Below, piece after piece: positions 1 to 64,000 of a stretch of 64,000 nucleotides of DNA. The stretch comes from an uncultured bacterium (GTDB lineage Bacteria > Verrucomicrobiota > Lentisphaeria > Victivallales > UBA1829). A program made the translations under genes and the position numbers. A model generated the notes under the pieces. That model worked only from the letters and a program-made list of their open reading frames with translations, was not told where the DNA came from and ran no database searches. The stretch lies in contig CADCMR010000013.1 of the NCBI GenBank assembly GCA_902802585.1, positions 1 to 64,000 on the forward strand, read 5' to 3'. Numbering within the stretch: position 1 is the stretch's first letter; every line of letters begins with the position of its first letter.

Positions 1-10
1 CATCAACCGG

Positions 11-68
11 GCATTACGGATTCCCTTAAACCGCGGAAACAAACTTTTTTCCCGATTTTCCGTAATGC
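11..68. repeat. 10-bp inverted repeat at window edge
   Basis: GCATTACGGA (11-20) is repeated exactly in inverted form as TCCGTAATGC (59-68), with a 38-base loop. It lies just upstream of the AT-rich gene. No T-run follows, so a terminator is not supported. It could be a protein site or the end of something that starts outside the window. Confidence 0.45.
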
Positions 69-132
69 CACCCTTGAAAAATGGGGTGCATTACACTTTT
101 TTTTGGCGGGTGCTTTCGTGCCAGAGTCAAAT

Positions 133-2694
133 ATGATCGGGCTTTCTATGCTTCAAGAAAAATGGATAGATTTGCTTTTCTCTGTGTTGCGCTGGCAAAG
201 AGAATCTTATCATGAAAAAGAATTTAAGCAGTATAAAAACATTTGTGAAACAATAGCTCTTACCCATTCTGAATATAAAGAAAGATTTTTCTATGAATCA
301 GCGCTTTTTGCACTAGAAAATCTAAGCATGGAAGAGTTAACACGTATTTTGGATGAATGGAAAGAATCAAGTATATCTCCTGAATGGAGAATTAAATATG
401 CTTCAATTGCTGCCGAACTGGGAAAATGTGACGAAGTATTTGCTCTTCTTAAGGAGTTATTACCAATTATCCGAGAATCAATGCCACGGGATAGGAATAA
501 AAAAGATTTGTATTGGTTGGGATTAGAAGGGGTTGTGTTAACCGGATTGCGCATATGTGAACACGATATTCAATTTAACAATCCGAAACGCACAAGAAAT
601 GCAACAATTGAGCACTCATCTGCAGCTGCAAATCAAGAAGATGGAAATGATGATGAACAATTATCAATCGATAAGAAACAAGCACCTGAGCATCTGTATA
701 GACAAAGACTTAATGTGCTCAAAATGGATTCTTGCAATCCATTAGATGAATTAGAGTTTTTTCAGCTTTCTCTTAAGAATCTTCCCAAAGAGAAAAAAAG
801 TGGAGGAATCAAAAAAAGAGTTTTTGATAGTGAAACAATTTCCTATTGCGCCACCAATGGAAGGGATAAGGATTTCTTGGTTGGCTACCAATTTATTCGT
901 TTTTTGGAAACGACCGGCATGATACAACACTTCAGGTATATTACGGTTGTAGACAAAGAGGTAGCAGGGGCAACAAGACGTATCGCTCCATTTTTCCCAT
1001 TTATGGCTTTTTCCGCCTTTAATCGTATTGCAAATAAAGACAATGGAGATTATGAATTATTCTTTAGCCAAAGCATAGTTTATGAAGTCACACAATCGCA
1101 GGCAAATGATTTGATAGAGCGCTACCTTAGAGAGATTAATTGGTTGATTGATAATGCTTATGATAAAGCATCAGAAATAATGGAGACATACTACAAAAAA
1201 ACTCTTAATAGTCTTTTAGAAGTCATATCACGTCTGTTAGCAAAGGCTTCTTCAACAAAGGTGCAATCAGTTTTTGATTTGCTGGTTTATCTTTATTATT
1301 GCAATATCCGAATGATTTATTTTGATGAATCAATACGACATCTAGCCAGGCGTTTGTTTGAGGCTATGCCCTCAAAGATGCTTTGCGAAAATCTTGACCG
1401 ATTGCTCCATATTCCTCCTCCAGGAAACGAATCCGATGCTTTTCTTTGGATTAATCCCTTTGATTACATTAAAGTTCCTAAAAAAGCCTCAATAGTTTTA
1501 TCGGAGTCATTGACAAAAGCTTTAGATAAATGGATTGAGCGTTTGAGTTCTAACCAGGAATGGCTTAAGATTATTTCACTTAAAGTGCTACATGTATCGT
1601 GTGACTTTGGTATTATGAACAATAATCAAAAGCATTTATTTTCTGAAATTGTTTTCTCAAAAACAGACGATAATGGTTTGCCTTCAGAAACAAACTTCTT
1701 TCCATGGTTTTTTTTAGAACTCGCACAGTTTTCAAAGAAATCTCATGATATAGAGAAAAATCTATTACATCTTTATAGTCATTATAATTTTCTTTTTGAC
1801 ATCAACGAATCCGGCGCTTTTAACCCAAGAAATCCTTTTTATCGCATTTGTTATTCAATGCTGATTTCTATGTCTCTCACAAAGTGTGAGATTAAATATA
1901 GAATAAGACCTAAAGACAGTGATGTGTTATCAATTTTCAACAATATCAAAGCCTCAATGGCAATTACAAAAAAGGCAATTGATTTAACCCCGCAAGAGAA
2001 ACAAATCCCTGTTAAAAAAAATGTGCTTTCTAATTATATCTTTATAGACAGAATAATTGCAGAGATAATAGTTCCAAGAATTGCAGAAAGGATTGAACGC
2101 ACACACATTGAAAGTTTCATACACAATTACGAAGATATATGTCCATTTCCTTCGACGAAAGTCTTCTTGCTAAACAAAGACAACCCTTTTCCAGATTCTT
2201 TGATCAATGAATTCCTCTTGGCTATTACATCTTTTAATCAAGATTTCTTTTATTTGTATTCATGGGCTATTCTCAATGCGTATATTCGAGCAAAGGACAA
2301 ATCTGGCCCAGAGGTTCCCTCAACGGTGTTTACAACTCTTATAAATGCTTTATGTTTGAAAACGGATGACACATTTATTTCAACCTGCGGGAATATAACA
2401 GCAATTCTAGATTATTACGACATTGGTCAACAAGATCGTTTTTTACTTTTGCAATATTTGGAAATATTCCACAAAGAAACATGTTTTTCCTGTGATGCTT
2501 CACGATTCCCTTATGAATCTCGTTATGATTATCGTATTGCTGCTGGGGGACTTGCTGCGCGTATCTATAAGAAATATATTGATAAAGATGAACCTTTGCC
2601 TGAAATACTACAACAATGGGAAGAAACTTGTCATTCTCTCGATGAATTCCCAAGTTTGCGCAATAAGTGGGATGGAGTAATTAACAGTCACTAG
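133..2694 (+). CDS. Large AT-rich hypothetical alpha-solenoid protein, possibly 5'-incomplete
   Basis: I do not recognise this ~853-residue protein. It is rich in Leu, Ile, Phe, Lys and Glu and reads as consecutive amphipathic helices (TPR/HEAT-like solenoid), with no signal peptide and no clear membrane segment. Its base composition is far more AT-rich than the GC-rich genes after 6.7 kb, which suggests transfer. The start is unclear: the frame is open to base 1, candidates are TTG at 103 and ATG at 133 or 148, and none has a convincing ribosome site. The visible part could therefore be the C-terminal portion of a longer protein. Large AT-rich solenoids of this kind are often C-terminal sensor parts of defence proteins, but no effector domain is visible, so that is only a guess. 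Confidence 0.6.
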   Translation: MIGLSMLQEKWIDLLFSVLRWQRESYHEKEFKQYKNICETIALTHSEYKERFFYESALFALENLSMEELTRILDEWKESSISPEWRIKYASIAAELGKCDEVFALLKELLPIIRESMPRDRNKKDLYWLGLEGVVLTGLRICEHDIQFNNPKRTRNATIEHSSAAANQEDGNDDEQLSIDKKQAPEHLYRQRLNVLKMDSCNPLDELEFFQLSLKNLPKEKKSGGIKKRVFDSETISYCATNGRDKDFLVGYQFIRFLETTGMIQHFRYITVVDKEVAGATRRIAPFFPFMAFSAFNRIANKDNGDYELFFSQSIVYEVTQSQANDLIERYLREINWLIDNAYDKASEIMETYYKKTLNSLLEVISRLLAKASSTKVQSVFDLLVYLYYCNIRMIYFDESIRHLARRLFEAMPSKMLCENLDRLLHIPPPGNESDAFLWINPFDYIKVPKKASIVLSESLTKALDKWIERLSSNQEWLKIISLKVLHVSCDFGIMNNNQKHLFSEIVFSKTDDNGLPSETNFFPWFFLELAQFSKKSHDIEKNLLHLYSHYNFLFDINESGAFNPRNPFYRICYSMLISMSLTKCEIKYRIRPKDSDVLSIFNNIKASMAITKKAIDLTPQEKQIPVKKNVLSNYIFIDRIIAEIIVPRIAERIERTHIESFIHNYEDICPFPSTKVFLLNKDNPFPDSLINEFLLAITSFNQDFFYLYSWAILNAYIRAKDKSGPEVPSTVFTTLINALCLKTDDTFISTCGNITAILDYYDIGQQDRFLLLQYLEIFHKETCFSCDASRFPYESRYDYRIAAGGLAARIYKKYIDKDEPLPEILQQWEETCHSLDEFPSLRNKWDGVINSH

Positions 2695-2895
2695 TTTTAT
2701 TTGCGATTCCTCCCCTCGGAAGAGAAGTAAAACAGATTCGGGTTAACTTTGGAATTAGAACATCTGTAACTCAGCATTCCAGGTTATAGGTATTCCTTCA
2801 TCGATAGAAATAATTTCTGCGATCTGATGGAATTCTATTAATCAATTATAAGTGTGGGAAAAAACACGGAACACACTTTTCTCCGAGGATGAGCC

Positions 2896-3153
2896 TCATC
2901 TCTCCCAGATTACAGACGGGGCGATATGCTTCAGGTCCTTAGAGGCGGTCCTATATATAATATACATCATGGCCTGGAGCTGTTTGGTCATGTTTTCAAT
3001 GACGTCTCTGACTCCGGTCGGCCTTTGCTTCAAAGGCTCCATCAGCGGGCGCCCGACAGTCACGGCACACGCTCCAAGTGCCAGAGGCTTGAATGCGTCG
3101 AATCCGCTTTCCATCCCGCCGTTCGCAATGAGACCAGCTTGTGTCCTACAGGC
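2896..3153 (-). pseudogene. Relic of an FMN-dependent alpha-hydroxy-acid dehydrogenase, C-terminal fragment
   Basis: The minus strand encodes an open piece of about 84 residues reading LIANGGMESGFDAFKPLALG, then VGRP and a helical tail ending SVIWER and a TGA. This matches the C-terminal FMN-phosphate-binding region of the lactate/glycolate oxidase family, where a GNGG/DGG..SG.D..KALALGA motif precedes a GRP. An in-frame stop lies directly upstream, at 3154-3156, and no N-terminal TIM-barrel portion is found nearby. It is a truncated remnant, not a working enzyme. The family call rests on motif resemblance only. Confidence 0.6.
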
Positions 3154-3224
3154 TCACGGGACATATTTCAAATGTCGGACGTTTTTTTGTAGATAATACA
3201 CCCCCCCAAAACTAGTTCCAAGGT

Positions 3225-3252
3225 CTAAAGTGGTCGAATCCGACCACTTTAG
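3225..3252. repeat. Perfect 12-bp stem-loop
   Basis: CTAAAGTGGTCG (3225-3236), loop AATC, CGACCACTTTAG (3241-3252). The arms are perfectly complementary. No T-run follows on either strand, so it is not a standard intrinsic terminator. It lies between the dehydrogenase relic and the orphan hip-type promoter. Confidence 0.6.
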
Positions 3253-3314
3253 GTTGAAAATGCGGCGAACTCGTAACGCAAGGTTCACCACAAAGCCCCC
3301 CAAGTCAATTTTAT

Positions 3315-3377
3315 ACCCTTTCGGTATCTTTTTCTCAATGTCACGCCAAATTTATACCCTATCAGTGGTAATTTCAA
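3315..3377 (-). promoter_or_regulatory. Orphan, inverted copy of the hipB promoter/operator
   Basis: On the minus strand: -35 TTGAAA (3372-3377), a 17-bp spacer, -10 TAAATT (3349-3354). Two operator-like blocks are present, CTGATAGGGT (3356-3365) and CCGAAAGGGT (3315-3324), 41 bp apart. Hexamers, spacer length, operator positions and flanking text match the hipB promoter at 4873-4964. No hipB-like frame follows: downstream lie the hairpin and the dehydrogenase relic. It is either a remnant of a lost hip operon or a retained second binding region for HipB. Confidence 0.7.
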
Positions 3378-3684
3378 GTTAAGAAAAAAGCTAGCAGACA
3401 GCTGGAATGCTGTGTTTTTTGTGATTTTTCTCGAAAACCATGCTGTGTTTTGGTGATTCTGAGCTTAATATAGCATGTTGCACTGTCGTCTAATGTCAGT
3501 CTAAAACCGATTTTCGAGAAGAAAGATTGCCTGCGGAGAAAAATATGCGTAATGCGCCTTGATTTCGCGCGTGGGCGGGTGTATATTCAAGTTGCGATTA
3601 TTCCCGCCTCACCAAAAAGGTTTCCCATGGCGCACCATGTCCCCGGACGATGTTTAACCACCAACACACCAGGAGTCTAACCCC

Positions 3685-4071
3685 ATGAAATTTCAAATGG
3701 TTCACAACAACTTCAACGTGCTTGACCTTGATCGCAGCCTCGAATTCTACCACAAGGCGTTCGGCATGCACGAGGTTCGTCGCATCAATGCCAAAGACGG
3801 CAGTTTCATCATCGTCTATCTTGAGGACGGCACGAGCGCACATCAGCTGGAGCTGACTTGGCTTCGCGACCGCAAGGAGCCATACGACCTTGGTGATGAC
3901 GAATTCCACCTGGCCTTCAAAGTGGACGACTTCGATGCGGCACACAAGCTTCACGAGGAAATGGGGTGCATCTGCTTCGAGAATCCCGATATGGGAATCT
4001 ACTTTTGCGAAGCCCCCGACCACTACTGGCTGGAGGTTCTGCCTTGTCGTAATCAGGGGAAAGATTCCTGA
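3685..4071 (+). CDS. VOC-family metalloenzyme, lactoylglutathione lyase (glyoxalase I)-like
   Basis: 128 residues, the length of a single-module GloA-type glyoxalase I. Two beta-alpha-beta-beta-beta modules are recognisable, the first opening MVHNNFNVLDLDRSLEFY. The four expected metal ligands are present: His7, Glu56, His75 and Glu117. This fits isomerisation of the methylglyoxal-thiol hemithioacetal to an S-lactoyl thiol in the cytoplasm; the thiol used here is unknown. The start ATG has AGGAG ten bases upstream. A NudC-like gene follows after 76 bases in the same direction. The pair lies between two inverted hip-type promoters, so it may have arrived as a block. Confidence 0.82.
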   Translation: MKFQMVHNNFNVLDLDRSLEFYHKAFGMHEVRRINAKDGSFIIVYLEDGTSAHQLELTWLRDRKEPYDLGDDEFHLAFKVDDFDAAHKLHEEMGCICFENPDMGIYFCEAPDHYWLEVLPCRNQGKDS

Positions 4072-4147
4072 GCAGTACCCGGACGATGCTAACGAGGACG
4101 ACGATGACTGATCTCATGGGCATCGACCTATCCTTGAGGAACACTCG

Positions 4148-4708
4148 ATGAATAACAAGACACCGACGACAGACGAGCGGCAATCCGCCCGCACATCAGA
4201 ATTGGATGAATGGCAACGCACAAACCGTTTTTGTGGTTGTTGCGGCACGGAGATGAAGCTCCACGAGAACATAGCGGAACATGCATTTGTCTGCCCAGCC
4301 TGCGGCTACACCGTTTATCCGAGGATTTCACCTGCCGTTATCGTTCTCGTCACAAAGGGCGACAAAGTTCTTCTCCAACGCAACTCACACTATAAGCATG
4401 GATTGTGGTCGCTTGTCGCCGGGTATGTGGATGTCGGGGAAAATCTTGAGGATGCAGTCAGGCGCGAAATCCGCGAGGAAGCATCTATTGAGGTCAAAGA
4501 TATTCGTTACTTCGGTTCGCAGACATGGCCTTATCCATCCAACATCATGATAGGCTTCCGGGCAGAATACGCTACAGGAGAACTTAAGCCTGACGGTGAC
4601 GAGGTTATTGAATCAGGATGGTTCGACCGGGAACATCTGCCGCAAATACCGCGTTCAGGATCGATTGCAAGAACGATGCTTGACGCATGGGTGGCAGCCG
4701 GGAATTGA
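4148..4708 (+). CDS. Zinc-ribbon Nudix hydrolase, NudC-like (NAD/NADH or RNA-cap pyrophosphatase type)
   Basis: 186 residues. A zinc ribbon (Cys29, Cys32, Cys49, Cys52) precedes a Nudix domain. The Nudix box starts at Gly92 and includes Glu98 and REIREE at 106-111; its final Gly is Ser. SQTWPYPSN at 124-132 corresponds to the NudC signature SQPWPFPxS, with Thr for the first Pro. This points to NAD(H)/NAD-capped-RNA pyrophosphatase activity. It is shorter than E. coli NudC and lacks its long N-terminal domain, as in many compact homologues. GAGG precedes the ATG. Confidence 0.8.
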   Translation: MNNKTPTTDERQSARTSELDEWQRTNRFCGCCGTEMKLHENIAEHAFVCPACGYTVYPRISPAVIVLVTKGDKVLLQRNSHYKHGLWSLVAGYVDVGENLEDAVRREIREEASIEVKDIRYFGSQTWPYPSNIMIGFRAEYATGELKPDGDEVIESGWFDREHLPQIPRSGSIARTMLDAWVAAGN

Positions 4709-4872
4709 TCTTTCCCAGATGGCATGGATATGCCTGCGTACATTTTAACCTGACAGCAGTAGAGCCAAGTTGCCGAATGAAATCCTGCCAAGTTGCCGAT
4801 TGCATGGTCAAAATTTGTCGTTCAGAAACGCATCAGTCGGTCAATTTGCCACAACATGGAATGCTTTTATCC

Positions 4873-4964
4873 CCGATAGGGTCTTTTTTCTAACTTTTTG
4901 CTTGAAATTACCACCGATAGGGTGTAAATTAAGATTGTTGTCGAAGAAATCACACCGAAAGGGT
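4873..4964 (+). promoter_or_regulatory. hipBST promoter with three phased operators
   Basis: -35 TTGAAA (4902-4907), 17-bp spacer, -10 TAAATT (4925-4930). Operator-like blocks CCGATAGGGT (4873-4882), CCGATAGGGT (4914-4923) and CCGAAAGGGT (4955-4964) repeat at exactly 41 bp. Each is an imperfect palindrome of type ACC-N5-GGT. The middle block occupies the -35/-10 spacer and the third abuts the hipB start, so bound HipB would block transcription: autoregulation, inferred. Confidence 0.75.
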
Positions 4965-4969
4965 ATAAT

Positions 4970-5176
4970 ATGGCCATATCCGAATTCGTCCGGCAGAAGA
5001 GAAAAGAGTACAAGTTGACCCAACGTGATCTGGCTGACCGTGCCGGGGTCGGCATTCGTTTTGTCCGCGAACTGGAAGCGGGGAAGCCGACTCTTCGCAT
5101 CGACAAGGTAAATGTTGTCTTGGACCTATTCGGTCATCAGCTCGGTCCTGTTCCGAACAAACAAGAGGAGGAGTAA
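4970..5176 (+). CDS. hipB: HipB-like XRE-family antitoxin/repressor
   Basis: 68 residues. An XRE-type helix-turn-helix fills most of the protein (about residues 10-60; core LTQRDLADRAGVGIRFVREL). In HipBST systems HipB is the DNA-binding component that autorepresses the operon and joins the toxin complex. The ATG at 4970 directly abuts the third operator; a GAAAGGG in that operator may double as a weak ribosome site. hipS follows after three bases, and a GAGGAGGAG near the hipB 3' end serves as its ribosome site. The C-terminal tail (PVPNKQEEE) is short and acidic. Confidence 0.88.
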   Translation: MAISEFVRQKRKEYKLTQRDLADRAGVGIRFVRELEAGKPTLRIDKVNVVLDLFGHQLGPVPNKQEEE

Positions 5177-5179
5177 GCG

Positions 5180-5497
5180 ATGCGGCAAGCGGAAGTCTAC
5201 TTGTACGACCGTCTGGCCGGGCATCTGACCGAAGACGAGGAAGGATACACGTTCCAATATGATGACGACTACCTGGCCAACGATCCGGTCAAGCTCTCTG
5301 TCAATTTCCCCCTGCATAACGGGAAATTCCACGACAGGACACTGTTCCCGTTTTTTGACGGGCTTATCCCGGAAGGATGGCTTTTGGAAATCGCCGTCGA
5401 CAACTGGAAACTTGACCCCAACGACCGTATGGGGTTGTTGCTGGCCTGCTGCCGGGATTGCATCGGCGCGGCGAGCGTGCGCGAGGTGAAGTCATGA
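5180..5497 (+). CDS. hipS: HipS-like protein (free-standing HipA N-terminal subdomain)
   Basis: 105 residues matching only the N-terminal subdomain of HipA kinases: VYLYDRLAGHLTEDEEGYTF at the start and the signature FFDGLIPEGWLLEIA in the middle. In the E. coli tripartite HipBST system this small protein, not HipB, neutralises the kinase. It overlaps the next gene by the ATGA at 5494-5497, so the two are translationally coupled. It is complete at this length and is not a broken HipA, because the kinase gene starts with its own zinc-ribbon segment. Confidence 0.85.
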   Translation: MRQAEVYLYDRLAGHLTEDEEGYTFQYDDDYLANDPVKLSVNFPLHNGKFHDRTLFPFFDGLIPEGWLLEIAVDNWKLDPNDRMGLLLACCRDCIGAASVREVKS

Positions 5498-6444
5498 ACA
5501 ACACCGGTCACTGTTTGTGCTGCGGGCTTCCCCTGCCGGAGCAAGATCAGCTTTACCACGCAAAATGCCTGAAACGGCTTTTCGGTTCGCAGCGGATCCC
5601 CGCGCTGAACTATACGCAGGATGAACTGAATGCACTGGCGAAAAAAACAGTGTTGAGTCGCATCTCCGTTCCGGGCGTCCAGCCGAAACTCTCTCTGCAT
5701 CTCGAACATGGGACTCCTCGTACGCATTCGAGGTTAACGCTGGTCGGACTTGAGGGGAATTACATCCTGAAACCGCAAACACCGCAATGGAGGCATCTAC
5801 CCGAAGCGGAGCACTTCTGCATGCTATTGGCGCGGAATTGTCATATTGCGACGGCCGAATTCGGGCTGATCCCGCTCAAATCAGGCGAGCTGTCCTATAT
5901 CACCCGCCGAATGGACCGGGATAGCGACAAGAAGCTTCACATGGAGGACTTCTGCCAGATTCTGAACAAAGTTACAGCTCAAAAATACAACGGTTCCATG
6001 GAACAGATCGGGCGTGCCCTGCGCGAGTATTCCGACGTAGCCGGGCTGGACGCGATCAGGCTGTTTGAATTAACGGTCTTCTGTTTCCTGACGGGTAATT
6101 CAGACATGCACTTGAAGAATTTCTCGCTGTTGCGGAGGGAAAATGGCACGGTGGAACTGAGTCCGGCTTACGATCTGGTTCCCGTGAATATCATCTTGCC
6201 GGAGGACACGGAAGAACTCGCCCTGACTTTGAATGGAAAAAAGAGACGGTTGAAACGTGCCGATTTTGAAAAATACGCCGCATCCCTGAAATTGACTTCT
6301 ATTCAGTATTCAAAGGCAATGGACCGAATCATCAGCTTGGTGGAAGATAATCTTTCGACGGTTCTTTCCGCCTCGTTCCTTCCAGAAGATATGAGAAATG
6401 CGATAGAGGCTTTGGTCTCTGATCGCATCTCCCGGATTTCCTGA
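5494..6444 (+). CDS. hipT: HipT-like serine/threonine kinase toxin
   Basis: 316 residues from the ATG coupled to hipS. An N-terminal putative zinc site (Cys7, Cys9/10, His22, Cys25) is followed by a HipA-type kinase. The Gly-rich loop reads SRISVPGVQPKLSL (residues 55-68), the catalytic segment GNSDMHLKNF (201-210) and the metal-binding YDLVP (226-230). HipT-type kinases phosphorylate an aminoacyl-tRNA synthetase or similar target and stop growth; the target here is unknown. In E. coli HipT the loop holds an autophosphorylated Ser-x-Ser; here it is Ser58-Val-Pro60, so only one site remains. An in-frame ATG at 5458 lies inside hipS and is less likely as the start. Confidence 0.88.
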   Translation: MNNTGHCLCCGLPLPEQDQLYHAKCLKRLFGSQRIPALNYTQDELNALAKKTVLSRISVPGVQPKLSLHLEHGTPRTHSRLTLVGLEGNYILKPQTPQWRHLPEAEHFCMLLARNCHIATAEFGLIPLKSGELSYITRRMDRDSDKKLHMEDFCQILNKVTAQKYNGSMEQIGRALREYSDVAGLDAIRLFELTVFCFLTGNSDMHLKNFSLLRRENGTVELSPAYDLVPVNIILPEDTEELALTLNGKKRRLKRADFEKYAASLKLTSIQYSKAMDRIISLVEDNLSTVLSASFLPEDMRNAIEALVSDRISRIS

Positions 6445-6779
6445 TTTGCCAGGAATAGTTTTCATGTTGGAGTTAGCAGTCAAGCATAAAACGAGTGGAC
6501 TCGCGGTCGCGGAAAAAAACAACCGAAAATCTAAAGTCCACAAATCCTATGAAAACGTCATTGAGCTAACAATTTGGTGAGTAAAATCGAGCTTATTATG
6601 CAACGCTCCTTTTTTATGCTCAAATGGACCTAAACCAATTAAAGCCGATTCCTGTTTAATAGAACTATTCTGAGCACGACTCAAAGAAAAAAGTTTGTGG
6701 AACTATAGGATGGTCTTTCTTTCCCAGAGTACACCAGCTTTTTTTGAACGTATTACCCACTGCCTTCGGATGTCTCCTT
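6445..6779. other. Intergenic region after hipT
   Basis: 335 bases, AT-rich, between the convergent hipT and HEAT-repeat genes. A 7-bp inverted repeat, GTGGACT (6495-6501) and AGTCCAC (6535-6541), may form a weak hairpin without a T-run. No coding frame or clear terminator was seen. Confidence 0.5.
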
Positions 6780-7385
6780 CTATTCACGGATTGCCGCTTT
6801 TACGGCTCCGGAACAATGGATCCTCACGACACGGTTGCCGTCGGTTTCCGCAACCGTGCGCAGCAGCCCGATGTAGGGCAGAACGAACTCCGGCCTGCGC
6901 TTTCCGAGCACGCGGAACATCTCCGGCGCCTCCATCCTGACCCGGTCGTCGCGGTCATGCAGCAGCCCGGCGAACACGGACATGAAGCGTCCATACGGAT
7001 CCGGCGTGTTCACGGCGATATTCTCCGATGCCCAGATGAAGGCAAGCCTCACCTTTGCCTCCTGGTCCGCGGCAAAACGGAACAGGTCGGTCCAATACGG
7101 TTCGACCAGATGATAATCGCCCCTGCCGATCCTGCCGAGGGCGTTCAGCGCGCGTTCGCGCAAAAGCGGCTCCGGACTGTCGCGGAACGAGGCAACGGCG
7201 GGAACGCAGCCCAAAATGGAAGCCGGATGCCTCAGTCCCATTTCTCCCAGCAGCCAGAGCGCCTTTGCCATGATTCTGACGGAACCGGAGGAAAGAAGCG
7301 AAGAAACATACGGGATGCTCCGTTCCCATTCGTCCCTGTTCCTTGTGAGGACGCCAAGATTCCTGTAAAGCTCGGATTCGTTCAT
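6780..7385 (-). CDS. HEAT-repeat protein
   Basis: 201 residues, nearly all helical, in 30-40-residue units typical of HEAT repeats: for example VRIMAKALWLLGEMGLRHPA, then LLRERALNALGRIG, VRLAFIWASENIA and VRMEAPEMFRVLGKRRPE. There is no signal peptide, so it is probably cytoplasmic and acts by protein or nucleic-acid binding. AlkD-type DNA glycosylases share this fold, but I see no specific catalytic motif. The start ATG has a very strong ribosome site on the minus strand, GGAGGTGA at about 7392-7399. The gene is monocistronic and faces hipT. Confidence 0.72.
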   Translation of the reverse strand: MNESELYRNLGVLTRNRDEWERSIPYVSSLLSSGSVRIMAKALWLLGEMGLRHPASILGCVPAVASFRDSPEPLLRERALNALGRIGRGDYHLVEPYWTDLFRFAADQEAKVRLAFIWASENIAVNTPDPYGRFMSVFAGLLHDRDDRVRMEAPEMFRVLGKRRPEFVLPYIGLLRTVAETDGNRVVRIHCSGAVKAAIRE

Positions 7386-7525
7386 TTTTCCGTCACCTCC
7401 GCAACTTTATTATATCACTGCAAACGAGGTTTGTCAAGCCAGTCCGCGGATCATGTGTTTTGTACCCATGCAAAAAGGATCTGTTTCAGGACACCAATTA
7501 ATTGTGATTTTTCTCGAAAATCAGC

Positions 7526-7553
7526 TTGACTTTTCTTTTTCGTGCGGTATACT
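7526..7553 (+). promoter_or_regulatory. Sigma-70-type promoter for the Gly/Gln-rich protein gene
   Basis: TTGACT (7526-7531), 16-bp spacer, TATACT (7548-7553). The predicted leader is about 100 bases. Confidence 0.65.
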
Positions 7554-7661
7554 ATTCATGTAAAACTGTTCCTGCTGTCCTTTCAGCTCAAAATGAACAG
7601 TGCCTTTTTTTAAATTTATGTACTACGACACTTTTTAACCCTTAACATAATGGAGTTTTTC

Positions 7662-8279
<618 letters not shown>

Positions 8280-8316
8280 TCCAAGTCGGTTTTTCCCGAT
8301 ATAACATTGATTGAGT

Positions 8317-8365
8317 CAACCGGGCGGCAGCCCTGCTCGGTTGGCTTCATTTTGCCGTTTTTTTG
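8317..8365 (+). terminator. Probable terminator
   Basis: Stem CAACCG (8317-8322) with CGGTTG (8338-8343), loop rich in G and C, followed by T-rich sequence to about 8365. The T-run is displaced from the stem, so the call is moderate. Confidence 0.45.
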
Positions 8366-8385
8366 TTTTTCCTCAGCATTTCCGT

Positions 8386-8414
8386 TTGCTTTTTGTTTTT
8401 TTCGGCGGTATAGT
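8386..8414 (+). promoter_or_regulatory. Promoter of the GH43 gene
   Basis: TTGCTT (8386-8391), 17-bp spacer, TATAGT (8409-8414). Same -10 form as several other promoters in the window. Confidence 0.65.
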
Positions 8415-8481
8415 ATGGTAACATTTTGCCGCAACGGAACAGCGTCCCCGATGACGCGCCAACCAAAGAAAAACCGTAACA

Positions 8482-9618
8482 ATGAACGCACAGAATCGCA
8501 CCTACAAGATTTGCACCACGATTTCCGCCCTGTTGATCACCGCGGTTTTGTTTCCGTCTCTCCTCCAGGTCTGCGGATTGACCGGTTGCACCTCGGATAC
8601 TCCAGCGGTAGATGAACCCAAAACACAGGTCCAGACCGCTCAAACTCCGGCGCAACCCGCTTCCGCTCAAACTCCGGCTCCGGCACAGCCCGCGTCCGAC
8701 CTGAAGGAATACAAGCCGACCGGGAACCCGATGTTCTCCCACAAATTCACCGCGGACCCCGCGCCGGTCGTGATCGGCGACACGCTGTGGCTGATCACCA
8801 GCCACGACGAGACCGCGCCGAACGGAAGGCTGAACCGCAATTTCAGAATGCGCGACTGGTGCCTCTTCTCCACGAAGGACATGAAGACCTGGACGGAGTA
8901 CCCGACCCCGCTCTCCGTGAGCGAGTTCAAATGGGACGGCACGCACACGGCATATGCCGCGCAGATGATCCCGCGCGACGGCAAATACTATCTGTACATC
9001 AGCACAAACGGCAATGGCATCGGCGTAGCGGTCGCCGACAAGCCGGAAGGTCCGTACAAGGATCCCATCGGCAAGCAGCTCGTGACGCCCGCCCAATGCT
9101 TCGCCACGACCCATTCCTGGGCATGCATCGACCCGACCGTCATGATCGACGACGACGGGCAGGCGTGGCTTGTCTGGGGCAACCGGAAATGCTATTACGC
9201 CAAGCTCAAAAAGAACATGGTCGAGCTGGATGGTCCGGTGAAGACGCTGGACATCGACCTGAAAGACATGCCGTTCGAGGAAGGGCCGTGGATCTTCAAG
9301 CACGACGGCAGGTATTATCTGATCTACGCCTGCGGCAACCCCGAAAAGCTGGCATATGCGATCGGCGACAAGGTCGACGGGCACTTCGAAGCGAAAGGCA
9401 TCCTGATGGAGCGTTCCGGGAACTGCGGATCCAACCATCCCGGCGTGGCGAACTTCAACGGTGAATGGTATCTTTTCTACCACACCGGAGCCAACGGCGG
9501 CGACTTCAACCGCGCGGTCTGCGTCGATAAAATGACCTTCAACGCGGACGGGACCATCAACAAGGTGCCGTTCTCGAAGGAAGGCATCTTCGGCGCCGCC
9601 GAGCAGGCGAAGAAATAA
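8482..9618 (+). CDS. Glycoside hydrolase family 43-like lipoprotein
   Basis: 378 residues. A lipoprotein signal ends in LTGC (Cys36), then a Pro/Ala/Gln-rich linker (to about 72) and a five-bladed beta-propeller of GH43 type. The three expected acidic residues are present: Asp92 in ADPAPVV (base), Asp217 in ACIDPTV (pKa modulator) and Glu267 in EEGPW (acid); His319 in SNHPG fits the central calcium site. Family members release arabinose or xylose from plant polysaccharides; the exact substrate cannot be read from the sequence. A membrane-anchored periplasmic or surface position is expected. The ATG lacks a strong SD. Monocistronic. Confidence 0.85.
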   Translation: MNAQNRTYKICTTISALLITAVLFPSLLQVCGLTGCTSDTPAVDEPKTQVQTAQTPAQPASAQTPAPAQPASDLKEYKPTGNPMFSHKFTADPAPVVIGDTLWLITSHDETAPNGRLNRNFRMRDWCLFSTKDMKTWTEYPTPLSVSEFKWDGTHTAYAAQMIPRDGKYYLYISTNGNGIGVAVADKPEGPYKDPIGKQLVTPAQCFATTHSWACIDPTVMIDDDGQAWLVWGNRKCYYAKLKKNMVELDGPVKTLDIDLKDMPFEEGPWIFKHDGRYYLIYACGNPEKLAYAIGDKVDGHFEAKGILMERSGNCGSNHPGVANFNGEWYLFYHTGANGGDFNRAVCVDKMTFNADGTINKVPFSKEGIFGAAEQAKK

Positions 9619-9660
9619 TAGCTTCTGCACCCATGACATAATTTATTTCAGGAGGCGCTT

Positions 9661-10104
9661 ATGAATTATGATGTAACTTGTCCCCACTGCTCCCAAAAGC
9701 TTACCATATCTGAAGAACACATTGACAACATCTGTTTGTGTCCTCACTGCCATGAGGAAGTGTGCTTTAATATGGAGGATATAGAATTGGAAAAAAAGAT
9801 GCAAATGGATTTAGAGAAAAAAATACAGGAAGAAAACAACAGAATACGGGAAAAAAACATTAGAATACAGGAAGAAAATAAAAGAAGATTAAAAATGCAA
9901 TCGCGAAGAAAAACTAGCTTCAAATTTATAATTGCCAAGTTCAATGATGTGGAAAGAATCGTAAATATGTTGTACTGGGAGGAAGGGTGGTATGTTATTT
10001 CACAGTCAACTGTTTTTTTGAGTGAATCTTCAGGTAGTATAGGAGGATTTGGCTCAGGAAGAAGAGAAGAAGGTTTAGCATTGATTTTACGAAAAGACGA
10101 TTAA
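9661..10104 (+). CDS. Zinc-ribbon plus coiled-coil hypothetical protein
   Basis: 147 residues. The N-terminus carries two CPHC pairs (Cys7/Cys10 and Cys27/Cys30), a zinc ribbon. A charged coiled coil follows (about 41-90, ELEKKMQMDLEKKIQEENNR), then an Ile/Phe-rich domain ending in a Gly-rich loop (SSGSIGGFGSGRREEG). AGGAGG lies upstream of the ATG. It is clearly more AT-rich than its neighbours, with many AAA and ATA codons, suggesting recent acquisition. Not recognised beyond these elements; a nucleic-acid or protein adaptor is possible. Confidence 0.65.
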   Translation: MNYDVTCPHCSQKLTISEEHIDNICLCPHCHEEVCFNMEDIELEKKMQMDLEKKIQEENNRIREKNIRIQEENKRRLKMQSRRKTSFKFIIAKFNDVERIVNMLYWEEGWYVISQSTVFLSESSGSIGGFGSGRREEGLALILRKDD

Positions 10105-10148
10105 GCCTCAGATTAATCATCGGTTACAAAGGTCTTCGGAGATAAACT

Positions 10149-10616
10149 ATGCCTAATCCAATCCGAATCCTCTTTGTCTGTCATGGGAACATCTGCCGCA
10201 GCCCCATGGCGGAGTTCGTGATGAAGGACATGGTCCGGGCGAAACATCTTGAAAACCGGTTTAAAATCGCTTCTGCGGCTACCAGCCGCGAAGAACTCGG
10301 GAATCCGGTCTATCCGCCCGCGCGTCGAACGCTCGCCGAACACGGAATCGCCTGCACCGGACATCGCGCCCGGCAGATGACCCGTGCGGATTATGACGAT
10401 TACGATCTGATCGTGTGCATGGATCGAAGAAACATCCGCAACACGCTCCGGATTACAGACGGAGACTCGGAGCACAAGATCGTGCTGCTACTCGACTATG
10501 CGGACCGTGCCGGAGAGGAAGTCGCCGATCCCTGGTACACCGGGGATTTCGACGCGACCTGGGACGATATCGTCAGCGGCTGCGAAGGCATCCTCGCGCA
10601 ATTAACCGCGGACTGA
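10149..10616 (+). CDS. Low-molecular-weight protein-tyrosine phosphatase
   Basis: 155 residues, the usual family length. The phosphate-binding loop CHGNICRS begins at Cys11, with Arg17, close to the N-terminus as the family requires. The general acid is Asp127 in the late DPW motif. The cytoplasmic enzyme removes phosphate from tyrosine residues; relatives regulate capsule or exopolysaccharide kinases, but no such genes are nearby. Some arsenate reductases share the fold; the CX5R loop with DPW favours the phosphatase. There is no adjacent partner; a dispersed repeat follows. Confidence 0.87.
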   Translation: MPNPIRILFVCHGNICRSPMAEFVMKDMVRAKHLENRFKIASAATSREELGNPVYPPARRTLAEHGIACTGHRARQMTRADYDDYDLIVCMDRRNIRNTLRITDGDSEHKIVLLLDYADRAGEEVADPWYTGDFDATWDDIVSGCEGILAQLTAD

Positions 10617-10627
10617 CAGTCACCTCT

Positions 10628-10783
10628 ATCAATTCGATCGGAAGGATTTTCCGCAGATGGGCAAACAAGACAATACAGGAAGATTCGAGCGTGGCTGCAT
10701 GAAGGTAACCACCGAAAATCTTCCTAATCGGGATTTGCCCGGATGCGAAAAGCCGCCGAGCTCCAATTAAGAGAGGCGCCCTA
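10628..10783. repeat. Dispersed ~155-bp element, copy 1
   Basis: This stretch matches 39325-39480 at roughly 80% by eye, in the same orientation. Blocks such as GAAGGTAACCACCGAAAATC and TTTGCCCGGATGCGAAAAGC are identical. It contains GGAAGATT and AATCTTCC, which can pair. Both copies lie next to accessory genes. No open frame is conserved, so a structured RNA, a mobile-element end or a miniature repeat are all possible. Confidence 0.65.
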
Positions 10784-10850
10784 AAGAAAGAAACCGTGTT
10801 TTTTTGAGGCGGAAATCAAAAGAAACACAAAAAAATTAGTCGAAACTAAC

Positions 10851-10878
10851 TTGCAATCTGCGAAAAACGTGATATAGT
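10851..10878 (+). promoter_or_regulatory. Promoter of the structured RNA / feo leader
   Basis: TTGCAA (10851-10856), 16-bp spacer, TATAGT (10873-10878). Predicted start is near 10885, about ten bases before the first long helix. Confidence 0.6.
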
Positions 10879-10895
10879 ATTTACAGGACATCAAG

Positions 10896-11075
10896 AGTCC
10901 CGGAACCATTCAACGATGCGCCGGTGCATGGCGCGCCGTTTTCCCAAAAGGGAGAGTGTGGAAAGGGACCGGTGGGATGTTCGGGTCCGCGCTTGCGGAA
11001 ACGAGCTGAACGCCGGTTAGGGTATGCAGGCGCGAATCCGGTTTCCTGCCGGGTGCGCGGGATGGTTCCGGGACT
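10896..11075 (+). ncRNA. Strongly structured RNA, unidentified class
   Basis: A 14-bp perfect closing helix joins 10896-10909 to 11062-11075. Inside it: 10931-10937 with 11052-11058 (seven pairs, one G-U); ACCGG/CCGGT (10968-10972 with 11013-11017) enclosing GTTC/GAAC (10979-10982, 11008-11011) and TCCGC-GCTT-GCGGA (10986-10999); and GCAGG/CCTGC (11026-11030, 11045-11049). About 180 nt, with its own promoter upstream. I could not match it to 6S, SRP, tmRNA, RNase P or a known riboswitch consensus. No clear terminator separates it from feoA, so it may be the 5' leader of feoAB or a separate small RNA. Confidence 0.55.
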
Positions 11076-11255
11076 TGTCTTTCGCTCGTTTCACAACCTT
11101 GTCAAAAAAGGATTTGTTCGGTTCTTTACAGTTAGGCAAAACAAAGTTTGAAATCAAAAACTGTTATACATATCACAAACAAAAAAGAGGATTGACCGGC
11201 AGCGTGAACACATGGCACGCATCGTTCCGGGACTTTCCAAGAAAGGGGTTCTGCA

Positions 11256-11567
11256 ATGTCTGAAAAAAAATGTTCCTGCGGATGCGGATGCGACGCCTCG
11301 AAGACGCCGGACTACCGCGTCCCGGTCGCGGGGGAGGAAATGACGCTCGCCGACCTTCCGGTTGGAATGACCGCGACCATCGTGAAAGTCATGCCGAAGG
11401 CACGCGGCCGCAAGAAATTCGCCGACGTCGGGCTGGTCCCCGGCACCGAACTGCTCATGGAGGCGCATGCGCCGTTCGGCGGCCTGATCCGCGTGAAAAT
11501 CATGGAGACGAGCATGGCGCTGCACAGCAGCGACGCCGCGAACATCGTGCTGAAAAAGGAGGCGTGA
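11256..11567 (+). CDS. feoA: Ferrous iron transport protein A (FeoA)
   Basis: 103 residues. A Cys-rich tail (KKCSCGCGC, residues 4-12) precedes an SH3-like FeoA domain with MTLADLPVGMTATI and a strongly conserved centre (RKKFADVGLVPGTELLMEAHAPFGG, split over about 52-77). FeoA is a small cytoplasmic partner needed for Fe(II) uptake by FeoB. GAAAGG lies upstream of the ATG. feoB starts three bases after the stop, with AAGGAGG inside the feoA end, so the two form an operon. The N-terminal Cys cluster is unusual and may bind metal. Confidence 0.92.
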   Translation: MSEKKCSCGCGCDASKTPDYRVPVAGEEMTLADLPVGMTATIVKVMPKARGRKKFADVGLVPGTELLMEAHAPFGGLIRVKIMETSMALHSSDAANIVLKKEA

Positions 11568-11570
11568 CCG

Positions 11571-13910
11571 ATGAAACAGCATTACAGGGTCGCGCTCGCG
11601 GGCAATCCGAACTGCGGCAAGACCTGCATTTTCAACGCCCTGACCGGCGCACGCCAGCATGTCGGCAACTACCCCGGCGTGACCGTCGAGAGCAAGAGCG
11701 GCAAGTTCACGCTGAACGGCATGGAGATCGAGCTGATCGACCTGCCGGGCGTATATTCGCTTTCCTCGTCCTCTCCCGAGGAGGACGTCGTGTTCCAGGA
11801 GCTGACCAAGCCGGGGATCGACCTGATCATCGACGTGGTGGACTCGTCCATCCCGCGCCGCAGCCTATACCTCACGACCCAGCTCGCCGAACTCCACATC
11901 CCGATGGTCCTGGCGTTCAATATGAGCGACGACGCCCGCCGCAAGGGCTTCAAGTTCGACATCCCGAAACTGGAGAAGTATTTCGGATCCCCGATCGCGC
12001 AGACCGTCGGCAGCAAGATCGGCGGCGTGCGGCCTCTGCTCGACCTGCTCGCGAAGACGTTGACCGAGCTTGACGACCACGGCGTGCCCATGCTGACCTA
12101 CGGCGAGGACATCGACGACGCGATCAAGGCGGTCGCCGACAAGATTGATTCGCTCAAGGTCGAAAAATACGCCCACATCCCGGCGCGGTTCTTCGCTATC
12201 AAACTGCTGGAGCACGACACCGCCGCCATGCGCATCGAGGACTTCAAGCCCGCGATGGACGAGGTGGAGAAGCAGATCGCGCACCTCTGGGAGAAACACG
12301 CCATCGAGGCGGACACCTTCATGGCGGACCGCCGTTACGCCATGCTCGCCGGCGCCTGCCGTGACGCCATTTCCATGACGCAGGAACGCCGCCGCGAAAT
12401 CTCCGACAAGATCGACGCTGTGATGACCAACAAATACCTCGGCCTGCCGCTCTTCTTCCTCATCATCTACCTCACGTTCTGGTTCACGTTCACGCTCGCC
12501 GACCCGCTCATGGGCATCATCGAGGACGACATCTTCGGCAACCTGAACGACGCGGTGAAAGCCGCCTGGAACCCCGAAACGCTCCCGTTCCTGCGTTCGC
12601 TCCTCACCGACGGCGTGATCAGCGGCGTCGGCGGCGTGCTGGTCTTCCTGCCGAACATCCTCTTCCTCTTCTTCGCGATCGCGATCCTGGAGGATTCCGG
12701 CTACATGGCGCGTGCGGCATTCGTCATGGACGGCATCATGCGCAAGTTCGGGTTGCAGGGGCGCTCGTTCGTCCCGCTGGTGCTCGGATTCGGCTGTTCC
12801 GTGCCCGCCATCATGGCGACGCGCACGATCGAGTCCGAACGTGACCGCAAGACCACGATCATGGTCCTGCCGCTGATGAGCTGCGGCGCTCGCCTGCCGA
12901 TCTACGCGCTCATCATCCCGGCGTTCTTCGTGCAGAAATACCAGGCGTTCGTAATGTGGCTCATGTACTTCATCGGCGTGGTCATCGCGCTCATCGCCGC
13001 CCGCATCATGAAGTCCACGCTCTTCAAGGGCGACGGCGAAGTCTACCTCATGGAGCTCCCGCCGTACCGCGTGCCGACCCTCCGCAGCCTGCTGCTCCAC
13101 ATGTGGGACCGCGGCCGCATGTATCTGCAGAAAGCCGGTACGATCATCCTCGCCACGAGCGTGATCCTGTACATCTGCAACACGTACCCGGAGAAGAAGG
13201 AATTCTCGAAGGACTACGAGGGCGAGATCGCGAAGATCGAGGAATCGCAACTCTTGACCGACGTCCAGGTCGCCGTGCTGGAAGCCGCCGCGCAGACCGA
13301 AGAGCTTGCGGAGATATTCGATGAAGACGTGATGAAGGAAGTCAAGGAGAACAAGGTCGTCCCGGACGAGGCGCTTGAGGCGCTCGGCGAGGCGGAGGAT
13401 CTGGAGCTTGCCGAGGAAGTGCAGTCGGTCATCGACGCCGCGCAGGAACGCGCCGACGCTATTGCCGCGCTCGAAAACGAGCAGATGGCGGAGGCGATGG
13501 AATACACGATCTCCGGACGCGTCGGGCACACGCTCGAACCTCTGTTCAAGCCCATCGGATTCGACTGGAAGCTGACGACCGCGTCCATCGGCGCGCTCGC
13601 CGCCAAGGAAGTCTTCGTGGCACAGCTCGGCATCCTGTATTCCGAGGGCGAGGCGGACGAGGAGTCCGTGCCCCTGCGCGAACAACTCGTGAAGAACTAC
13701 ACGCCGCTGCAGGGATTCTGCATCATGCTCTTCTGCCTGCTGTCGATCCCGTGCCTCGCCACGCTCGCCATCATCCGCCGCGAACTCAACTCCTGGTCGA
13801 TGCCGTTCATCGAGGCGGGCGGACTGCTCGCGCTGGCGTACATCTTGACAATGATCGTGTACCAGGCCGGGTCCGCGCTGCAGATTGGCACGAAACTGCT
13901 GGGCTCGTGA
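11571..13910 (+). CDS. feoB: Ferrous iron transporter FeoB
   Basis: 779 residues. N-terminal G domain: GNPNCGKT (11-18), DLPG (57-60) and NMSD (117-120), the NMxD form usual in FeoB. A helical GDI-like segment follows, then membrane helices from about residue 290 with Gate motifs (for example GFGCSVPAIMATR). An acidic, Ala/Glu-rich extramembrane insert (about 545-640, much of it coiled-coil-like) is longer than in the E. coli protein. It imports Fe(II) across the inner membrane. feoA lies directly upstream, a terminator follows, and an iron regulator gene is encoded convergently. Confidence 0.93.
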   Translation: MKQHYRVALAGNPNCGKTCIFNALTGARQHVGNYPGVTVESKSGKFTLNGMEIELIDLPGVYSLSSSSPEEDVVFQELTKPGIDLIIDVVDSSIPRRSLYLTTQLAELHIPMVLAFNMSDDARRKGFKFDIPKLEKYFGSPIAQTVGSKIGGVRPLLDLLAKTLTELDDHGVPMLTYGEDIDDAIKAVADKIDSLKVEKYAHIPARFFAIKLLEHDTAAMRIEDFKPAMDEVEKQIAHLWEKHAIEADTFMADRRYAMLAGACRDAISMTQERRREISDKIDAVMTNKYLGLPLFFLIIYLTFWFTFTLADPLMGIIEDDIFGNLNDAVKAAWNPETLPFLRSLLTDGVISGVGGVLVFLPNILFLFFAIAILEDSGYMARAAFVMDGIMRKFGLQGRSFVPLVLGFGCSVPAIMATRTIESERDRKTTIMVLPLMSCGARLPIYALIIPAFFVQKYQAFVMWLMYFIGVVIALIAARIMKSTLFKGDGEVYLMELPPYRVPTLRSLLLHMWDRGRMYLQKAGTIILATSVILYICNTYPEKKEFSKDYEGEIAKIEESQLLTDVQVAVLEAAAQTEELAEIFDEDVMKEVKENKVVPDEALEALGEAEDLELAEEVQSVIDAAQERADAIAALENEQMAEAMEYTISGRVGHTLEPLFKPIGFDWKLTTASIGALAAKEVFVAQLGILYSEGEADEESVPLREQLVKNYTPLQGFCIMLFCLLSIPCLATLAIIRRELNSWSMPFIEAGGLLALAYILTMIVYQAGSALQIGTKLLGS

Positions 13911-14021
13911 AAAAATGAAATCGGACGCTGTCCGCAACAGGCGGGCGGCTGTCCGAGCTGAACTGAATTTCAAAGAAGGATTAAAAAAAGGGTAGGAAAA
14001 AAGGGAGGAAGTGTGTAGGGA

Positions 14022-14070
14022 GAGGCCGGATTCCGCGCGATCGCATCAAACGGATTCCGGCCTCGCTTTT
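14022..14070 (+). terminator. Intrinsic terminator of feoAB
   Basis: A 14-bp stem with one mismatch joins 14022-14035 to 14051-14064, followed by GCTTTT. It lies 112 bases after feoB and also faces the end of the convergent dtxR-type gene. Confidence 0.7.
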
Positions 14071-14179
14071 GGGAAAGTGCAACAGACCGGATGATAAGAC
14101 ATATTAGACTGATAATCAGAAGGTTTCTAAAAAGTTGCTCCTAGTCAAGAGGAAAGAGGCGGAATGCGCGCGTCGGCGG

Positions 14180-14839
14180 TCAGGCGGGACGGCACCAGAT
14201 GTTTTCCGCCTGGGAGGTCGGGATGTCGAGCGATTTGCCGTTGACGGTGATGCGAACGCTGGAACGGTCCAGAGAGAATCCCTCGACCGTTACTTCATCG
14301 CCGGGTTTCAGTCCGGTAACGGCGCCCGGCGCGAGGTTGCGTCCGAACTTCTCCACGACGGCTTTTTCGCCGGGCTTGCAGTCGGAGAGGACCGCGAGAC
14401 CGGGCTGGGACATCGCCTCGGTCAGATAGGTCTGCAACGCGCGCGCGTCGCTGCGCTTCGCGATCGCTTCCGAGAACAGGATGAACCGGCTGATGGTGTC
14501 GCAGTCGATGAGGTGTTCGAGGCGGCACGCGGTGTCCGACGCCTTTTCCCGGGGCAGCCCGAGGATTTCGGAGAAGAATTTCTGGAGCGTTTCGTGATGG
14601 TGCATCACGTCCTCCGCGATGAGCCTTCCTTTCTCCGTGAGCTGCACCGGGTAATGCGTGTTGTACACGATGCACCCCATCTTTTCGAGCTGGCGGAGCG
14701 CCCCGGTCACGGACGGCATCTTCACGTTCAGCTTCGCCGCGATCTCCTTGGCGTGGGCGTGCCCCTCGACCGCGATCAGCTCGGCGATCGCTTCGAGGTA
14801 GTCTTCCAGGCTTTCGGTCAGTTGCGGAATGTCGTTCAT
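14180..14839 (-). CDS. DtxR/MntR-family metal-dependent transcriptional regulator
   Basis: 219 residues from the ATG at 14839. An N-terminal winged helix (SLEDYLEAIAELIAVEGHAH, AKEIAAKLNVKMPSVTGALR) is followed by a dimerisation/metal domain with the expected His/Glu/Cys-rich segments (VMHHHETLQKFF; RLEHLIDCDTI). The C-terminal SH3-like FeoA-type domain (about 145-215) completes a three-domain DtxR architecture. Such proteins repress metal uptake genes when Fe(II) or Mn(II) is bound, so feoAB is the natural target (inferred; no operator was identified). The long upstream frame is not used: the promoter at 14941-14968 starts transcription inside it. The ATG has only a weak SD. Confidence 0.87.
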   Translation of the reverse strand: MNDIPQLTESLEDYLEAIAELIAVEGHAHAKEIAAKLNVKMPSVTGALRQLEKMGCIVYNTHYPVQLTEKGRLIAEDVMHHHETLQKFFSEILGLPREKASDTACRLEHLIDCDTISRFILFSEAIAKRSDARALQTYLTEAMSQPGLAVLSDCKPGEKAVVEKFGRNLAPGAVTGLKPGDEVTVEGFSLDRSSVRITVNGKSLDIPTSQAENIWCRPA

Positions 14840-14940
14840 GGGCGCGCTTCGGAAAAAGGTCGGCGGTTGTGTCGTTTCGGACGGGGTGAAATGAACGGGG
14901 AGAGACGGCATAAAACACTCGGTTTCTCCCTGCATGGAAC

Positions 14941-14968
14941 AATATACTGCGAAAAAACGGAAAGTCAA
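14941..14968 (-). promoter_or_regulatory. Promoter of the DtxR-family gene
   Basis: On the minus strand TTGACT (14963-14968), 16-bp spacer, TATATT (14941-14946). Predicted leader is about 95 bases. Confidence 0.65.
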
Positions 14969-15024
14969 GCGGCAAAAAGACGTTTTCCGCGGAACATTCC
15001 GGAAAAAATGAACATGTGCCCGCC

Positions 15025-15705
15025 TCAATCCCGCAAGAACTCCAGCACGACGCGGTTGAATTCCGCCGGATGCCGGTTCGCGATGAAATGGTTTCCCCTC
15101 ACGAATACGAGCTTCGCGTCCGGGATGCTTTCCGCGATCATCCGGGTGTGCGCTTCCCGGATCATGTCACGCGTCCCGGCGATGACCAGCGTCTTTGCCC
15201 GGATCCCGGCAAGTTCCGAAGGAGACACATCCGGCTCGTTCACCATCAGGCCGAGCATCTCCGCGTTCCGCCGGGCGGATTCGCTTTTCCCGGAGAAATG
15301 CCGCGCAATCCTGTAGCCGAGTTCAATCGGAATCTGGGTGCTTCGCTTTACGCCGTCCGCGTTCAGGTTCGCGCCGTTCAGCACCAGGCGGTCCACGCGT
15401 TCCGGATGCCGGATTGCGAAGACCATCGCGGTATTCGCGCCGTCCGAAAAGCCGAGCAGGTGCGCTTTTCCGATTCGTTGCTCGTCCATGAATCCAAGCA
15501 GGTCGTTCGCAAACTGACGTATCGTAAAGGGCATTTTCCCCCTCGGCGTCCTGCCATGTCCTCGGGTGTCAAGCGCATACACATGGTACAGTCTGGCAAA
15601 CTCGTCGATCTGCCCTTTGAAAAAAAAGGAATCCGCCCCATTCCCGTGAAGCAGGATGAACGCTTTCCCGGTTCCCTTTTCAACGAAATAATGCCTGATG
15701 TCCAT
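15025..15705 (-). CDS. Alpha/beta-hydrolase
   Basis: 226 residues. Alpha/beta-hydrolase fold with ILLHGNGADSFFF (oxyanion region, 17-29), nucleophile Ser87 in GFSDGA, Asp180 in GTRD and His206 in GNHF, a complete triad. It lacks a signal peptide, so it is cytoplasmic. The substrate cannot be assigned; relatives include esterases and C-C bond hydrolases. The start at 15705 is chosen because AGGA lies nine bases upstream and similarity to the fold begins there, although the frame is open further upstream. It reads in the same direction as the DtxR-type gene, which has its own promoter. Confidence 0.82.
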   Translation of the reverse strand: MDIRHYFVEKGTGKAFILLHGNGADSFFFKGQIDEFARLYHVYALDTRGHGRTPRGKMPFTIRQFANDLLGFMDEQRIGKAHLLGFSDGANTAMVFAIRHPERVDRLVLNGANLNADGVKRSTQIPIELGYRIARHFSGKSESARRNAEMLGLMVNEPDVSPSELAGIRAKTLVIAGTRDMIREAHTRMIAESIPDAKLVFVRGNHFIANRHPAEFNRVVLEFLRD

Positions 15706-15845
15706 AATGCAATCCTGTACCTGTCCTTCTGTCGTCTCAGGAATAATATAGCATTTCTTTTGCGAAAAACAACCGGATGCGTTTCCCGGATTGCTTTTTG
15801 ACCGTTTGCGTTCCGTGAAAACAAAGGAGGATATCGGATTCCCGT

Positions 15846-15873
15846 TTGACAATCGTTTTTTTCTGGGTATATT
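15846..15873 (+). promoter_or_regulatory. Sigma-70-type promoter
   Basis: TTGACA (15846-15851, consensus), 16-bp spacer, TATATT (15868-15873). Drives the small membrane protein gene at 15923. Confidence 0.65.
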
Positions 15874-15922
15874 AGAGTAGATTTTCAATCATTTGCAGTG
15901 CTTTATCCGAGGTAATCACGCC

Positions 15923-16438
15923 ATGCCGTCCGAAAGATTTCCGACCTTTGCAAAAGACTGGAGCCTCATTGCGTCCTTGGTCTCCGCGACAAAACGGAGG
16001 ATCAAACAGATGCGTTTGCGGAACAAGGTCATTCTTGGGACTGTCGTGCTGGCGCTGTTTTCGATGGCGGGGCTATATGCGTTGAGCTGGCTTCCGTGCA
16101 GGGATCCGTCGGGGATCTATGATGTCAGAGAGTTATTCGGTTGCATGTGTTCGGACTCGAAAGCGATCCTCGTCGTGACGCCGAATCATCACTGGTATTC
16201 CATCGCATACCACTCCACCCCGGAGAATCATGAGGATGAACTGCTTTATGGGACGTGGGAACGGAATCCTGACACTGGGCTGGTCGAATTCACGTATGAA
16301 GACAAGCAGCTCGGCACATCCGTTTTTGCGGCGAGGAGTTTTTGGGGGCGTCTGATATTGTATCTGGACAATGATGTTGAACGTATCCGATATAGTCCCG
16401 CCTTCTATTCGCCCAGGCTGTGGTTCAATTCCCTGTAA
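15923..16438 (+). CDS. Small single-pass membrane hypothetical protein
   Basis: 171 residues from 15923, or 142 from the ATG at 16010, which has the better ribosome site (GGAGG nine bases upstream). Both share a basic stretch and one membrane segment (VILGTVVLALFSMAGLYAL) followed by a compact soluble domain with DPSGIYDVRELFGC and LLYGTWERNP. The topology suggests an inner-membrane anchor with the domain outside the cytoplasm. The domain looks like a small beta-rich fold, but I do not recognise it. No partner gene is evident. Confidence 0.6.
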   Translation: MPSERFPTFAKDWSLIASLVSATKRRIKQMRLRNKVILGTVVLALFSMAGLYALSWLPCRDPSGIYDVRELFGCMCSDSKAILVVTPNHHWYSIAYHSTPENHEDELLYGTWERNPDTGLVEFTYEDKQLGTSVFAARSFWGRLILYLDNDVERIRYSPAFYSPRLWFNSL

Positions 16439-16547
16439 CGCACGTACATACCGACCGTCATAAAAAAGGCAGAACGGCGGAAACGCGTCTTCCATGGGGC
16501 GTTGGCGGTCCGGTGCACCGGATTCCATGTGTGTCGGGGTGTTCCGC

Positions 16548-16575
16548 TTGACTTTACGGCTTTTTGTTGTATATT
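16548..16575 (+). promoter_or_regulatory. Promoter of the HTH-cupin-ligase gene
   Basis: TTGACT (16548-16553), 16-bp spacer, TATATT (16570-16575). An overlapping TATTAT at 16572 is an alternative -10. Confidence 0.6.
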
Positions 16576-16618
16576 ATAGTTTACCCGTTTTTATCTCAAT
16601 CACTTTGGACAACGAAAG

Positions 16619-18907
16619 ATGGAAAACAAACTTCAGCAAATCGGCAGTCGCATTCGCGACATCCGTCAGATCATGGAAATCTCCGAAGAGGAAATGGCCA
16701 GGGTCACGGGCGTCACCGTAGAAGAATACCGGAAGCATGAAGACGGTCTCGTTGAAAGTCCGTTCGCCTTCCTTTACCTCTGCGCGGAGCGGTTCGGTGT
16801 CGATGTAGGTGTGCTCGTCAGCGGCGAATCCCCCAAGCTTTCGTTGTACAACATCACGCGCAAGGGCGGCGGCATGCCGATCAAGCGCCGCGAGGAGCTT
16901 GATTACCGCCACCTCGCGCCCCTGCTCAAGAACCGCAACACCGAGCCGCTGTTCGTCCGCGCCCAGCCGCAGGACGAAGGGTTGCCGATCCACCTCACGA
17001 CGCACCCCGGGCACGAGTTCGACTATGTGCTGTCCGGACGTCTGCGCATCCAGCTCGGCAGCAAGATCGACGTGCTGAACCCCGGCGACAGCGTGCTGCT
17101 CGACTCCAGCCTGCCGCACGGCATGGTCGCCGCCGACGGCAAGCCCTGCGAATTCCTCGCGATCGTCATGTACGGCGAAGGCACCGAGGCTCCGGCGCCC
17201 GCCCCCGCCCCGGTCGCGCACGCCGCCGAGGAATCCGGCTCCGAAGACCGCCTGCTGTACCAGGACTACCTCGACGCCGGGTTCGACGAGAACGGCATCC
17301 TGAACAAAGTCAGCTTCCACTATCCCGACACCTTCAACTTCGCATACGACGTACTCGACCGCCTCGCAGAGAAGACGCCAGACAAGGTCGCGCTCTCCTG
17401 GCTCAGCCGCAACCACGAACACCGCGAATTCACCTTCAAACAGATTTCCGACCTCTCCTGCCAGGCGGCGAACTACCTCGTTTCGCTCGGCATCAAAAAG
17501 GGCGACCGCGTGATGCTGGTGCTGCGCCGCAACTGGCAGTTCTGGATCCTCATCAACGCCCTGCACAGGATCGGGGCGGTGGCGGTCCTCGCGCCGAACC
17601 AGCTCCTCGTCCACGACTTCCAGTACCGTTTCGACAAGGCGACGATCCGCGCGATCATCTGCACCTCGGACGGAGAAGTGCTGGAGCAGGCGGACGCCGC
17701 GGCGAACCTGTGCAAGTCCGTCGAATTCCGCATCTCCACCAACGGATCGCGCCTCGGCTGGCTCGATTTCGATGCCTCGCTCGAACGCTACAGCAACGTC
17801 TTCAAGCGCCCCGAAGGGCTGAAGGCGACCGACCCGATGCTGATGTTCTTCAGCTCCGGCACGACCGGCTACCCGAAGATCGTCACGCACATCTTCTCCT
17901 ACCCGCTCGGACACATTATCACCGCGCGCTGGTGGCACTGCGTGGACCCGAACGGTCTGCACCTCACGATCTCCGACACCGGCTGGGCAAAGTCCATGTG
18001 GGGCAAGCTCTACGGTCAGTGGCTCTGCGAAGCTCCGCTCTTCGTCTACGACTTCGACCGATTCAGCGCCGCCGACATCATGCCGCTCTTCAAGCAGTTC
18101 GGCATCACCACGTTCTGCGCGCCGCCGACCATGTACCGCTTCTTCATCCGCGAAGACCTTTCCCACTACGATTTCTCCTCGCTTAAGCACACCACCATGG
18201 CGGGCGAGGCGCTGAATCCCGAGGTGTTCAACGTCTTCCTGAAGCAGACCGGTCACAAGATGATGGAGGGCTTCGGACAGTCCGAAAGCACCATGATCAT
18301 CGGCAACATCAACGGCATGGAGCCGCATCCCGGCTCCATGGGCAAGCCGTCCCCGATGTACCCGGTCGAACTCTTCGACGCCGACTGCAAGCCCGTCAAG
18401 CAGGGCGAGGTCGGCGAAATCGTCATCAAGGCGGAACCGGGCGAAATCCCCGGACTCTTCGTCGGCTACTACGGCGACGAGGAGGCGACGCACAACGCCT
18501 GGCATGACGGCTATTACCACACCGGCGACACCGCCTGGGTCGACGAGGCGGGCTACTACTGGTACGTCGGACGCACCGACGACCTCATCAAGTCCTCCGG
18601 CTACCGTATCGGTCCGTTCGAGGTTGAAAACGCGATCATGGAGCTGCCCTACGTGCTCGAATGCGCCGTGGTCGGCGTACCCGATCCCACCCGCGGACAG
18701 GTCGTGAAGGCGTACATCGTCCTGACGAAGGACAAACAGCCCAGCGAAGAGCTGAAGAAGGAAATCCAGGACTACGTGAAGAAGAACACCGCGCCGTACA
18801 AGTACCCGCGCAAGATCGACTTCCTCACCGAACTTCCGAAGACCGTCAGCGGCAAGATTCGCCGTTCCGCGCTCCGCCAGCTCGGCGATCAGCCCGTTCA
18901 GAAGTAA
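16619..18907 (+). CDS. HTH-cupin-acyl-CoA synthetase fusion protein
   Basis: 762 residues in three parts. Residues 5-70 are an XRE-type helix-turn-helix. Residues about 105-185 are a cupin (THPGHEFDYVLSGRLRIQLG; LPHGMV). After an Ala/Pro linker (190-203) comes a full AMP-forming acyl-CoA synthetase: P-loop FSSGTTGYPK (411-420), the hinge GRTDDLIKSSGYRIGPFEVE, and Lys746 in TVSGKIRR for adenylation. It activates a carboxylic acid to its CoA thioester; the closest resemblance is to medium-chain/acetyl-type synthetases. The first two parts are those of an XRE-cupin regulator, so the protein may bind DNA or sense its substrate as well as act on it. Terminator directly downstream. Confidence 0.85.
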   Translation: MENKLQQIGSRIRDIRQIMEISEEEMARVTGVTVEEYRKHEDGLVESPFAFLYLCAERFGVDVGVLVSGESPKLSLYNITRKGGGMPIKRREELDYRHLAPLLKNRNTEPLFVRAQPQDEGLPIHLTTHPGHEFDYVLSGRLRIQLGSKIDVLNPGDSVLLDSSLPHGMVAADGKPCEFLAIVMYGEGTEAPAPAPAPVAHAAEESGSEDRLLYQDYLDAGFDENGILNKVSFHYPDTFNFAYDVLDRLAEKTPDKVALSWLSRNHEHREFTFKQISDLSCQAANYLVSLGIKKGDRVMLVLRRNWQFWILINALHRIGAVAVLAPNQLLVHDFQYRFDKATIRAIICTSDGEVLEQADAAANLCKSVEFRISTNGSRLGWLDFDASLERYSNVFKRPEGLKATDPMLMFFSSGTTGYPKIVTHIFSYPLGHIITARWWHCVDPNGLHLTISDTGWAKSMWGKLYGQWLCEAPLFVYDFDRFSAADIMPLFKQFGITTFCAPPTMYRFFIREDLSHYDFSSLKHTTMAGEALNPEVFNVFLKQTGHKMMEGFGQSESTMIIGNINGMEPHPGSMGKPSPMYPVELFDADCKPVKQGEVGEIVIKAEPGEIPGLFVGYYGDEEATHNAWHDGYYHTGDTAWVDEAGYYWYVGRTDDLIKSSGYRIGPFEVENAIMELPYVLECAVVGVPDPTRGQVVKAYIVLTKDKQPSEELKKEIQDYVKKNTAPYKYPRKIDFLTELPKTVSGKIRRSALRQLGDQPVQK

Positions 18908-18953
18908 AACCGGGCGACTGTCCGCCAGTTCAAACGCACATGTTTTTCATGAA

Positions 18954-18989
18954 GCCTGCCCTGCTCAATCCGGGGCAGGCTTTTTCTTT
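18954..18989 (+). terminator. Intrinsic terminator
   Basis: GCCTGCCC (18954-18961) pairs with GGGCAGGC (18973-18980), followed by TTTTTCTTT. Ends the HTH-cupin-ligase transcript. Confidence 0.85.
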
Positions 18990-19098
18990 GTCGGCAGCAC
19001 GGAACTAATGCCGCGATACGAAGGATAAGGCAAACAGGGAAAAAGGCTTTCGGGCACCTCTCCAAACATGTTTCATGATCTTTTTCCCTTTTATTCTG

Positions 19099-19126
19099 TT
19101 GTAAAATCGAAAAAATATGCTACATT
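19099..19126 (+). promoter_or_regulatory. Possible promoter of the binding-protein/permease fusion gene
   Basis: TTGTAA (19099-19104), 16-bp spacer, TACATT (19121-19126). Moderate match; the leader would be about 110 bases. Confidence 0.4.
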
Positions 19127-19243
19127 ATAGGACAAACTGCGCAAGTTCCATGAAACTACACATGCAAGAGCAAAAAACGGGCGGACCGGCACAGCAGAGC
19201 CCCCCAGGTCGCCGCACCCCGTTTCCAATCAATTTGAGGTCTT

Positions 19244-22200
19244 ATGAACAATAAAAAAAATGACTGGGACAATCCGCTCCGCCGGGCGGGCGGAATCCTT
19301 TCCGCGCTTCTCATTCTGTTCACGGCGATTCTGTGCGGCTGCGGAGAAAAGACCACGGACGCGAAACATAAATACATTTCGACGCCGAACGACCTCAACA
19401 ACCAGATATATGTGATCGGCGTCGTGTCCGAGACGAGTTCATGCAAAGAGGCGAAGGAACATTTCCCACGGGCGTCCTTCCGCGAATACGAATCCATTTC
19501 CGACGCTTATCCCGAGCTCGAAAACGGCACGCTCGACGCCATCGCGTATGACCGGCCGGTCCTGGATTACGCCCAGCGCACCCGCGACGTCTTCGTCCTG
19601 CTGCCGGACAACTACGCGGAAGGGCACATCGGGATCGCGGTCCCGACGTCCAAGCCCGAGTTGCTCCAGAACGTGAACGCGTTCCTGCGCGAGTATTTCT
19701 CGTCCGGGCTGTACGACAATATGTACGCCCGCTGGATCAAGTCGAACAATCCGGAAATGCCGCGAATCCAGACGCCCGTCAACCCGTACGGGAAGCTCGT
19801 GGTCGGCACGGAAGACTCGAACGAGCCCATGAATTTCACGGATTCCGACGGATCGCCCGCCGGATTCGACGTCGAGCTGATTTACCGCCTTGCCGCCGCC
19901 CTGAACATGTCCGTGGAAGTCAAAGTGATGCCATACCTCGACCTGTTCACCGCGGTCGAGAAGGAGGCTGTCGACCTCGCCATAGCGTCCATGGACAAGA
20001 TCACCGGGGAAAACAGCCCCATCCTCTTCTCCGAAGACTATATCGACTGCCCGGCTGCGGTCATGACGCGGAAAGCCCTCTACAAGCCGGCCGACGACGC
20101 GCACGGCTTATCCATGAAGACCCCGCAGGAGCTCGCCGGAAGCTATGCGGCGATCCTTGCCGGGTCGAAATACGCGGCGGACTGCAAGGAGATGCTTCCG
20201 GACACAAAATTCGTCCTCGCCGACAGCCTCGAATCCGCCTGCGCTCTGCTCAGTTCGAACAAGATCGACTCCATTCTCATGGAAGAACCGCTGGCGCGGT
20301 CCTGTACCGCGCTGTATCCGGAGCTCCAGGTCGCGTCCGTCATCAAACGGGAAGCATACTCATTCGCGCTTCCGCAGGGATCCCCGCTTTCCCGTGCAAT
20401 CAACCGTGTCATCACCGAGCTGAAGGACACGGGGGAACTCGCGGACTTCGCCGCGAAATGGTGTTCCGCGGAACCGGAAAAACAGGAGTTTGAAAAGCTC
20501 TTCGAACGCGACGACGCCCCGATGGTCAACGGCATCCTCCGTTATGCGACGACCCCCGGCGCCACCCCGCTCTGCTTCATGGGAGGGGACGGAACCATGC
20601 TCGGCATGGAGATTGAGATCATACGCCGTGCCGCACATGAATTCGGCATGGACCTGCAGATCATCCCGGCACGCCGGGAAATGCTGCTAGATCTGCTCCG
20701 GTCCGGGCAAATCGACATGGCAGGCGGCATGCTTGCGCCGGATGCGGAGAACACCGATAACATCGAGTTCTCCGAAGCATACTATGACGGCGGCGCCGCA
20801 CTCGTGACAAACATCCCCCACGACGAATACGTATTCGGCATCACCAGACTCGGACAGCTTGCGGGAAAACGCGTCGGCGTTCTGCCGTTCACATTCGCAG
20901 CGTCGCAGCTCGACGAAAAGCTCCCCGAGGCGGTCCCGTTCTATGCCAGCCAGGAACGCGACCTCTTCTATCTGCTCGGCACGGAAAAAATCGATGCGTT
21001 CATCATCAGCGAGCCGCGCGCCAGGGAATTCCTGCCCAATTATCCGCAGTTCGTCCAGATCCCCGAGTACATCACGAGAGTCGATTACACTTTCTTCTTT
21101 CCCGCCGGGAAAAGGGCTCTTTGCGAGGCGTTTTCGCGCCAGATCCGCGCCATGAAAAAGAACGGCGCGCTGAAAACGATCCAGAACGAATGGCTTTCTC
21201 CTGCAAACGTCAAGGCGGAACTTCCGCAGCAGAACTACGACGCCCCCAACGGCGTTCTCCGGATGGGCGTCGTCATCGACCGCGAGCCCTTCTCCTATCT
21301 CCGCAATGAAAAACTCGTCGGCTACGACCTGGAGACCGCGTTGCGGGTCGCCGCCGCCATGGGCTTCGGAGTGGAATTCGTCCGCCTGAACCAGGACGAT
21401 TTTGAACAGGCGCTCACGGACGGCAGGGCCGATTTCGCGGCATCAGAGCTGGTTGCCAGGACTACTTCGTCCGGCAGGCTCGTTTATTCCGAACCGCACT
21501 ACAACGGCGGACTGATCGCCGTCGTGCCGGACAAATCGAAAGCGCAACGGGTGCACATGGCGCTGATCCCGCAGATCAGGTTCTTCCTGAAGGAACAGGC
21601 GTTCAGCCTGCATCGTTCGCTCTGGAAAGACAACCACATGCGCCAGATCCTCGGCGGATTCAAGATTACGCTCATCATCGCGGTTTCCGCGGTCTTCTGC
21701 GGTTCGATCCTCGGGATCCCGCTGTGCATGCTCCGTCAGTCGAAACGCAAAGGCGCCTCAATCCCCGCGAATATCGTCTGCGCGCTTTTCTACAACATTC
21801 CGATCCTCATCCTTCTCATGGGGCTCTACTACGTGCTCTTCCGCAGGTTCGGATTCAGCCCTCTGTCCGCCGCCATCACCATCTTCATCCTCCGGTTCAT
21901 GGCGTCCTCCTGCCGTCTCTACATGACCGCGCTCGACTACATCGGAGGGGTGCAGATAGATGCCGCACGCGCCCTGTGCCTCCGCAAATTCACGTTCTTC
22001 CGCAGGATCGTTCTCCCGCAGGCAGCCGCCTTCCTGGCGAAGCCGTTCCGTGAGGAAATCATCCGGCTGGTCGAGCTGACCACGGTCGTCGGATACGTTT
22101 CCGTCTGGGACCTCACGAAGGTGGTCGACTGGATCCGCGCCCGCACATACGAATCCTTCTTCCCCATCGCCTTCGCCACGCTGCTTTATTTCATCCTTTC

Positions 22201-22294
22201 CATATCCCTGATCGCCGTCATTTCCTTCCTCAGCAAAAGGTTCGAGGCATCCATACAGAAACAGAAAACGGAAACCATGCGCACTCTGGACTGA
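19244..22294 (+). CDS. Multi-domain solute-binding protein fused to an ABC permease (polar amino acid type)
   Basis: 1016 residues. A signal/anchor ends near LCGC (Cys33). There follow a partial family-3 solute-binding domain (about 40-160) and three further ones (about 178-410, 430-640, 655-775), each opening with a GKLVVGTEDSNEPM-type strand and containing a GFDVEL/GYDLET-type helix. A permease of HisM/GlnP type fills about 800-1005, with membrane helices and the coupling motif DAARALCLRKFTFFRRIVLP. Fused binding-permease proteins are known for amino acid ABC importers, but four binding modules is many. No ABC ATPase gene is adjacent, so it must borrow one. Substrate: probably amino acids, unproven. 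Confidence 0.82.
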   Translation: MNNKKNDWDNPLRRAGGILSALLILFTAILCGCGEKTTDAKHKYISTPNDLNNQIYVIGVVSETSSCKEAKEHFPRASFREYESISDAYPELENGTLDAIAYDRPVLDYAQRTRDVFVLLPDNYAEGHIGIAVPTSKPELLQNVNAFLREYFSSGLYDNMYARWIKSNNPEMPRIQTPVNPYGKLVVGTEDSNEPMNFTDSDGSPAGFDVELIYRLAAALNMSVEVKVMPYLDLFTAVEKEAVDLAIASMDKITGENSPILFSEDYIDCPAAVMTRKALYKPADDAHGLSMKTPQELAGSYAAILAGSKYAADCKEMLPDTKFVLADSLESACALLSSNKIDSILMEEPLARSCTALYPELQVASVIKREAYSFALPQGSPLSRAINRVITELKDTGELADFAAKWCSAEPEKQEFEKLFERDDAPMVNGILRYATTPGATPLCFMGGDGTMLGMEIEIIRRAAHEFGMDLQIIPARREMLLDLLRSGQIDMAGGMLAPDAENTDNIEFSEAYYDGGAALVTNIPHDEYVFGITRLGQLAGKRVGVLPFTFAASQLDEKLPEAVPFYASQERDLFYLLGTEKIDAFIISEPRAREFLPNYPQFVQIPEYITRVDYTFFFPAGKRALCEAFSRQIRAMKKNGALKTIQNEWLSPANVKAELPQQNYDAPNGVLRMGVVIDREPFSYLRNEKLVGYDLETALRVAAAMGFGVEFVRLNQDDFEQALTDGRADFAASELVARTTSSGRLVYSEPHYNGGLIAVVPDKSKAQRVHMALIPQIRFFLKEQAFSLHRSLWKDNHMRQILGGFKITLIIAVSAVFCGSILGIPLCMLRQSKRKGASIPANIVCALFYNIPILILLMGLYYVLFRRFGFSPLSAAITIFILRFMASSCRLYMTALDYIGGVQIDAARALCLRKFTFFRRIVLPQAAAFLAKPFREEIIRLVELTTVVGYVSVWDLTKVVDWIRARTYESFFPIAFATLLYFILSISLIAVISFLSKRFEASIQKQKTETMRTLD

Positions 22295-22351
22295 CGGCTT
22301 CGCGGACCGTTCCGGACCGCAGGACGAAAGAACTAAAAAAGAGACCTGAAG

Positions 22352-23401
22352 ATGAGACCACGTTCCAATCGCCCGTCCCGCCCGGGGCGGAGACCATTCC
22401 GAAAATACGTCCAGCACAAGTTCAAACAGCCCCCGGAACAGGTTCCCGCCCGGCTGCATGTCATCCTGGCGCGCGAAGCGCCGAAGGCTGTCGTCTTCCG
22501 GCGCGGTCCGTCCGGACAGGTCTGCACGCTCGGATGGGACCTGGAGACCGACACGTTCACCATGGGGCAGTGGCTAAAGGGACGCATCTACGAGTACCGC
22601 AGCGACCTTTCGCCCAACGGCGAATCCATGATCTATTTCGCCACCGATTTCCGCCGCCCGGACAAAATCCTGGAATATACGGAAAAACTCCGTGAAGACA
22701 CGTTCGGTCCACGCCCGGAGGCCTACGACGCCTACTCAAGGCAGATGCAGGAAATCCGCCAGAGCCGCGATGGGGAAATCGGACGTTTCGCAAACTCGCC
22801 GGAGGCATCCTCGCCCAGCTGGACCGCCATTTCCCGCGCCCCCTACCTGAAAGCGCTCGACCTGTGGTTCAACGGGACCGCATGGAACGGCGGCGGTCTC
22901 TTCCTGGACAACAGAAATGTCTGGCTCAACACCCCCTCCCCCGCGATCGCCGTCCCGTACTGCGCACGTTCCGGCAGCGGATTCGACGTCTCGCAGGAAT
23001 TTCCGTTCAGCACGTATTTCGGAGGCGAATGCCCCGGCGTCTACTGCCACCGCCTCGTCCGCGACGGCTGGACCGAAAAACACCAGTCCGAAAGCTCCGT
23101 CGTCTACGAAAAACCCCTCGCGTTCGGCTGGGCGCTACAGAAACTCTTCGTCAGCGGACGCCCCGGAAACGCCGGATACGGCTGCTACTGGGAACGCCAC
23201 CGCATCATCCATCCCGAACGCCGCCTGAAAATCGACGGCTCCGGCTGGCGCTGGGCGGACTACGACGCCCCCCGCAACCGCATCCTCTACGCGAAAAACG
23301 GCATCCTCTTCTCGCTCCCCGTCGCAGCCGATTTCGGCACGCCGGTCATGCTCAAAAACTTCAACGGCATGAAATTCGAGGCCGTCAAAGCGCCATACTG
23401 A
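22352..23401 (+). CDS. Conserved hypothetical protein, beta-rich
   Basis: 349 residues. A basic N-terminus (RPRSNRPSRPGRRPFRKY) precedes a domain with PARLHVILAREAPKAVVFRR, then QWLKGRIYEYRSDLSPNGES and repeated Trp/Gly strands that look like beta-propeller blades (for example WRWADYDAPRNRILYAKNGI). I recall uncharacterised homologues with the same opening in planctomycete-like genomes but know no function. No signal peptide. It follows the ABC fusion gene by 57 bases and may be co-transcribed. The codon usage is ordinary for this genome. Confidence 0.6.
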   Translation: MRPRSNRPSRPGRRPFRKYVQHKFKQPPEQVPARLHVILAREAPKAVVFRRGPSGQVCTLGWDLETDTFTMGQWLKGRIYEYRSDLSPNGESMIYFATDFRRPDKILEYTEKLREDTFGPRPEAYDAYSRQMQEIRQSRDGEIGRFANSPEASSPSWTAISRAPYLKALDLWFNGTAWNGGGLFLDNRNVWLNTPSPAIAVPYCARSGSGFDVSQEFPFSTYFGGECPGVYCHRLVRDGWTEKHQSESSVVYEKPLAFGWALQKLFVSGRPGNAGYGCYWERHRIIHPERRLKIDGSGWRWADYDAPRNRILYAKNGILFSLPVAADFGTPVMLKNFNGMKFEAVKAPY

Positions 23402-23429
23402 ACCTTTTTCAACAGAAACGAGGCATCCT

Positions 23430-23879
23430 ATGACTGACCGTTCCGAAGAAGCGAAAAACAATTTCCTCGCAGGTATGAACTGCGCCCAGGCTGTCCTCTG
23501 CGCCTTCCGCGACCGCTGCGGACTTGACCTCGACACAGCACTGAAACTCGCCTCCGGTTTCGGCGGCGGGCTCGCGCGCCAGCGTGAAGTCTGCGGCGCG
23601 ATCTCCGGAATATGCATGGCCGCCGACCTGATCCGCGGACCCGGCGAAGGCGCGGACAAGACCGCGAAGGACGAACACTACGCGTTCATCCGCGAACTCT
23701 GCGACGCCTTTCGCGCGGAGACCGGCTCCATCGTCTGCCGCGAACTCCTCGGACTCGCCCCGCGCCAGAGCGATCCGCCCGTCTCCGAAGCGCGCACCCC
23801 AGCCTATTACAAGAAGCGTCCCTGCGCCGAGCTCGTCGCGCTTGCCGCGAAAATCCTTTCCGAGCATCTCCCGGAATAG
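23430..23879 (+). CDS. C-GCAxxG-C-C family redox-type protein
   Basis: 149 residues. The spaced cysteine pattern of this family is present: MNCAQAVLCAF (Cys18, Cys24), Cys30, VCGAISGIC (Cys55, Cys62) and later REL.C and VC.ELL segments, with the FGGGLARQ loop. Members are small cytoplasmic proteins proposed to be redox-active or cofactor-binding; the biochemical role is unsettled. The ATG lies 28 bases after the previous stop, with GAGGCATCCT upstream, so the two genes may form a unit. Ends before a repeat-containing intergenic region. Confidence 0.8.
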   Translation: MTDRSEEAKNNFLAGMNCAQAVLCAFRDRCGLDLDTALKLASGFGGGLARQREVCGAISGICMAADLIRGPGEGADKTAKDEHYAFIRELCDAFRAETGSIVCRELLGLAPRQSDPPVSEARTPAYYKKRPCAELVALAAKILSEHLPE

Positions 23880-23934
23880 GATATTTTTCCGTGCCCGAGC
23901 GTAAGCCGGGCACTATCGCAGCACCCTTTGGGGT

Positions 23935-24078
23935 GTGCCGTCGCGAAGCAAGGCACTGCCCAAGTCAAGGACTTGTCCTTGTGCGCAAGCCTAGCCAGGC
24001 GCTACGCTGTGAAAAACTTCTCCTCCGTGCCGTCGCGAAGCAAGGCACTGCCCAAGTCAAGGACTTGTCCTTGTGCGC
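23935..24078. repeat. 52-bp direct repeat, two copies, with nested palindromes
   Basis: 23935-23986 and 24027-24078 are identical (52 bp), 92 bp apart. Each contains CAAGGACTTGTCCTTG, a 7-bp perfect palindrome, overlapping AAGTCAAGGACTT, which forms an alternative 5-bp stem. They lie in the 360-base gap between the Cys-motif gene and the AIDA/FG-GAP gene, before the latter's promoter. No coding frame is supported here. Confidence 0.8.
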
Positions 24079-24154
24079 GAGCGGAGCCGCGCACACCCCA
24101 CGTGAATGGCTTGCCTCCCCCTCCCCGAATTTTCTTATATTTTTGGAAAACCGT

Positions 24155-24182
24155 TTGTTTTTTGGGGATTCCGTGCTATAGT
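24155..24182 (+). promoter_or_regulatory. Promoter of the AIDA/FG-GAP protein gene
   Basis: TTGTTT (24155-24160), 16-bp spacer, TATAGT (24177-24182). Confidence 0.6.
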
Positions 24183-24239
24183 ATTGGCTATTTTTAATTC
24201 AACCCTCATTTGACGACACCAACGAAAGGTCTTATTTCC

Positions 24240-25913
24240 ATGTCCGAATATTATGTTTCCAGCGGCGTGACCAGTTCCGGGAAAATCCTGAACGAGAGCG
24301 ATATCATGCATGTCTTCTCCGGCGGCACGGCGGTCGACACCACCGTCAATGAAAACGGCGAACTTTATGCTTACGAAGGCGGCGGGATCGTTAAAACCAC
24401 GGTCAACGCGATGGGCTGGGCCGAACTTGTCGGCGGAACGGCAATCAATACCACTGTCATGGGGGAAGGATGGTTTGAGGTTTCCTCCGACGGCTTTGCG
24501 GAACGCACCGTCGTCAGCTCCGCCGGCATAGCCGAGACACAAACCGGCGGCGGAATCTTCCTGAACACGACAGTTTTCGGCACGCTCAGGATCGGATTCG
24601 GCGGCGTGGCGTTCAACACAGAGGCGTACAATGGCGCCGTCATCATCGCGAAAGGCGGCATGCTCACCGGGTCCGTGAGCGTCTATGGCGACTCGTATGT
24701 GGTCCTGGACAAAGGCGCCCTTCTGGATTTCGACATCTCCGAACAAAAGCCATCCGCTTACCCGCTCATCAACGACATGAACTTCTTCTCCCTCCCCGAG
24801 GACGGCTATTCCTCGATCGACTGCTACCTCACGGTCTCCAGCGGACAGAAGAACGGCACGTACACGCTCGCCGAGGGCGCGGGGGAATTCAACGGGACGC
24901 TCTATGTGAACGACACGGCCGGAACCGGGTACGACTATATCTCGGTAGGTCAGACGAAAACAATCAACGGCGCGACCTACAGCCTGATACGCGCGGGCGG
25001 TACGCTCAGCCTCTCGATCGAGGGCAGCACGGAAGCGCCCGAATATCTCACCGGATGCTTCGCGGGCGGGATCCAGTCGATGCTGGCAAAACAATTCGGC
25101 AACACAGTCACGGTCTACCGCGAAGGATCCACCTGGGGCACGGGGCTCTCGCTTGATCCGGGCTGGTGCGTCGTCGGTTCGGGCGACTTCAACGGCGACG
25201 GACGCGACGACTTCCTTCGCCTGAACGGCGAGGGCTACGTGGTCGGCGAAATGGCGAACGCCAACGGCACGTTCTCCCCGAAAGTCCTGAACCTGAAGGA
25301 CAACGGCTGGGAGATCCTCGGCACCGGCGACTTCAACGGAAACGGGACCTGCGACGTGCTGGTCGCGAACCCGACCGGGGCGTCTTCGACCGTCGGTCTG
25401 CTCGGATACTGGGAAGGCGGTACGACCTGGACGCTCATCAACGGGTATTCCGCCGAATGGGAATGCGTCTCCACGGGCGACTTCAACGGCGACGGCAAAT
25501 GCGACATGCTCTGGCGCAACAGCTTCGTCGGCGCGGGAGGGCTCACCTACAACGCCTACTGCACATGGATCGTGGACAATCCGGTCGACTGGCGCATGGT
25601 CAGCGTGTCCAACCCGGACGAATGGGATTTCCTCTGCTCCGGCGACTTCGACGGCAACGGCTCGCACGACATCGCCATGATCAACGGCGAGGGCATGGTC
25701 GGCATCTGGGGCGTCTCCGACGGTTACCTCAGCTCGTGGTCCATCCTCAGCGCCGTCAACACCGCCGAGTGGACGCTCGCCGGCGTCGGCGACTTCAACG
25801 CCGACGGCACCGACGACATCGCATGGGTCAACACCGACACCGGACTGGTCGGCTACTGGCAGATCAACGACAAGGAGCTCACCACCTGGACCAATATCGC
25901 AACGATCTCCTGA
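24240..25913 (+). CDS. AIDA-like repeat and FG-GAP/VCBS repeat surface protein
   Basis: 557 residues. The N-terminal half (about 1-190) is a run of beta-helix repeats of the AIDA/autotransporter passenger type (VFSGGTAVDTTVNENGELYA; LVGGTAINTTVMGEGWFEV). The C-terminal half has five FG-GAP-like calcium-binding blades: GDFNGDGRDD, GDFNGNGTCD, GDFNGDGKCD, GDFDGNGSHD and GDFNADGTDD. The fold says surface or extracellular, yet no signal peptide and no outer-membrane barrel is visible. The N-terminus opens directly MSEYYVSSGVTSSGKIL, so export must use a non-standard route or the call is incomplete. AAAGG lies upstream of 24240; an earlier in-frame ATG at 24210 is less likely. Confidence 0.8.
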   Translation: MSEYYVSSGVTSSGKILNESDIMHVFSGGTAVDTTVNENGELYAYEGGGIVKTTVNAMGWAELVGGTAINTTVMGEGWFEVSSDGFAERTVVSSAGIAETQTGGGIFLNTTVFGTLRIGFGGVAFNTEAYNGAVIIAKGGMLTGSVSVYGDSYVVLDKGALLDFDISEQKPSAYPLINDMNFFSLPEDGYSSIDCYLTVSSGQKNGTYTLAEGAGEFNGTLYVNDTAGTGYDYISVGQTKTINGATYSLIRAGGTLSLSIEGSTEAPEYLTGCFAGGIQSMLAKQFGNTVTVYREGSTWGTGLSLDPGWCVVGSGDFNGDGRDDFLRLNGEGYVVGEMANANGTFSPKVLNLKDNGWEILGTGDFNGNGTCDVLVANPTGASSTVGLLGYWEGGTTWTLINGYSAEWECVSTGDFNGDGKCDMLWRNSFVGAGGLTYNAYCTWIVDNPVDWRMVSVSNPDEWDFLCSGDFDGNGSHDIAMINGEGMVGIWGVSDGYLSSWSILSAVNTAEWTLAGVGDFNADGTDDIAWVNTDTGLVGYWQINDKELTTWTNIATIS

Positions 25914-25945
25914 TCCGCGATCCGCTTTCGCGGAAAACTTTCACA

Positions 25946-25987
25946 CCGCCCCGCCGAACACACCGGGCGACGGGGCGGCGCTTTTTT
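25946..25987 (+). terminator. Intrinsic terminator
   Basis: CCGCCCCG (25946-25953) pairs with CGGGGCGG (25971-25978), then CGCTTTTTT. Confidence 0.8.
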
Positions 25988-26041
25988 CCGGCATGTTATT
26001 TTGCATTTCGGCGGTTTTTTCGGGAAAAAATCACTTCCGGC

Positions 26042-26069
26042 TTGCATTTTCGGCAAAATGATGTATAGT
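26042..26069 (+). promoter_or_regulatory. Promoter of the small basic protein gene
   Basis: TTGCAT (26042-26047), 16-bp spacer, TATAGT (26064-26069). Confidence 0.7.
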
Positions 26070-26128
26070 ATTTAGTTATTTTGACGCGAAACACATACAA
26101 CACATAACAGATATCACGGAGATTTGAA

Positions 26129-26287
26129 ATGTCCAAGCATCCCAGTCTGAAGGCCGCCGGCCGTATCCGGAAACAGAGAAACGTCCTGAAGCGTTTCGAA
26201 CGCATCAACATCCTCAAGCAGGACGGCCGCTGGCAGGAAGGCCAGAAAGTTCTCAGCGCTCTTCCCAAGACCAAACCCGAAGAGTAA
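26129..26287 (+). CDS. Small basic protein of the Chlamydiae/Verrucomicrobia rRNA-associated type
   Basis: 52 residues, highly basic: opens MSKHPSLKAAGRIRKQRNVL, continues KRFERINILKQDGRW and ends KTKPEE. The pattern HPSL...RNVLKRFER is characteristic of a short protein found across Chlamydiae, Verrucomicrobia and Lentisphaerae and named for an association with ribosomes. The gene has its own TATAGT promoter, GGAG before the ATG and a terminator right after, so it is a strong, independently expressed unit. It is the best taxonomic marker in the window. The exact role (ribosomal or RNA-binding) is not established. Confidence 0.88.
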   Translation: MSKHPSLKAAGRIRKQRNVLKRFERINILKQDGRWQEGQKVLSALPKTKPEE

Positions 26288-26356
26288 GCCCGAAGCCGCC
26301 GCGCGCGGTTCGGCACCCCGCCTCCGGTCCGCCGGAATCCGCGGGTCTTGAGATGA

Positions 26357-26392
26357 GGGACGTCCCAGTCACGGTGCGTCCCCCTTTTTTTT
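26357..26392 (+). terminator. Intrinsic terminator
   Basis: GGGACG (26357-26362) pairs with CGTCCC (26377-26382), followed by CCTTTTTTTT. Ends the small basic protein transcript. Confidence 0.8.
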
Positions 26393-26426
26393 ACACTTGA
26401 AATCTTGAAATCGGAGATCACAAGCA

Positions 26427-28373
26427 ATGGCAAAAGGAACGGTCATTCAGAAAATCTTAGCGAACCATCTCGTGTCCGGCAGCGGCGTTCCGGGCGAACC
26501 CGCGGCGATCCGCATCGACCAGACGCTGACGCAGGATGCCACCGGAACGATGGCTTATCTGGAACTCGAGGCGATGGGGACCGGCAAGGTGAAAACCGAG
26601 CTGTCCGTGTCGTACGTCGACCACAACATGCTCCAGATGGGACCGGAAAACCCCAATGACCACCTCTATCTTCAGTCCGTCGCAGCCGCGCACGGCATCC
26701 GCTTCAGCCGTCCCGGCAACGGCATCTGCCACCAGGTCCATCTGGAGCGCTTCGGCGTGCCCGGCAAGACCCTGCTCGGATCCGACTCCCACACCCCGAC
26801 CGGCGGCGGCATCGGCATGATGGCAATCGGCGCGGGCGGTCTGGACGTCGCGCTCGCCATGGCGGGCAAGCCGTTCCGCCTCGCCTACCCGAAGATCATC
26901 GGCATCCGCCTCACCGGCAGCCTCCGCCCGTGGGTCGCCGCGAAGGACATCATCCTGAAGGTCCTGAGCATCCTCACGACGAAGGGCAACGTCGGCTGCA
27001 TGGTCGAATATTTCGGACCCGGCGTCGCCACGCTCTCCGTCCCCCAGCGCGCCACCGTCACGAACATGGGCGCCGAACTCGGCGTGACCACATCCGTCTT
27101 CCCGTCCGACGCAAGCACCCGCGCATTCCTCGAAGCGCAGGGACGCGGCTCCGTCTGGACCGAGCTTGTCGCCGACGCCGACGCCGAATACGACCGCGTG
27201 ATCGACATCGACCTCTCCATGCTCGAGCCCATGGCGGCATGCCCGTCCAGCCCGGACAACATCAAGACCGTCGCCGAGCTCTCCGGCATGAAGGTCAACC
27301 AGGTCATCATCGGCTCCTGCACGAACAGTTCCTACCGCGACCTCTCCATCGTCGCCGGAATGCTCAAGGGACGCAAGGTCCACCCGAACGTCTCCCTCGA
27401 CATCGCACCCGGCAGCCGCCAGGTCCTCGCCATGCTCGCCGCCGACGGCAAGCTCGCCGACATCGTCTCCGCCGGAGCCCGCATTCTCGAATGCGGCTGC
27501 GGTCCCTGCATCGGACAGGGCCAGAGCCCCGCCAATGGCACCGTCACGGTCCGCACGTTCAACCGCAATTTCCCCGGCCGTTCCGGCACGAAGGGCGATC
27601 AGTCCTACCTGGTCAGCCCGGAGACCGCCTGCGCCGCCGCCCTCACCGGCGAATTCACCTCTCCGCTCACGCTTGACTTCGCGTACCCCGTGTTCGAAGA
27701 TCCCGAATCCTTCACGGTCGACGATTCCATGATCCTGCCGCCCGCGGACGATCCCGCCTCCGTCGAGATCATCCGCAAGCCCACGATCGGCGCGCCGCCG
27801 AACTGCAAGCCGTTGCCGGAGAAGCTCGACGGCGTCGTGGTCATCAAGACCGGCGACAAGACCTCCACCGACGACATCATGCCCGCGGGCGCCTACCTCA
27901 AATACCGCAGCAACATCCCCGAGTACGCCAAGGCGGTCTTCGCCCAGACCAACGTCCCCGGCAAGCCCACCTTCGCTGAACGCGCCTCCGCCGTCCGCGA
28001 TTCAGGACGTCAGGCGGTCATCGTCGGACGCGACAGCTTCGGACAGGGCTCCAGCCGCGAACACGCCGCCATCTGCCCCATGTACCTCGGCGTGAAGGCG
28101 GTCATCGCCATCGCCATCGAACGCATCATCCGTGCCAACATGATCAACTTCGGCATCCTGCCGCTCACCTTCGCGAATCCCGCCGACTACGACCGGATCG
28201 ACCCGGAGGACGCCGTCGAGATCGCCGACCTCCGCAAGGCGGTGAAGGAAAGCTCCATAACGGCGACCGTGAAGAAGCCCGGCGGGGAATCGTTCCGGAT
28301 TCAGCTGAACCTGAACGTCTCCAACGAGGACCGCGTGATCCTGGCGGCGGGCGGACGCCTGAACGTCAAGTAA
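26427..28373 (+). CDS. Aconitate hydratase
   Basis: 648 residues, the short single-chain aconitase type. The [4Fe-4S] ligands are Cys298 (GSCTNSSYRD) and Cys358/Cys361 (ECGCGPC). SDSHTPTGGGIGM binds substrate in the N-terminal domains, and the swivelling C-terminal domain carries GQGSSREHAA. The enzyme interconverts citrate and isocitrate in the cytoplasm (TCA cycle). 3-Isopropylmalate and homoaconitate dehydratases are relatives, but they are usually split or shorter. The start ATG follows the previous terminator by about 35 bases; no other TCA gene is adjacent. Confidence 0.9.
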   Translation: MAKGTVIQKILANHLVSGSGVPGEPAAIRIDQTLTQDATGTMAYLELEAMGTGKVKTELSVSYVDHNMLQMGPENPNDHLYLQSVAAAHGIRFSRPGNGICHQVHLERFGVPGKTLLGSDSHTPTGGGIGMMAIGAGGLDVALAMAGKPFRLAYPKIIGIRLTGSLRPWVAAKDIILKVLSILTTKGNVGCMVEYFGPGVATLSVPQRATVTNMGAELGVTTSVFPSDASTRAFLEAQGRGSVWTELVADADAEYDRVIDIDLSMLEPMAACPSSPDNIKTVAELSGMKVNQVIIGSCTNSSYRDLSIVAGMLKGRKVHPNVSLDIAPGSRQVLAMLAADGKLADIVSAGARILECGCGPCIGQGQSPANGTVTVRTFNRNFPGRSGTKGDQSYLVSPETACAAALTGEFTSPLTLDFAYPVFEDPESFTVDDSMILPPADDPASVEIIRKPTIGAPPNCKPLPEKLDGVVVIKTGDKTSTDDIMPAGAYLKYRSNIPEYAKAVFAQTNVPGKPTFAERASAVRDSGRQAVIVGRDSFGQGSSREHAAICPMYLGVKAVIAIAIERIIRANMINFGILPLTFANPADYDRIDPEDAVEIADLRKAVKESSITATVKKPGGESFRIQLNLNVSNEDRVILAAGGRLNVK

Positions 28374-28512
28374 CGCGCAGACCGAAAAAGCAACCCACGC
28401 GTGCGGCGTCCGGCACACAACATCAAAACACGGACAAACCGGACGCCCGCGCGGCTCATAACTATCCACATGTTTTCCGGTCTCACAGACCGGGTTTTCC
28501 GAGGGTGCGGGA

Positions 28513-30435
28513 ATGAACGTCAAGAAAGACAAATTTGAACACTGGTCGGCGGAGGACTCCGCCACGCTTTACGGCATCAACGACTGGGGTGCCGGATACT
28601 TCCACGTCAACGAGAAGGGCGAGCTCACCATTTCGCCGAATCCGGACAAGGATGCTCCGGCGGTCAGCCTGCCCGACATCGTGCAGGGCATCCGGGAACG
28701 CGGCATGAACATGCCCGTGCTGATCCGCGTCAGCAACATCCTGGAATCCCGCATCAACCAGCTCCACGCGAGCTTCCGCAAGGCGATCGAACAGACCAAG
28801 TACAAGGGGCGGTACAAGGGCGTCTTCCCCATCAAGGTCAATCAGCAGCAGCAGGTCGTGCAGGACATCTCCCGCTACGGCAGGGAGTTCCACCACGGCC
28901 TCGAAGCCGGCAGCAAGGCGGAACTCATCGCCGCCCTCGGCACGCTCCACGACCCCGAGGCGTGCGTGGTCTGCAACGGCTACAAGGACGAGGAATTCGT
29001 CGATCTCGCCCTGTTCGCCTCCATGCTCGGATACCGGTGCATCCTCGTCATCGAAATGCCCAGCGAACTCGACGTGATCATTGAGCGCAGCCGCATGCTC
29101 AAGGTCAAACCCATGATCGGCGTCCGCATGAAGCTCTCCACGCGCGCGGGCGGCAAGTGGACCGAATCCGGCGGCGACCGCAGCGTGTTCGGCTTGAACA
29201 CCGCCCAGCTTATGGAGCTCGTCGACCAACTGAAGGAAGAGGAAATGCTCGACTGTCTCCGCCTCCTCCACTACCACATCGGCTCACAAATCCCGAACAT
29301 CCGCGACATCCGGTCCGGCGTTCAGGAGGCGAGCCGCGTCTACATCGGGCTCGTGCAGGAAGGCGCGCCGATGGGCTACCTCGACCTCGGCGGCGGACTC
29401 GCGGTCGACTACGACGGATCCCACACGAACTACCAGCACAGCCGGAACTACACCATCGACGAATACTGCGTCGACATCATCGAGACCGTCGGCGAACTGC
29501 TCACCGAGGCAAACGTCCCCCACCCGGACATCATCACCGAGTCCGGACGCGCCACCGTCGCGTACTCCTCCATCCTGCTCTTCAACATCCTCGACGTCGC
29601 CCGCTTCGACCCGGTCACCATCCCGGACAAGATCCCGGAGAACGCGCATGACCTCACGAAGGACCTGATGAACATCCTCTCGAACATCAACCAGAAGAAC
29701 TTGCAGGAGTTCTTCCACGACGCCATCTACAACCGCGACGAGCTGCGGCTGCTCTTCAAGAACGGTCGCATCTCCCTCCGCGAGCGCGCCCTCGTCGAAT
29801 CCGCCTTCTGGCACATCATGGCGGTCGCGAACAAGGAGGCGCAGAAGCTCGCCTACATCCCGGACGAATTCGAGGACCTCGACGCCCAGCTCGCCGACAT
29901 CTACTACGCCAACTTCAGCGTCTTCCAGTCCCTCCCCGACTCCTGGGCGATCCACCAGGTCTTCCCCATCGTCCCCATCCACCGCCTCAACGAACGCCCC
30001 ACGCGCAGCGGCATCCTGTCCGACATCACCTGCGACTGCGACGGCAAGGTGGACAAGTTCGTGGACCTGCATGACGAGCTCCACACGCTCCCGCTCCACG
30101 AGCTGAAGCCGGACGAGGAATACTACCTCGGCGTGTTCCTGGTCGGCGCGTACCAGGAGACGCTCGGCGACCTCCACAACCTGCTCGGCGACACCAACGT
30201 CGTCAGCATCACCATCTCCCCGGACGGGCATTTCGACATCGACAAGGAGATCGAGGGCGACTCCGTCGGCGACGTGCTGTCCTACGTCGAGTACGACGCC
30301 AAGGAGCTCATCACCTTCTTCCGCAGCGTCGCCGAACGCGCCGTCCGCAGGAAAATGATCACTCCCGCCCAGCGAAAGACCATCACGAACGCGTTCGAGG
30401 ACGGCATTCGCGGATACACTTATTTTGAACGTTAA
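28513..30435 (+). CDS. speA: Biosynthetic arginine decarboxylase (SpeA)
   Basis: 640 residues, full length for the SpeA family. The PLP-binding lysine is Lys108 in GVFPIKVNQQ; the PLP phosphate loop is YLDLGGGLAVDYDG; the C-terminal catalytic Cys segment is DITCDCDGKVD. It converts arginine to agmatine, the first step of putrescine synthesis. A carboxynorspermidine dehydrogenase gene follows after 27 bases, which places both in a spermidine-type pathway that does not need S-adenosylmethionine decarboxylase. GAGG precedes the ATG. Agmatine-to-putrescine enzymes are not in this window. Confidence 0.93.
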   Translation: MNVKKDKFEHWSAEDSATLYGINDWGAGYFHVNEKGELTISPNPDKDAPAVSLPDIVQGIRERGMNMPVLIRVSNILESRINQLHASFRKAIEQTKYKGRYKGVFPIKVNQQQQVVQDISRYGREFHHGLEAGSKAELIAALGTLHDPEACVVCNGYKDEEFVDLALFASMLGYRCILVIEMPSELDVIIERSRMLKVKPMIGVRMKLSTRAGGKWTESGGDRSVFGLNTAQLMELVDQLKEEEMLDCLRLLHYHIGSQIPNIRDIRSGVQEASRVYIGLVQEGAPMGYLDLGGGLAVDYDGSHTNYQHSRNYTIDEYCVDIIETVGELLTEANVPHPDIITESGRATVAYSSILLFNILDVARFDPVTIPDKIPENAHDLTKDLMNILSNINQKNLQEFFHDAIYNRDELRLLFKNGRISLRERALVESAFWHIMAVANKEAQKLAYIPDEFEDLDAQLADIYYANFSVFQSLPDSWAIHQVFPIVPIHRLNERPTRSGILSDITCDCDGKVDKFVDLHDELHTLPLHELKPDEEYYLGVFLVGAYQETLGDLHNLLGDTNVVSITISPDGHFDIDKEIEGDSVGDVLSYVEYDAKELITFFRSVAERAVRRKMITPAQRKTITNAFEDGIRGYTYFER

Positions 30436-30462
30436 GACACTTCACAGAAGGAGACCCACACC

Positions 30463-31644
30463 ATGTCAAGAGTCCTGATCATCGGAGCCGGCGGCGTCGC
30501 AACCGTCGCCGCGCACAAATGCGTCCAGGCGTCGGACGTCTTCACCGACATCATGATCGCCAGCCGCACAGAGTCCAGATGCAAGAAACTGGCCGCCGCC
30601 CTGAAGCGTCCCGTTCAGACCGCGCAGGTCGACGCCGACAACGTCCCGCAGCTCGTCGAGCTCATCAGGTCGTTCCGCCCGGACGTTGTCCTGAACCTCG
30701 CCCTGCCCTACCAGGATCTCCACATCATGGACGCCTGCCTCGAGACCGGCGTGGACTACGTCGACGCCGCCAACTACGAGCCGCCGGACGTCGCGCACTT
30801 CGAGTACAGCTGGCAGTGGGCGTACCGCGACCGTTTCCGCGAGAAGGGCATCACCGCGCTCCTCGGCAGCGGATTCGATCCCGGCGTCTCCAACGTCTAC
30901 ACCGCATGGGAAAAACAGTATTTCGACACCATCGACACGCTCGACATCATCGACTGCAACGCGGGCGACAACGGCCAGGCGTTCGCCACCAACTTCAACC
31001 CGGAGATCAACATCCGCGAGGTCACGGCGAAGGGCAAATACTACAAGGACGGTCAGTTCATCGAGACCGAGCCGCTTGAATTCTCCAAGATGTTCGACTT
31101 CCCCCACGGAATCGGTCCGAAGAAGATCTACCTCCTCTGGCACGAGGAACTCGAATCCCTCGCCCCGTACCTGAAGCCGTACGGTCTCAAGGAGGCGCGG
31201 TTCTGGATGACCTTCTCCGACAACTACATCAAGCACCTCGAAGTCCTTCAGGACGTCGGCATGACCCGCATCGACCCGGTCATGTACGAGGGGCACGAGA
31301 TCATCCCGCTCCAGTTCCTGAAGGCGCTCCTCCCCGATCCCGCCTCCCTCGGCCCGCTCACCAAGGGCAAGACCTGCATCGGCTGCCTTCTCCAGGGCTC
31401 CAAGGACGGAAAGCCCGTCAAGCGCTTCGTGTACAACGTCTGCGACCACGAGGAATCCTTCCGCGAGACCGGCGCGCAGGCGGTCTCCTACACCACCGGC
31501 GTCCCCGCCATGATCGGCGCGATGATGCTCGCCACCGGCACATGGAAGGGACCCGGCGTCTTCAACATGGAGGAATTCGATCCCGCCCCCTTCATGCGGA
31601 AGCTCAACGAGTACGGCCTCCCCTGGGAAGAGATCGTGTACTGA
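30463..31644 (+). CDS. Carboxynorspermidine dehydrogenase / saccharopine dehydrogenase family
   Basis: 393 residues. An N-terminal Rossmann fold opens RVLIIGAGGVATVAAHKCVQ. The active-site region contains LGSGFDPGVSNVYTAW and CNAGDNGQAFATNFNPEINI, typical of the carboxynorspermidine dehydrogenase branch of the saccharopine dehydrogenase family. The reaction condenses aspartate semialdehyde with putrescine (or diaminopropane) and reduces the imine to carboxyspermidine. Linkage to speA (27-base gap, AAGGAG ribosome site) supports this over lysine metabolism. The carboxylase partner NspC, which would finish the pathway, is not in the window. A terminator follows. Confidence 0.9.
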   Translation: MSRVLIIGAGGVATVAAHKCVQASDVFTDIMIASRTESRCKKLAAALKRPVQTAQVDADNVPQLVELIRSFRPDVVLNLALPYQDLHIMDACLETGVDYVDAANYEPPDVAHFEYSWQWAYRDRFREKGITALLGSGFDPGVSNVYTAWEKQYFDTIDTLDIIDCNAGDNGQAFATNFNPEINIREVTAKGKYYKDGQFIETEPLEFSKMFDFPHGIGPKKIYLLWHEELESLAPYLKPYGLKEARFWMTFSDNYIKHLEVLQDVGMTRIDPVMYEGHEIIPLQFLKALLPDPASLGPLTKGKTCIGCLLQGSKDGKPVKRFVYNVCDHEESFRETGAQAVSYTTGVPAMIGAMMLATGTWKGPGVFNMEEFDPAPFMRKLNEYGLPWEEIVY

Positions 31645-31656
31645 GTCATCAACACG

Positions 31657-31691
31657 GGGATGGTTTCCGACCGCGGAGCCATCCCTTTTTT
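31657..31691 (+). terminator. Intrinsic terminator of the polyamine operon
   Basis: GGGATGG (31657-31663) pairs with CCATCCC (31679-31685), followed by TTTTTT. Confidence 0.8.
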
Positions 31692-31705
31692 CTCCTGCCG
31701 CGACA

Positions 31706-31807
31706 ATGAAACGCAAAACGAAAATCCCGGAAAGCGTCTGGAACATCATCTGCACGGCGGCGATTCTCGCCGTCCTCGTCATCGCCGCGTTCGCATTCTT
31801 CAAATAA
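31706..31807 (+). CDS. 33-residue single-pass membrane peptide
   Basis: Opens MKRKTKIPESVWNIICTAAI and ends LAVLVIAAFAFFK: a basic N-terminus followed by one clean 20-residue membrane helix. It starts 15 bases after the polyamine terminator and ends eight bases before the sigma-factor ATG, so it would be the first gene of the sigma-kinase unit. No strong ribosome site is visible. Very short membrane proteins next to ECF sigma factors can act as sensors or anti-sigma helpers; that role is a guess. Confidence 0.45.
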   Translation: MKRKTKIPESVWNIICTAAILAVLVIAAFAFFK

Positions 31808-31815
31808 GCGTTCCC

Positions 31816-32469
31816 ATGTACACGACCAGAAAAACACTGCTGCAGAGAATGCAGGATTGCGATGAGATCTCCTGGGAGGAGTTCTACCGCATCTACTGGC
31901 CGCTGGTCCTCGACATCGGTCGGAAGCTCGGCATGTCGCAGGACAATTGCGCGGACCTCATGCAGGAGATCATGCTCGACCTGTTCAACGGCGAAACGCT
32001 GCTGCACTACGATCCCGCCAAGGGAAAGTTCCGGACCTTCTTCGGTGTGCTCGTCCGCCACAAGGCGGCGGAAATGCTCAAAAAAACCGCACGGTTCGCC
32101 AATGTTCCCTCTCAGAATTCCGTTGAATCCGGCGCTTCCGGCGCGTTCCCCGACGATCTCCCTGCATCGCTGGTCCGGGACGACCATGGCGAGAGCAACC
32201 CGTTCCAGATGCTGTTCGACGAGGAATACCGCAAGTGCCTTCTTTCCGCGGCGATGAACGAGCTCCGGAACACCATCGAGCCGAAGACCTACGCGATCTT
32301 CGAAATGGTCGTGCTCCAGGAGCGTCCGCAGAAAGAGGTCGCCCGCCACCTCGGGATCAACCGCGCCACCATCGACGTCTACTGCTCCCGCTGCCGCAAG
32401 ACGCTCCGGAGGATCGTTTCCGAAATCCGCCTCGAAAACCCCGATTTCAACCTCGATATCCCGCTATGA
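31816..32469 (+). CDS. ECF-like RNA polymerase sigma factor, kinase-linked
   Basis: 217 residues from the ATG at 31816. Sigma region 2 spans about 20-95 (WEEFYRIYWPLVLDIGRKLG; CADLMQEIMLDLF; GKFRTFFGVLVRHKAAEML). A variable linker (about 100-140) leads to region 4 (LQERPQKEVARHLGINRATI, about 175-205), with a helix-turn-helix. It is cytoplasmic and directs polymerase to a specific promoter set. The stop overlaps the kinase ATG (ATGA, 32466-32469), so the kinase is translationally coupled. Kinase-linked ECF groups are known from Planctomycetes and relatives, where phosphorylation is thought to control the sigma factor. Confidence 0.85.
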   Translation: MYTTRKTLLQRMQDCDEISWEEFYRIYWPLVLDIGRKLGMSQDNCADLMQEIMLDLFNGETLLHYDPAKGKFRTFFGVLVRHKAAEMLKKTARFANVPSQNSVESGASGAFPDDLPASLVRDDHGESNPFQMLFDEEYRKCLLSAAMNELRNTIEPKTYAIFEMVVLQERPQKEVARHLGINRATIDVYCSRCRKTLRRIVSEIRLENPDFNLDIPL

Positions 32470-34805
32470 ACCCCCAGACACCATTCGACTTCGAGAAAGA
32501 CGACAGCGTGGACGGCATGACCGTCATCGCGCCCATCGTCCGGGGCGGGCACGGGGACCTCTACCTCGTCTCCGGCGCGGAGGACGGACGGAAACATGTC
32601 CTGAAGCTGATCCGGAAGCCGGACAACGAAAGCGAGTTCACCGGGATCGAAAAATGCCGCGCGATCTCCTCGCACATCCCCGGACTGGTCTCCATCCTGA
32701 AGGTCGGCAGACTCGCCGACGGACGCGTCTGGTGCGTCATGCCGGCGGCGGACAACCTGGCGAAAGAGCCGGACTATGAACCGGACACGCTCGCGGCCCG
32801 CATCAGACGGGACGGCAGGATCCCGCCGGGCGAGGTACTGGAGCTCGCGAAACACATCCTGACGACCATCAAGGCGCTTCACGAGGCCGGGCTCGCCCAC
32901 TGCGACATCAAGCCCGACAATATCGTCTTCATCGGCGGTCAGGCGATGCTGACCGACTACAGCCTGCTTTCCGACACGCTGAACCATCTCGTCGACGCTC
33001 CGTTCGGAACACCGGGCTTCGTTCCGCCGGAAATGCAGGACGATTCCGCTCAATATGAACCCCGCGCCAGCGACCTTTACGCCGTCGGAAAGCTTATTTA
33101 CACCGCCTGGTCCGGGACAGACGCGCTCCTCTTCCCGTCCGTTTCCAGGGAGATCCCGCTCACGGAAATCGGGATCATGCTGCCGATCTACATGAAAGCA
33201 TGCAGCAATTACCCGAACCGGCGGTTCCAGGACGCCGATGAATTCATCGCCTCCATCTCGGACGCGCAGGCACGGCTTCGCAGCAGGACGCTGGCGTGGG
33301 GACGGAAGGCGTTCCGGGAATACAGATGGATCCTCCCCTCGATCATCCTCGTTCTCTGCGTGACGGCGCTTCTCCTGTTCCTCCGCCCCGGCGGCCGGGT
33401 CAAAAGCGACCCGCTCGTCGTAACGACCCCATGGGACGTCATGGAGCCGGACGACGGCACGGTCAGCCTGCGCGAGGCGCTCGCCTTCGCGCAAACGCCC
33501 GGCGGTCTCCGCAAGATCAGCTTCAACATGCCGGACAGCGACTCCGTCCAACTGACCGACCCCGCGCTGATCAAACGCAACATGCGGTTCGCCACGACGA
33601 ACGAAAAGAGCGGCAACCCCGTGGACATCGTGCTGGACAGCCTCATCATCTCAAACCGGCGGATTGCGACGCCCGAAGAGGATATCGCGGACGGCGGCGG
33701 CGCGGTGCTTCATGCGAACACCGGACGGTTCATCGTCAGGAAAGGCGTGTTCTCCGGAAACGCCGACGAGGGAGCCGGCGGCACGGGCGGCGCCTTCCGG
33801 ATGGTCGACTGCTTCCTGTCCATAGACAGCGCGGTCTTCCAGAACAACGCCGCGTTCAGCGCCGGCGGCGCGCTGAACCTCGAACGCACCCGCGCACTCA
33901 TCCAAAACACGCAATTCAGTGGGAACCGCGTCAACGGATTCGGCGGCGCGCTCGACCTCTCCGGTTGCCCTGAGGTCCGCATCATTGATTCCTGCTTTGA
34001 ATTCAACAGGACCGGAGACAACGATTATTACGGTTGGTGCGGCGGCGCAATCCAGCTCGAGGGCGGCAACCTGATCCTCGAAGTCTCCGAGGGGCTCACG
34101 ATTATAAACGAGGGCAACGAATCCGGACACGGCGGTTTCCTCACGCTCGCCATGTACGACAAAACGCTCCCGAAATGCTCCGGCGCCGAGTTCCGTATCA
34201 ACGGCGCCATGATCATCGGCGACGGCGACGGCAGGGACTCCATCGCCACCAGCGTCAGGACGGGTCCCGAATACACGGACGCCCCCCGCCCCGTGCAGGA
34301 CATCAGTTCGTACAACATCTTCATCCGCAAGACGGGAAAAGGCATCCTGTCGATCAACGCACCCGTCAGCGATTACGACGGGCAGTGGTTCCTTGAGGAA
34401 GGCGCCCTTGTCTTCACCTACGACAAGGGCGGCGACCTCGACGGCGCGATCACGATCTCTGGCGGACAGATGGTCCTTGACGATCCGCACAAGTTCAAGA
34501 CGCTGACCTTCCGCCCCGAAAAACCAAACGAAAGACCGTTTATCGTCAATCTTTTCAACCTCACCGGCGGAACATTCTACATTGACGCCTCCAAAGCCGC
34601 GGACGGCACCTATCTGCTCGCCGACGGCGTGGACAGTTTCAGCAGGACATTCACGCTCCGGAATGTCGATGCGTCCGGCGAATCGTCCGTTGCGCTGTCC
34701 GTCGGGCAGGCCGTGACCGTCGGCGGAGCAAGTTACACGCTGTCCATGAAATACGGCACGCTGAGCCTGACCAAAACATCAGCTGGGAAAACCGCCAACC
34801 GCTGA
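32466..34805 (+). CDS. Transmembrane Ser/Thr protein kinase with extracytoplasmic Pmp-like beta-helix
   Basis: 779 residues. Kinase domain 18-275: Gly-rich loop IVRGGHGDLYLV, Lys47, HCDIKPDN (145-152) with catalytic Asp147, and GTPGFVPPEM. The usual DFG is DYS (164-166); the metal-binding Asp is kept. One membrane helix (about 287-306) leads to an outside region that opens with GTVSLREALAFA and folds as a right-handed beta-helix. It contains GGA-type repeats resembling chlamydial polymorphic membrane proteins (FSGNADEGAGGTGGAF; FQNNAAFSAGGAL; FSGNRVNGFGGAL). The outer part probably senses, the kinase signals, and the coupled sigma factor is the likely target. The 16S-tail array begins 21 bases after the stop. 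Confidence 0.85.
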   Translation: MNPQTPFDFEKDDSVDGMTVIAPIVRGGHGDLYLVSGAEDGRKHVLKLIRKPDNESEFTGIEKCRAISSHIPGLVSILKVGRLADGRVWCVMPAADNLAKEPDYEPDTLAARIRRDGRIPPGEVLELAKHILTTIKALHEAGLAHCDIKPDNIVFIGGQAMLTDYSLLSDTLNHLVDAPFGTPGFVPPEMQDDSAQYEPRASDLYAVGKLIYTAWSGTDALLFPSVSREIPLTEIGIMLPIYMKACSNYPNRRFQDADEFIASISDAQARLRSRTLAWGRKAFREYRWILPSIILVLCVTALLLFLRPGGRVKSDPLVVTTPWDVMEPDDGTVSLREALAFAQTPGGLRKISFNMPDSDSVQLTDPALIKRNMRFATTNEKSGNPVDIVLDSLIISNRRIATPEEDIADGGGAVLHANTGRFIVRKGVFSGNADEGAGGTGGAFRMVDCFLSIDSAVFQNNAAFSAGGALNLERTRALIQNTQFSGNRVNGFGGALDLSGCPEVRIIDSCFEFNRTGDNDYYGWCGGAIQLEGGNLILEVSEGLTIINEGNESGHGGFLTLAMYDKTLPKCSGAEFRINGAMIIGDGDGRDSIATSVRTGPEYTDAPRPVQDISSYNIFIRKTGKGILSINAPVSDYDGQWFLEEGALVFTYDKGGDLDGAITISGGQMVLDDPHKFKTLTFRPEKPNERPFIVNLFNLTGGTFYIDASKAADGTYLLADGVDSFSRTFTLRNVDASGESSVALSVGQAVTVGGASYTLSMKYGTLSLTKTSAGKTANR

Positions 34806-34826
34806 CAGAAGCCCGGCGTTTTTCCG

Positions 34827-35154
34827 ATCACCTCCTTTCTAAAGTTAATGGGATCACCTCCTTTCTAAGAGCATCACCTCCTTTCTAAAGTTAATGGGAT
34901 CACCTCCTTTCTAAAAGAGCATCACCTCCTTTCTAAAGTTAATGGGATCACCCCCTTTCTAAAAGAGCATCACCCCCTTTCTAAAAGAGCATCACCCCCT
35001 TTCTAAGAGCATCACCCCCTTTCGCATCACCCCCTTTCTAAGAGCATCACCCCCTTTCTAAGAGCATCACCCCCTTTCTAAGAGCATCACCTCCTTTCTA
35101 AAGTTAATGGGATCACCCCCTTTCTAAACGCTAAAAGGATCACCTCCTTTCTAA
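34827..35154. repeat. Tandem array of 15 copies of the 16S rRNA 3' tail (anti-SD) sequence; SD array on the minus strand
   Basis: Fifteen 16-bp units of ATCACC(T/C)CCTTTCTAA start at 34827, 34853, 34873, 34899, 34921, 34947, 34969, 34991, 35011 (truncated to 13), 35026, 35046, 35066, 35086, 35112 and 35139. Seven units carry T at position 7 and equal the bacterial 16S 3' end; eight carry C. Spacers are AGTTAATGGG (10 bp; after units 1, 3, 5, 13), GAGC or AAGAGC (4-6 bp), GC once and one 11-bp variant. Units after the 10-bp spacer, and the last unit, are preceded by GG, extending the match to GGATCACCTCCTTTCTAA. On the minus strand each unit is AGAAAGG(A/G)GGTGAT, a full-length SD. No coding frame or CRISPR organisation. 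Confidence 0.95.
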
Positions 35155-35202
35155 AATGCTTTTTTTGTCCGGAAAAACATCGAAAACTTTTACAGTCGCT
35201 GC

Positions 35203-35231
35203 TTGCATTGTCGCCCGGACGGGTGTATTGT
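35203..35231 (+). promoter_or_regulatory. Promoter of the Sel1-repeat gene
   Basis: TTGCAT (35203-35208), 17-bp spacer, TATTGT (35226-35231). It lies downstream of the array, so the array is outside this transcript. Confidence 0.6.
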
Positions 35232-35288
35232 ATATTGCAATTTGACGAAACTTTCCATTTTTTTTGCAGCGCCAGAAAGGATCCGCCC

Positions 35289-36989
35289 ATGTCGTCACGC
35301 TCAATCCGCCTTGTTACAGCCGGGCTCGCCGCCCTCCTCCTGAGCGGGACCGCCGCGTACGGGATCACGATCCCGAAAAAAACGGACAGGTACGCTGAGA
35401 AACCGAAAACCGAGGAACCGAAAACCGAAGAACAGCAAAAGGCGGAAGAGCTGTATCTTCAGGGCAGGGAATACGACGAGGAGGACGAATCGGAAAAGGC
35501 GATGGAGTGTTTTCGTCAGGCCGCCGAACTGGGACACGACAAGGCGCAGGTCCTTCTCGCCTACACCTGTATGACGGAAGACAAAACGGACGAGGCGATC
35601 AAGTGGTATCGCAAAGCCGCCGAACAGGGAAACACCGCGGCGCCGACTCTTCTGGGGCGGATCTATTTCGAAGACGAACAGTATATGAACATGAAGGAGG
35701 CGGCGAAATGGTTCCGCATGGGAGCCGAACAGGGACAACTGGCGCAACTGCGATACGGCATCTGCTGTTTTGAGGGATACGGCGTGACGCAGGACCGCGA
35801 AGAGGCGGTGAAGTGGTTCCGCAAAGCCGCCGAACAGATTCTCCCCGACCCGGAGGCGCAGTACATGCTGGGCATCTGCTGCCGGGACGGTCTGGGCGTC
35901 GAACAGAACCGCGCGGAAGCCGTGAAGTGGTTCCGCAAAGCCGCCGATTATCCTACTCCCGACGGCGCGTACGGGCTCGGCGTCTGCTATATGGAAGGGT
36001 ACGGCGTCAAACAGGACATGAAGGAGGCGGTGAAATGGTTTCTCAAAGCCGCCGAACAGGGTCGCCCGTACGCACTGTGCGCACTGGGCGTCTGTTACAG
36101 GAACGGGCTCGGCGTGACGGAAGATCCCGCCAGGGCAAAGGATTATTTCAAAAAAGCAATGGAAGGCGGCCACAGGTATTCCCCCAAAGGGCTGCCGGAA
36201 CGCGCGGAAGATGGCGACCATGAGGCGCTGTACTGGCTGGGAGTCTGTTACGAGGAAGGCTGGGGCGTCGAACAGGACGACGCCATGGCGGTCGCATGTC
36301 TTCATGCCGCCGAACAGAACAACGACCGGGCGCAGGTCGCGCTGGCGCGGCACTATCTGAAAACCGGAGACCGGAAGGCGGCGGAACGCTGGCTCCGCAA
36401 AGCCGCGAAACGCGACAATCCGTCCGCAAAAAAACTCCTGACCGAGCTCTTTCCGGGGAAAGAAGCCGAAGAGGAAACGGACAAATCCGTTCAGGCAGCG
36501 GAAACCGGCGCTACGATCGCACATCTCCAGACTGCCCTGAAAACCGACGACGCGGAGGCGTTCGCATGGATTCGCGATACCGCCGGACAGGGCGACCCGA
36601 AAGCCCAATGTGCCCTCGGCGTCTGTTATTCGGAAGGCTATGGCACGGCAAAAGATGCCGCCGAAGCGAAACAATGGTTCGCAAAAGGGATCGACGGACT
36701 TCGCAAGGCGGCGGAAGACGGCGATCCCGAGGCGCAGACGCTGCTCGCCGGATGCTACGGCGAGGGGAACGGCGTGAAGGCGGACCAGACGCTCTCCATC
36801 ATCTGGCTGCGCAAGGCTGCGGAACAGGATTTCGCCAGGGCGCAGCTTGCGCTCGCGCTCATATATGCTACGGTGGATAAGGACAGGATGGAAGCGGACA
36901 AATGGTTCCGCAAGGCCGCGGAGAACGGAGAAGCCGACGCCGGAACGCTCATGAAACGGTTCCTCCCGGATCCCGTCGAGACGGAATAA
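35289..36989 (+). CDS. Secreted Sel1-like repeat protein
   Basis: 566 residues. A signal peptide (about 1-25, ending TAAYG) precedes a Lys/Glu-rich linker and roughly a dozen Sel1/TPR-like repeats of 36 residues, of the form EAVKWFRKAAEQG...AQYMLGICCRDGLGV. Such solenoids mediate protein contacts, here in the periplasm or outside. The start at 35289 has AGAAAGGA upstream; the in-frame ATG at 35208 lies before the promoter -10 and is excluded. The last 75 bases recur beyond the next gene. No terminator separates it from the LRR gene 64 bases on. Confidence 0.85.
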   Translation: MSSRSIRLVTAGLAALLLSGTAAYGITIPKKTDRYAEKPKTEEPKTEEQQKAEELYLQGREYDEEDESEKAMECFRQAAELGHDKAQVLLAYTCMTEDKTDEAIKWYRKAAEQGNTAAPTLLGRIYFEDEQYMNMKEAAKWFRMGAEQGQLAQLRYGICCFEGYGVTQDREEAVKWFRKAAEQILPDPEAQYMLGICCRDGLGVEQNRAEAVKWFRKAADYPTPDGAYGLGVCYMEGYGVKQDMKEAVKWFLKAAEQGRPYALCALGVCYRNGLGVTEDPARAKDYFKKAMEGGHRYSPKGLPERAEDGDHEALYWLGVCYEEGWGVEQDDAMAVACLHAAEQNNDRAQVALARHYLKTGDRKAAERWLRKAAKRDNPSAKKLLTELFPGKEAEEETDKSVQAAETGATIAHLQTALKTDDAEAFAWIRDTAGQGDPKAQCALGVCYSEGYGTAKDAAEAKQWFAKGIDGLRKAAEDGDPEAQTLLAGCYGEGNGVKADQTLSIIWLRKAAEQDFARAQLALALIYATVDKDRMEADKWFRKAAENGEADAGTLMKRFLPDPVETE

Positions 36990-36995
36990 AAGAAC
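36921..36995 (+). repeat. 75-bp direct repeat, left copy (Sel1 gene 3' end)
   Basis: Matches 39085-39159 at 71 of 75 positions. This copy is the intact 3' end of the Sel1 gene including its stop codon. The two copies bracket the LRR gene. Confidence 0.85.
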
Positions 36996-37053
36996 CGATC
37001 TTTCCGCCAATCATAATCCCCAATAAGACCATATTCCGACAAAGGAGAACACA

Positions 37054-39048
37054 ATGTCAAAAAAATCATCAGATTTTATACTCAGCTTTGATCAGAACAC
37101 TTTGCTGAAATGTAAAGAAGATGTTACACACGTCACTATCCCGGACGGCGTCAGGACAATCGGGAACAATGCATTCAGAGGATGTACCGGACTGACCTCC
37201 GTCGTCATCCCGGACGGCGTCAGGACAATCGGGAACAATGCATTCAGAGGATGTACCGGACTGACCTCCGTCGTCATCCCGGACAGCGTCAGGACAATCG
37301 GCTACGAGGCGTTCGCGGACTGTACCGGACTGACCTCCGTCGTCATCCCGGACGGCGTCAGGGTAATCTACGATGGAACATTCAAGGGTTGTTCCAGACT
37401 GACCTCCGTTGTCATTCCGGACAGCGTCATGGAAATCGGAACTGTCCATTTTTTACGTTCTCTCGGGAACCGGGTCTTTTCCTCACCCAAACAAAAATAT
37501 ATCGACAAGATGTATTATGGCGCATTCGAGGGATGTACAAGTCTGACCAGCGTAAACATCCCCAACGATGTCAGGATAATCGGCAATGAAGCATTCAGAG
37601 ACTGCAAAGCTCTGACTTCCATCGTCATCCCGGACAAAGTCAGGACAATCGGCAATGTGGCATTCGCGTTTTGTGCCGGACTGACCAGCATCGTCATCCC
37701 GGACAGCGTCAGGACAATCGGCTATGCGACCTTCTCGGACTGTACCGGACTGACCTCCGTCGTCATCCCGGACAAAGTCAAAATAATCGACGACTGTACG
37801 TTCCGGAACTGTACAAGCCTGACCTCCGTGGTTATCCCGGACAGCGTCAGAAGCATCGGATGGCGTACGTTCGAGGGTTGTGCAAGCCTGGCTTCCGTGG
37901 TAATCCCAAACAACGTCAGAAGCATCGAAGAGGGTGCGTTCATGGGCTGTACCAGCCTGACTTCCGTGGTCATCCCGGACGGCGTCAAAATAATCGGCGC
38001 AAGAGCGTTCGATGGTTGTACAAGCCTGACCTCCGTGGTTATCCCAAACAACGTTGAGGAAATCAGATGGGAAGCGTTCTATGGCTGCACCGGACTGACC
38101 AGCGTTGTTATCCCGGACAGCGTCAGGACAATCGGCTACGAGGCATTCGCGGACTGCACCGGACTGACCTCCGTCGTCATCCCGGACAGCGTCAAAATGA
38201 CCATCACCAATGTGTTCGCGGGCTGCAGCAGATTACCCCCTTTGATGGGCAAAGAAATCGTATCATGGTCAAACGCAACCGGGGACATCATCATCCCCGA
38301 TGGAGTCACAGAAATCCGCGATGGGGCATTCAAGGGCTGCACCGGAATGACCTCCGTTGTCATCCCGGACAGCGTCAACACAATCGGCAAAGAGGCGTTC
38401 AGGAAATGCACCGGACTGACCTCCGTCGTCATCCCGGACAGCGTCAGCACAATCGGCAAAGAGGCGTTCAAGGACTGTACCGGACTGACCTCCGTCGTCA
38501 TCCCGGACAGCATCAGGATTATCGCGGGCTGGGTGTTCGATGGCTGCACCAATTTGACTCGAATAGCCATCCCGGACAGCGTCAAGACAATCGAGGTTGC
38601 CGCTTTCGAGGGGTGCACAGGACTGACTTCCGTAGTCATCCCGAACGGCGTCAAAAGAATCGAATGGTATGCATTCTGGCGATGTGCAAGCCTGACCAGC
38701 ATAGTCATCCCGAACGGCATCAGGTCTATCGAGATCGGTACGTTTTCGGGCTGTACAAAAATGACCGGCGTGATCATCCCGGACAGCGTCAAGACAATCG
38801 AGGTTGCCGCCTTCGACGGGTGCACAGGACTGACTTCCGTAGTCATCCCGAACGGCGTTGAGGAAATCATGCGGCGCGCGTTCAATGAGTGCACAGGACT
38901 GACCTGTGTACTCATTCCCCAAAGCGTCAAAAGAATCGAAGGGGGTGCGTTTTACGGCTGTTCATCCCTGACCGAAGTCAAGATTCCGAAAAAGACGCAT
39001 ATTGAAGAGGATTCCTTCCCTGAAGCATGCACAATCTCTAGATATTGA
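37054..39048 (+). CDS. BspA-like leucine-rich-repeat protein
   Basis: 664 residues, almost entirely 23-residue LRR_5 (BspA/Treponema-type) repeats: consensus VVIPDSVRTIGYEAFxxCTGLTS, about 27 copies. Repeats near the N-terminus are identical at DNA level with a 69-bp period, showing recent expansion. BspA relatives are surface adhesins, but this protein has no signal peptide (it opens MSKKSSDFILSFDQNTLLKC) and no anchor, so it may be cytoplasmic or exported another way. AAAGGAG precedes the ATG. It is more AT-rich than the Sel1 gene and is flanked by copies of that gene's 3' end, which suggests insertion. Confidence 0.87.
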   Translation: MSKKSSDFILSFDQNTLLKCKEDVTHVTIPDGVRTIGNNAFRGCTGLTSVVIPDGVRTIGNNAFRGCTGLTSVVIPDSVRTIGYEAFADCTGLTSVVIPDGVRVIYDGTFKGCSRLTSVVIPDSVMEIGTVHFLRSLGNRVFSSPKQKYIDKMYYGAFEGCTSLTSVNIPNDVRIIGNEAFRDCKALTSIVIPDKVRTIGNVAFAFCAGLTSIVIPDSVRTIGYATFSDCTGLTSVVIPDKVKIIDDCTFRNCTSLTSVVIPDSVRSIGWRTFEGCASLASVVIPNNVRSIEEGAFMGCTSLTSVVIPDGVKIIGARAFDGCTSLTSVVIPNNVEEIRWEAFYGCTGLTSVVIPDSVRTIGYEAFADCTGLTSVVIPDSVKMTITNVFAGCSRLPPLMGKEIVSWSNATGDIIIPDGVTEIRDGAFKGCTGMTSVVIPDSVNTIGKEAFRKCTGLTSVVIPDSVSTIGKEAFKDCTGLTSVVIPDSIRIIAGWVFDGCTNLTRIAIPDSVKTIEVAAFEGCTGLTSVVIPNGVKRIEWYAFWRCASLTSIVIPNGIRSIEIGTFSGCTKMTGVIIPDSVKTIEVAAFDGCTGLTSVVIPNGVEEIMRRAFNECTGLTCVLIPQSVKRIEGGAFYGCSSLTEVKIPKKTHIEEDSFPEACTISRY

Positions 39049-39084
39049 TGCCACAGATCCGAGTCCATTCCACGCTCGGACGAA

Positions 39085-39159
39085 GAGAACGGGGAAGCCG
39101 ACGCCGGAACGCTCATGAAACGGTTCCTCCCGGATCCCGTCGAAGCGGAATAAAGGAAC
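39085..39159 (+). repeat. 75-bp direct repeat, right copy
   Basis: Relic of a Sel1-type gene 3' end, still containing the in-frame coding text and stop codon but no upstream gene body. Differs from 36921-36995 at four positions. Confidence 0.85.
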
Positions 39160-39324
39160 AAAACCTGTCAACTTTCAACAATTCCCGAAAGGACTGAATC
39201 CTGACCTCCCGCTTGATCCTCGAAATGATTGTTCTGTTCGTCTCTGTTTGCCTGTTTGCTTGGCGGCGTGACCATGTCCGCGGTATTATTCCGGGATGTA
39301 CGTTCATAATTATTTAGAATATCT

Positions 39325-39480
39325 ATTAATTTGATCGGAAGGTTTTTCAGCAGACAGGTACACAAGACGATGCAGGAAGATTTGAGTGTGGCTACCTGAA
39401 GGTAACCACCGAAAATCTTACCAGTTGGAATTTGCCCGGATGCGAAAAGCCACAAAAAACCAATTAATAGAAATGCCCTT
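39325..39480. repeat. Dispersed ~155-bp element, copy 2
   Basis: Second copy of the element at 10628-10783, same orientation. It ends where the DUF2442 gene ends on the other strand. Together with 39160-39324, where nothing was seen, it fills the gap after the LRR gene. Confidence 0.65.
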
Positions 39481-39917
39481 TAGCCGGAAACACGCGTTCC
39501 ACTTCGGGATGCGACGGTTTTGCGACGTTCCGTCTGTTTGCGCGGCCGTCCACCCTTCAACCCGTTGCGGCGGCTGGCGGCGGCCTTTCGTTCGGACTTC
39601 ACGGCACCGCCGACTGACCCGAGGCGGGCAAGAAGACGTTTTCTCTGCTCTTTCCACCAAATCTCATCCACAATGCTTGCTTCTTCCGGCGGGTTCTCAA
39701 TATATTTGACCTCAAGGTCAATATCGGCATCGGGCCAGTGGAGACCTTCCGCACTCGCCTGGACATTGTAAAGCTCGCCGAGAAAACAGTTGCGGAAATA
39801 CGGATAACGGTCAAAGTCGATCCGGTAAATCTTCCCGCAATGACTGACCGACATGTAGTCTTTCGTCAGTTTAACGACTTTTGCGCTCACAGGCATACCA
39901 TTGGTCGAGACACTCAT
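39480..39917 (-). CDS. DUF2442-type protein, putative antitoxin-like partner
   Basis: 145 residues. The first half is a DUF2442-like domain (MSVSHCGKIYRIDFDRYPYF; LHWPDADIDLEVKYIENPPE). The C-terminus is basic with a GLKGGRPRK tail, common in this family and resembling an AT-hook. It overlaps the upstream DUF4160 gene by 47 bases and has AAGGAG eight bases before the ATG, so the two are coupled. The DUF4160/DUF2442 pairing is widespread and has been proposed as a toxin-antitoxin-like module; that function is not proven. The last bases run into the dispersed repeat. Confidence 0.72.
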   Translation of the reverse strand: MSVSTNGMPVSAKVVKLTKDYMSVSHCGKIYRIDFDRYPYFRNCFLGELYNVQASAEGLHWPDADIDLEVKYIENPPEEASIVDEIWWKEQRKRLLARLGSVGGAVKSERKAAASRRNGLKGGRPRKQTERRKTVASRSGTRVSG

Positions 39918-40119
39918 TTCTGCGACTCCTTATTTCAGACAGGATTTTGTTTGCGGTCGAGGAGTTGATCCCGTGAATGTATTCCACCTCGACCTCCGGT
40001 TCAAGCCAGACTTTCATGGATTCTTCCGAGCCGAACTTCAGCACATGGACGTAGGGACGTTTTTCTTCATCCGAAAAACGTCCGATCCAAAAACCGAGAA
40101 AGGCGAAAAACTTAGGCAT
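39871..40119 (-). CDS. DUF4160-type protein
   Basis: 82 residues from the ATG at 40119 (two more if the ATG at 40125 is used). It has the family's compact layout: MPKFFAFLGFWIGRFSDEEK, the PYVHV segment with its His, then KVWLEPEVEVEYIHGIN and a C-terminal helix. Small, soluble and cytoplasmic. First gene of the coupled pair with the DUF2442 gene. Predicted as the effector half in proposed toxin-antitoxin-like modules, with no catalytic mechanism known. The upstream region to 40226 is AT-rich and contains a TTTTTCGAGAAAAAA palindrome. Confidence 0.7.
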   Translation of the reverse strand: MPKFFAFLGFWIGRFSDEEKRPYVHVLKFGSEESMKVWLEPEVEVEYIHGINSSTANKILSEIRSRRNECLDQWYACERKSR

Positions 40120-40226
40120 AAGCATCCATGTATGGAAAGTTTATATATTACTATAACCCTACGCTTGGGTTTTTCAAGCAGAAAAAGATTGTTTTTCCTC
40201 TTTTTCGAGAAAAAAGTCCGCAAATC

Positions 40227-40484
40227 CTATCCTTCCGCGGATTGCTTTTCCTTTTCCTCCAGATACCGGATCGCGTCGCCGACTGTTTGAAATGCCGCGG
40301 CGTCCCCGTCTGGAATTTTGAGGCGGAATTCGTCTTCGAACGCCATGATCAGCTCTTCGATGTCCATCGAATCAAGGTTCTGAAACAGCGGTCTGTCGTC
40401 GATGATCTCATCCTCGGTAACGCCCTGATGGTTCGCAACGATTCTCCGGACCCGTTCGGTGATTGTTGATTCGTGATCTGTCAT
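40227..40484 (-). CDS. Acyl carrier protein
   Basis: 85 residues, acidic, four-helix. The phosphopantetheine attachment site is Ser39 in NLDSMDIEELIMAFEDEF, with Met where acpP usually has Leu (DSL). This and the isolated position suggest a specialised carrier protein for a secondary or envelope pathway rather than the fatty-acid-synthesis AcpP, which normally sits in a fab cluster. AAAGGTACC precedes the ATG. The next gene upstream on the same strand is the triplicated membrane protein, 37 bases away, so they may be co-transcribed. Confidence 0.85.
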   Translation of the reverse strand: MTDHESTITERVRRIVANHQGVTEDEIIDDRPLFQNLDSMDIEELIMAFEDEFRLKIPDGDAAAFQTVGDAIRYLEEKEKQSAEG

Positions 40485-40521
40485 CGTCGAGGTACCTTTC
40501 TGTGCTCAAAATGACCATTTC

Positions 40522-41691
40522 TTATTTCCCGGCGGCTCTCCGCGACGCGGATTTGACAAGGCTGTACGATTTCCGGTACAGCCAGCAGAAGAGCGAACCG
40601 AACAGGACGGAGTAGAACGTGCCGACCACAAAAAGCAGGAACAATATGACCGGGAGAAGTCTTATATCAGTATAATGCTGACGAGAGACGGGAAGCAGCC
40701 ACTCTGCAGGCTGATACACATATTTTATGTACAGCGATCTCAGGCCGCCGTCATCTAAAAGACTGCAAAGAAACAGCAGAGGCTGCAGGACGATCAGGAC
40801 ACTGACGCAGCATCCCCATTTCATTTTTCCTTCAGATTCGATGCTCGGGAATGCCGAACTCTTTTTGCCCGGTCTTTCCCGGCGTTTGAACGCCGATGCC
40901 CGCCCGAGCATTCGTTTGATGAGCGGATATCCGAAAAAAACGACCGAGCCGAACAGGACGGAGAAGACCACGACCGACAGGAGAAACAGGAGCAGTACGT
41001 CGGGAGCGGGAAGGCCGAAACCGTCCACAAGCAGTCTGGCAGGAAGATAGAAATACGTCATGATCCCCGCCGCCAGGAGCGAATCCGGGGCAACGAGGCA
41101 CAGGAGGAGCAGGATCGGCTGCACGGCAGTCACGCCGATGACGCAGCGCAGCCACCGCATCCCGCGGTTTTTCGGCGGATCGGCGGCTGGTTCGGATTCG
41201 GCGGGGATCTCCAATTCATCCTGTTCTTCGACACTCTCTTCCGCCGCCGTATCCGACAGTTCTTCGCCCTCCGGGATCGCCGTACTCGTTTCGACCTGTT
41301 CGTCCCATGTTTCCGGTTCGGATTCGGACCCGGGCTTATACGGCCGCCCCTCCCCATCTGACCTCAAAAACAGGATATATCGATGTGCGAAAAAAACGAG
41401 CGAGCCGAAAACAACGGAATAGAACGCGACGGAAAACAGCAGCAGGATCCATCCGGCCGAAGCGGACATATGGATGGAATCGCTCCCGCCTATGACGATG
41501 ACCCCCGGAAGATAGAGGAATACCAGGATCACTGCCGCCAGGAGTACCTCCCCACTCCATATGCTGGCGATCGCATCCCCCGCAATCCGCACAATGAAAC
41601 ACAAAATGATCAGCAGGACCTGCACGGCAGTCACCCGGCCGACATAGTACCACCATGACCTTTCATGATTGGAATCTTTGCCGAAAAACAT
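40522..41691 (-). CDS. Membrane protein made of three homologous units
   Basis: 389 residues. Three repeats (about 13-110, 178-262, 290-380) share one plan: W/R-rich start, VTAVQPILLLLCL helix, YFYLP loop, then a helix pair ending F(Y/F)SVLFGSL. Acidic Glu/Ser-rich (115-175) and basic linkers join them. The 98-residue gene upstream (41730-42026) is a single unit of the same family, so this gene arose by internal amplification. The start at 41691 has AAGGAG upstream; the longer frame to 41868 is not supported. Inner membrane; function unknown. Confidence 0.72.
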   Translation of the reverse strand: MFFGKDSNHERSWWYYVGRVTAVQVLLIILCFIVRIAGDAIASIWSGEVLLAAVILVFLYLPGVIVIGGSDSIHMSASAGWILLLFSVAFYSVVFGSLVFFAHRYILFLRSDGEGRPYKPGSESEPETWDEQVETSTAIPEGEELSDTAAEESVEEQDELEIPAESEPAADPPKNRGMRWLRCVIGVTAVQPILLLLCLVAPDSLLAAGIMTYFYLPARLLVDGFGLPAPDVLLLFLLSVVVFSVLFGSVVFFGYPLIKRMLGRASAFKRRERPGKKSSAFPSIESEGKMKWGCCVSVLIVLQPLLFLCSLLDDGGLRSLYIKYVYQPAEWLLPVSRQHYTDIRLLPVILFLLFVVGTFYSVLFGSLFCWLYRKSYSLVKSASRRAAGK

Positions 41692-41729
41692 CGAACTCTC
41701 TCTCCTTGTTCTCCCCGGAGTTTTTTCCC

Positions 41730-42026
41730 TCAATAATCTTTCTCTTTCAGCCAGCACACGAAATAAATGATCGAGCCGAGAACGAAGGAGTAAAGCGCGA
41801 TGAAAACTGGCAGCAGGATAAAAAGAATCGGGAGAGAAGCAGGATTCTGAAATGCAAACACAATACACGGGAAATAGAGAATCATCAGGATGATCATAAA
41901 GTCAGTCGTCCGGAATATGAGGGACAGGAGGATCAGGATCGGCTGCACGGCCGCCGCGATGAAGACGCAACGCCACCACAGATGTTTATCGTCCGACGGA
42001 TCGCCGGCAGGGGATACGATTGGCAT
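41730..42026 (-). CDS. Small membrane protein, single unit of the same family
   Basis: 98 residues with three hydrophobic helices. It matches each unit of the downstream protein: WWRCVFIAAAVQPILILLSL, then YFPC, then FILLPVFIALYSFVLGSIIY. It lies 38 bases upstream of the triplicated gene on the same strand and probably shares its transcript, with the acyl carrier gene at the end. No signal peptide beyond the first helix. Unknown function. Confidence 0.68.
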   Translation of the reverse strand: MPIVSPAGDPSDDKHLWWRCVFIAAAVQPILILLSLIFRTTDFMIILMILYFPCIVFAFQNPASLPILFILLPVFIALYSFVLGSIIYFVCWLKEKDY

Positions 42027-42118
42027 TTTTGTTCTCCTCGGATAAGGGGTTCCCAGAAATAGGTCTTATAGGCCCTATAGGTCCTATATGACTTATTCTC
42101 AGCAGCTTGTACGACTGT

Positions 42119-43039
42119 TCAGTCTTTCTTTTCTTTCGCGGCGGCTTTCTTGTCCTTCGCAGGATCTTCGAAGATATAGCCCTGCTGGAACATCCACTTT
42201 GCGCAGGCGTTTTGCCACATTTCCCACAGCGGCAGCTTCGAGCCGGTGAACCCGTGACCGCCCTCGGTAAACTCGAGGTATTCGACCGGGACCTTGTGCG
42301 CCTTGAGCGCGTCGACGTACATGCGGCTGTTGTCGACCGGGACCATCTGGTCCTTCGCGGAATGACACACGAACGCCGGCGGGGTCTTGTCCGTGACCTG
42401 TTTCTCGTTGGAGAGCAGGTCGATCAGCTCCTGCGAGGGATTGTTGCCGAGCAGGTTGCGCTTCGTGCCGCCCTCCGTCTTCACGGTCATCGTGATCACC
42501 GGGTAGATCAGGACCTGGAAATCGGGGCGCGAGGACATCTTTTCAATGGGGTCTTCGGACTTCGCGTCGCCGTCGTCGAAATGCGTCGCGACGGTGCTGG
42601 CGAGGTGGCCGCCCGCCGAGAATCCCATCACACCGACCTTCTTCGGCTCCACGCCGCGCGTCTTGCCCTCGGCGCGCACCGTGCGCATCGCGTGCGCCGC
42701 GTCCTGAAGCGGCAGCGGATGCCGGTTCGGCGCGATCCGGTAGGACAGCACCACGCCCGTCACGCCGTAGGTATTCAGCCATTTCGCGACGTCGTATCCC
42801 TCGTTGCCCTTCACGAGCATCCCGTAGCCGCCGCCGGGGCAGATCACGACGACCGTTCCGTTCGGCTTCTCAGGCACATACCAGCGGAGCGAGGTCCGTT
42901 CCGCATTCGCGCCGCCCGTGCCGGGTTTCCACAGCGGAACGTCCTTCGGTTCGTCGGCGGCGGACACGGCGGAGAACGCCGAGAAAGCGAAGCAGAAGAG
43001 GGCGAGGCCGAGTTTGCGGCGGGAGAAATGTCTGTTCAT
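42119..43039 (-). CDS. Secreted alpha/beta-hydrolase, carbohydrate esterase-like
   Basis: 306 residues. Signal peptide 1-27 (ending SAVSA). The fold is alpha/beta-hydrolase with oxyanion segment CPGGGYGML (68-76), nucleophile Ser141 in GFSAGGHLAS, a late acidic residue in HSAKDQMVP and His in EGGHGF. This set resembles acetyl-xylan and related carbohydrate esterases (BD-FAE type) that deacylate plant polysaccharides in the periplasm. The Lys-rich tail (AKDKKAAAKEKKD) is unusual. It is divergent from the GH95 fucosidase gene; each has its own promoter. Confidence 0.83.
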   Translation of the reverse strand: MNRHFSRRKLGLALFCFAFSAFSAVSAADEPKDVPLWKPGTGGANAERTSLRWYVPEKPNGTVVVICPGGGYGMLVKGNEGYDVAKWLNTYGVTGVVLSYRIAPNRHPLPLQDAAHAMRTVRAEGKTRGVEPKKVGVMGFSAGGHLASTVATHFDDGDAKSEDPIEKMSSRPDFQVLIYPVITMTVKTEGGTKRNLLGNNPSQELIDLLSNEKQVTDKTPPAFVCHSAKDQMVPVDNSRMYVDALKAHKVPVEYLEFTEGGHGFTGSKLPLWEMWQNACAKWMFQQGYIFEDPAKDKKAAAKEKKD

Positions 43040-43088
43040 GGCGGAATTCCTTTCCCTGATGAGCTTAAAAAAGTAGATTGATTACCAT

Positions 43089-43116
43089 ACAATAGCATGC
43101 TTTCCTCAGATTGCAA
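43089..43116 (-). promoter_or_regulatory. Promoter of the esterase gene
   Basis: Minus strand TTGCAA (43111-43116), 16-bp spacer, TATTGT (43089-43094). Confidence 0.6.
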
Positions 43117-43219
43117 GCTTTTTTCCGCCATTCTTGAGGCGGGAGTTAGCTTTAACACCGTAAAAACGTTAAATTCCGCGTTAAAGTCGGAAAACCCCTT
43201 TTTTTGCGTTTGGAACCGG

Positions 43220-43248
43220 TTGATTTTTCGCCGCAAACATGGTACAGT
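43220..43248 (+). promoter_or_regulatory. Promoter of the GH95 gene
   Basis: TTGATT (43220-43225), 17-bp spacer, TACAGT (43243-43248). Confidence 0.6.
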
Positions 43249-43296
43249 ATAGCGGAAAACATCAAAAGCATCTCGTTTCTACAGGAGAACTCCGCT

Positions 43297-45882
43297 ATGA
43301 ACCGCCTGAAAACGTTCCTGACCGCCCTCGCCTGCGTCACGGCTATCCATATCGCCCACGCCCTGCCGCCCAACTTCGATGCGCGCCTCCGCGAGCTGAA
43401 CACGACCATACGCGACAACGCCCCGGCGAAGATCTGGAGCGAGGCGTACCCCATCGGCAACGGACGGTTCGGCGCGATGGTGTTCGGCGGCGTGCGCGAG
43501 GAGCGTCTTCAGCTGAACGACGTCACGGTGTGGTCCGGCGGCAAGGACGACCCGTGGAAGAAGGACGCGTGGCAGCATCTGCCGGAAATCCGCGGGGCGA
43601 TCGGGCAGAAGGACTGGCGCAAGGCGGAAGGACTGGTGAACCGCTACATGACCGAGAAGGGCGGCTATTTCCCGTCGTACCAGACGCTCGGCGACCTCAG
43701 GATCAAGTTCGACATCCCCGAAAATGCAAAGATCGAAAACTACAGCCGCAAGCTTGATTTGGGAACCGCCGTCGAAACCGTGTCGTTCAAGGCGGACGGC
43801 GTCCAGTACAACCGCGAGTATTTTGCCAGCCACCCGGACCAGGTCATCGCGGCGCGGTTCACGGTATCGGAACCCGGCACTCTCTCCTGTCGGATCACGC
43901 TCAACCGAGGCCGCGCGGCGAAAACCGTCGCAGAGGGAAACGACACACTTCTGATGACCGGCAACACCGATTACGACAACCGCAAGGGCAACTGCGATTA
44001 CGCCGTGATGCTGAAAGTCATCCCGGACAGCGGTATAAAGTCCGCCGAGGGCGACACCATCACGGTCACCGGCGCAAACAGCATTGAGCTGTACCTCGCC
44101 GCCCACACCAGTTACAAGCCGGACTGGGATGCGAACTACAGGAACGGCGACGACCTCGTCGAAGTCGTCCGTGAACGCATCGAAAATATAAAAACTTCCT
44201 CCAGGCCACCCGATCATCTGCGAGAGCGCGCACCCGGCTCCGGAGAACAATCCCCGCGGATAGCGATGCGTTACGACACGCACCGGCTCCGCCATGTCAG
44301 AGATTACCGGAAGTTCTTCAACCGCGTGTCGTTCGACTTCGACAACCCGGTCGAGGGGAAATCGGACGAGGAGCTTGAGAAGTTCCTGAACCTCACCACC
44401 GTGGAACGTCTGAAACGCTTCAAGGACCACCCGGAGGACACGGCGTTCGCCGCGCTCTTCGCGCAGTTCGGGCGCTACCTCATGATCGCGTCCAGCCGCG
44501 AGGACAACCCCCTGCCGTCGAACTCGCAGGGCATCTGGGGCGACGGCTACGACCTGCCGTGGAAATGCGACTACAAGAGCAACATCAACTACCAGATGAA
44601 CTACTGGCCCGTGAACACCGCCAACCTCTCCGAGTGCATGACGCCCGCCGTGAACCTGAACCTCTCGCTCATCCCGTCCGGCCGCATCACCGCGAAGGAG
44701 TATTTCAATGCGCCCGGCTGGACCTGCGCCTACACAACGAATGCCTGGGGCTGGACCGCGCCCGGCGGCAGCCTGCCGTGGGGGCCGTTCTTCAGCGCGG
44801 GCGGCTGGTTCTGCCAGATGATGTTCGACCACTATGCGTTCAGCGGCGACAAGGCGTACCTCGCGAAGATCTACCCCGCCATGAAAGACAATTGCCGTTT
44901 CTTCCTCTCCGCGCTCGTCGAGGGGCCGGACGGCAAGCTCTCCATGAACCCGTCGAGCTCCCCCGAAAACGGATTCCGCGACGGCAACAACGGCGGCAGC
45001 GTGGCGTGGGGCGGCGAAATGGAGTCCGCGATCGTCCGCGAAGTCTTCCGCGACACGATCTTCGCCGCGCGGGTCCTCGGCGACAAGGACGAGGAATTCC
45101 TCAATCAGCTGAAGGCCGCCAATGAAAAGATACGCCCGATCGCGATCGGACGTTACGGCCAGATCCAGGAATGGGGCCCTGACGTCGACAATCCGAACGA
45201 CCAGCACCGCCACATCTCCCAGCTCTTCGCGCTCATGCCGGGCTCGCAGATCGACGCGCACGCGAACCTGCGGGACGCCGAAGGCGCGCGCGTGGTGCTG
45301 AACCACCGCGGCGACGAGGGGACCGGTTGGTCGAAGGCGTGGAAGATCAATCTCTGGGCGCGCCTGCTCGACGGCGACCGCGCGTACAAGCTCATCCGCG
45401 AACAGCTCACTTATGTCAGCCAGGAATCGGTCGTGATGGGCGGCGGCGGGGTCTACGGCAGCCTGCTCGACGCGCATCCGCCGTTCCAGATCGACGGCAA
45501 TTTCGGCGCGCTTTCCGGCGTCGTCGAAATGCTCCTGCAGAGCCATGTGTACGAGGAACGCGGCGCGGAACGCATCTACACGCTCGACCTCCTGCCCGCT
45601 CTGCCGAAAACGCCCGGCTTCGAAACAGGTTCCGTGAAGGGACTCAAGGCGCGCGGCGGGTTCACGGTCGACATCGACTGGGAAAACGGCAAGCTCAAAC
45701 AGGCGACCGTCACCTGCACGCACGACACCCCCGGTTTCCGCGTGATTACGGGCAGCCTTCCTCCCGAGGTCAGCGCACTCCTGAATCAGCCCGGCATCCA
45801 CATCAGTTTGGCAGGCAGGATCAGAAATTACCTCCCCGAAGGCGGCTACAAGGCCGGGGACGTCATCACGATCACCCGCTGA
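43297..45882 (+). CDS. GH95 alpha-L-fucosidase
   Basis: 861 residues from the ATG with GGAGAA upstream. Signal peptide 1-22. N-terminal beta-sandwich (IWSEAYPIGNGRFGAMVFGG), then an (alpha/alpha)6 barrel. Key residues of GH95 are recognisable: Asn429/Asn431 in SNINYQMNYWP, Glu557 in NPSSSPEN and Asp733 in FQIDGNFG. It inverts and releases fucose (some relatives galactose) from host or plant glycans in the periplasm. Residues about 300-330 (SSRPPDHLRERAPGSGEQSP) are unlike the family, with no stop; a short compensated frameshift or a divergent loop are both possible. Confidence 0.9.
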   Translation: MNRLKTFLTALACVTAIHIAHALPPNFDARLRELNTTIRDNAPAKIWSEAYPIGNGRFGAMVFGGVREERLQLNDVTVWSGGKDDPWKKDAWQHLPEIRGAIGQKDWRKAEGLVNRYMTEKGGYFPSYQTLGDLRIKFDIPENAKIENYSRKLDLGTAVETVSFKADGVQYNREYFASHPDQVIAARFTVSEPGTLSCRITLNRGRAAKTVAEGNDTLLMTGNTDYDNRKGNCDYAVMLKVIPDSGIKSAEGDTITVTGANSIELYLAAHTSYKPDWDANYRNGDDLVEVVRERIENIKTSSRPPDHLRERAPGSGEQSPRIAMRYDTHRLRHVRDYRKFFNRVSFDFDNPVEGKSDEELEKFLNLTTVERLKRFKDHPEDTAFAALFAQFGRYLMIASSREDNPLPSNSQGIWGDGYDLPWKCDYKSNINYQMNYWPVNTANLSECMTPAVNLNLSLIPSGRITAKEYFNAPGWTCAYTTNAWGWTAPGGSLPWGPFFSAGGWFCQMMFDHYAFSGDKAYLAKIYPAMKDNCRFFLSALVEGPDGKLSMNPSSSPENGFRDGNNGGSVAWGGEMESAIVREVFRDTIFAARVLGDKDEEFLNQLKAANEKIRPIAIGRYGQIQEWGPDVDNPNDQHRHISQLFALMPGSQIDAHANLRDAEGARVVLNHRGDEGTGWSKAWKINLWARLLDGDRAYKLIREQLTYVSQESVVMGGGGVYGSLLDAHPPFQIDGNFGALSGVVEMLLQSHVYEERGAERIYTLDLLPALPKTPGFETGSVKGLKARGGFTVDIDWENGKLKQATVTCTHDTPGFRVITGSLPPEVSALLNQPGIHISLAGRIRNYLPEGGYKAGDVITITR

Positions 45883-46006
45883 AAAGCATTCAAATTGTCC
45901 GGACGCATTCGCATCATCCTATCCGGCGTTTGCGTCCGGGCAGTCCGTTTTCCTGCCACGGACAAATGATAAATGAAAAAAGTTTTCAGAAAAAAGGGGA
46001 AATGAT

Positions 46007-46035
46007 TTGAAAAAAAGGGGAAAAGGATGTATAGT
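46007..46035 (+). promoter_or_regulatory. Promoter of the rplM-rpsI operon
   Basis: TTGAAA (46007-46012), 17-bp spacer, TATAGT (46030-46035). Confidence 0.65.
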
Positions 46036-46055
46036 AATAGATTCCGATGTGGTAT

Positions 46056-46114
46056 ATCCCGAATACGACGTCAGGAAAGTCCCGGGATCTGGCAGTTCCG
46101 GAACGCCCTTTTTT
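46056..46114 (+). promoter_or_regulatory. Attenuator-like leader of rplM
   Basis: ATCCCG (46056-46061) can pair with CGGGAT (46083-46088). A second hairpin, GGCAGTTCCGGAACGCC (46091-46107), is followed by CTTTTTT, a short intrinsic terminator 48 bases before the rplM start. This is a candidate for autogenous control by L13 or S9; the mechanism is inferred. Confidence 0.5.
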
Positions 46115-46161
46115 CGATTATTAGTTGATACAAACTGAACTGAACAAGGAGCAATCCTGAA

Positions 46162-46587
46162 ATGAAAACCTATTTGGCCAAGACCGGCGAAATCGAGCGC
46201 AAATTCGTGCTGTTCGACGCCGCGGGCGAACCGCTTGGAAGACTTGCCGTCAAGATCGCGAACGCTCTGCGCGGCAAAGATAAACCGACCTATACCCCCC
46301 ACGTTGATACCGGCGCGTTCGTCGTCGTGATCAACGCCGGAAAAGCCGTCCTCACGGGCAGCAAGGAAACCGGCAAGAAGTACATCCGCTGGACGGGCTA
46401 CCGCAGCGGTCAGAGAATTGAGACGCCGGAAATGATTCGCGCGAAGCATGCCGACCGCCTGGTTCGCGAGGCCGTGTGGGGCATGATGCCGAAGGGACGC
46501 CTTGGTCGTGCCCAGTACGCCAAGCTGAAAGTCTACGTCGGTGCGGAGCATCCGCACGCGGCCCAGAAACCCGAACCCGTGAAATAA
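46162..46587 (+). CDS. rplM: 50S ribosomal protein L13
   Basis: 141 residues. Family segments: MKTYLAKTGEIERKFVLFDA, LGRLAVKIANALRGKDKPTY, GDxV-like DTGAFVVVINAGKAVLTG, and MLPKG-like MMPKGRLGRAQYAKLKVY. A large-subunit assembly protein that binds 23S rRNA. AAGGAG precedes the ATG. rpsI follows after 16 bases, the near-universal bacterial order. The N-terminal TYLAK is a usual family feature; the C-terminus carries a short extension (HAAQKPEPVK). Confidence 0.95.
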   Translation: MKTYLAKTGEIERKFVLFDAAGEPLGRLAVKIANALRGKDKPTYTPHVDTGAFVVVINAGKAVLTGSKETGKKYIRWTGYRSGQRIETPEMIRAKHADRLVREAVWGMMPKGRLGRAQYAKLKVYVGAEHPHAAQKPEPVK

Positions 46588-46603
46588 TTGGAGCATTGAG
46601 ATT

Positions 46604-46999
46604 ATGGATAAGAAGAACGCCATCGCAGCCACCGGCCGCAGAAAATGCGCCAGCGCCCGCGTCCGCATCGACGCCGGCAGCGGCAAGATCACCGTGAACG
46701 GTCAGAAGTTCGAAGAATATTTCGAGACCGAAGCTCTCCGCGGCTATGTGATGCAGCCCCTGAACGTCTCCGGCGCAGCCGAAGCGTATGACATCGACGC
46801 CTCCGTCGTGGGCGGCGGCAAGGCCGGTCAGGCCGGCGCCATCCGCCACGGCATCGCCCGCGCCCTCGTTCTCACGGACGAAAACTACAAGTCCGTGCTG
46901 AAGAGCAGCGGCATGCTGACGCGCGACTCCAGAGTCAAGGAACGCAAAAAACCCGGTCAGCCGGGCGCGCGCAGACGCTTCCAGTTCTCCAAACGCTAA
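46604..46999 (+). CDS. rpsI: 30S ribosomal protein S9
   Basis: 131 residues. Typical opening AATGRRKCASARVRIDAGSG, middle GGGKAGQAGAIRHGIARAL and the basic C-terminus LTRDSRVKERKKPGQPGARR ending FQFSKR. The tail's conserved Lys-Arg reaches the P-site tRNA in the ribosome. Second gene of the rplM-rpsI operon, and argC starts 15 bases later, so amino-acid and ribosome genes share a transcript here. Confidence 0.95.
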   Translation: MDKKNAIAATGRRKCASARVRIDAGSGKITVNGQKFEEYFETEALRGYVMQPLNVSGAAEAYDIDASVVGGGKAGQAGAIRHGIARALVLTDENYKSVLKSSGMLTRDSRVKERKKPGQPGARRRFQFSKR

Positions 47000-47014
47000 T
47001 TGGAGACAAGTGTC

Positions 47015-48043
47015 ATGGACAAAGTACGCGTCGCGATCGTCGGCGCCGCGGGATATGCAGGCGAAGAGCTTCTTCGCCTGCTTTCCCGTCATCCGTATGC
47101 CGATATCCGCGTGATCACGTCCCGCCAGAACGCGGGCAAGGACATCGCGGAGATATTCCCCCGTCTCGCCGGGACTGGACTGAGTTTCTCCATGCCGGAC
47201 GTCGAGGCGATCAAATCCGGCTGCGATGCCGCTTTCCTGGCGCTCCCCCACGGCCTCGCGCACGAATTTGCCGAGCCGTTCATCAATGCCGGACTCACCG
47301 TCATTGACATCAGCGCGGATTTCCGTCTGCGCTCCCTCGACCAGTACAAAAAGTACTACAAGATCGACCATCCCGCGCCCGGACTGCTCTCCAGCGCGGT
47401 CTACGGCCTCCCCGAACGCTACCGCGAACAGATCCGCACCGCGAAGCTAATCGCCTGCCCGGGCTGCTACGTCACGAGCATCCTGCTCCCGACCACCGCG
47501 ATCCTGGCGGCGAAGCTCGCTTCGCCCGAAGGCATCGTGGCATGCAGCATGAGCGGCGTGACCGGAGCCGGACGCAAGGTCGACCTGCCGTACATCTTCC
47601 CGGAATGCAACGAGAGCGTGCGCGCCTACGGCGTGTCCGGACACCGCCACCTGCCCGAGATCGAGCAGGAGCTCGCCGTCGCCGCCGGTCTGCCCGCCCT
47701 CAGCATGAACTTCATCCCGCACCTGGTTCCGACCAACCGCGGCATCCAGTCCACGATTATCCTTGACGCCGCCGAAGGCTGCACCGAGGATGCCGTGGCG
47801 GACGCTTTCGTGAAGGCGTACGGGAACGAACGGTTCGTGCGCGTGCTCCCCGCCGGAAAGCTCCCGGACACGAAGCACGTCACGCTCACGAACTGCTGCG
47901 AGATCGGGTTCAAGCTCGACTCCCACACCGGAAAGCTTCTGCTCTTCTCCTGCATCGACAACCTCACCAAGGGCGCGTCGGGGCAGGCTGTGCAGGACTT
48001 CAACATCCGCTTCGGATTCCCCGAGGAGACGGCGCTGGTCTGA
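47015..48043 (+). CDS. argC: N-acetyl-gamma-glutamyl-phosphate reductase (ArgC)
   Basis: 342 residues from the ATG at 47015, which has GGAG nine bases upstream; the in-frame TTG at 47000 overlaps that site. Rossmann start VRVAIVGAAGYAGEELLRLL (4-23), active-site Cys151 in ACPGCYVTS, and the HRHLPEIEQEL and PHLVPTNRGIQST segments of the ArgC family. It reduces N-acetylglutamyl phosphate to the semialdehyde in arginine synthesis. It follows rpsI directly. Arginine is also the substrate of the speA product elsewhere in this window. Confidence 0.93.
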   Translation: MDKVRVAIVGAAGYAGEELLRLLSRHPYADIRVITSRQNAGKDIAEIFPRLAGTGLSFSMPDVEAIKSGCDAAFLALPHGLAHEFAEPFINAGLTVIDISADFRLRSLDQYKKYYKIDHPAPGLLSSAVYGLPERYREQIRTAKLIACPGCYVTSILLPTTAILAAKLASPEGIVACSMSGVTGAGRKVDLPYIFPECNESVRAYGVSGHRHLPEIEQELAVAAGLPALSMNFIPHLVPTNRGIQSTIILDAAEGCTEDAVADAFVKAYGNERFVRVLPAGKLPDTKHVTLTNCCEIGFKLDSHTGKLLLFSCIDNLTKGASGQAVQDFNIRFGFPEETALV

Positions 48044-48074
48044 GGCACAGCCTTCCCGAACCGTTAGGACCTCT

Positions 48075-48108
48075 CAGGGCCGGAATCATTTCCGGTCCTG
48101 TTTTTTTT
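48075..48108 (+). terminator. Intrinsic terminator after argC
   Basis: CAGGGCCGGAA (48075-48085) pairs with TTCCGGTCCTG (48090-48100; one G-U), followed by eight Ts. Confidence 0.85.
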
Positions 48109-48129
48109 GCGTTTTTTCAGGCGGAAAGA

Positions 48130-48158
48130 TTGATTTTTCCACCGGATGATGCTATTGT
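48130..48158 (+). promoter_or_regulatory. Promoter of murC
   Basis: TTGATT (48130-48135), 17-bp spacer, TATTGT (48153-48158). Confidence 0.55.
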
Positions 48159-48199
48159 TTTCCGAATTTGAATCACTTTATATTTGAGGCATCATCTTT

Positions 48200-49675
48200 A
48201 TGGCATCGGAACCCACCGGCAAATCTTCCTCCGGAGTGCATCCGGAGTTCCCGAAAAAGATTCACTTCGTCGGCATCGGCGGCATCGGCATGAGCGGACT
48301 CGCGCAGATGTACCGCGACCTCGGATGCGCCGTGACCGGCAGCGACCGCGCGCTCGGACATCCCGAGAACGAACGTATCTTCAAGGCGCTCCGGAAATGC
48401 GGCGCGAAACTCTATCCGCAGGACGGCTCGGCGTACGCGGACGGCTACAAGCCGGACGCCATCGTTTATTCAACCGCAATCGAGGAGGATAACCCCGATT
48501 TCAGATGTGCGCCGCCCGGCACGCGCCGTCTCCACCGGAGCGAGGCGCTGGCGCTCGGGATCGGGGCGTTGCGCGGACGGTTCACGATCGCAGTGACGGG
48601 CACCTGCGGCAAAACGACCGTGAGCGCCTGGCTGGCGGACGCGCTGGACCGTCTCGGCGGCGATCCGGGGATGCTGAGCGGCGGCTACGTGAAAAGTTTC
48701 CGCGAGGACGGCGCGGCGGGGAACTACCGCGGCGGATTCGGGCACGACTTCGTGATCGAGGCGGACGAGAGCGACAAGAGCCTTCTCAACTATGTGCCGG
48801 ACGCGGCGCTCATCCTGAACATCGGCACGGACCATTATTCACGCAAGGAGCTCGCCGAAGTCTTCCTGAAGTTCGCCGACTCGGCGCGTTCGTGCACGGT
48901 CATTGAACTGGCGGCGTTTCAGGAAATCGGTCCCGCGAAGTTCCCCTCGGGAAAAATGATCCTGCTTTTCAGCGGCGACCCGGATGCACCCGTCTCCTGC
49001 GCGGGACGCCCCGTCCTCCGGCTGGATTCCTACCGCGTGGCGAACGGGAGCGCGTGGTGCGCGTTCAACGGTCTGCCGGAGATCCGCCTCCCGATGCCGG
49101 GTCGCCACAACGCCCTGAACGCGCTGGCGGTGCATACCGTGCTGACCTCGCGCGGATACGATTCCATGGACGCGCTGAAGGCGGTCTCCGAGTTCGCGGG
49201 TGTGGCGCGTCGGTTCGACCGCATGGGCGTCATGGCGAACGGCGCGCAGGTCATCGACGACTACGCACACAACGTGGAGAAGCTGGCGTCGTGCATTGGA
49301 GCGGCGCAGGAGCTCGCCCCGGAGGGACGCGTGTTCACGATCTTCCAGCCGCATGGGTTCGCCCCCCTTCGGTTCATGCGCAATGCCCTCGCGAAGGCGC
49401 TGCCCGCGATCCTGCGTCCCGCAGACCAGTTCATCTTCCTCCCGGTCTACTATGCGGGCGGCACGGCATCGTTCAGCCCGACCAGCGCCGAAGTCGCCGT
49501 GACCTGCCGGGAAGCGGCGGGCGCCAAAGCCGGCTCCATCATGGATTTCGACGACCGGCAGGAGTGCGAACGCTACTTGAAAAACGTTACAAAACGCGGC
49601 GATGTGGTGATCGTGGCGGGCGCGCGGGACGAAAGTCTGCCGATTTGGGCAAAAAGCCTGACAAAATACGCTTGA
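48200..49675 (+). CDS. murC: UDP-N-acetylmuramate--L-alanine ligase (MurC-type)
   Basis: 491 residues. N-terminal UDP-binding Rossmann fold (IHFVGIGGIGMSGLAQMYRD, 21-40), ATP loop GTCGKTT with Lys138, DESDKS in the central domain, and a C-terminal ligase domain (DDYAHNVEKLASCI). It adds L-alanine to UDP-MurNAc, a cytoplasmic step of peptidoglycan synthesis. Mpl-type recycling ligases share these motifs, so MurC against Mpl is not fully settled. It stands alone rather than in a mur cluster. The next gene's promoter overlaps its stop codon. Confidence 0.85.
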   Translation: MASEPTGKSSSGVHPEFPKKIHFVGIGGIGMSGLAQMYRDLGCAVTGSDRALGHPENERIFKALRKCGAKLYPQDGSAYADGYKPDAIVYSTAIEEDNPDFRCAPPGTRRLHRSEALALGIGALRGRFTIAVTGTCGKTTVSAWLADALDRLGGDPGMLSGGYVKSFREDGAAGNYRGGFGHDFVIEADESDKSLLNYVPDAALILNIGTDHYSRKELAEVFLKFADSARSCTVIELAAFQEIGPAKFPSGKMILLFSGDPDAPVSCAGRPVLRLDSYRVANGSAWCAFNGLPEIRLPMPGRHNALNALAVHTVLTSRGYDSMDALKAVSEFAGVARRFDRMGVMANGAQVIDDYAHNVEKLASCIGAAQELAPEGRVFTIFQPHGFAPLRFMRNALAKALPAILRPADQFIFLPVYYAGGTASFSPTSAEVAVTCREAAGAKAGSIMDFDDRQECERYLKNVTKRGDVVIVAGARDESLPIWAKSLTKYA

Positions 49676-49700
49676 CATTTCACAAAAACTGTGATATAAT
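49672..49700 (+). promoter_or_regulatory. Consensus sigma-70 promoter of the TPR-ExbBD operon
   Basis: TTGACA (49672-49677), 17-bp spacer, TATAAT (49695-49700): a perfect consensus and the strongest promoter in the window. The -35 overlaps the murC stop codon. Confidence 0.85.
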
Positions 49701-49761
49701 ATGGGGTATTTTTTTCTGACGTCTATATTTATAAATATAATTTGACACGGCCGGAGTTATT

Positions 49762-52700
49762 ATGCTGAACAAAATCAGTTACTTGGCGATACTCGCGATG
49801 CTTACGGCGCCCGGCGCGGCGGTGTTCGCACAGTCGGGCGCGGTCAAACGCGACATGGCGTACTCGCGCGAGCTCAACGCCATGGGGTTGTACGACTTCT
49901 CGACGCGGTTCCTGACGGAGCGCCTGGCGGAAAACAAGAGCAAGGACATGGCGAATTTCTACCGCGTCCAGCTCGCGGAAACCTACCTCGCCTCCGGAAA
50001 AAACGATGAGGCGCAGAAGATCATCGACGGCATTCCGAAGACCGATCCCGCCTACTTCCAGTCCCTCGGCACGCTCGGCGTGTACCACTTCATGAAGAAG
50101 GACAACCAGAAGGCGCTGAAACTGCTGGAGGAACTCTACAATCACCTGAAGCGCAACAAGATCGACCCGACCGACTACGAGCGCCCCCTCACCGCTCTGC
50201 TGAACATCTACTACCAGGAGGGGCGCGAAAACGACGCCGCCTCGCTCATGGACTGGACCCGCGGCACCACCTCGGACAAGCGCGCCACCATGTACACCAA
50301 GGCGGTCATGCAGCTCGCCACAGCGGAGAACAACCGCCGCGCCGAACTGCGCGAAAAAGCAGCGTTCCAGCGCAGGCTCTCCGAGCTGATGAAAGACAGG
50401 AGCAAGCAGACCGAGCTGACCGTCCTTCAAAAACGCATCACGGACCTCACGAAGGAGGTCGTGAACAATCCCGGCAACACCGGCAAGCAGCAGGACCGCA
50501 TCAAGGCGTACAAAGACCTCGGCAACATCCTCGGCATGGACCTCGACCGCGTCATGAGGATCGACGAAATGGATCTCGCCCGGAAGAGGACCTCCGGCGA
50601 GGTGAAGAACCGCGACAAGTGGAGCTCCGGCGACAAGAGCCGCCTCCGCAGGGTCGATCCCAACGACTGGCAGACCGCCGTCCTCGCCTCCGCCGTCGAT
50701 TTCCACGACATCCAGTGGGGCGGGCAGGACATGCTCACCGCCTACGCCACCGCCCAGATCATCCACTGCTTCTACCTCCTCGGCGAATACGAGGAGGCAG
50801 GCGAGGAAGTCCGGCGTTATCCCGACCTCTTCGAGGCTTCGGACGAAGCGCTGGAAAAGGACGGCAAGAAGAGCGAATCGCCCGCTGCGGACGCAAAGTT
50901 CTGGACCGGGCGTTCCTACCTCGCGCTCGCCGAACAGGCGGAGGCTGCCTACAACGAAAAGAAAAACAACGACCTCAAGAAACAGGCGGTCACCTACTAC
51001 CGGCGCGCGTTCAAGTACCTCGGCAAGCTCGTGAAGTATTATCCGCAGTTCAAGGACGCCCCCGCCGCCTACAAGGATTTCAAGCAGACCACAGAAAGCG
51101 CCATGGAGATCGACCCGGAAAAACGCTCCACGTACCAGTCCGAATTCTCCAAGGTCAAGGCGCCGGAAATGAGCGACCAGACCACGCTCGTTTCCGCATG
51201 GGCTGAACAAAACTACGCAAGCAAACAGTACAATCTGGTCGTCGAAGAGCTCCTGCCCATCCTTCAGCGCATGGCGTCCCGCTACACGCCCGGACTCTCC
51301 GAGCTCGTGAACCGACTGGTCCTGTCCTACGCCTACATGGGCGACTCCACAAATACCGTCGTCCTCGGCAGCTACGCCGCCCTGCTCCCGAAAGACGATT
51401 TCGTCACGACCGCGCTCCTGAACGCCGGACATGTGCTGTGGAAACAGGCATCCGAAGCGGCGGCGTCCGATCCGGCGAAAGCCGCCCAGCTCAAGGGCGA
51501 TGCGCTCACGCTCTACAGGCTCCTGCTCGACATCGACATGCTGAACCCCTACGCGGGCGTCGTCTCGCTCCGCGTGGCGCGCGAACACCTGAACGCCGCC
51601 AGCGCCATCGGCAAGCGACTGAACGCCTCTTCCGATCCCGCCGAACGCGTCGCGCTGAAAAAGCAGTGGCAGGCGGAAGTGGACAGCGCGGCGGCGTCCT
51701 ACAAAGTCATCATGGAGAACTTCGGCAACAATCCCGAGCTCACCGATGAAGCCTATATGAAGTACGCAGACTGCCTCGCCATGCAGGACGACTACGACGG
51801 CGCGGCAAACGCACTCCGCAAGTTCATCGCTTTCGGTCCCAGCTCCCTGAAAGTGACCGCCGTGGTCCAGGAAATCATCCCGGAAATGCTCTCCCGCGAA
51901 GCCGACCGTCTCGCCGACCAGGCCGCGACCATCCGCGACGAAGCCGCGGGCGACGCCGCGCTGATCGAAAAGGCGGACAAGCTCAAGGCGCAGGCCGCCA
52001 CCATCTACGACGAGGCGGCGGAAGACATCTTCGCACTTCGCCGCGATCTCGCCGACGGCGGCAAATACGCGTCCGTCGCGAAGACGCCCGAGGTGGAAAA
52101 GGTCGCCCGCCGCGCGGATTCCCTGCTCCCCTGGCTCTACAACGGCGCCGGGAAATGGGACAAGGCAATCTCCGAATTCGAGTCGTTTGTCCGCAAGCAC
52201 CCGGACGATCCGCTGGCGTCGGCATACCTCATGCGAATCGGCATCATCCACATGGACATGGGCCGCGACAGCGAGGCGCAGAAGATCCTGACCACGCTCG
52301 TGAACCGCTATCCGGATTCCGCCGAGGCGAAGAACGCCCAGTACGTGCTCGCACGCACGCTCTACACCGCCGGAAACTACGCCAAGGCGCTTGACATTTT
52401 CGACAAGCTCTTCGCCGGGGAACAGGCGAAAAACCTCTCCATCACGAACCTCCGCTGGATCGCATCCACGCTCTCCCAGTGTCCCGACGAATCCCAGGCA
52501 AAGCACGCCGCCGAAATCGCGCTGAACGTCTGCGAACGCCTCATCATGGCGGTGCAGGATCCCAAGCTCGACGACTGGTTCTCCGAACAGCGCGCCGCCG
52601 AAATCAAGTCCGACAAGACCGCCGCACGCACCGCCGTCTCCCGCCTGGAACAGCGCCTGCACCTGGACGCCGGACGCGCCGCCGCGAAGGCGGGGCAGTT

Positions 52701-53259
52701 CGACAAGGCGGTCGCGGAACTCGAGAAAATCGACCTGCTTGAGAAGGATTCCCCGTATTTCTACGACATGCACTTTGCTCTGGCTGAGGCGCGCGAGCTG
52801 CAGGGACGCGCCGAGGAAGCCCGTGCCGAACTCGCCAAGATCTCCGTGCGCGCCAACCAGACCGCAAACTTCGAACTCTACAACAAGGCGCAGGTCCTGA
52901 CCGGCGAATCGTTCCTGAAATCCGGCGCGGTCAACAAGGCATACGCCTGCTTCAGCATCATCGCCGCAACCGCGTTCCCCGAGGACGAGGACGACGCCTC
53001 CGCCGAAACAACGCCGGAAACCGCGCCCGGAAACGGCGAGGGATCCGGCGAAACGGATAAAGTCGCCCTTCCCGAAGAGGATGCCGATCCCGCCGCGATG
53101 ATGTGGATCGAACAGGCGATCTACCGCACCGCCTACACCGCCGCTCTCCTCGGCAACACCGAAGACCGCGACCGCATGGTCAGAAAATACCGCAGACATT
53201 TCCCCGACGGGAAGTACGCCGCCGAAATCGGCTCCCTCCCGGAATCCCAAGCTCAATAA
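49762..53259 (+). CDS. Large periplasmic TPR-repeat protein
   Basis: 1165 residues. Signal peptide 1-23 (ending VFAQ). The rest is helical, with many TPR-like pairs (LGTLGVYHFMKKDNQKALKL; AYLMRIGIIHMDMGRDSEAQ; NAQYVLARTLYTAGNYAKAL; FYDMHFALAEARELQGRAEE). An acidic disordered stretch lies near 1070-1100. Such proteins act as periplasmic scaffolds. It heads an operon with a second TPR protein, ExbB and two ExbD proteins, so it is probably the periplasmic partner of an energised Tol/Exb-like motor. GGAG lies nine bases before the ATG. Analogous to YbgF/CpoB-like TPR partners, but far larger. Confidence 0.82.
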   Translation: MLNKISYLAILAMLTAPGAAVFAQSGAVKRDMAYSRELNAMGLYDFSTRFLTERLAENKSKDMANFYRVQLAETYLASGKNDEAQKIIDGIPKTDPAYFQSLGTLGVYHFMKKDNQKALKLLEELYNHLKRNKIDPTDYERPLTALLNIYYQEGRENDAASLMDWTRGTTSDKRATMYTKAVMQLATAENNRRAELREKAAFQRRLSELMKDRSKQTELTVLQKRITDLTKEVVNNPGNTGKQQDRIKAYKDLGNILGMDLDRVMRIDEMDLARKRTSGEVKNRDKWSSGDKSRLRRVDPNDWQTAVLASAVDFHDIQWGGQDMLTAYATAQIIHCFYLLGEYEEAGEEVRRYPDLFEASDEALEKDGKKSESPAADAKFWTGRSYLALAEQAEAAYNEKKNNDLKKQAVTYYRRAFKYLGKLVKYYPQFKDAPAAYKDFKQTTESAMEIDPEKRSTYQSEFSKVKAPEMSDQTTLVSAWAEQNYASKQYNLVVEELLPILQRMASRYTPGLSELVNRLVLSYAYMGDSTNTVVLGSYAALLPKDDFVTTALLNAGHVLWKQASEAAASDPAKAAQLKGDALTLYRLLLDIDMLNPYAGVVSLRVAREHLNAASAIGKRLNASSDPAERVALKKQWQAEVDSAAASYKVIMENFGNNPELTDEAYMKYADCLAMQDDYDGAANALRKFIAFGPSSLKVTAVVQEIIPEMLSREADRLADQAATIRDEAAGDAALIEKADKLKAQAATIYDEAAEDIFALRRDLADGGKYASVAKTPEVEKVARRADSLLPWLYNGAGKWDKAISEFESFVRKHPDDPLASAYLMRIGIIHMDMGRDSEAQKILTTLVNRYPDSAEAKNAQYVLARTLYTAGNYAKALDIFDKLFAGEQAKNLSITNLRWIASTLSQCPDESQAKHAAEIALNVCERLIMAVQDPKLDDWFSEQRAAEIKSDKTAARTAVSRLEQRLHLDAGRAAAKAGQFDKAVAELEKIDLLEKDSPYFYDMHFALAEARELQGRAEEARAELAKISVRANQTANFELYNKAQVLTGESFLKSGAVNKAYACFSIIAATAFPEDEDDASAETTPETAPGNGEGSGETDKVALPEEDADPAAMMWIEQAIYRTAYTAALLGNTEDRDRMVRKYRRHFPDGKYAAEIGSLPESQAQ

Positions 53260-53291
53260 TCAAATCATAATCCATACAACGAGGTAACCAG

Positions 53292-54113
53292 ATGAAAAAA
53301 CTGATGACGCTCCTCACCGGAGGACTCCTGCTGGCGGCAGTCCAGCTCTCCGCACAGACCGCCTCCGCCAAGCCCGTGATCATGACGACCGAAGGCGAGG
53401 AAATCCGCGCCGCGTCCGTCGAGCTCACGCAGAGCGGCGACTACCGCTACGCCGAATCCCTGAAGGACGGCTCCCCGAAACTCTCCATCCGCAAGAACCG
53501 CGTCCGCTGGGCATGGGTCCCGAAACCGGAGGAGATCACAGCCGCGGACAAGCTCCTCAGCAACAAGAAATACGACGAAGCCGCCGCCGCGTTCGCCGCC
53601 GCAGTCAAGCCGTTCGGTCCGCTCGGCTGGGAACCCTACTGCAAGCTCCGCCAGGCGGAGGCGCTCGACGCCACCGGGAAGCAGTCCGAGGCGCTCAACC
53701 TGCTCGAAACGCTGAAGGACTACCCGAACGCCAGTCCGCGCAACGAGGCGGACCTGAGCGCGGCGTACGAACTCCTCATCAAGTTCTACGCCAATATCAA
53801 GGCGTGGGACAAGGGGCTTGAACTCTCCAAAAAGCTCATGTATGCCGGCGATGCCGCCGCCGTGAGCGCACTTTTCGCACGCGGTGACATCCTCTCCGCG
53901 CGCGCCTCCGAAACGAACTCCCAGGACGACCGCCGCGACGCGTTCAACGCTTACGCCCAGATCAGCCTGCTCTTCCCGAAAAACAGCCGCGCCGCCGAAG
54001 CCACGTTCCGCGCCTACCAGACGCTGACCGTGCTGAACGACGCCCGCGCGAAGCTCTTCGCCGACAAGCTGAAAAAGGACTATCCGAAGAGCGACTACGC
54101 CAAGCAGCTCTGA
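53292..54113 (+). CDS. Secreted TPR-like hypothetical protein
   Basis: 273 residues. Signal peptide 1-26 (ending TASA). A short N-terminal beta segment (KPVIMTTEGEEIRAASVELT) leads into helical TPR-like pairs (ADKLLSNKKYDEAAAAFAAA; LRQAEALDATGKQSEALNLL). It sits between the large TPR gene (33-base gap) and exbB (65-base gap), with GAGG before the ATG, and belongs to the same operon. Probably periplasmic and part of the same complex; no enzyme motif seen. Confidence 0.78.
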   Translation: MKKLMTLLTGGLLLAAVQLSAQTASAKPVIMTTEGEEIRAASVELTQSGDYRYAESLKDGSPKLSIRKNRVRWAWVPKPEEITAADKLLSNKKYDEAAAAFAAAVKPFGPLGWEPYCKLRQAEALDATGKQSEALNLLETLKDYPNASPRNEADLSAAYELLIKFYANIKAWDKGLELSKKLMYAGDAAAVSALFARGDILSARASETNSQDDRRDAFNAYAQISLLFPKNSRAAEATFRAYQTLTVLNDARAKLFADKLKKDYPKSDYAKQL

Positions 54114-54178
54114 TCCCCCTCCCGCACTCAAAAAAAGTCATCTAATCAAAACTTTACAACATAAAAGGAATCATTCGT

Positions 54179-54946
54179 ATGAAATTCAATCGCACCTCAG
54201 CGTTCCTCACGGCGACCGCGGTCGCGACCACGGGTCTTCTGCTCTCCATGCCCGCCTGGGCGCAGGAAGCCGCGGCGGAAGCGGCGGAAGAGCCGGCGGC
54301 AAAGGGAACCAGTTTTCTGTCGGTCGTCTTCGGCGGCACCGCCATGGACCTGATCGTCTGGCTCATGATCTTCCTCACCTCGCTCGCCACGCTGGCGCTC
54401 ATCATCGACTCCTGCGTGTGCATCCGCGCGGTCAAAATCATGCCCGCCGACCTCATCGAGACCGTGAAGAACTCGCTCGCCGAGGGCGACCTGGGCGCTG
54501 CGATGGAAGCCTGCGAAGCCACCCCCGGTCCACTCTCCAACATCCTGATGTCCGGCTTCAACAGCATCACCGAGGGCTACGACGTCGTGCTTGACTCCGT
54601 GTCCTCGCAGGCGAGCATCGAGACCGAGAAGCTCATGCAGCGCGTCAACTACCTCAACCTCTGCGGCCAGCTCGCCCCGATGTTCGGTCTCATGGGAACG
54701 GTCACAGGAATGGTGTCCGCGTTCGGCAGCCTCGGCACCGTGAAGGGCGCCGCACAGACCGCCGCCCTCGCGCAGTCCATCTCCTCCGCCCTCTACACCA
54801 CCGCCGTCGGCCTCTTCATCGCCGTCCCCGCCATCCTCGGCTTCACGTTCATCAAGAACAACGCCTCCAAGATCATCCTCATGATGGAGGCAATGACCTA
54901 CGAACTCATCAACACGCTGAAGAACTCCGAAGTCAAGGAACAGTGA
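54179..54946 (+). CDS. ExbB/TolQ/MotA-family proton-channel protein
   Basis: 255 residues. A cleavable-looking signal (1-28, ending AWAQ) precedes an Ala/Glu linker, then the family layout: one membrane helix (about 55-78), a long cytoplasmic part and two C-terminal membrane helices (about 155-220) with LCGQLAPMFGLMGTVTGMVS and LYTTAVGLFIAVPAILGF. Five copies of this subunit normally surround two ExbD helices and convert proton flow into work on the envelope. AAGGA precedes the ATG. Two exbD genes follow. The N-terminal signal extension is common in PVC and Bacteroidetes homologues. Confidence 0.9.
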   Translation: MKFNRTSAFLTATAVATTGLLLSMPAWAQEAAAEAAEEPAAKGTSFLSVVFGGTAMDLIVWLMIFLTSLATLALIIDSCVCIRAVKIMPADLIETVKNSLAEGDLGAAMEACEATPGPLSNILMSGFNSITEGYDVVLDSVSSQASIETEKLMQRVNYLNLCGQLAPMFGLMGTVTGMVSAFGSLGTVKGAAQTAALAQSISSALYTTAVGLFIAVPAILGFTFIKNNASKIILMMEAMTYELINTLKNSEVKEQ

Positions 54947-54982
54947 CCGCATCCGTGAATCCCGCCTAAAGGAGAATCACAA

Positions 54983-55408
54983 ATGGCCAAGAAAACCAGA
55001 CTAATGACCGAGGAAGCCGCGTCGGTGCCGATCTCAAGCATGATCGACATCGTCTTCCTCCTCATCATCTTCTTCATCGTGACCGCCACGCTCGACAAGG
55101 ACATGCAGGATGAAAGCGTCCTCCTCGCGGACGCGCCCAACGGACGTCCCGTCGTCAAGCAGGATCCGCGCACCATCACGATCAACCTCCGCATGGACGG
55201 CTCCATGACCGTCGGCGGACGCGCCATGACCGGTCCGCAGCTCACCGCCCTGCTTGAGGACGTGAAGCGTACCGCCCCCGATCCGCTGTCGATTCCCGTC
55301 GTGATCCGCGGCGACCGCCAGGTGCAGTACTACTACGGCGCGAAGGTCCTCGACGCGGTCAAGAAGACCGGGCTGTACAAAGTCAGCCTCGCGGGCCTGC
55401 AGGAATAA
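54983..55408 (+). CDS. ExbD/TolR-family protein, first copy
   Basis: 141 residues. Short cytoplasmic start, one membrane helix (about 12-36: VPISSMIDIVFLLIIFFIVT) containing the proton-carrying Asp of the family, and a periplasmic domain (DGSMTVGGRAMTGPQLTALL). AAAGGAG lies upstream. It pairs with the ExbB protein and differs from the second ExbD 12 bases downstream, so the channel may carry a heterodimeric ExbD pair. Confidence 0.9.
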   Translation: MAKKTRLMTEEAASVPISSMIDIVFLLIIFFIVTATLDKDMQDESVLLADAPNGRPVVKQDPRTITINLRMDGSMTVGGRAMTGPQLTALLEDVKRTAPDPLSIPVVIRGDRQVQYYYGAKVLDAVKKTGLYKVSLAGLQE

Positions 55409-55420
55409 CGGAGGCGAACC

Positions 55421-55969
55421 ATGGCAAGAAGAGAAACCACCAAGCTCAATCCGCCCCCGGACGCCAGCTTCCCCCTGTCCAGCATGATCGACGTCGTCTT
55501 TCTGCTGCTCATCTTTTTCCTCGTGACGCAGAAACCCATCACCGAGGAAGTCATGATCAACGTGGAGCTGCCCGCGCCCGACATGTCCACCGTCGCCGCC
55601 GATCCGCTCATCCCCATCACCATTGATGTCGACAAGTATTCGCGCGACAACATCGACGAGATCGACGCGCGCCTCGCCGCGCTCAGCGACCGCGACGACC
55701 CGAACGAGGTCCTGAAGGACGAACGCCTCTACTATTCGTTCAACGGCTCCGCGCCAATGGAGGTCTCCCGCCTCCGCGAACGCCTCGCCGCCGTCGCCGC
55801 CGCCGATGCGAATTCCACGATCATCATCAAGTGCGATCCGAACGTGAAGTACCGAAAGCTCATTCGCGTGCTCGACCTCTGCAGCGAACTCGGCTTGAAC
55901 TCCCGCCAGCTCGTCGACAAGGTCATGCCGTTTATCCCCGATCCCCCGCCCCAGCGCGGCAGAAGATGA
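55421..55969 (+). CDS. ExbD/TolR-family protein, second copy
   Basis: 182 residues. Same plan as the first copy: LSSMIDVVFLLLIFFLVTQK with the membrane Asp, then a longer periplasmic domain with an inserted acidic segment (IDARLAALSDRDDPNEVLKD). GGAGG precedes the ATG. It ends the operon; a tandem of AACTGAA-like heptamers follows rather than a clear hairpin. Two diverged ExbD subunits with one ExbB are common in PVC-type genomes. Confidence 0.88.
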   Translation: MARRETTKLNPPPDASFPLSSMIDVVFLLLIFFLVTQKPITEEVMINVELPAPDMSTVAADPLIPITIDVDKYSRDNIDEIDARLAALSDRDDPNEVLKDERLYYSFNGSAPMEVSRLRERLAAVAAADANSTIIIKCDPNVKYRKLIRVLDLCSELGLNSRQLVDKVMPFIPDPPPQRGRR

Positions 55970-55999
55970 ACTGAAACTGAACTAAAACTGAACTGAAAA
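55966..55999. repeat. Short degenerate tandem of AACTGAA
   Basis: The stop codon of the second exbD lies in a run of AACTGAA/AACTAAA units up to 55999. Similar two-unit runs occur at 13960 and 46133. Simple repeat. Confidence 0.45.
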
Positions 56000-56046
56000 C
56001 CTCATTCTCCATTCCATACCCTCAACCACATGAAAGGAATTTCATC

Positions 56047-56580
56047 ATGGAACTGAAAGGCAGCAAGACCGAAAAGAACCTCGCATTCGCGTTCGCGGGC
56101 GAATCCCAGGCGCGCAACAAATACACCTATTTCGCCAGCAAGGCCAAGAAGGAAGGCTATGAGCAGATCGCCGCGTTCTTCCTCGAGACCGCCGACAATG
56201 AAAAGGAACACGCCAAGCTCTGGTTCAAGCACCTCGGCGGCATCGGTTCCACCGTCGAAAACCTGAAGGCCGCCGCCGAAGGCGAACGCGAGGAATGGAC
56301 CGACATGTACAAGCGTTTCGCCGAAGAGGCGCGCGCCGAAGGCTTCAACGACATCGCCGCCCAGTTCGAGGGCGTCGCCGCCATCGAGAAGCGCCACGAG
56401 GAACGCTACCGCAAGCTCCTCGCCAACATTGAGACAGGAGAGATCTGGGTCCGCACCGGCGAAAACCGCTGGGAATGCCGCAACTGCGGTCACATCTACA
56501 TCGGCACCACCCCGCCGGAAGTCTGCCCCGTCTGCAACCATCCGCGCGCGTATTTCCAGATCGAGGCCGACAACTACTAA
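56047..56580 (+). CDS. Rubrerythrin
   Basis: 177 residues. A ferritin-like diiron domain (1-135), with Glu residues in [23 protein letters not shown] and IEKRHEER, is followed by a rubredoxin-like domain with two CxxC pairs ([20 protein letters not shown]). It reduces hydrogen peroxide in the cytoplasm, typical of strict anaerobes. AAAGGA precedes the ATG and a terminator follows, so it is its own unit. Supports an anaerobic lifestyle together with FeoAB. Confidence 0.93.
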
Positions 56581-56589
56581 TTCCCGTCC

Positions 56590-56626
56590 GGGCGGTTTGA
56601 CCAGAAGCCGCCCGAACCTTTTTTTG
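56590..56626 (+). terminator. Intrinsic terminator after rubrerythrin
   Basis: GGGCGG (56590-56595) pairs with CCGCCC (56608-56613), then GAACC and seven Ts. It lies only seven bases before the aldo/keto reductase ATG. Confidence 0.8.
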
Positions 56627-56632
56627 TACTAT

Positions 56633-57571
56633 ATGAACCGCATACGGATCCACAACACAGACCTTGAAGTCTCGCCGATCTGCTACGGGCAGGTCAAGCT
56701 CGGGCTCCGCCCGGACGAAGCCGAAGGCATGCGCCTGCTCGACCTGTTCGCCTCGATCGGCGGCAATTTCGTCGATACCGCGTCCGTCTACTCGAACTGG
56801 GTGCCTGGTGAACTCCACCGCAGCGAACGCGTCCTCGGCGACTATTTCCATTCGCGCGGCAACCGCAACAAGTTCGTCATCTGCACGAAGGGCTGCCACT
56901 ACGACCTCGAAACGAAGGCGGACCGCGTGACGCCCGCCGACTTCATGGCGGACCTGGAAACCTCGCTCAAAGCGCTCCGCACCGACCGCATCGACCTGTA
57001 TCTCTTCCACCGCGACGACATGCGCATGCCCGTCGCCACGCTGCTGGAAGTCTGCGAAAAGGCGAAGGCCGAGGGAAAGATTCGTTACTACGGCTCCTCC
57101 AACTGGCGCGTCCAGCGCCTCATGGCCGCCGACAAGACCGCGCAGGAACACGGCTTCGACGGCTTCCGCGTAAACCAGCTCACCACGCACCCCGCGGTCG
57201 GCCTCACCAATCCCATGCCCGACGACACGATGTCCATGTGGAACCGCAATTACGCGGACTACCACCGCGCGACCGGGATGACCGTCATGGGCTCCTCCTC
57301 GCTCGCCGAGGGCTTCCTCGCCGCCCCGGACAACGAGCGTTTCGCCGGGACCATGTACGATTCCGGCGCGGCGCGTCTGCTCGCGAAAAAGGTCCACTCT
57401 CTCGCGCAGGAAACCGACCTCACGCCCGCCCAGATCTGCATCCGCTTCCAGACGGACTACCCCGGCATCCAGATGATTCCGGTCTTCACCGCCTCCACGG
57501 AAAAGAATCTCCGCGAAATCTGCGCCTCCTTCGACAAGCCGTTCCCCCAAGACGCCCTCTTCCGTTTCTGA
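56633..57571 (+). CDS. Aldo/keto reductase
   Basis: 312 residues, TIM-barrel AKR. FVDTASVYSNWVPGELHRSE carries the catalytic Asp and Tyr, Lys follows in FVICTKGCHYDLE, and LYLFHRDD has the His. NADPH-binding segments are GSSNWRVQR and the C-terminal ASTEKNLREI. It reduces or oxidises a sugar-type or other carbonyl; the substrate is open. The ATG has no SD and sits right after a terminator T-run, so its expression signals are unclear; a longer frame upstream overlaps rubrerythrin and is rejected. It overlaps the next gene by one base (TGATG). Confidence 0.88.
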   Translation: MNRIRIHNTDLEVSPICYGQVKLGLRPDEAEGMRLLDLFASIGGNFVDTASVYSNWVPGELHRSERVLGDYFHSRGNRNKFVICTKGCHYDLETKADRVTPADFMADLETSLKALRTDRIDLYLFHRDDMRMPVATLLEVCEKAKAEGKIRYYGSSNWRVQRLMAADKTAQEHGFDGFRVNQLTTHPAVGLTNPMPDDTMSMWNRNYADYHRATGMTVMGSSSLAEGFLAAPDNERFAGTMYDSGAARLLAKKVHSLAQETDLTPAQICIRFQTDYPGIQMIPVFTASTEKNLREICASFDKPFPQDALFRF

Positions 57572-58047
57572 TGAACCAGAAACAAACATGTTTCAAAACA
57601 ATGCTGTTGCTGATCGCGTGCCTCGCGACCGGATGCTTCGGCATCGGGTGTTTTACCGCCGCGACATGGGAACATCTTGGAGAAACGCGATCGTATAATA
57701 CGGATCACCATTACGAGTATTCGCAGGACGGCAGCGAGATTATCGAATATTGGGAATCGAAAACGGAACATGACTGCTGGCCGTTCCTGACCGCTTTTGA
57801 AATCTACTGGAACACCTATGATTCCGGAGAGAAGCATGTTCCCGTGAATGAGTCCTATGGGGTCGACGTCAATCAGGAACAAGCATATCCGTCCGGGCGG
57901 GGCATTCTGCTCGCACCGAAAATCGGACCGGTCGGCTGGTGTTGGAAAGTGATCTGGCTTCCGTCCGCAATGCTAGTGGATATCATTTGCCTGCCAGCCT
58001 ATGCCTATTCTCTATCTCTCTTTCTTCATACCCCATTCATCCAGTAA
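57571..58047 (+). CDS. Small lipoprotein, YceK-like
   Basis: 158 residues. A lipoprotein signal ends LATGC (Cys22). A second Cys-rich turn (FGIGC), a soluble middle with many Tyr/Glu, and a hydrophobic C-terminal stretch (WLPSAMLVDIICLPAYAYSL) follow. The end resembles the YceK/YidQ lipoprotein group, a weak call. It starts on the last base of the aldo/keto reductase stop, so the two are coupled. Envelope location likely, function unknown. Confidence 0.7.
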   Translation: MNQKQTCFKTMLLLIACLATGCFGIGCFTAATWEHLGETRSYNTDHHYEYSQDGSEIIEYWESKTEHDCWPFLTAFEIYWNTYDSGEKHVPVNESYGVDVNQEQAYPSGRGILLAPKIGPVGWCWKVIWLPSAMLVDIICLPAYAYSLSLFLHTPFIQ

Positions 58048-58393
58048 AAGAAACGTTTTCCTGGATGACAGTTTCGTCATCCGAAAATGTCAATTGTAAA
58101 GTTAAACCGTACCTCCCCCTCTTTTGAGTGCTGCGTTTAGACAGAACTGCCAAAAGTCAGAAGCAAGCTTTTTTTCGACAGATTTGTTCCCATTTTTGAG
58201 CGTGGAGTCTGTGGAAACTTCTGCGGTTTTTGGGGCTTCACAGACTTTTGGCAGGGGCATCCGTTTACTTTTACAATCGTCAATCTGTGGGGATTATCGT
58301 GAATCCGGCATGAGGATATTGCTTTTTCATATAACTTGTGCTATATTATAGTTTATATTTGTTTTTCAACGCTTTTCACAACCCCAGATCCCT
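58048..58393. other. Intergenic region upstream of typA
   Basis: 346 bases. Holds a hairpin, AGTCTGTG (58206-58213) with CACAGACT (58239-58246) followed by TTT, which may be a terminator for the lipoprotein transcript, and the typA promoter TTGCTT (58319-58324), 17 bp, TATATT (58342-58347). No gene seen. Confidence 0.6.
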
Positions 58394-60223
58394 ATGCAGA
58401 ACATCCGAAACATCGCCATCATCGCGCACGTGGACCACGGCAAGACCACACTCGTCGACGAGATCATCCGCCAGGCAAAGCTCTTCCGCGAAAACCAGGA
58501 AATGCACACCTGTTTCCTCGACAGCAACGAACTTGAACGCGAACGCGGCATCACAATCCTCGCGAAAAACATCAGCGTGAACTACCGCGACACCAAGATC
58601 AATATCATCGACACTCCCGGCCACAGCGATTTCGGCGGTCAAGTGGAGCGCGTCCTGAACATGGCGGACGGCGTACTGCTGCTGGTCGACAGCGCGGAAG
58701 GCCCCCTGCCCCAGACGCGTTTCGTGCTGGACAAGGCGTTGAAGCTCAAGCTCCGCCCCATCGTGATCATCAACAAGATCGACCGTCCCGACGCCCGTCC
58801 GCAGGAAGTCCTGAACGCCGTCTACGACCTCTTCATCGACCTCGACGCCACTGAGGAACAGCTTGAGTTCCCCGTGCTCTACGCCAGCGGACGCGACGGC
58901 TGGGCGACCACCGACCTCGAAAAAGGCTCCCGTGATTCCATCCTCCCGCTCATGGACGCGATCATCGACCACATCCCGCCGCCGCCCTTCAACGACGGTC
59001 CCGCGCAGATCCAGATCACCACGCTCGACTACAACGACTATGTCGGGCGCATCGGCATCGGTCGCGTCCACCGCGGCACGCTCTCCCTCGACAAGCCGCT
59101 CTGCCAGATCAAGCGCGACGGGCAGACCTACCAGACGCAGATCAAGCAGCTCTTCACCTTCGAGGGCATCTCCCGCAAGGAAGTCCGTGAAGTGCCCTGC
59201 GGCGACCTCTGCGCACTCGTCGGCGTCGAACACATCGACATCGGCGACACCATCGCCGACGCCTCCGCGCCCGAGGCTCTGCCCCCGATCTCCATCGACG
59301 AGCCGACCCTGTCCATGATGTTCCGCGTGAACGACTCCCCGTTCTTCGGTCAGGAAGGCAAATTCATCAGCAGCCGCCACATCCGCGAACGCCTCCTGAA
59401 GGAAGCCGAACGCGACGTGGCATTGCGTGTGGAGGAAGGCGACAGCGACTGCTTCAAGGTCAGCGGACGCGGCGTGCTCCACCTCGCCATCCTCATCGAG
59501 ACCATGCGCCGCGAAGGCTATGAGCTCACGATCACCAAGCCGCACGTCATCATCAAGGAGATCGACGGCGTGAAGAACGAGCCGATCGAGGAGCTCACTG
59601 TGGACGTCGACGGCACCGCCGCCGGAAAAGTCATCGAGATCGTCGGCCTCCGCCGCGGCGAGATGATGAAGATGGAGCAGCACGGTTCGCGCCAGCTGCT
59701 TGAGTTCATGATCCCCACGCGCGGCATCATCGGTCTCCGCAGCAAGGTCATGACCGCCACCGCCGGCGAGGCGATCATCTCCCACCGCTTCGACCACTAC
59801 GAGCCCATGAAGGGCGACGTGCCGAGCCGTACGAACGGCGTGATGGTCAGCATGGGGCGCGGCAAGGCGGAAGCCTACGCCATCGACGCGCTCCAGCTCC
59901 GCGGCACGTTCTTCATCGACCCCGGCGTGGAGACCTACGAAGGCATGATCGTCGGCTCCCACTGCACCGACGACGACCTGGAGGTCAACCTCCAGAAGGC
60001 GAAGAAGCTCACCAACATGCGCGCCGCCGGTTCCGACCGCAACCTCAAGATCGCGCCCGCCGCGAAGCTCTCGCTCGAGGAGGCGCTCGAATACATCGAA
60101 GACGACGAATACGTCGAGGTCACGCCGCTCAACATCCGCCTGCGCAAGAAATACCTGACCGCGCTCGAACGCCGCCGCATCCGCGGCAAGATGCTGAAAG
60201 CCGAGGCCGAGGGCGCCGAATAA
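58394..60223 (+). CDS. typA: Translational GTPase TypA/BipA
   Basis: 609 residues. G domain with AHVDHGKTT (11-19), RERGIT, DTPGH, NKID and S-A-type G5. Domains II and III ([20 protein letters not shown]) and the BipA-specific C-terminal domain ([33 protein letters not shown]) complete it. It binds the ribosome and aids 50S biogenesis and stress growth. No SD precedes the ATG at 58394, which is otherwise fixed by the conserved [14 protein letters not shown] start. The ABC-F gene follows after 69 bases. Confidence 0.95.
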
Positions 60224-60292
60224 TCAAGGCGCGGACATCAACCGGTATGTGAAGCTTTCAGCCGAAACGCCGAAGACGAAGAACGCAAGCTC

Positions 60293-62323
60293 ATGATCGA
60301 TTTCCAGAACGTCACCAAGCTCCTGGGCGGCAAGTCCATCCTTGACAACGCCTCGTTCCGCATCAACCAGGGCGAACGCGTCGGCATGGTCGGTCCCAAC
60401 GGCGCGGGCAAGACCACAGTCTTCAGCATGATCCTCGGCGAGCTCCCGCCCGACAAGGGCGAGATCCTGATCCCGGAACGCCTCCGCATCGGCATCCTGC
60501 GCCAGCAGATCGACCTTTCCGACAAGCAGGAAGACGTGCTCTCCTACGTCGCTGCCACAGGCGAACTCCCGCTCATCCAGGCGCGCCTCGCGGAGGTCGA
60601 ACGCGCCCTCGAGACCGATCCCGCCAACCGCCAGCTCCTCGACGAATTCGGGCACCTTCAGACCACCTACGAACACCTCGGCGGATACGATTCCGGACAC
60701 CGCGCCGAAGCCGCGCTCGCCGGGCTCGGGTTCGACGAAGACGTCTTCCACAAGCCGCTGAACTCGTTTTCCGGCGGCTGGCAGATGCGCGCCTCCATGG
60801 CGCGCGTCCTGCTCTCCGAACCGGACATCCTGCTCCTCGACGAACCGTCCAACTACCTCGACATCCCCGCCGTGGAATGGCTTCAGCGCCGCCTGCGCGT
60901 CTACACAGGCACGCTGCTCCTCATCTCCCACGACCGGTTCCTGCTCAACTCCCTCACGAACGTCACGCTCGAGATCAACGGCGGCAAGGCGACGCGCTAT
61001 TCCGGCAGCTACAGCAAGTATGTGGTCGAACGCGAAACGCGCTCCGCGCTCGCCGAGGCCGCCCGCAAGAACACCGAGAAGCGCCGCGACAAGCTGAAGG
61101 AGAACATCGACCGTTTCCGCTACAAGGCGAGCAAGGCCGCCCAGGTGCAGATGTGGATCAAGATGCTCGACAAGATTGAGACCGAGGAACTCCCCGAACA
61201 GCTTCATTTCCAGGGGCGCATCCGCATCCCCGAGCCGCCGCGCTGCGGCGCCGAAGTCTGCGCTATCGAAAACGTCTCGCATTCCTACGACGGCGCGCGC
61301 TTCGTCTTCCGCGATATCTCGTTCACTGTCAACAACGGCGACAAACTCGGCATCGTCGGCTACAACGGCATGGGCAAGACCACGCTGCTCCGCATCATCG
61401 CCGGCACGCTCGCCCCGACTTCCGGTCGCGCACGCGTCGGACACAACGTCGTGATCGGCTACCAGGCGCAGGAATTCGCAGAACTCCTCCCCGCCGAAGA
61501 GGCCGCATATGACGTCGTGAAGCACGCCGCCCCCGGCGACACCCCGCCCTCGCGCATCCGCGAGATCCTCGGCGCGTTCGGGTTTTCCGGCGACGACGCC
61601 ATGAAACAATGCAAGGTGCTGTCCGGCGGCGAGAAAATTCGTCTCTGCTTCGCGCGCATCTTCGTGAACCCGCCGAATCTGCTCATCCTCGACGAACCGA
61701 CCACGCACCTCGACATCGCCGCGCGCGAGGCGCTGCAGGACGCGCTCGTGAACTACAAGGGCACGGTCTGCTTTGTCAGCCACGACCTCGAATTCATCCG
61801 CGGCACAGCAACCAGTATCCTCGAAATGCGTCACGACCGCGTAAAACGCTTCTTCGGCGGGTTCGATTACTACAAGGAAAAACTCGCCGAGGAGGAAGCC
61901 GGAAATCCATCGAACGCCGCGCAGCAGGTGAAGGTGAACGCCGCGCAGCAGGTGAAGGTGAACGCCGCGCAGTCCGCGTCGAATTCCGGTTCCTCCGGTT
62001 CTCAGGCTCAGCCCCAGCAGCAGACCGCGGGCAAGGACCGCCGCCGCGAGAAGGCGGCGAAGCGAAACGCCCTGCTCCCCGAAAAACGCCGCATCGAACG
62101 CAGTCTGGCGAAGTGCGAGAAGATCATCGAGGACGCCGAAAACGAGAAGGCGGAGATCGACAAACAGCTCATGGAAGCCACCCCGCAGACCGATTTCGCC
62201 GCGCTCCAGAAACGCCGCAAAGCGCTCGACTACGACATCGCCGAGGCCACCGTCGAATGGGAACGCCTCGCCTCCGAGCACGAAGACTTCATGAAGAAAT
62301 ACAACGACGACACTGACGCGTAA
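60293..62323 (+). CDS. ABC-F family ATPase (Uup/EttA-like)
   Basis: 676 residues. Two ABC domains without membrane parts: GPNGAGKTTV (first Walker A) and GYNGMGKTTL (second), FSGGWQMRASMARVL and LSGGEKIRLCFARI signatures, LLLDEPSNYLD and LILDEPTTHLD Walker B. The arginine-rich linker lies between (ERDRK..KLKENIDRFRYKA-like). A Gln/Ala-rich segment with repeated NAAQQVKV (about 543-565) leads to a C-terminal coiled coil. ABC-F proteins act on the ribosome or in DNA repair (Uup); which applies is open. Probably co-transcribed with typA. Confidence 0.9.
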   Translation: MIDFQNVTKLLGGKSILDNASFRINQGERVGMVGPNGAGKTTVFSMILGELPPDKGEILIPERLRIGILRQQIDLSDKQEDVLSYVAATGELPLIQARLAEVERALETDPANRQLLDEFGHLQTTYEHLGGYDSGHRAEAALAGLGFDEDVFHKPLNSFSGGWQMRASMARVLLSEPDILLLDEPSNYLDIPAVEWLQRRLRVYTGTLLLISHDRFLLNSLTNVTLEINGGKATRYSGSYSKYVVERETRSALAEAARKNTEKRRDKLKENIDRFRYKASKAAQVQMWIKMLDKIETEELPEQLHFQGRIRIPEPPRCGAEVCAIENVSHSYDGARFVFRDISFTVNNGDKLGIVGYNGMGKTTLLRIIAGTLAPTSGRARVGHNVVIGYQAQEFAELLPAEEAAYDVVKHAAPGDTPPSRIREILGAFGFSGDDAMKQCKVLSGGEKIRLCFARIFVNPPNLLILDEPTTHLDIAAREALQDALVNYKGTVCFVSHDLEFIRGTATSILEMRHDRVKRFFGGFDYYKEKLAEEEAGNPSNAAQQVKVNAAQQVKVNAAQSASNSGSSGSQAQPQQQTAGKDRRREKAAKRNALLPEKRRIERSLAKCEKIIEDAENEKAEIDKQLMEATPQTDFAALQKRRKALDYDIAEATVEWERLASEHEDFMKKYNDDTDA

Positions 62324-62666
62324 ACATCAAATCCGCTGTTCAACACGAGTTCGCCACGTGTTCCATTGGAATCGAAAAACGCACGGCAGGAAACTCCGGG
62401 ACACAGTCCGCTTTTCCTAATGGCATCATAGTTCATAATACCACTTTTGCCGTTCCTTACCGTACGTATACCAAAGCCCGGCTGTTCAGCATAACATCGG
62501 AGAGTGCCGTTCGTCTCCACGGATTCGTCCGTGACCGACACAGATAAAACCATTCCCGCCCGGAATACACGATGAATCATGCGTTTTCGCTTGTATTTTG
62601 ATTGAAATCAGGTATATTATTTTCTGAAAACAACGATAGAACTTTTACTAAATGAAAGGATTCGCC
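62324..62666. other. Intergenic region with promoter of uronate isomerase
   Basis: 343 bases. The promoter TTGTAT (62591-62596), 16 bp, TATATT (62613-62618) serves the downstream gene. On the minus strand an open frame at 62230-62580 is described in the findings. No clear terminator for the ABC-F gene was seen. Confidence 0.5.
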
Positions 62667-64000
62667 ATGTTCCTCGGTCAGGACTACCTTATCGGAAACG
62701 AAACCGGAAAACGCATTTTCGCAGCGGTCAAAGCCCTCCCCATCCTCGACCCGCACAACCACGCCGACGTCTCGGCCATCGCGCGCAACGAGAATTTCAA
62801 GGACGCGTGGGAGCTTTTCGCCGCCACCGACCACTATGTGTGGGAAGTCCTGCGGAAAGCGGGCGTGCCGGAGGAGAAGATCACCGGCGGCGCATCCCCG
62901 CATGACAAGTTCATCGCCATGGCGGAAGTCTTCGACCAGATCGCAGGCAACCCGGTTTACGAGTGGATTCACCTCGACCTCCGGTTCCTCGGCGTCGAGG
63001 AGCTGCTGAGCGCTGAGACGGGCGAGCTGATCTGGAAGAAGGTCAGCGAAATCCTCGCGAAGGAGGAAAGCCGTCCTCAGGCGCTCCTGAAACGCATGAA
63101 CGTCGGCGTGATGTGCTCGACCGACGACCCCGCGGACACGCTCGAATACCACAAAGCCGTCAACGAAAGCGTCGGGCGGACGATCGTGCGTCCGACCTGG
63201 CGTCCCGACGCGGCAATGAAAGCCGGTAAGCCCGGATTCCCCGCGTACATCGAGCGCCTCGGCAAACGCTGGGGCGTCAAGATCTCCACACTCGCCGAAC
63301 TGCTGGACGTCCTTCAGAAGTCCCATGATTTCTTCGCCGAAAACGGCTGCCGCGCCAGCGACCACGGGCTCGAACTCGCGTCCAGCGGGACCGGCGACGC
63401 CGCCATGGCCGCGGAGACGTTCAAAAAAGCGCTCGCGGGCGAAGCCGTCTCCTCCGAAGAGGCCGCGAACTACGCGGACTATCTGCTCGGAGAATGCGGC
63501 GAGATGAACAGCCGGAGCGGCTGGGTGATGCAACTTCACATGGGCGCGGTCCGCGACGTCCGCGACAGCCTGTTCCGCACGATCGGCCCGGACTCCGGCG
63601 GCGACGTGAGCGACCTTTTCCAGTCGCACGAGGCGAAGCTCATCCGGTTCCTGAACAGGTTCGACGGCCGCCTGAAGGTCGTGCTCTACTGCCTGGATCA
63701 GGCGCATCAGGCCACGCTCGCCGCGCTCTCTCGCGCGTTCGGCGGTATGGTCCGCCTCGGCTCCGCATGGTGGCTCTGCGACACGCCGATCGGCATGAAG
63801 CGCCAGCTGGAATACATCGGCAGCGTCGACCTGCTGAGCGCGTTTGCCGGCATGGTTTCGGATTCCCGCAAGCTCCTGAGCTACGGTTCCCGCTTCGAGA
63901 TGTTCCGCAGGATTCTTTCCTCCACGCTCGGCGGCATGGTCGAGGCGGGGCAGATGCCGGAACCCGTCGCCGTGAAGCTCGCGAAAACGATGTGCTACGA
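62667..64000 (+). CDS. uxaC: Uronate isomerase (glucuronate isomerase), 3'-truncated by window end
   Basis: At least 444 residues from the ATG with GAAAGGA upstream; the frame continues past the window edge. It opens MFLGQDYLIGNETGKRIF and carries the metal-binding DPHNHADV near residue 30. The amidohydrolase-type motifs MCSTDDPADTLEYHKAV, SDHGL and LHMGAVRD are typical of the family. It isomerises D-glucuronate to D-fructuronate or D-galacturonate to D-tagaturonate, the entry to uronic-acid use. An in-frame ATG at 62652 overlaps the SD and is unlikely. Fits with the GH43 and GH95 genes as glycan catabolism. Confidence 0.9.
   Translation, partial: MFLGQDYLIGNETGKRIFAAVKALPILDPHNHADVSAIARNENFKDAWELFAATDHYVWEVLRKAGVPEEKITGGASPHDKFIAMAEVFDQIAGNPVYEWIHLDLRFLGVEELLSAETGELIWKKVSEILAKEESRPQALLKRMNVGVMCSTDDPADTLEYHKAVNESVGRTIVRPTWRPDAAMKAGKPGFPAYIERLGKRWGVKISTLAELLDVLQKSHDFFAENGCRASDHGLELASSGTGDAAMAAETFKKALAGEAVSSEEAANYADYLLGECGEMNSRSGWVMQLHMGAVRDVRDSLFRTIGPDSGGDVSDLFQSHEAKLIRFLNRFDGRLKVVLYCLDQAHQATLAALSRAFGGMVRLGSAWWLCDTPIGMKRQLEYIGSVDLLSAFAGMVSDSRKLLSYGSRFEMFRRILSSTLGGMVEAGQMPEPVAVKLAKTMCY

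Follow-up and report, generated by a model that had tools for sequence, protein, structure and literature searches.

Metal riboswitches of the NiCo/czcD class are structured leaders that stand before metal genes and may carry a terminator, while 6S RNA is a long hairpin with a central bubble and paired ends. Among seed-pairing small RNAs, conservation of an entire multi-helix junction is unusual. The excerpted account of MrsI (ncRv11846) describes a small RNA of Mycobacterium tuberculosis that carries a box for IdeR, a repressor of the DtxR family, in its promoter and is expressed on iron starvation (PMC8628891). According to extracts of a second paper, the staphylococcal IsrR as well as RyhB, PrrF and FsrA are controlled by the iron repressor Fur, and some species carry duplicates of ryhB and prrF (PMC9410917). 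A structural study of IdeR, in the passages available, proposes the 14-bp TTAGGNNNNCCTAA as a single-dimer DtxR/IdeR site (PMC8464063). The consulted portion of a 2010 survey of structured RNAs contains one entry from Lentisphaerae, Acido-Lenti-1 (RF01687), and the main text of a 2024 survey of 50 genomes did not contain the words searched for. Among open-licence PMC papers, the searches returned no account of the RNA described here, of DUF3793 together with flavodoxin, or of a noncoding RNA in Victivallales.

The window analysed here is a stretch of 64,000 nucleotides from an uncultured bacterium of the Victivallales. Upstream of its feoAB genes lies a structured RNA of about 200 nt, which belongs to a family of 22 complete copies and one contig-end fragment, with one to three copies per genome. 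The locus has the following features:

10836..10853, plus strand: palindromic operator-like box TTAG-TCGAAA-CTAACTTG, which overlaps the -35 element and is found in 22 of 22 copies
10851..10878, plus strand: promoter TTGCAA-16-TATAGT of the structured RNA, from a promoter scan; the 16-bp spacer and a -10 of TATAGT or TATATT are kept in all copies
10885..11084, plus strand: structured RNA, with 5' GGACA pairing with 3' UGUCU outside the closing helix
10895..10911, plus strand: 5' strand of the closing helix P1, with double changes at 7 of 16 pairs and 98.5% of cells paired
11060..11076, plus strand: 3' strand of the closing helix P1, followed by a T-rich tract
10946..10967, plus strand: purine-rich core AAAAGGGAGAGUGUGGAAAGGG, the most conserved stretch, nearly unaltered in the divergent copy L067
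11131..11150, plus strand: second, degenerate box AGTTAG-GCAAAA-CAAAGTT, a pattern present in 22 of 22 copies
11256..11567, plus strand: feoA (Pfam PF04023)
11571..13910, plus strand: feoB (Pfam PF02421 and PF07664, FeoB_N and FeoB_C)
14180..15028, minus strand: DtxR/MntR-family metalloregulator with a FeoA domain, the candidate repressor (Pfam PF01325, PF02742, PF04023)

The first-pass annotation had described a highly structured RNA with a 14-bp closing helix, preceded at a fitting distance by a TTGCAA-16-TATAGT promoter and placed before feoAB, and each of these elements was recovered. Positions 10896-10909 (AGTCCCGGAACCAT) and 11062-11075 (ATGGTTCCGGGACT) are perfect complements over 14 bp, and the promoter at 10851-10878 is the sole promoter-like site within 10600-11300. 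Elsewhere in the window, the plus strand at 7650-8279 holds a protein built largely from repeated GQGGQRPAGQPGQGFGGFGG units.

The region 10885-11100 folds at -108.1 kcal/mol, compared to -83.1 +/- 4.5 for 200 dinucleotide shuffles, none of which folded as well (z -5.55), and its minus strand folds more weakly (z -3.55). The RNAalifold consensus holds 51 pairs in six helices. In the model-fitted alignment (A5, 21 copies, L156 being left out), 19 of these 51 pairs showed double changes against 6.4 after shuffling, a value reached by 0 of 500 shuffles, and 95.6% of cells were paired as opposed to 28-48% in slid controls. An alignment of 20 copies made with MAFFT and not fitted to the structure (A3; A1 and A2 hold the same number of copies) gave the same direction, with 10 double-change pairs against 4.6 when shuffled (0/500), while a measure based on further pair types was unexceptional (107/500 shuffles). 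The covariance model R1, built from 20 aligned copies, scored these on the sense strand at 153-202 bits, and the other strand at 32 bits or less. The best-conserved part is the unpaired strand AAAxGGGAGAxUGUGxAAAGGG, which is almost the same in L067, although in that copy the sequence of most helices differs and the closing helix is remade from different bases. A coding reading was rejected, as the open reading frame that crosses the RNA (10924-11151) is not kept and single-base indels separate the copies. A search of A5 for pseudoknots and alternative helices gave nothing convincing. On this evidence the structured RNA is almost certainly a real RNA gene family under selection.

The designation 'unidentified' also stands: the two checks proposed in the first-pass annotation, a search of Rfam and a covariation analysis of homologues, yielded no family match and compensatory changes, respectively. 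At gathering scores, Rfam 15 had no match in the 64 kb window; up to E=10 there was none inside the RNA, Acido-Lenti-1 included, and two chance-level matches begin beyond the closing helix, at 11080 and 11103. A stand-alone RNA of 6S size had also been suggested. The RNA shares with 6S RNA a similar length and paired ends, yet it is a junction of several helices. The 6S model RF00013 matched 0 of the 13 genomes of the genus (as a control it matched 5 of 14 known genomes), which leaves no 6S RNA of the genus for comparison, and the lax Rfam search returned no 6S match either, so that a 6S identity is unsupported.

BLAST revealed another copy within the same genome, at 74% identity, and further copies (61 genomes) across the genus, which according to its named records consists of rumen Lentisphaeria/Victivallales metagenome bins. 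R1 matched 12 of its 13 genomes at E 1e-8 or better, including the divergent copy L067 of genome G008 (45.8 bits, E 3e-9); a further search with the model added the contig-end fragment L115 of G012 (41.1 bits). The remaining genome, G006, gave a partial match alone (E 0.024). None of the 23 genomes from other genera of the family matched. Across the order (137 genomes) and the class (197), the sole match outside the genus was L156, on a 4.4-kb contig (C28) of G106, a genome that belongs to another family. This contig is probably misbinned from the rumen genus, because its hydrogenase-like gene is 86-91% identical to those of five genus genomes and 42-45% identical to those of family f4. A sample of the phylum (387 genomes) added one weak match in G359 (24.4 bits), which lies across the beginning of a gene that by eye looks like gap, lacks the core and was judged to be due to chance; the searches of order, class and phylum used stricter filters that can miss weak matches. 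A pattern scan of genome contigs returned 15 stretches, nine coinciding with genus contigs and six from other bacteria, and none of these six matched the model (E 0.01). Two scans of viral sequences gave three pattern matches, none fitting the model, and zero, respectively, and a plasmid scan gave no match.

Six of the 22 copies precede feoAB and eleven precede a DUF3793 gene followed by a flavodoxin gene, so that 17 copies lie upstream of iron-related genes on the same strand and five do not. The DUF3793 and flavodoxin assignments come from Pfam for L067, and tblastn found both genes in all eleven loci, at 65-73% and 83-88% identity to L067. At L067:310-1430 and the ten similar loci, an iron-type box is followed by DUF3793 and, immediately after it, flavodoxin.

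At the five orphan copies (L039, L046, L048, L050 and L156), tblastn found neither DUF3793 nor flavodoxin. They represent three loci, as L046, L048 and L050 have common neighbours, with convergent genes downstream. Sequence downstream of L039 resembles a decayed DUF3793 start by eye, where tblastn finds no DUF3793, and in a modestly supported tree the L048 RNA falls with the feoAB copies. In the ten pairs of orphans, identity was 0.69 in the RNA and 0.75 in the box and promoter, and 0.34-0.37 in the flanks. RNA and promoter are thus far more alike than their surroundings, which is taken as selection on the RNA gene itself; the orphan copies may, however, be young.

The -10 element of the promoter is TATAGT or TATATT with a 16-bp spacer in all 22 copies, which were also the basis for the tests of T tract, box spacing and orphan identity (the fragment L115 was left out of these and of the alignments). 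All five orphans carry a perfect TTGACA, and the distance from promoter to closing helix is 15-17 nt in 21 of 22 copies and 26 nt in L067. A TTAG-N6-CTAA box runs into the -35 element in 22/22 copies and keeps the layout of the one-dimer IdeR/DtxR site, as far as the available passages of the IdeR study define it (PMC8464063). Judged as a sequence match, a metal-repressor-type site is hence present at the RNA's own promoter, and together with the feoAB and DUF3793-flavodoxin neighbours it backs the link to iron that the first-pass annotation had raised. The regulator encoded at 14180-15028, about 3 kb away, has MntR as its best solved relative, followed by DtxR and IdeR. It is quite likely, judging from these sequence features, that a DtxR/MntR-type repressor controls the RNA.

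A second box, [AG]TTAG-N6-C[AG]AA, sits 52-56 nt beyond the closing helix in all 22 copies. The two boxes are inverted and face each other 297-302 bp apart in the 13 loci where both are exact. The idea that this distance is constrained beyond the length of the RNA was dropped, as RNA and spacer lengths are not compensatory (correlation 0.13, with the L037 box about 14 nt off in that comparison). The exact pattern AANTTWG-N6-CWAANTT occurs 40 times in the 13 genomes, against six times for the reversed pattern, and 35 of these sites lie at the RNAs described here, in part by construction, as it was these copies that supplied the pattern. The other five comprise one before feoAB in G006 and four (G001, G004, G007 and G008) located 220-640 nt before a secretin-like gene.

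G006, the single genus member without the RNA, shows the same plan with a different RNA: at L110 (G006:C33), a hairpin RNA of ~95 nt ending in U7 stands ahead of feoAB, with a promoter before it and a TTAG-N6-CTAA box after it. As G006 has feoAB and the box and no homologue of the RNA, such an arrangement can do without the RNA. Another class of leader precedes the secretin-like gene (L116, L112, L113, L114 and L111), consisting of a box, a promoter with TTGACA and TATAGT/TATATT, a hairpin RNA of ~60 nt (4/5 loci) and then another box, often a perfect one; several of these loci then show repeated palindromes around GGCATGAAGCCGTGCGGG. One member, L116, lies on the window's own contig (G000:C13:167858) and has a one-mismatch version of the box. 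In G001, feoAB follows the secretin operon on the same strand. Given these sites at feoAB and secretin loci, a DtxR-type box, a promoter, a folded RNA and another box recur at iron-related loci of the genus. Of 17 feoAB copies without this RNA, 16 (L140-L155) showed no such box in the upstream stretch of 1.4-1.8 kb before feoB, G006 being the exception. Eleven of these loci (L145-L155) represent a second type of feoAB, in which FeoB begins MSRKYRIVLAGN where it could be read in frame; their promoter region, TATATTATAT, is conserved, and the box is lacking.

At the 3' end, each of the 22 copies has a T-rich tract after the closing helix, the best 8-nt window averaging 5.7 T as compared to 2.2 in downstream controls. 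The tract is strong in some copies only: those at feoAB have the weakest, with 4-6 T in 8, and L156 has a full 8/8. The view that no clear terminator separates the RNA from feoA is corrected to this extent, but at the locus described here the tract is weak (4/8), and a strict terminator scan found none. A conserved second terminator hairpin between the RNA and the second box looked likely by eye and was rejected, as most spacers fold no better than shuffles. Likewise, no promoter of its own for the downstream gene was consistent among the 22 copies: three DUF3793 copies score TTGAAA-17-TATGCT and L067 scores TTCAAA-17-TATGAT, with a -10 that runs into the start codon; in the other copies it is weaker or missing. 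Where DUF3793 follows, the second box extends up to the start codon and leaves no space for a separate promoter; transcription of the mRNA therefore very probably begins at the promoter of the RNA, so that the message contains the RNA. The feoAB loci may have a separate weak promoter.

Taken together, I lean cautiously towards an iron-repressed family of non-coding RNA genes of ~200 nt, restricted to a single genus of rumen Lentisphaeria, whose product is released as a free RNA and is also read through as the leader of iron genes. Comparison of the copies shows the fold and its strand, the constancy of the promoter, the box at -35 and the retention of promoter and RNA at orphan loci. With iron (or manganese) in good supply, a repressor of the DtxR/MntR type, probably the product of 14180-15028, would hold the box and keep the promoter off; I infer both the identity of the repressor and its metal. 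When the metal is short, transcription would begin at ~10885, and the ends of the RNA would form the long helix followed by U residues, upon which part or all of the RNA would be released. That it acts at least partly in this free form, which is likewise inferred, I consider rather probable. At the feoAB and DUF3793-flavodoxin loci, some polymerases would read through, so that the RNA doubles as the 5' leader of an iron mRNA. The free RNA would act via its invariant unpaired purine strand (GGGAGAxUGUGxAAAGGG) and the joining strand GUUAGGG, for which binding of a protein or ligand appears more likely than classical seed pairing. The bolder proposal that this is a new class of large, junction-structured RNA, switched on upon loss of a DtxR-type repressor and acting in trans when free as well as in cis as the leader of iron-uptake and flavodoxin mRNAs, with the purine core binding a ligand or protein, is tentative and rather doubtful as a whole.

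The first-pass annotation had offered a leader and a stand-alone RNA as alternatives, and these options are not exclusive, as 17 of 22 copies stand before iron-related genes and the five orphans keep both promoter and RNA. A purely cis-acting leader, i.e. a riboswitch or attenuator that senses Fe2+, flavin or another signal and gates transcription of feoAB or DUF3793-flavodoxin, would account for the 17 same-strand positions, the lack of room for another promoter at the DUF3793 loci, the many-helix junction with its invariant unpaired strands and the T-rich tract. The closing helix is also predicted to persist within the longer leader in six of the seven leaders folded, with L067 at 0.5. However, the orphans retain RNA and promoter in the absence of such genes, no conserved competing helix or pseudoknot was found, and there was no match to a metal or flavin riboswitch in Rfam. 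The orphan copies and the lack of an Rfam match also set the RNA apart from the NiCo/czcD class. This possibility is somewhat unlikely.

It is distinctly less probable that the RNA is a small RNA of the RyhB/MrsI/IsrR type which base-pairs with mRNAs of iron-using proteins. The duplication of copies and the conservation of the orphans would fit, whereas an RNA that acts by seed pairing would not usually keep a complete junction of several helices. An iron-repressor-type box at the promoter is shared with MrsI (IdeR box) and IsrR (Fur boxes), as these are portrayed in the excerpts of the two papers. Compared by description, MrsI is nevertheless ~100 nt long with a six-nucleotide seed, while the structured RNA is ~200 nt, forms a multi-helix junction and lies mostly before feoAB or DUF3793-flavodoxin (PMC8628891, in part). 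IsrR, in the extracts consulted, acts through C-rich unpaired regions, whereas the conserved unpaired core seen here is purine-rich (PMC9410917). Finally, a DNA element, repeated or mobile, that has no RNA function and ends in two inverted box sites, as the facing boxes 297-302 bp apart (13 loci) in several genomic contexts might suggest, is very improbable in view of the compensatory base pairs, the G-U pairs on one strand, the fixed distance from promoter to helix, the boxes that also flank unrelated short leaders and the lack of a plasmid match.

Iron-sparing small RNAs arose several times, under Fur or under IdeR. A large, highly folded RNA behind a DtxR-type box would add another, structurally different solution, here from the little-studied Lentisphaeria. 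The analysis contributes a covariation-supported RNA family that Rfam lacks, and it ties the uncharacterised protein DUF3793 to iron control. The presence of orphan and gene-linked copies within one genus makes the question of leader versus free RNA directly testable. If the dual reading in cis and in trans is true, one RNA would couple transcriptional and post-transcriptional iron control.

Follow-up and report, generated by a model that had tools for sequence, protein, structure and literature searches.

A Tandem Array of 16S rRNA 3'-Tail Sequences behind a Sigma-Kinase Gene Pair and a Conserved Single Copy in the Same Bacterial Genus

Array, flanking genes, and the 16S rRNA 3' end

The window analyzed here is the whole stretch of 64,000 nucleotides from an uncultured bacterium of the order Victivallales. 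Downstream of genes for an arginine decarboxylase and a saccharopine-dehydrogenase-like protein, it carries a sigma factor gene and a protein kinase gene followed by a tandem array of short repeats. The features of this locus, in window coordinates, are as follows.

31816-32469, plus strand: gene for a sigma-70 family factor, likely start at 31816 (Pfam Sigma70_r2 and r4_2; sequence)
32466-34805, plus strand: protein kinase gene (Pfam Pkinase), with a 4-nt overlap of the sigma stop and its own stop 21 nt ahead of the array
34778-40209, no strand assigned: genome-specific block with the array at its left edge, a Sel1 gene, a BspA-LRR gene, and remnants
34818-34826, plus strand: GTTTTTCCG, left arm of the inverted repeat (9 bp) on either side of the array, which may be due to chance
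34827-35154, plus strand: tandem array of 15 units ATCACC(T/C)CCTTTCTAA with spacers of 2-11 nt (pattern match; identical to the genome's own 16S 3' end)
34827-34946, plus strand: units 1-5, T-type (perfect anti-Shine-Dalgarno, anti-SD), spacers alternating between AGTTAATGGG and (AA)GAGC and forming 48-bp dimers
34947-35085, plus strand: units 6-12, C-type (CCCCC for CCTCC), spacers GAGC or AAGAGC, unit 9 (35011) truncated
35086-35154, plus strand: units 13 (T), 14 (C), and 15 (T), spacers AGTTAATGGG and ACGCTAAAAGG
35170-35178, minus strand: CGGAAAAAC, right arm of the 9-bp inverted repeat, with the same reservation as to chance
35203-35231, plus strand: Sel1 promoter-like sequence TTGCAT-17-TATTGT, past the end of the array
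35289-36989, plus strand: gene for a secreted Sel1-repeat protein

The presence of the array at 34827-35154 was confirmed. The 15 units and coordinates of the original prediction hold, and all units lie on the plus strand; 14 are exact, whereas unit 9 is truncated, lacking TAAGA and carrying two mismatches. As predicted, the array begins 21 nt past the kinase stop codon. The predicted periods of 26 and 20-22 bp were found (26, 20, and 22), in addition to one of 15 and one of 27, and the spacers comprise AGTTAATGGG (four times), GAGC (five), AAGAGC (three), one deletion, and one ACGCTAAAAGG. Seven units are T-type (1-5, 13, and 15), in agreement with the predicted number bearing the ribosomal anti-SD tail, and in the other eight of the 15 the CCUCC core is lost (CCCCC). 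The claim that T-type units 2, 4, and 15 also match the preceding GG is correct but incomplete, given that C-type units 6 and 14 are likewise preceded by GG.

The 16S rRNA gene is present as a single copy in this assembly (contig C2, 214361-215874) and ends in GGATCACCTCCTTTCTAAGGAGCA (its 3' end is also given as ...GGCTGGATCACCTCCTTTCTAAGGAGCAGACAGG or GGATCACCTCCTTTCTAAGGAGCAGACAGG). Compared with the 16S 3' end of the species itself, as the original prediction had advised, the unit is the exact tail. Its claim that never more than the last ~18 nt of 16S are present needs refinement: in units with GAGC spacers, TCTAA-GAGCA corresponds to TCTAAGGAGCA in the rRNA operon, with 23/24 positions matching and one gap. 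The likeness to the 16S locus thus runs a few bases past the mature end, which, if the unit is a copy, makes the 16S gene or precursor a likelier source than mature rRNA.

Several ordinary explanations of the array were rejected. Chance is ruled out, because 100 shuffled versions of the window gave at most three unit matches compared to the 15 observed. A coding repeat is ruled out by periods of 20, 22, and 26, which shift the reading frame. Nor is this a CRISPR array, with repeats of at least 23 nt and unique spacers of constant length; here units of 16 nt are separated by recurring spacers of 2-11 nt. No credible match to an Rfam family was found within 30000-40000. The plus strand of the array folds no better than shuffled sequences (z +1.4) and has the highest excess of C over G in the window, so that it is C-rich, G-poor, and unstructured. 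On the minus strand, the 20-bp units between 34986 and 35090 form six-codon mini-ORFs with TGATG stop-start overlaps and an SD each, which are probably accidental.

If transcription from upstream continues, the array would occupy a 3'-UTR position in the sigma-kinase transcript. A function in the leader of the Sel1 gene is ruled out, since that gene has its own promoter (35203-35231) downstream of the array. This type of promoter and leader recurs at paralogous loci: a near-identical sequence (CTTGCAT...TATTGTATAT...GACGAAACTTT...AGAAAGGA; window 35203-35290; L248, L238, L239, and L246) precedes several genes for secreted proteins in the genus. Separately, the 3' end of the Sel1 gene (TLMKRFLPDPVE; 36940-36989) is repeated after the BspA-LRR gene (39100-39160), suggesting a local duplication flanking the LRR gene.

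At the orthologous site in nine congeners, the kinase gene is kept and the array is absent. DNA synteny with relatives (~80-89% identity) stops at ~34777 and resumes at ~40209, and the intervening block of 5.4 kb replaces 0.4-1.7 kb in seven congeners. The genome is a draft of 31 contigs, in which short repeats can be mis-assembled, and the copy number of the array could be wrong. That the array as such is an assembly artefact or has a mistaken copy number appears highly improbable, however, since it is internal to a contig of 171,860 bp, with synteny to relatives on both sides, and its units are distinguishable and ordered, unlike a simple collapse. We regard as equally improbable that the array marks a site, repeated at a hot spot, at which a mobile element recognizing the 16S 3' end attaches or inserts. 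Its position at the edge of a genome-specific block and the flanking 9-bp inverted repeat would fit such a site, but no integrase or transposase is found among the large ORFs of the block, no duplicated target was seen at the block junctions, and there is no phage or plasmid match, viral contigs holding only a few scattered matches to the tail.

Rarity of the array and a conserved single copy elsewhere in the genome

Similar arrays were sought in related genomes, and no pattern of even two copies of the unit was found in 198 other genomes of the wider group; the original prediction had listed such an absence among the observations that would speak against it, leaving a one-off slippage expansion. 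Other arrays in the genome itself were sought by pattern only. A relaxed three-copy pattern matched, besides the array itself, a single C-rich look-alike from a different genus within the order (G080, L267 1243-1419), which consists of ~10 copies of an 18-bp AATAAAGCTCACCCCCTT located between divergent genes and shares CACCCCCTT. This look-alike was rejected as a counterpart; it is without CCTCC, and by a rough estimate one such match is about what chance would give among tandem arrays.

When ~85,000 species were scanned, neighboring pairs of ATCACCTCCTT turned up at 43 loci, which were sorted by eye; the data set may lack entries closely related to the genome of the window. The loci are coding repeats, paired SDs before genes, or one duplication in the ITS, and none resembles the array, which argues against a widespread class. 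The ITS case is Quadrisphaera sp. INWT6, in which the rRNA operons at three places of one genome (L041, L055, and L059) carry a second ATCACCTCCTT in the ITS, 43 bp after the copy at the 16S end. Phages and plasmids had no match to the array, and an origin from these was rejected; in viral contigs the array pattern was absent, with only a few scattered matches to the 16S tail. In the literature we found no described anti-SD tandem array. As far as these genome and literature searches reach, they support the original statement that no element like this one has been described.

The genome contains one other copy of the unit outside the 16S gene, which the original prediction had missed. It is GGATCACCTCCTTTCTAA (contig C6, 4472-4490; L019, G000), located 3 nt behind the stop codon of an NYN-CSD gene and before mlaE, and it is followed by a GC-rich hairpin-like stretch. 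The element is kept in six genomes of the genus, namely G000, G012 (with a 1-nt insertion), G003, G007, G004, and G009 (orthologs of L019 are L128, L129, L130, L132, and L190). In G001 and G005 a degraded form remains, whereas G010, G011, G002, and G008 have no recognizable copy. Across the six species with an intact copy, mean pairwise identity is 96% in the element, 46% in the rest of the spacer, and 84% at the start of mlaE, the first figure being inflated by the choice of species for holding the motif, with three others of the clade having lost or degraded it.

The tail outside 16S, recognized as VGGATCACCTCCTTTCT not preceded by the T of 16S, occurs in five of 198 class genomes, all of this genus, and the full tail was not found outside 16S at any locus of these genomes beyond the array and the nyn-csd/mlaE spacer. 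Without selection, 18 nt would not be expected to stay almost unchanged in several lineages while the flanks accumulate indels. Because the unit is conserved in the nyn-csd/mlaE spacer and the tail is confined to two loci, it is best seen as a functional sequence of the genus, and its conservation as a single copy argues that the unit itself matters. Together, the comparisons suggest that in this genus the unit probably mimics the 16S 3' tail and is maintained by selection. As a separate observation, ATCACCCCCTTTCTAAGGAG lies just before a start codon in G003 (L134; contig C138, 27007-27024); it is anti-SD-like and could fold onto the SD, but may be there by chance.

Possible origin and roles of the 16S-tail copies

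The array is probably a recent expansion of the unit or of the 16S end, and its copy number need not be functional. Its copies are arranged head to tail with higher-order duplications, and it is lineage-specific and absent at the orthologous site, as is typical of a minisatellite. Signatures of slippage include the 48-bp dimers, higher-order repeats of 55 and 75 bp, and the location of T units outside and C units inside. The order of the units (48-bp dimers on the left, C-type monomers in the middle, T-type units at both ends, and one deletion) is as expected from replication slippage or from unequal exchange. A core that is invariant but for one T/C site, with spacers that differ in kind, speaks against slippage of one unit alone. 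The array shares with the element before mlaE just GGG before and AACG after one unit, and its spacers also resemble the rRNA operon (GAGCA). We infer that the copy number of the array is neutral and probably not under strong selection.

We assign a probability of about 0.5 to a reading in two layers, in which a selected single-copy mimic of the 16S tail is present in the genus and was recently expanded into an array in this genome. According to this proposal, the unit would reproduce the 16S rRNA 3' tail (GGAUCACCUCCUUUCU) together with the initial bases of the precursor, and in this genus selection would preserve a single copy of it directly after the stop codon of the NYN-CSD gene (RNA-binding, nuclease-like) and before mlaE. 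There it would most likely imitate the 16S tail within the mRNA, either bound by a protein that normally recognizes the tail or pairing with an SD. The array would have arisen from such a sequence by replication slippage or unequal exchange and, if transcribed, would provide the sigma-kinase mRNA with a long, unstructured, C-rich, and G-poor tail containing several intact mimics. The conserved element holds GGAUCA as well as CCUCC, which is more than an anti-SD requires, and binding of the mimic by a factor of the 16S tail could explain its whole conserved length. The position of an RNA-binding, nuclease-like gene directly upstream suggests a possible feedback.

A cis-acting control as in icaR (PMC3868564), in which anti-SD units in the 3'-UTR pair with the SD of their own mRNA (sigma-kinase for the array, nyn-csd for the single copy), thereby blocking translation or recruiting RNase III, is a doubtful alternative. 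Both the array and the single-copy element lie directly behind stop codons, and a 10-nt pairing is possible between the nyn-csd SD TTGGAAAGGA and TCCTTTCTAA, which extends into the TAA past the end of 16S. By contrast, the sigma and kinase genes have no clear SD, nothing in the nyn-csd leader evidently pairs with the conserved GGATCACC half of the element, and species without the element keep nearly the same nyn-csd SD.

Alternatively, the array could act as a sponge that tunes global translation, the plus transcript binding the SDs of mRNAs or a minus transcript with 15 SDs capturing the 30S subunit. Complementarity is perfect over 18 nt in units 2, 4, and 15, and pairing energies of minus-strand units with the 16S tail range from -23 to -31 kcal/mol, the C-type still pairing through G-U. 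However, no promoter was found for a minus transcript over the array, and no relative keeps an array. The mRNA-binding version is weakened by the eight of 15 units without the CCUCC core, which lose ~4.5-5 kcal/mol of pairing with SD sites on the plus strand, and array RNA would presumably need a high copy number to matter against ribosomes. The case for a sponge is weak, and we consider such a role unlikely.

Just as unlikely, in our estimate, is a 3' tail for Rho loading, with a C-rich stretch behind the stop codon allowing Rho to end the sigma-kinase transcript before the Sel1 promoter. The GC skew of the array reaches -0.6, its excess of C over G is the top value in the window, and there are 83 YC dinucleotides in 328 nt. 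From the kinase stop through the last unit, the plus strand showed no intrinsic terminator. Judged from its sequence, the array would qualify as a Rho utilization site (C-rich, G-poor, and unstructured over ~70-100 nt or more), and Rho loading would offer a simple alternative account of whatever the array itself might do. Yet it leaves the identity to the 16S tail unexplained, another place on the same strand nearly equals the C-G excess of the array (45 versus 49), and relatives manage without such an array.

An extension of the two-layer reading, which we offer only tentatively and hold to be rather unlikely, is that the genus uses copies of the 16S tail embedded in mRNAs as a signal. The single mimic behind the NYN-CSD gene and a 15-copy decoy behind the sigma-kinase operon would both be read by a binder or processor of the 16S tail (Era, the NYN-CSD protein, or the 30S subunit), and expression would sense ribosome maturation. 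Strong constraint on an 18-nt copy of the 16S tail between two protein genes is unexpected. If the proposal is correct, this would be a linear rRNA mimic in an mRNA, possibly coupling the expression of an RNA-binding nuclease to ribosome assembly, and the 15-copy array would be a natural test of amplifying such a sequence.

Comparison with known systems

The array resembles intergenic tandem repeats of the minisatellite type in that its units are short and form higher-order dimers, its older variants flank the younger ones, and it is restricted to one genome. It differs from them in that its unit is the exact 16S 3' tail and that spacers of unrelated kinds separate near-invariant cores.

Autoregulation of ribosomal proteins employs mRNA mimics of their binding sites on rRNA. 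To our knowledge, these mimics copy folded sites of ribosomal proteins and not the linear 16S 3' tail. The likeness to the present case is an mRNA with a copy of an rRNA site; here the spacer element is conserved at a fixed locus and has a candidate binder only.

Beggiatoaceae contain TAACTGA direct repeats in intergenic regions, in 169 dispersed sets mostly just before start codons, for which a post-transcriptional role was proposed (PMC4679880). These are similar as short intergenic direct repeats but have another unit and are dispersed, whereas here a single array lies behind a stop codon. In the icaR mRNA of Staphylococcus aureus, one 7-nt UCCCCUG motif in the 3'-UTR pairs with the SD of the same mRNA (PMC3868564). 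An anti-SD behind the stop codon of a regulatory gene is common to both systems, although the array repeats its 18-nt unit 15 times, and the sigma-kinase genes offer it no clear SD to pair with. The KH domain of Era reads GAUCA and the anti-SD (CCUCC) on the 16S tail (PMC10582724). Although there is no helix 45 beside the unit and most array units are without GAUCA or CCUCC, the conserved element and units 1, 2, 4, and 15 contain GAUCACCUCC, as does the site recognized by Era.
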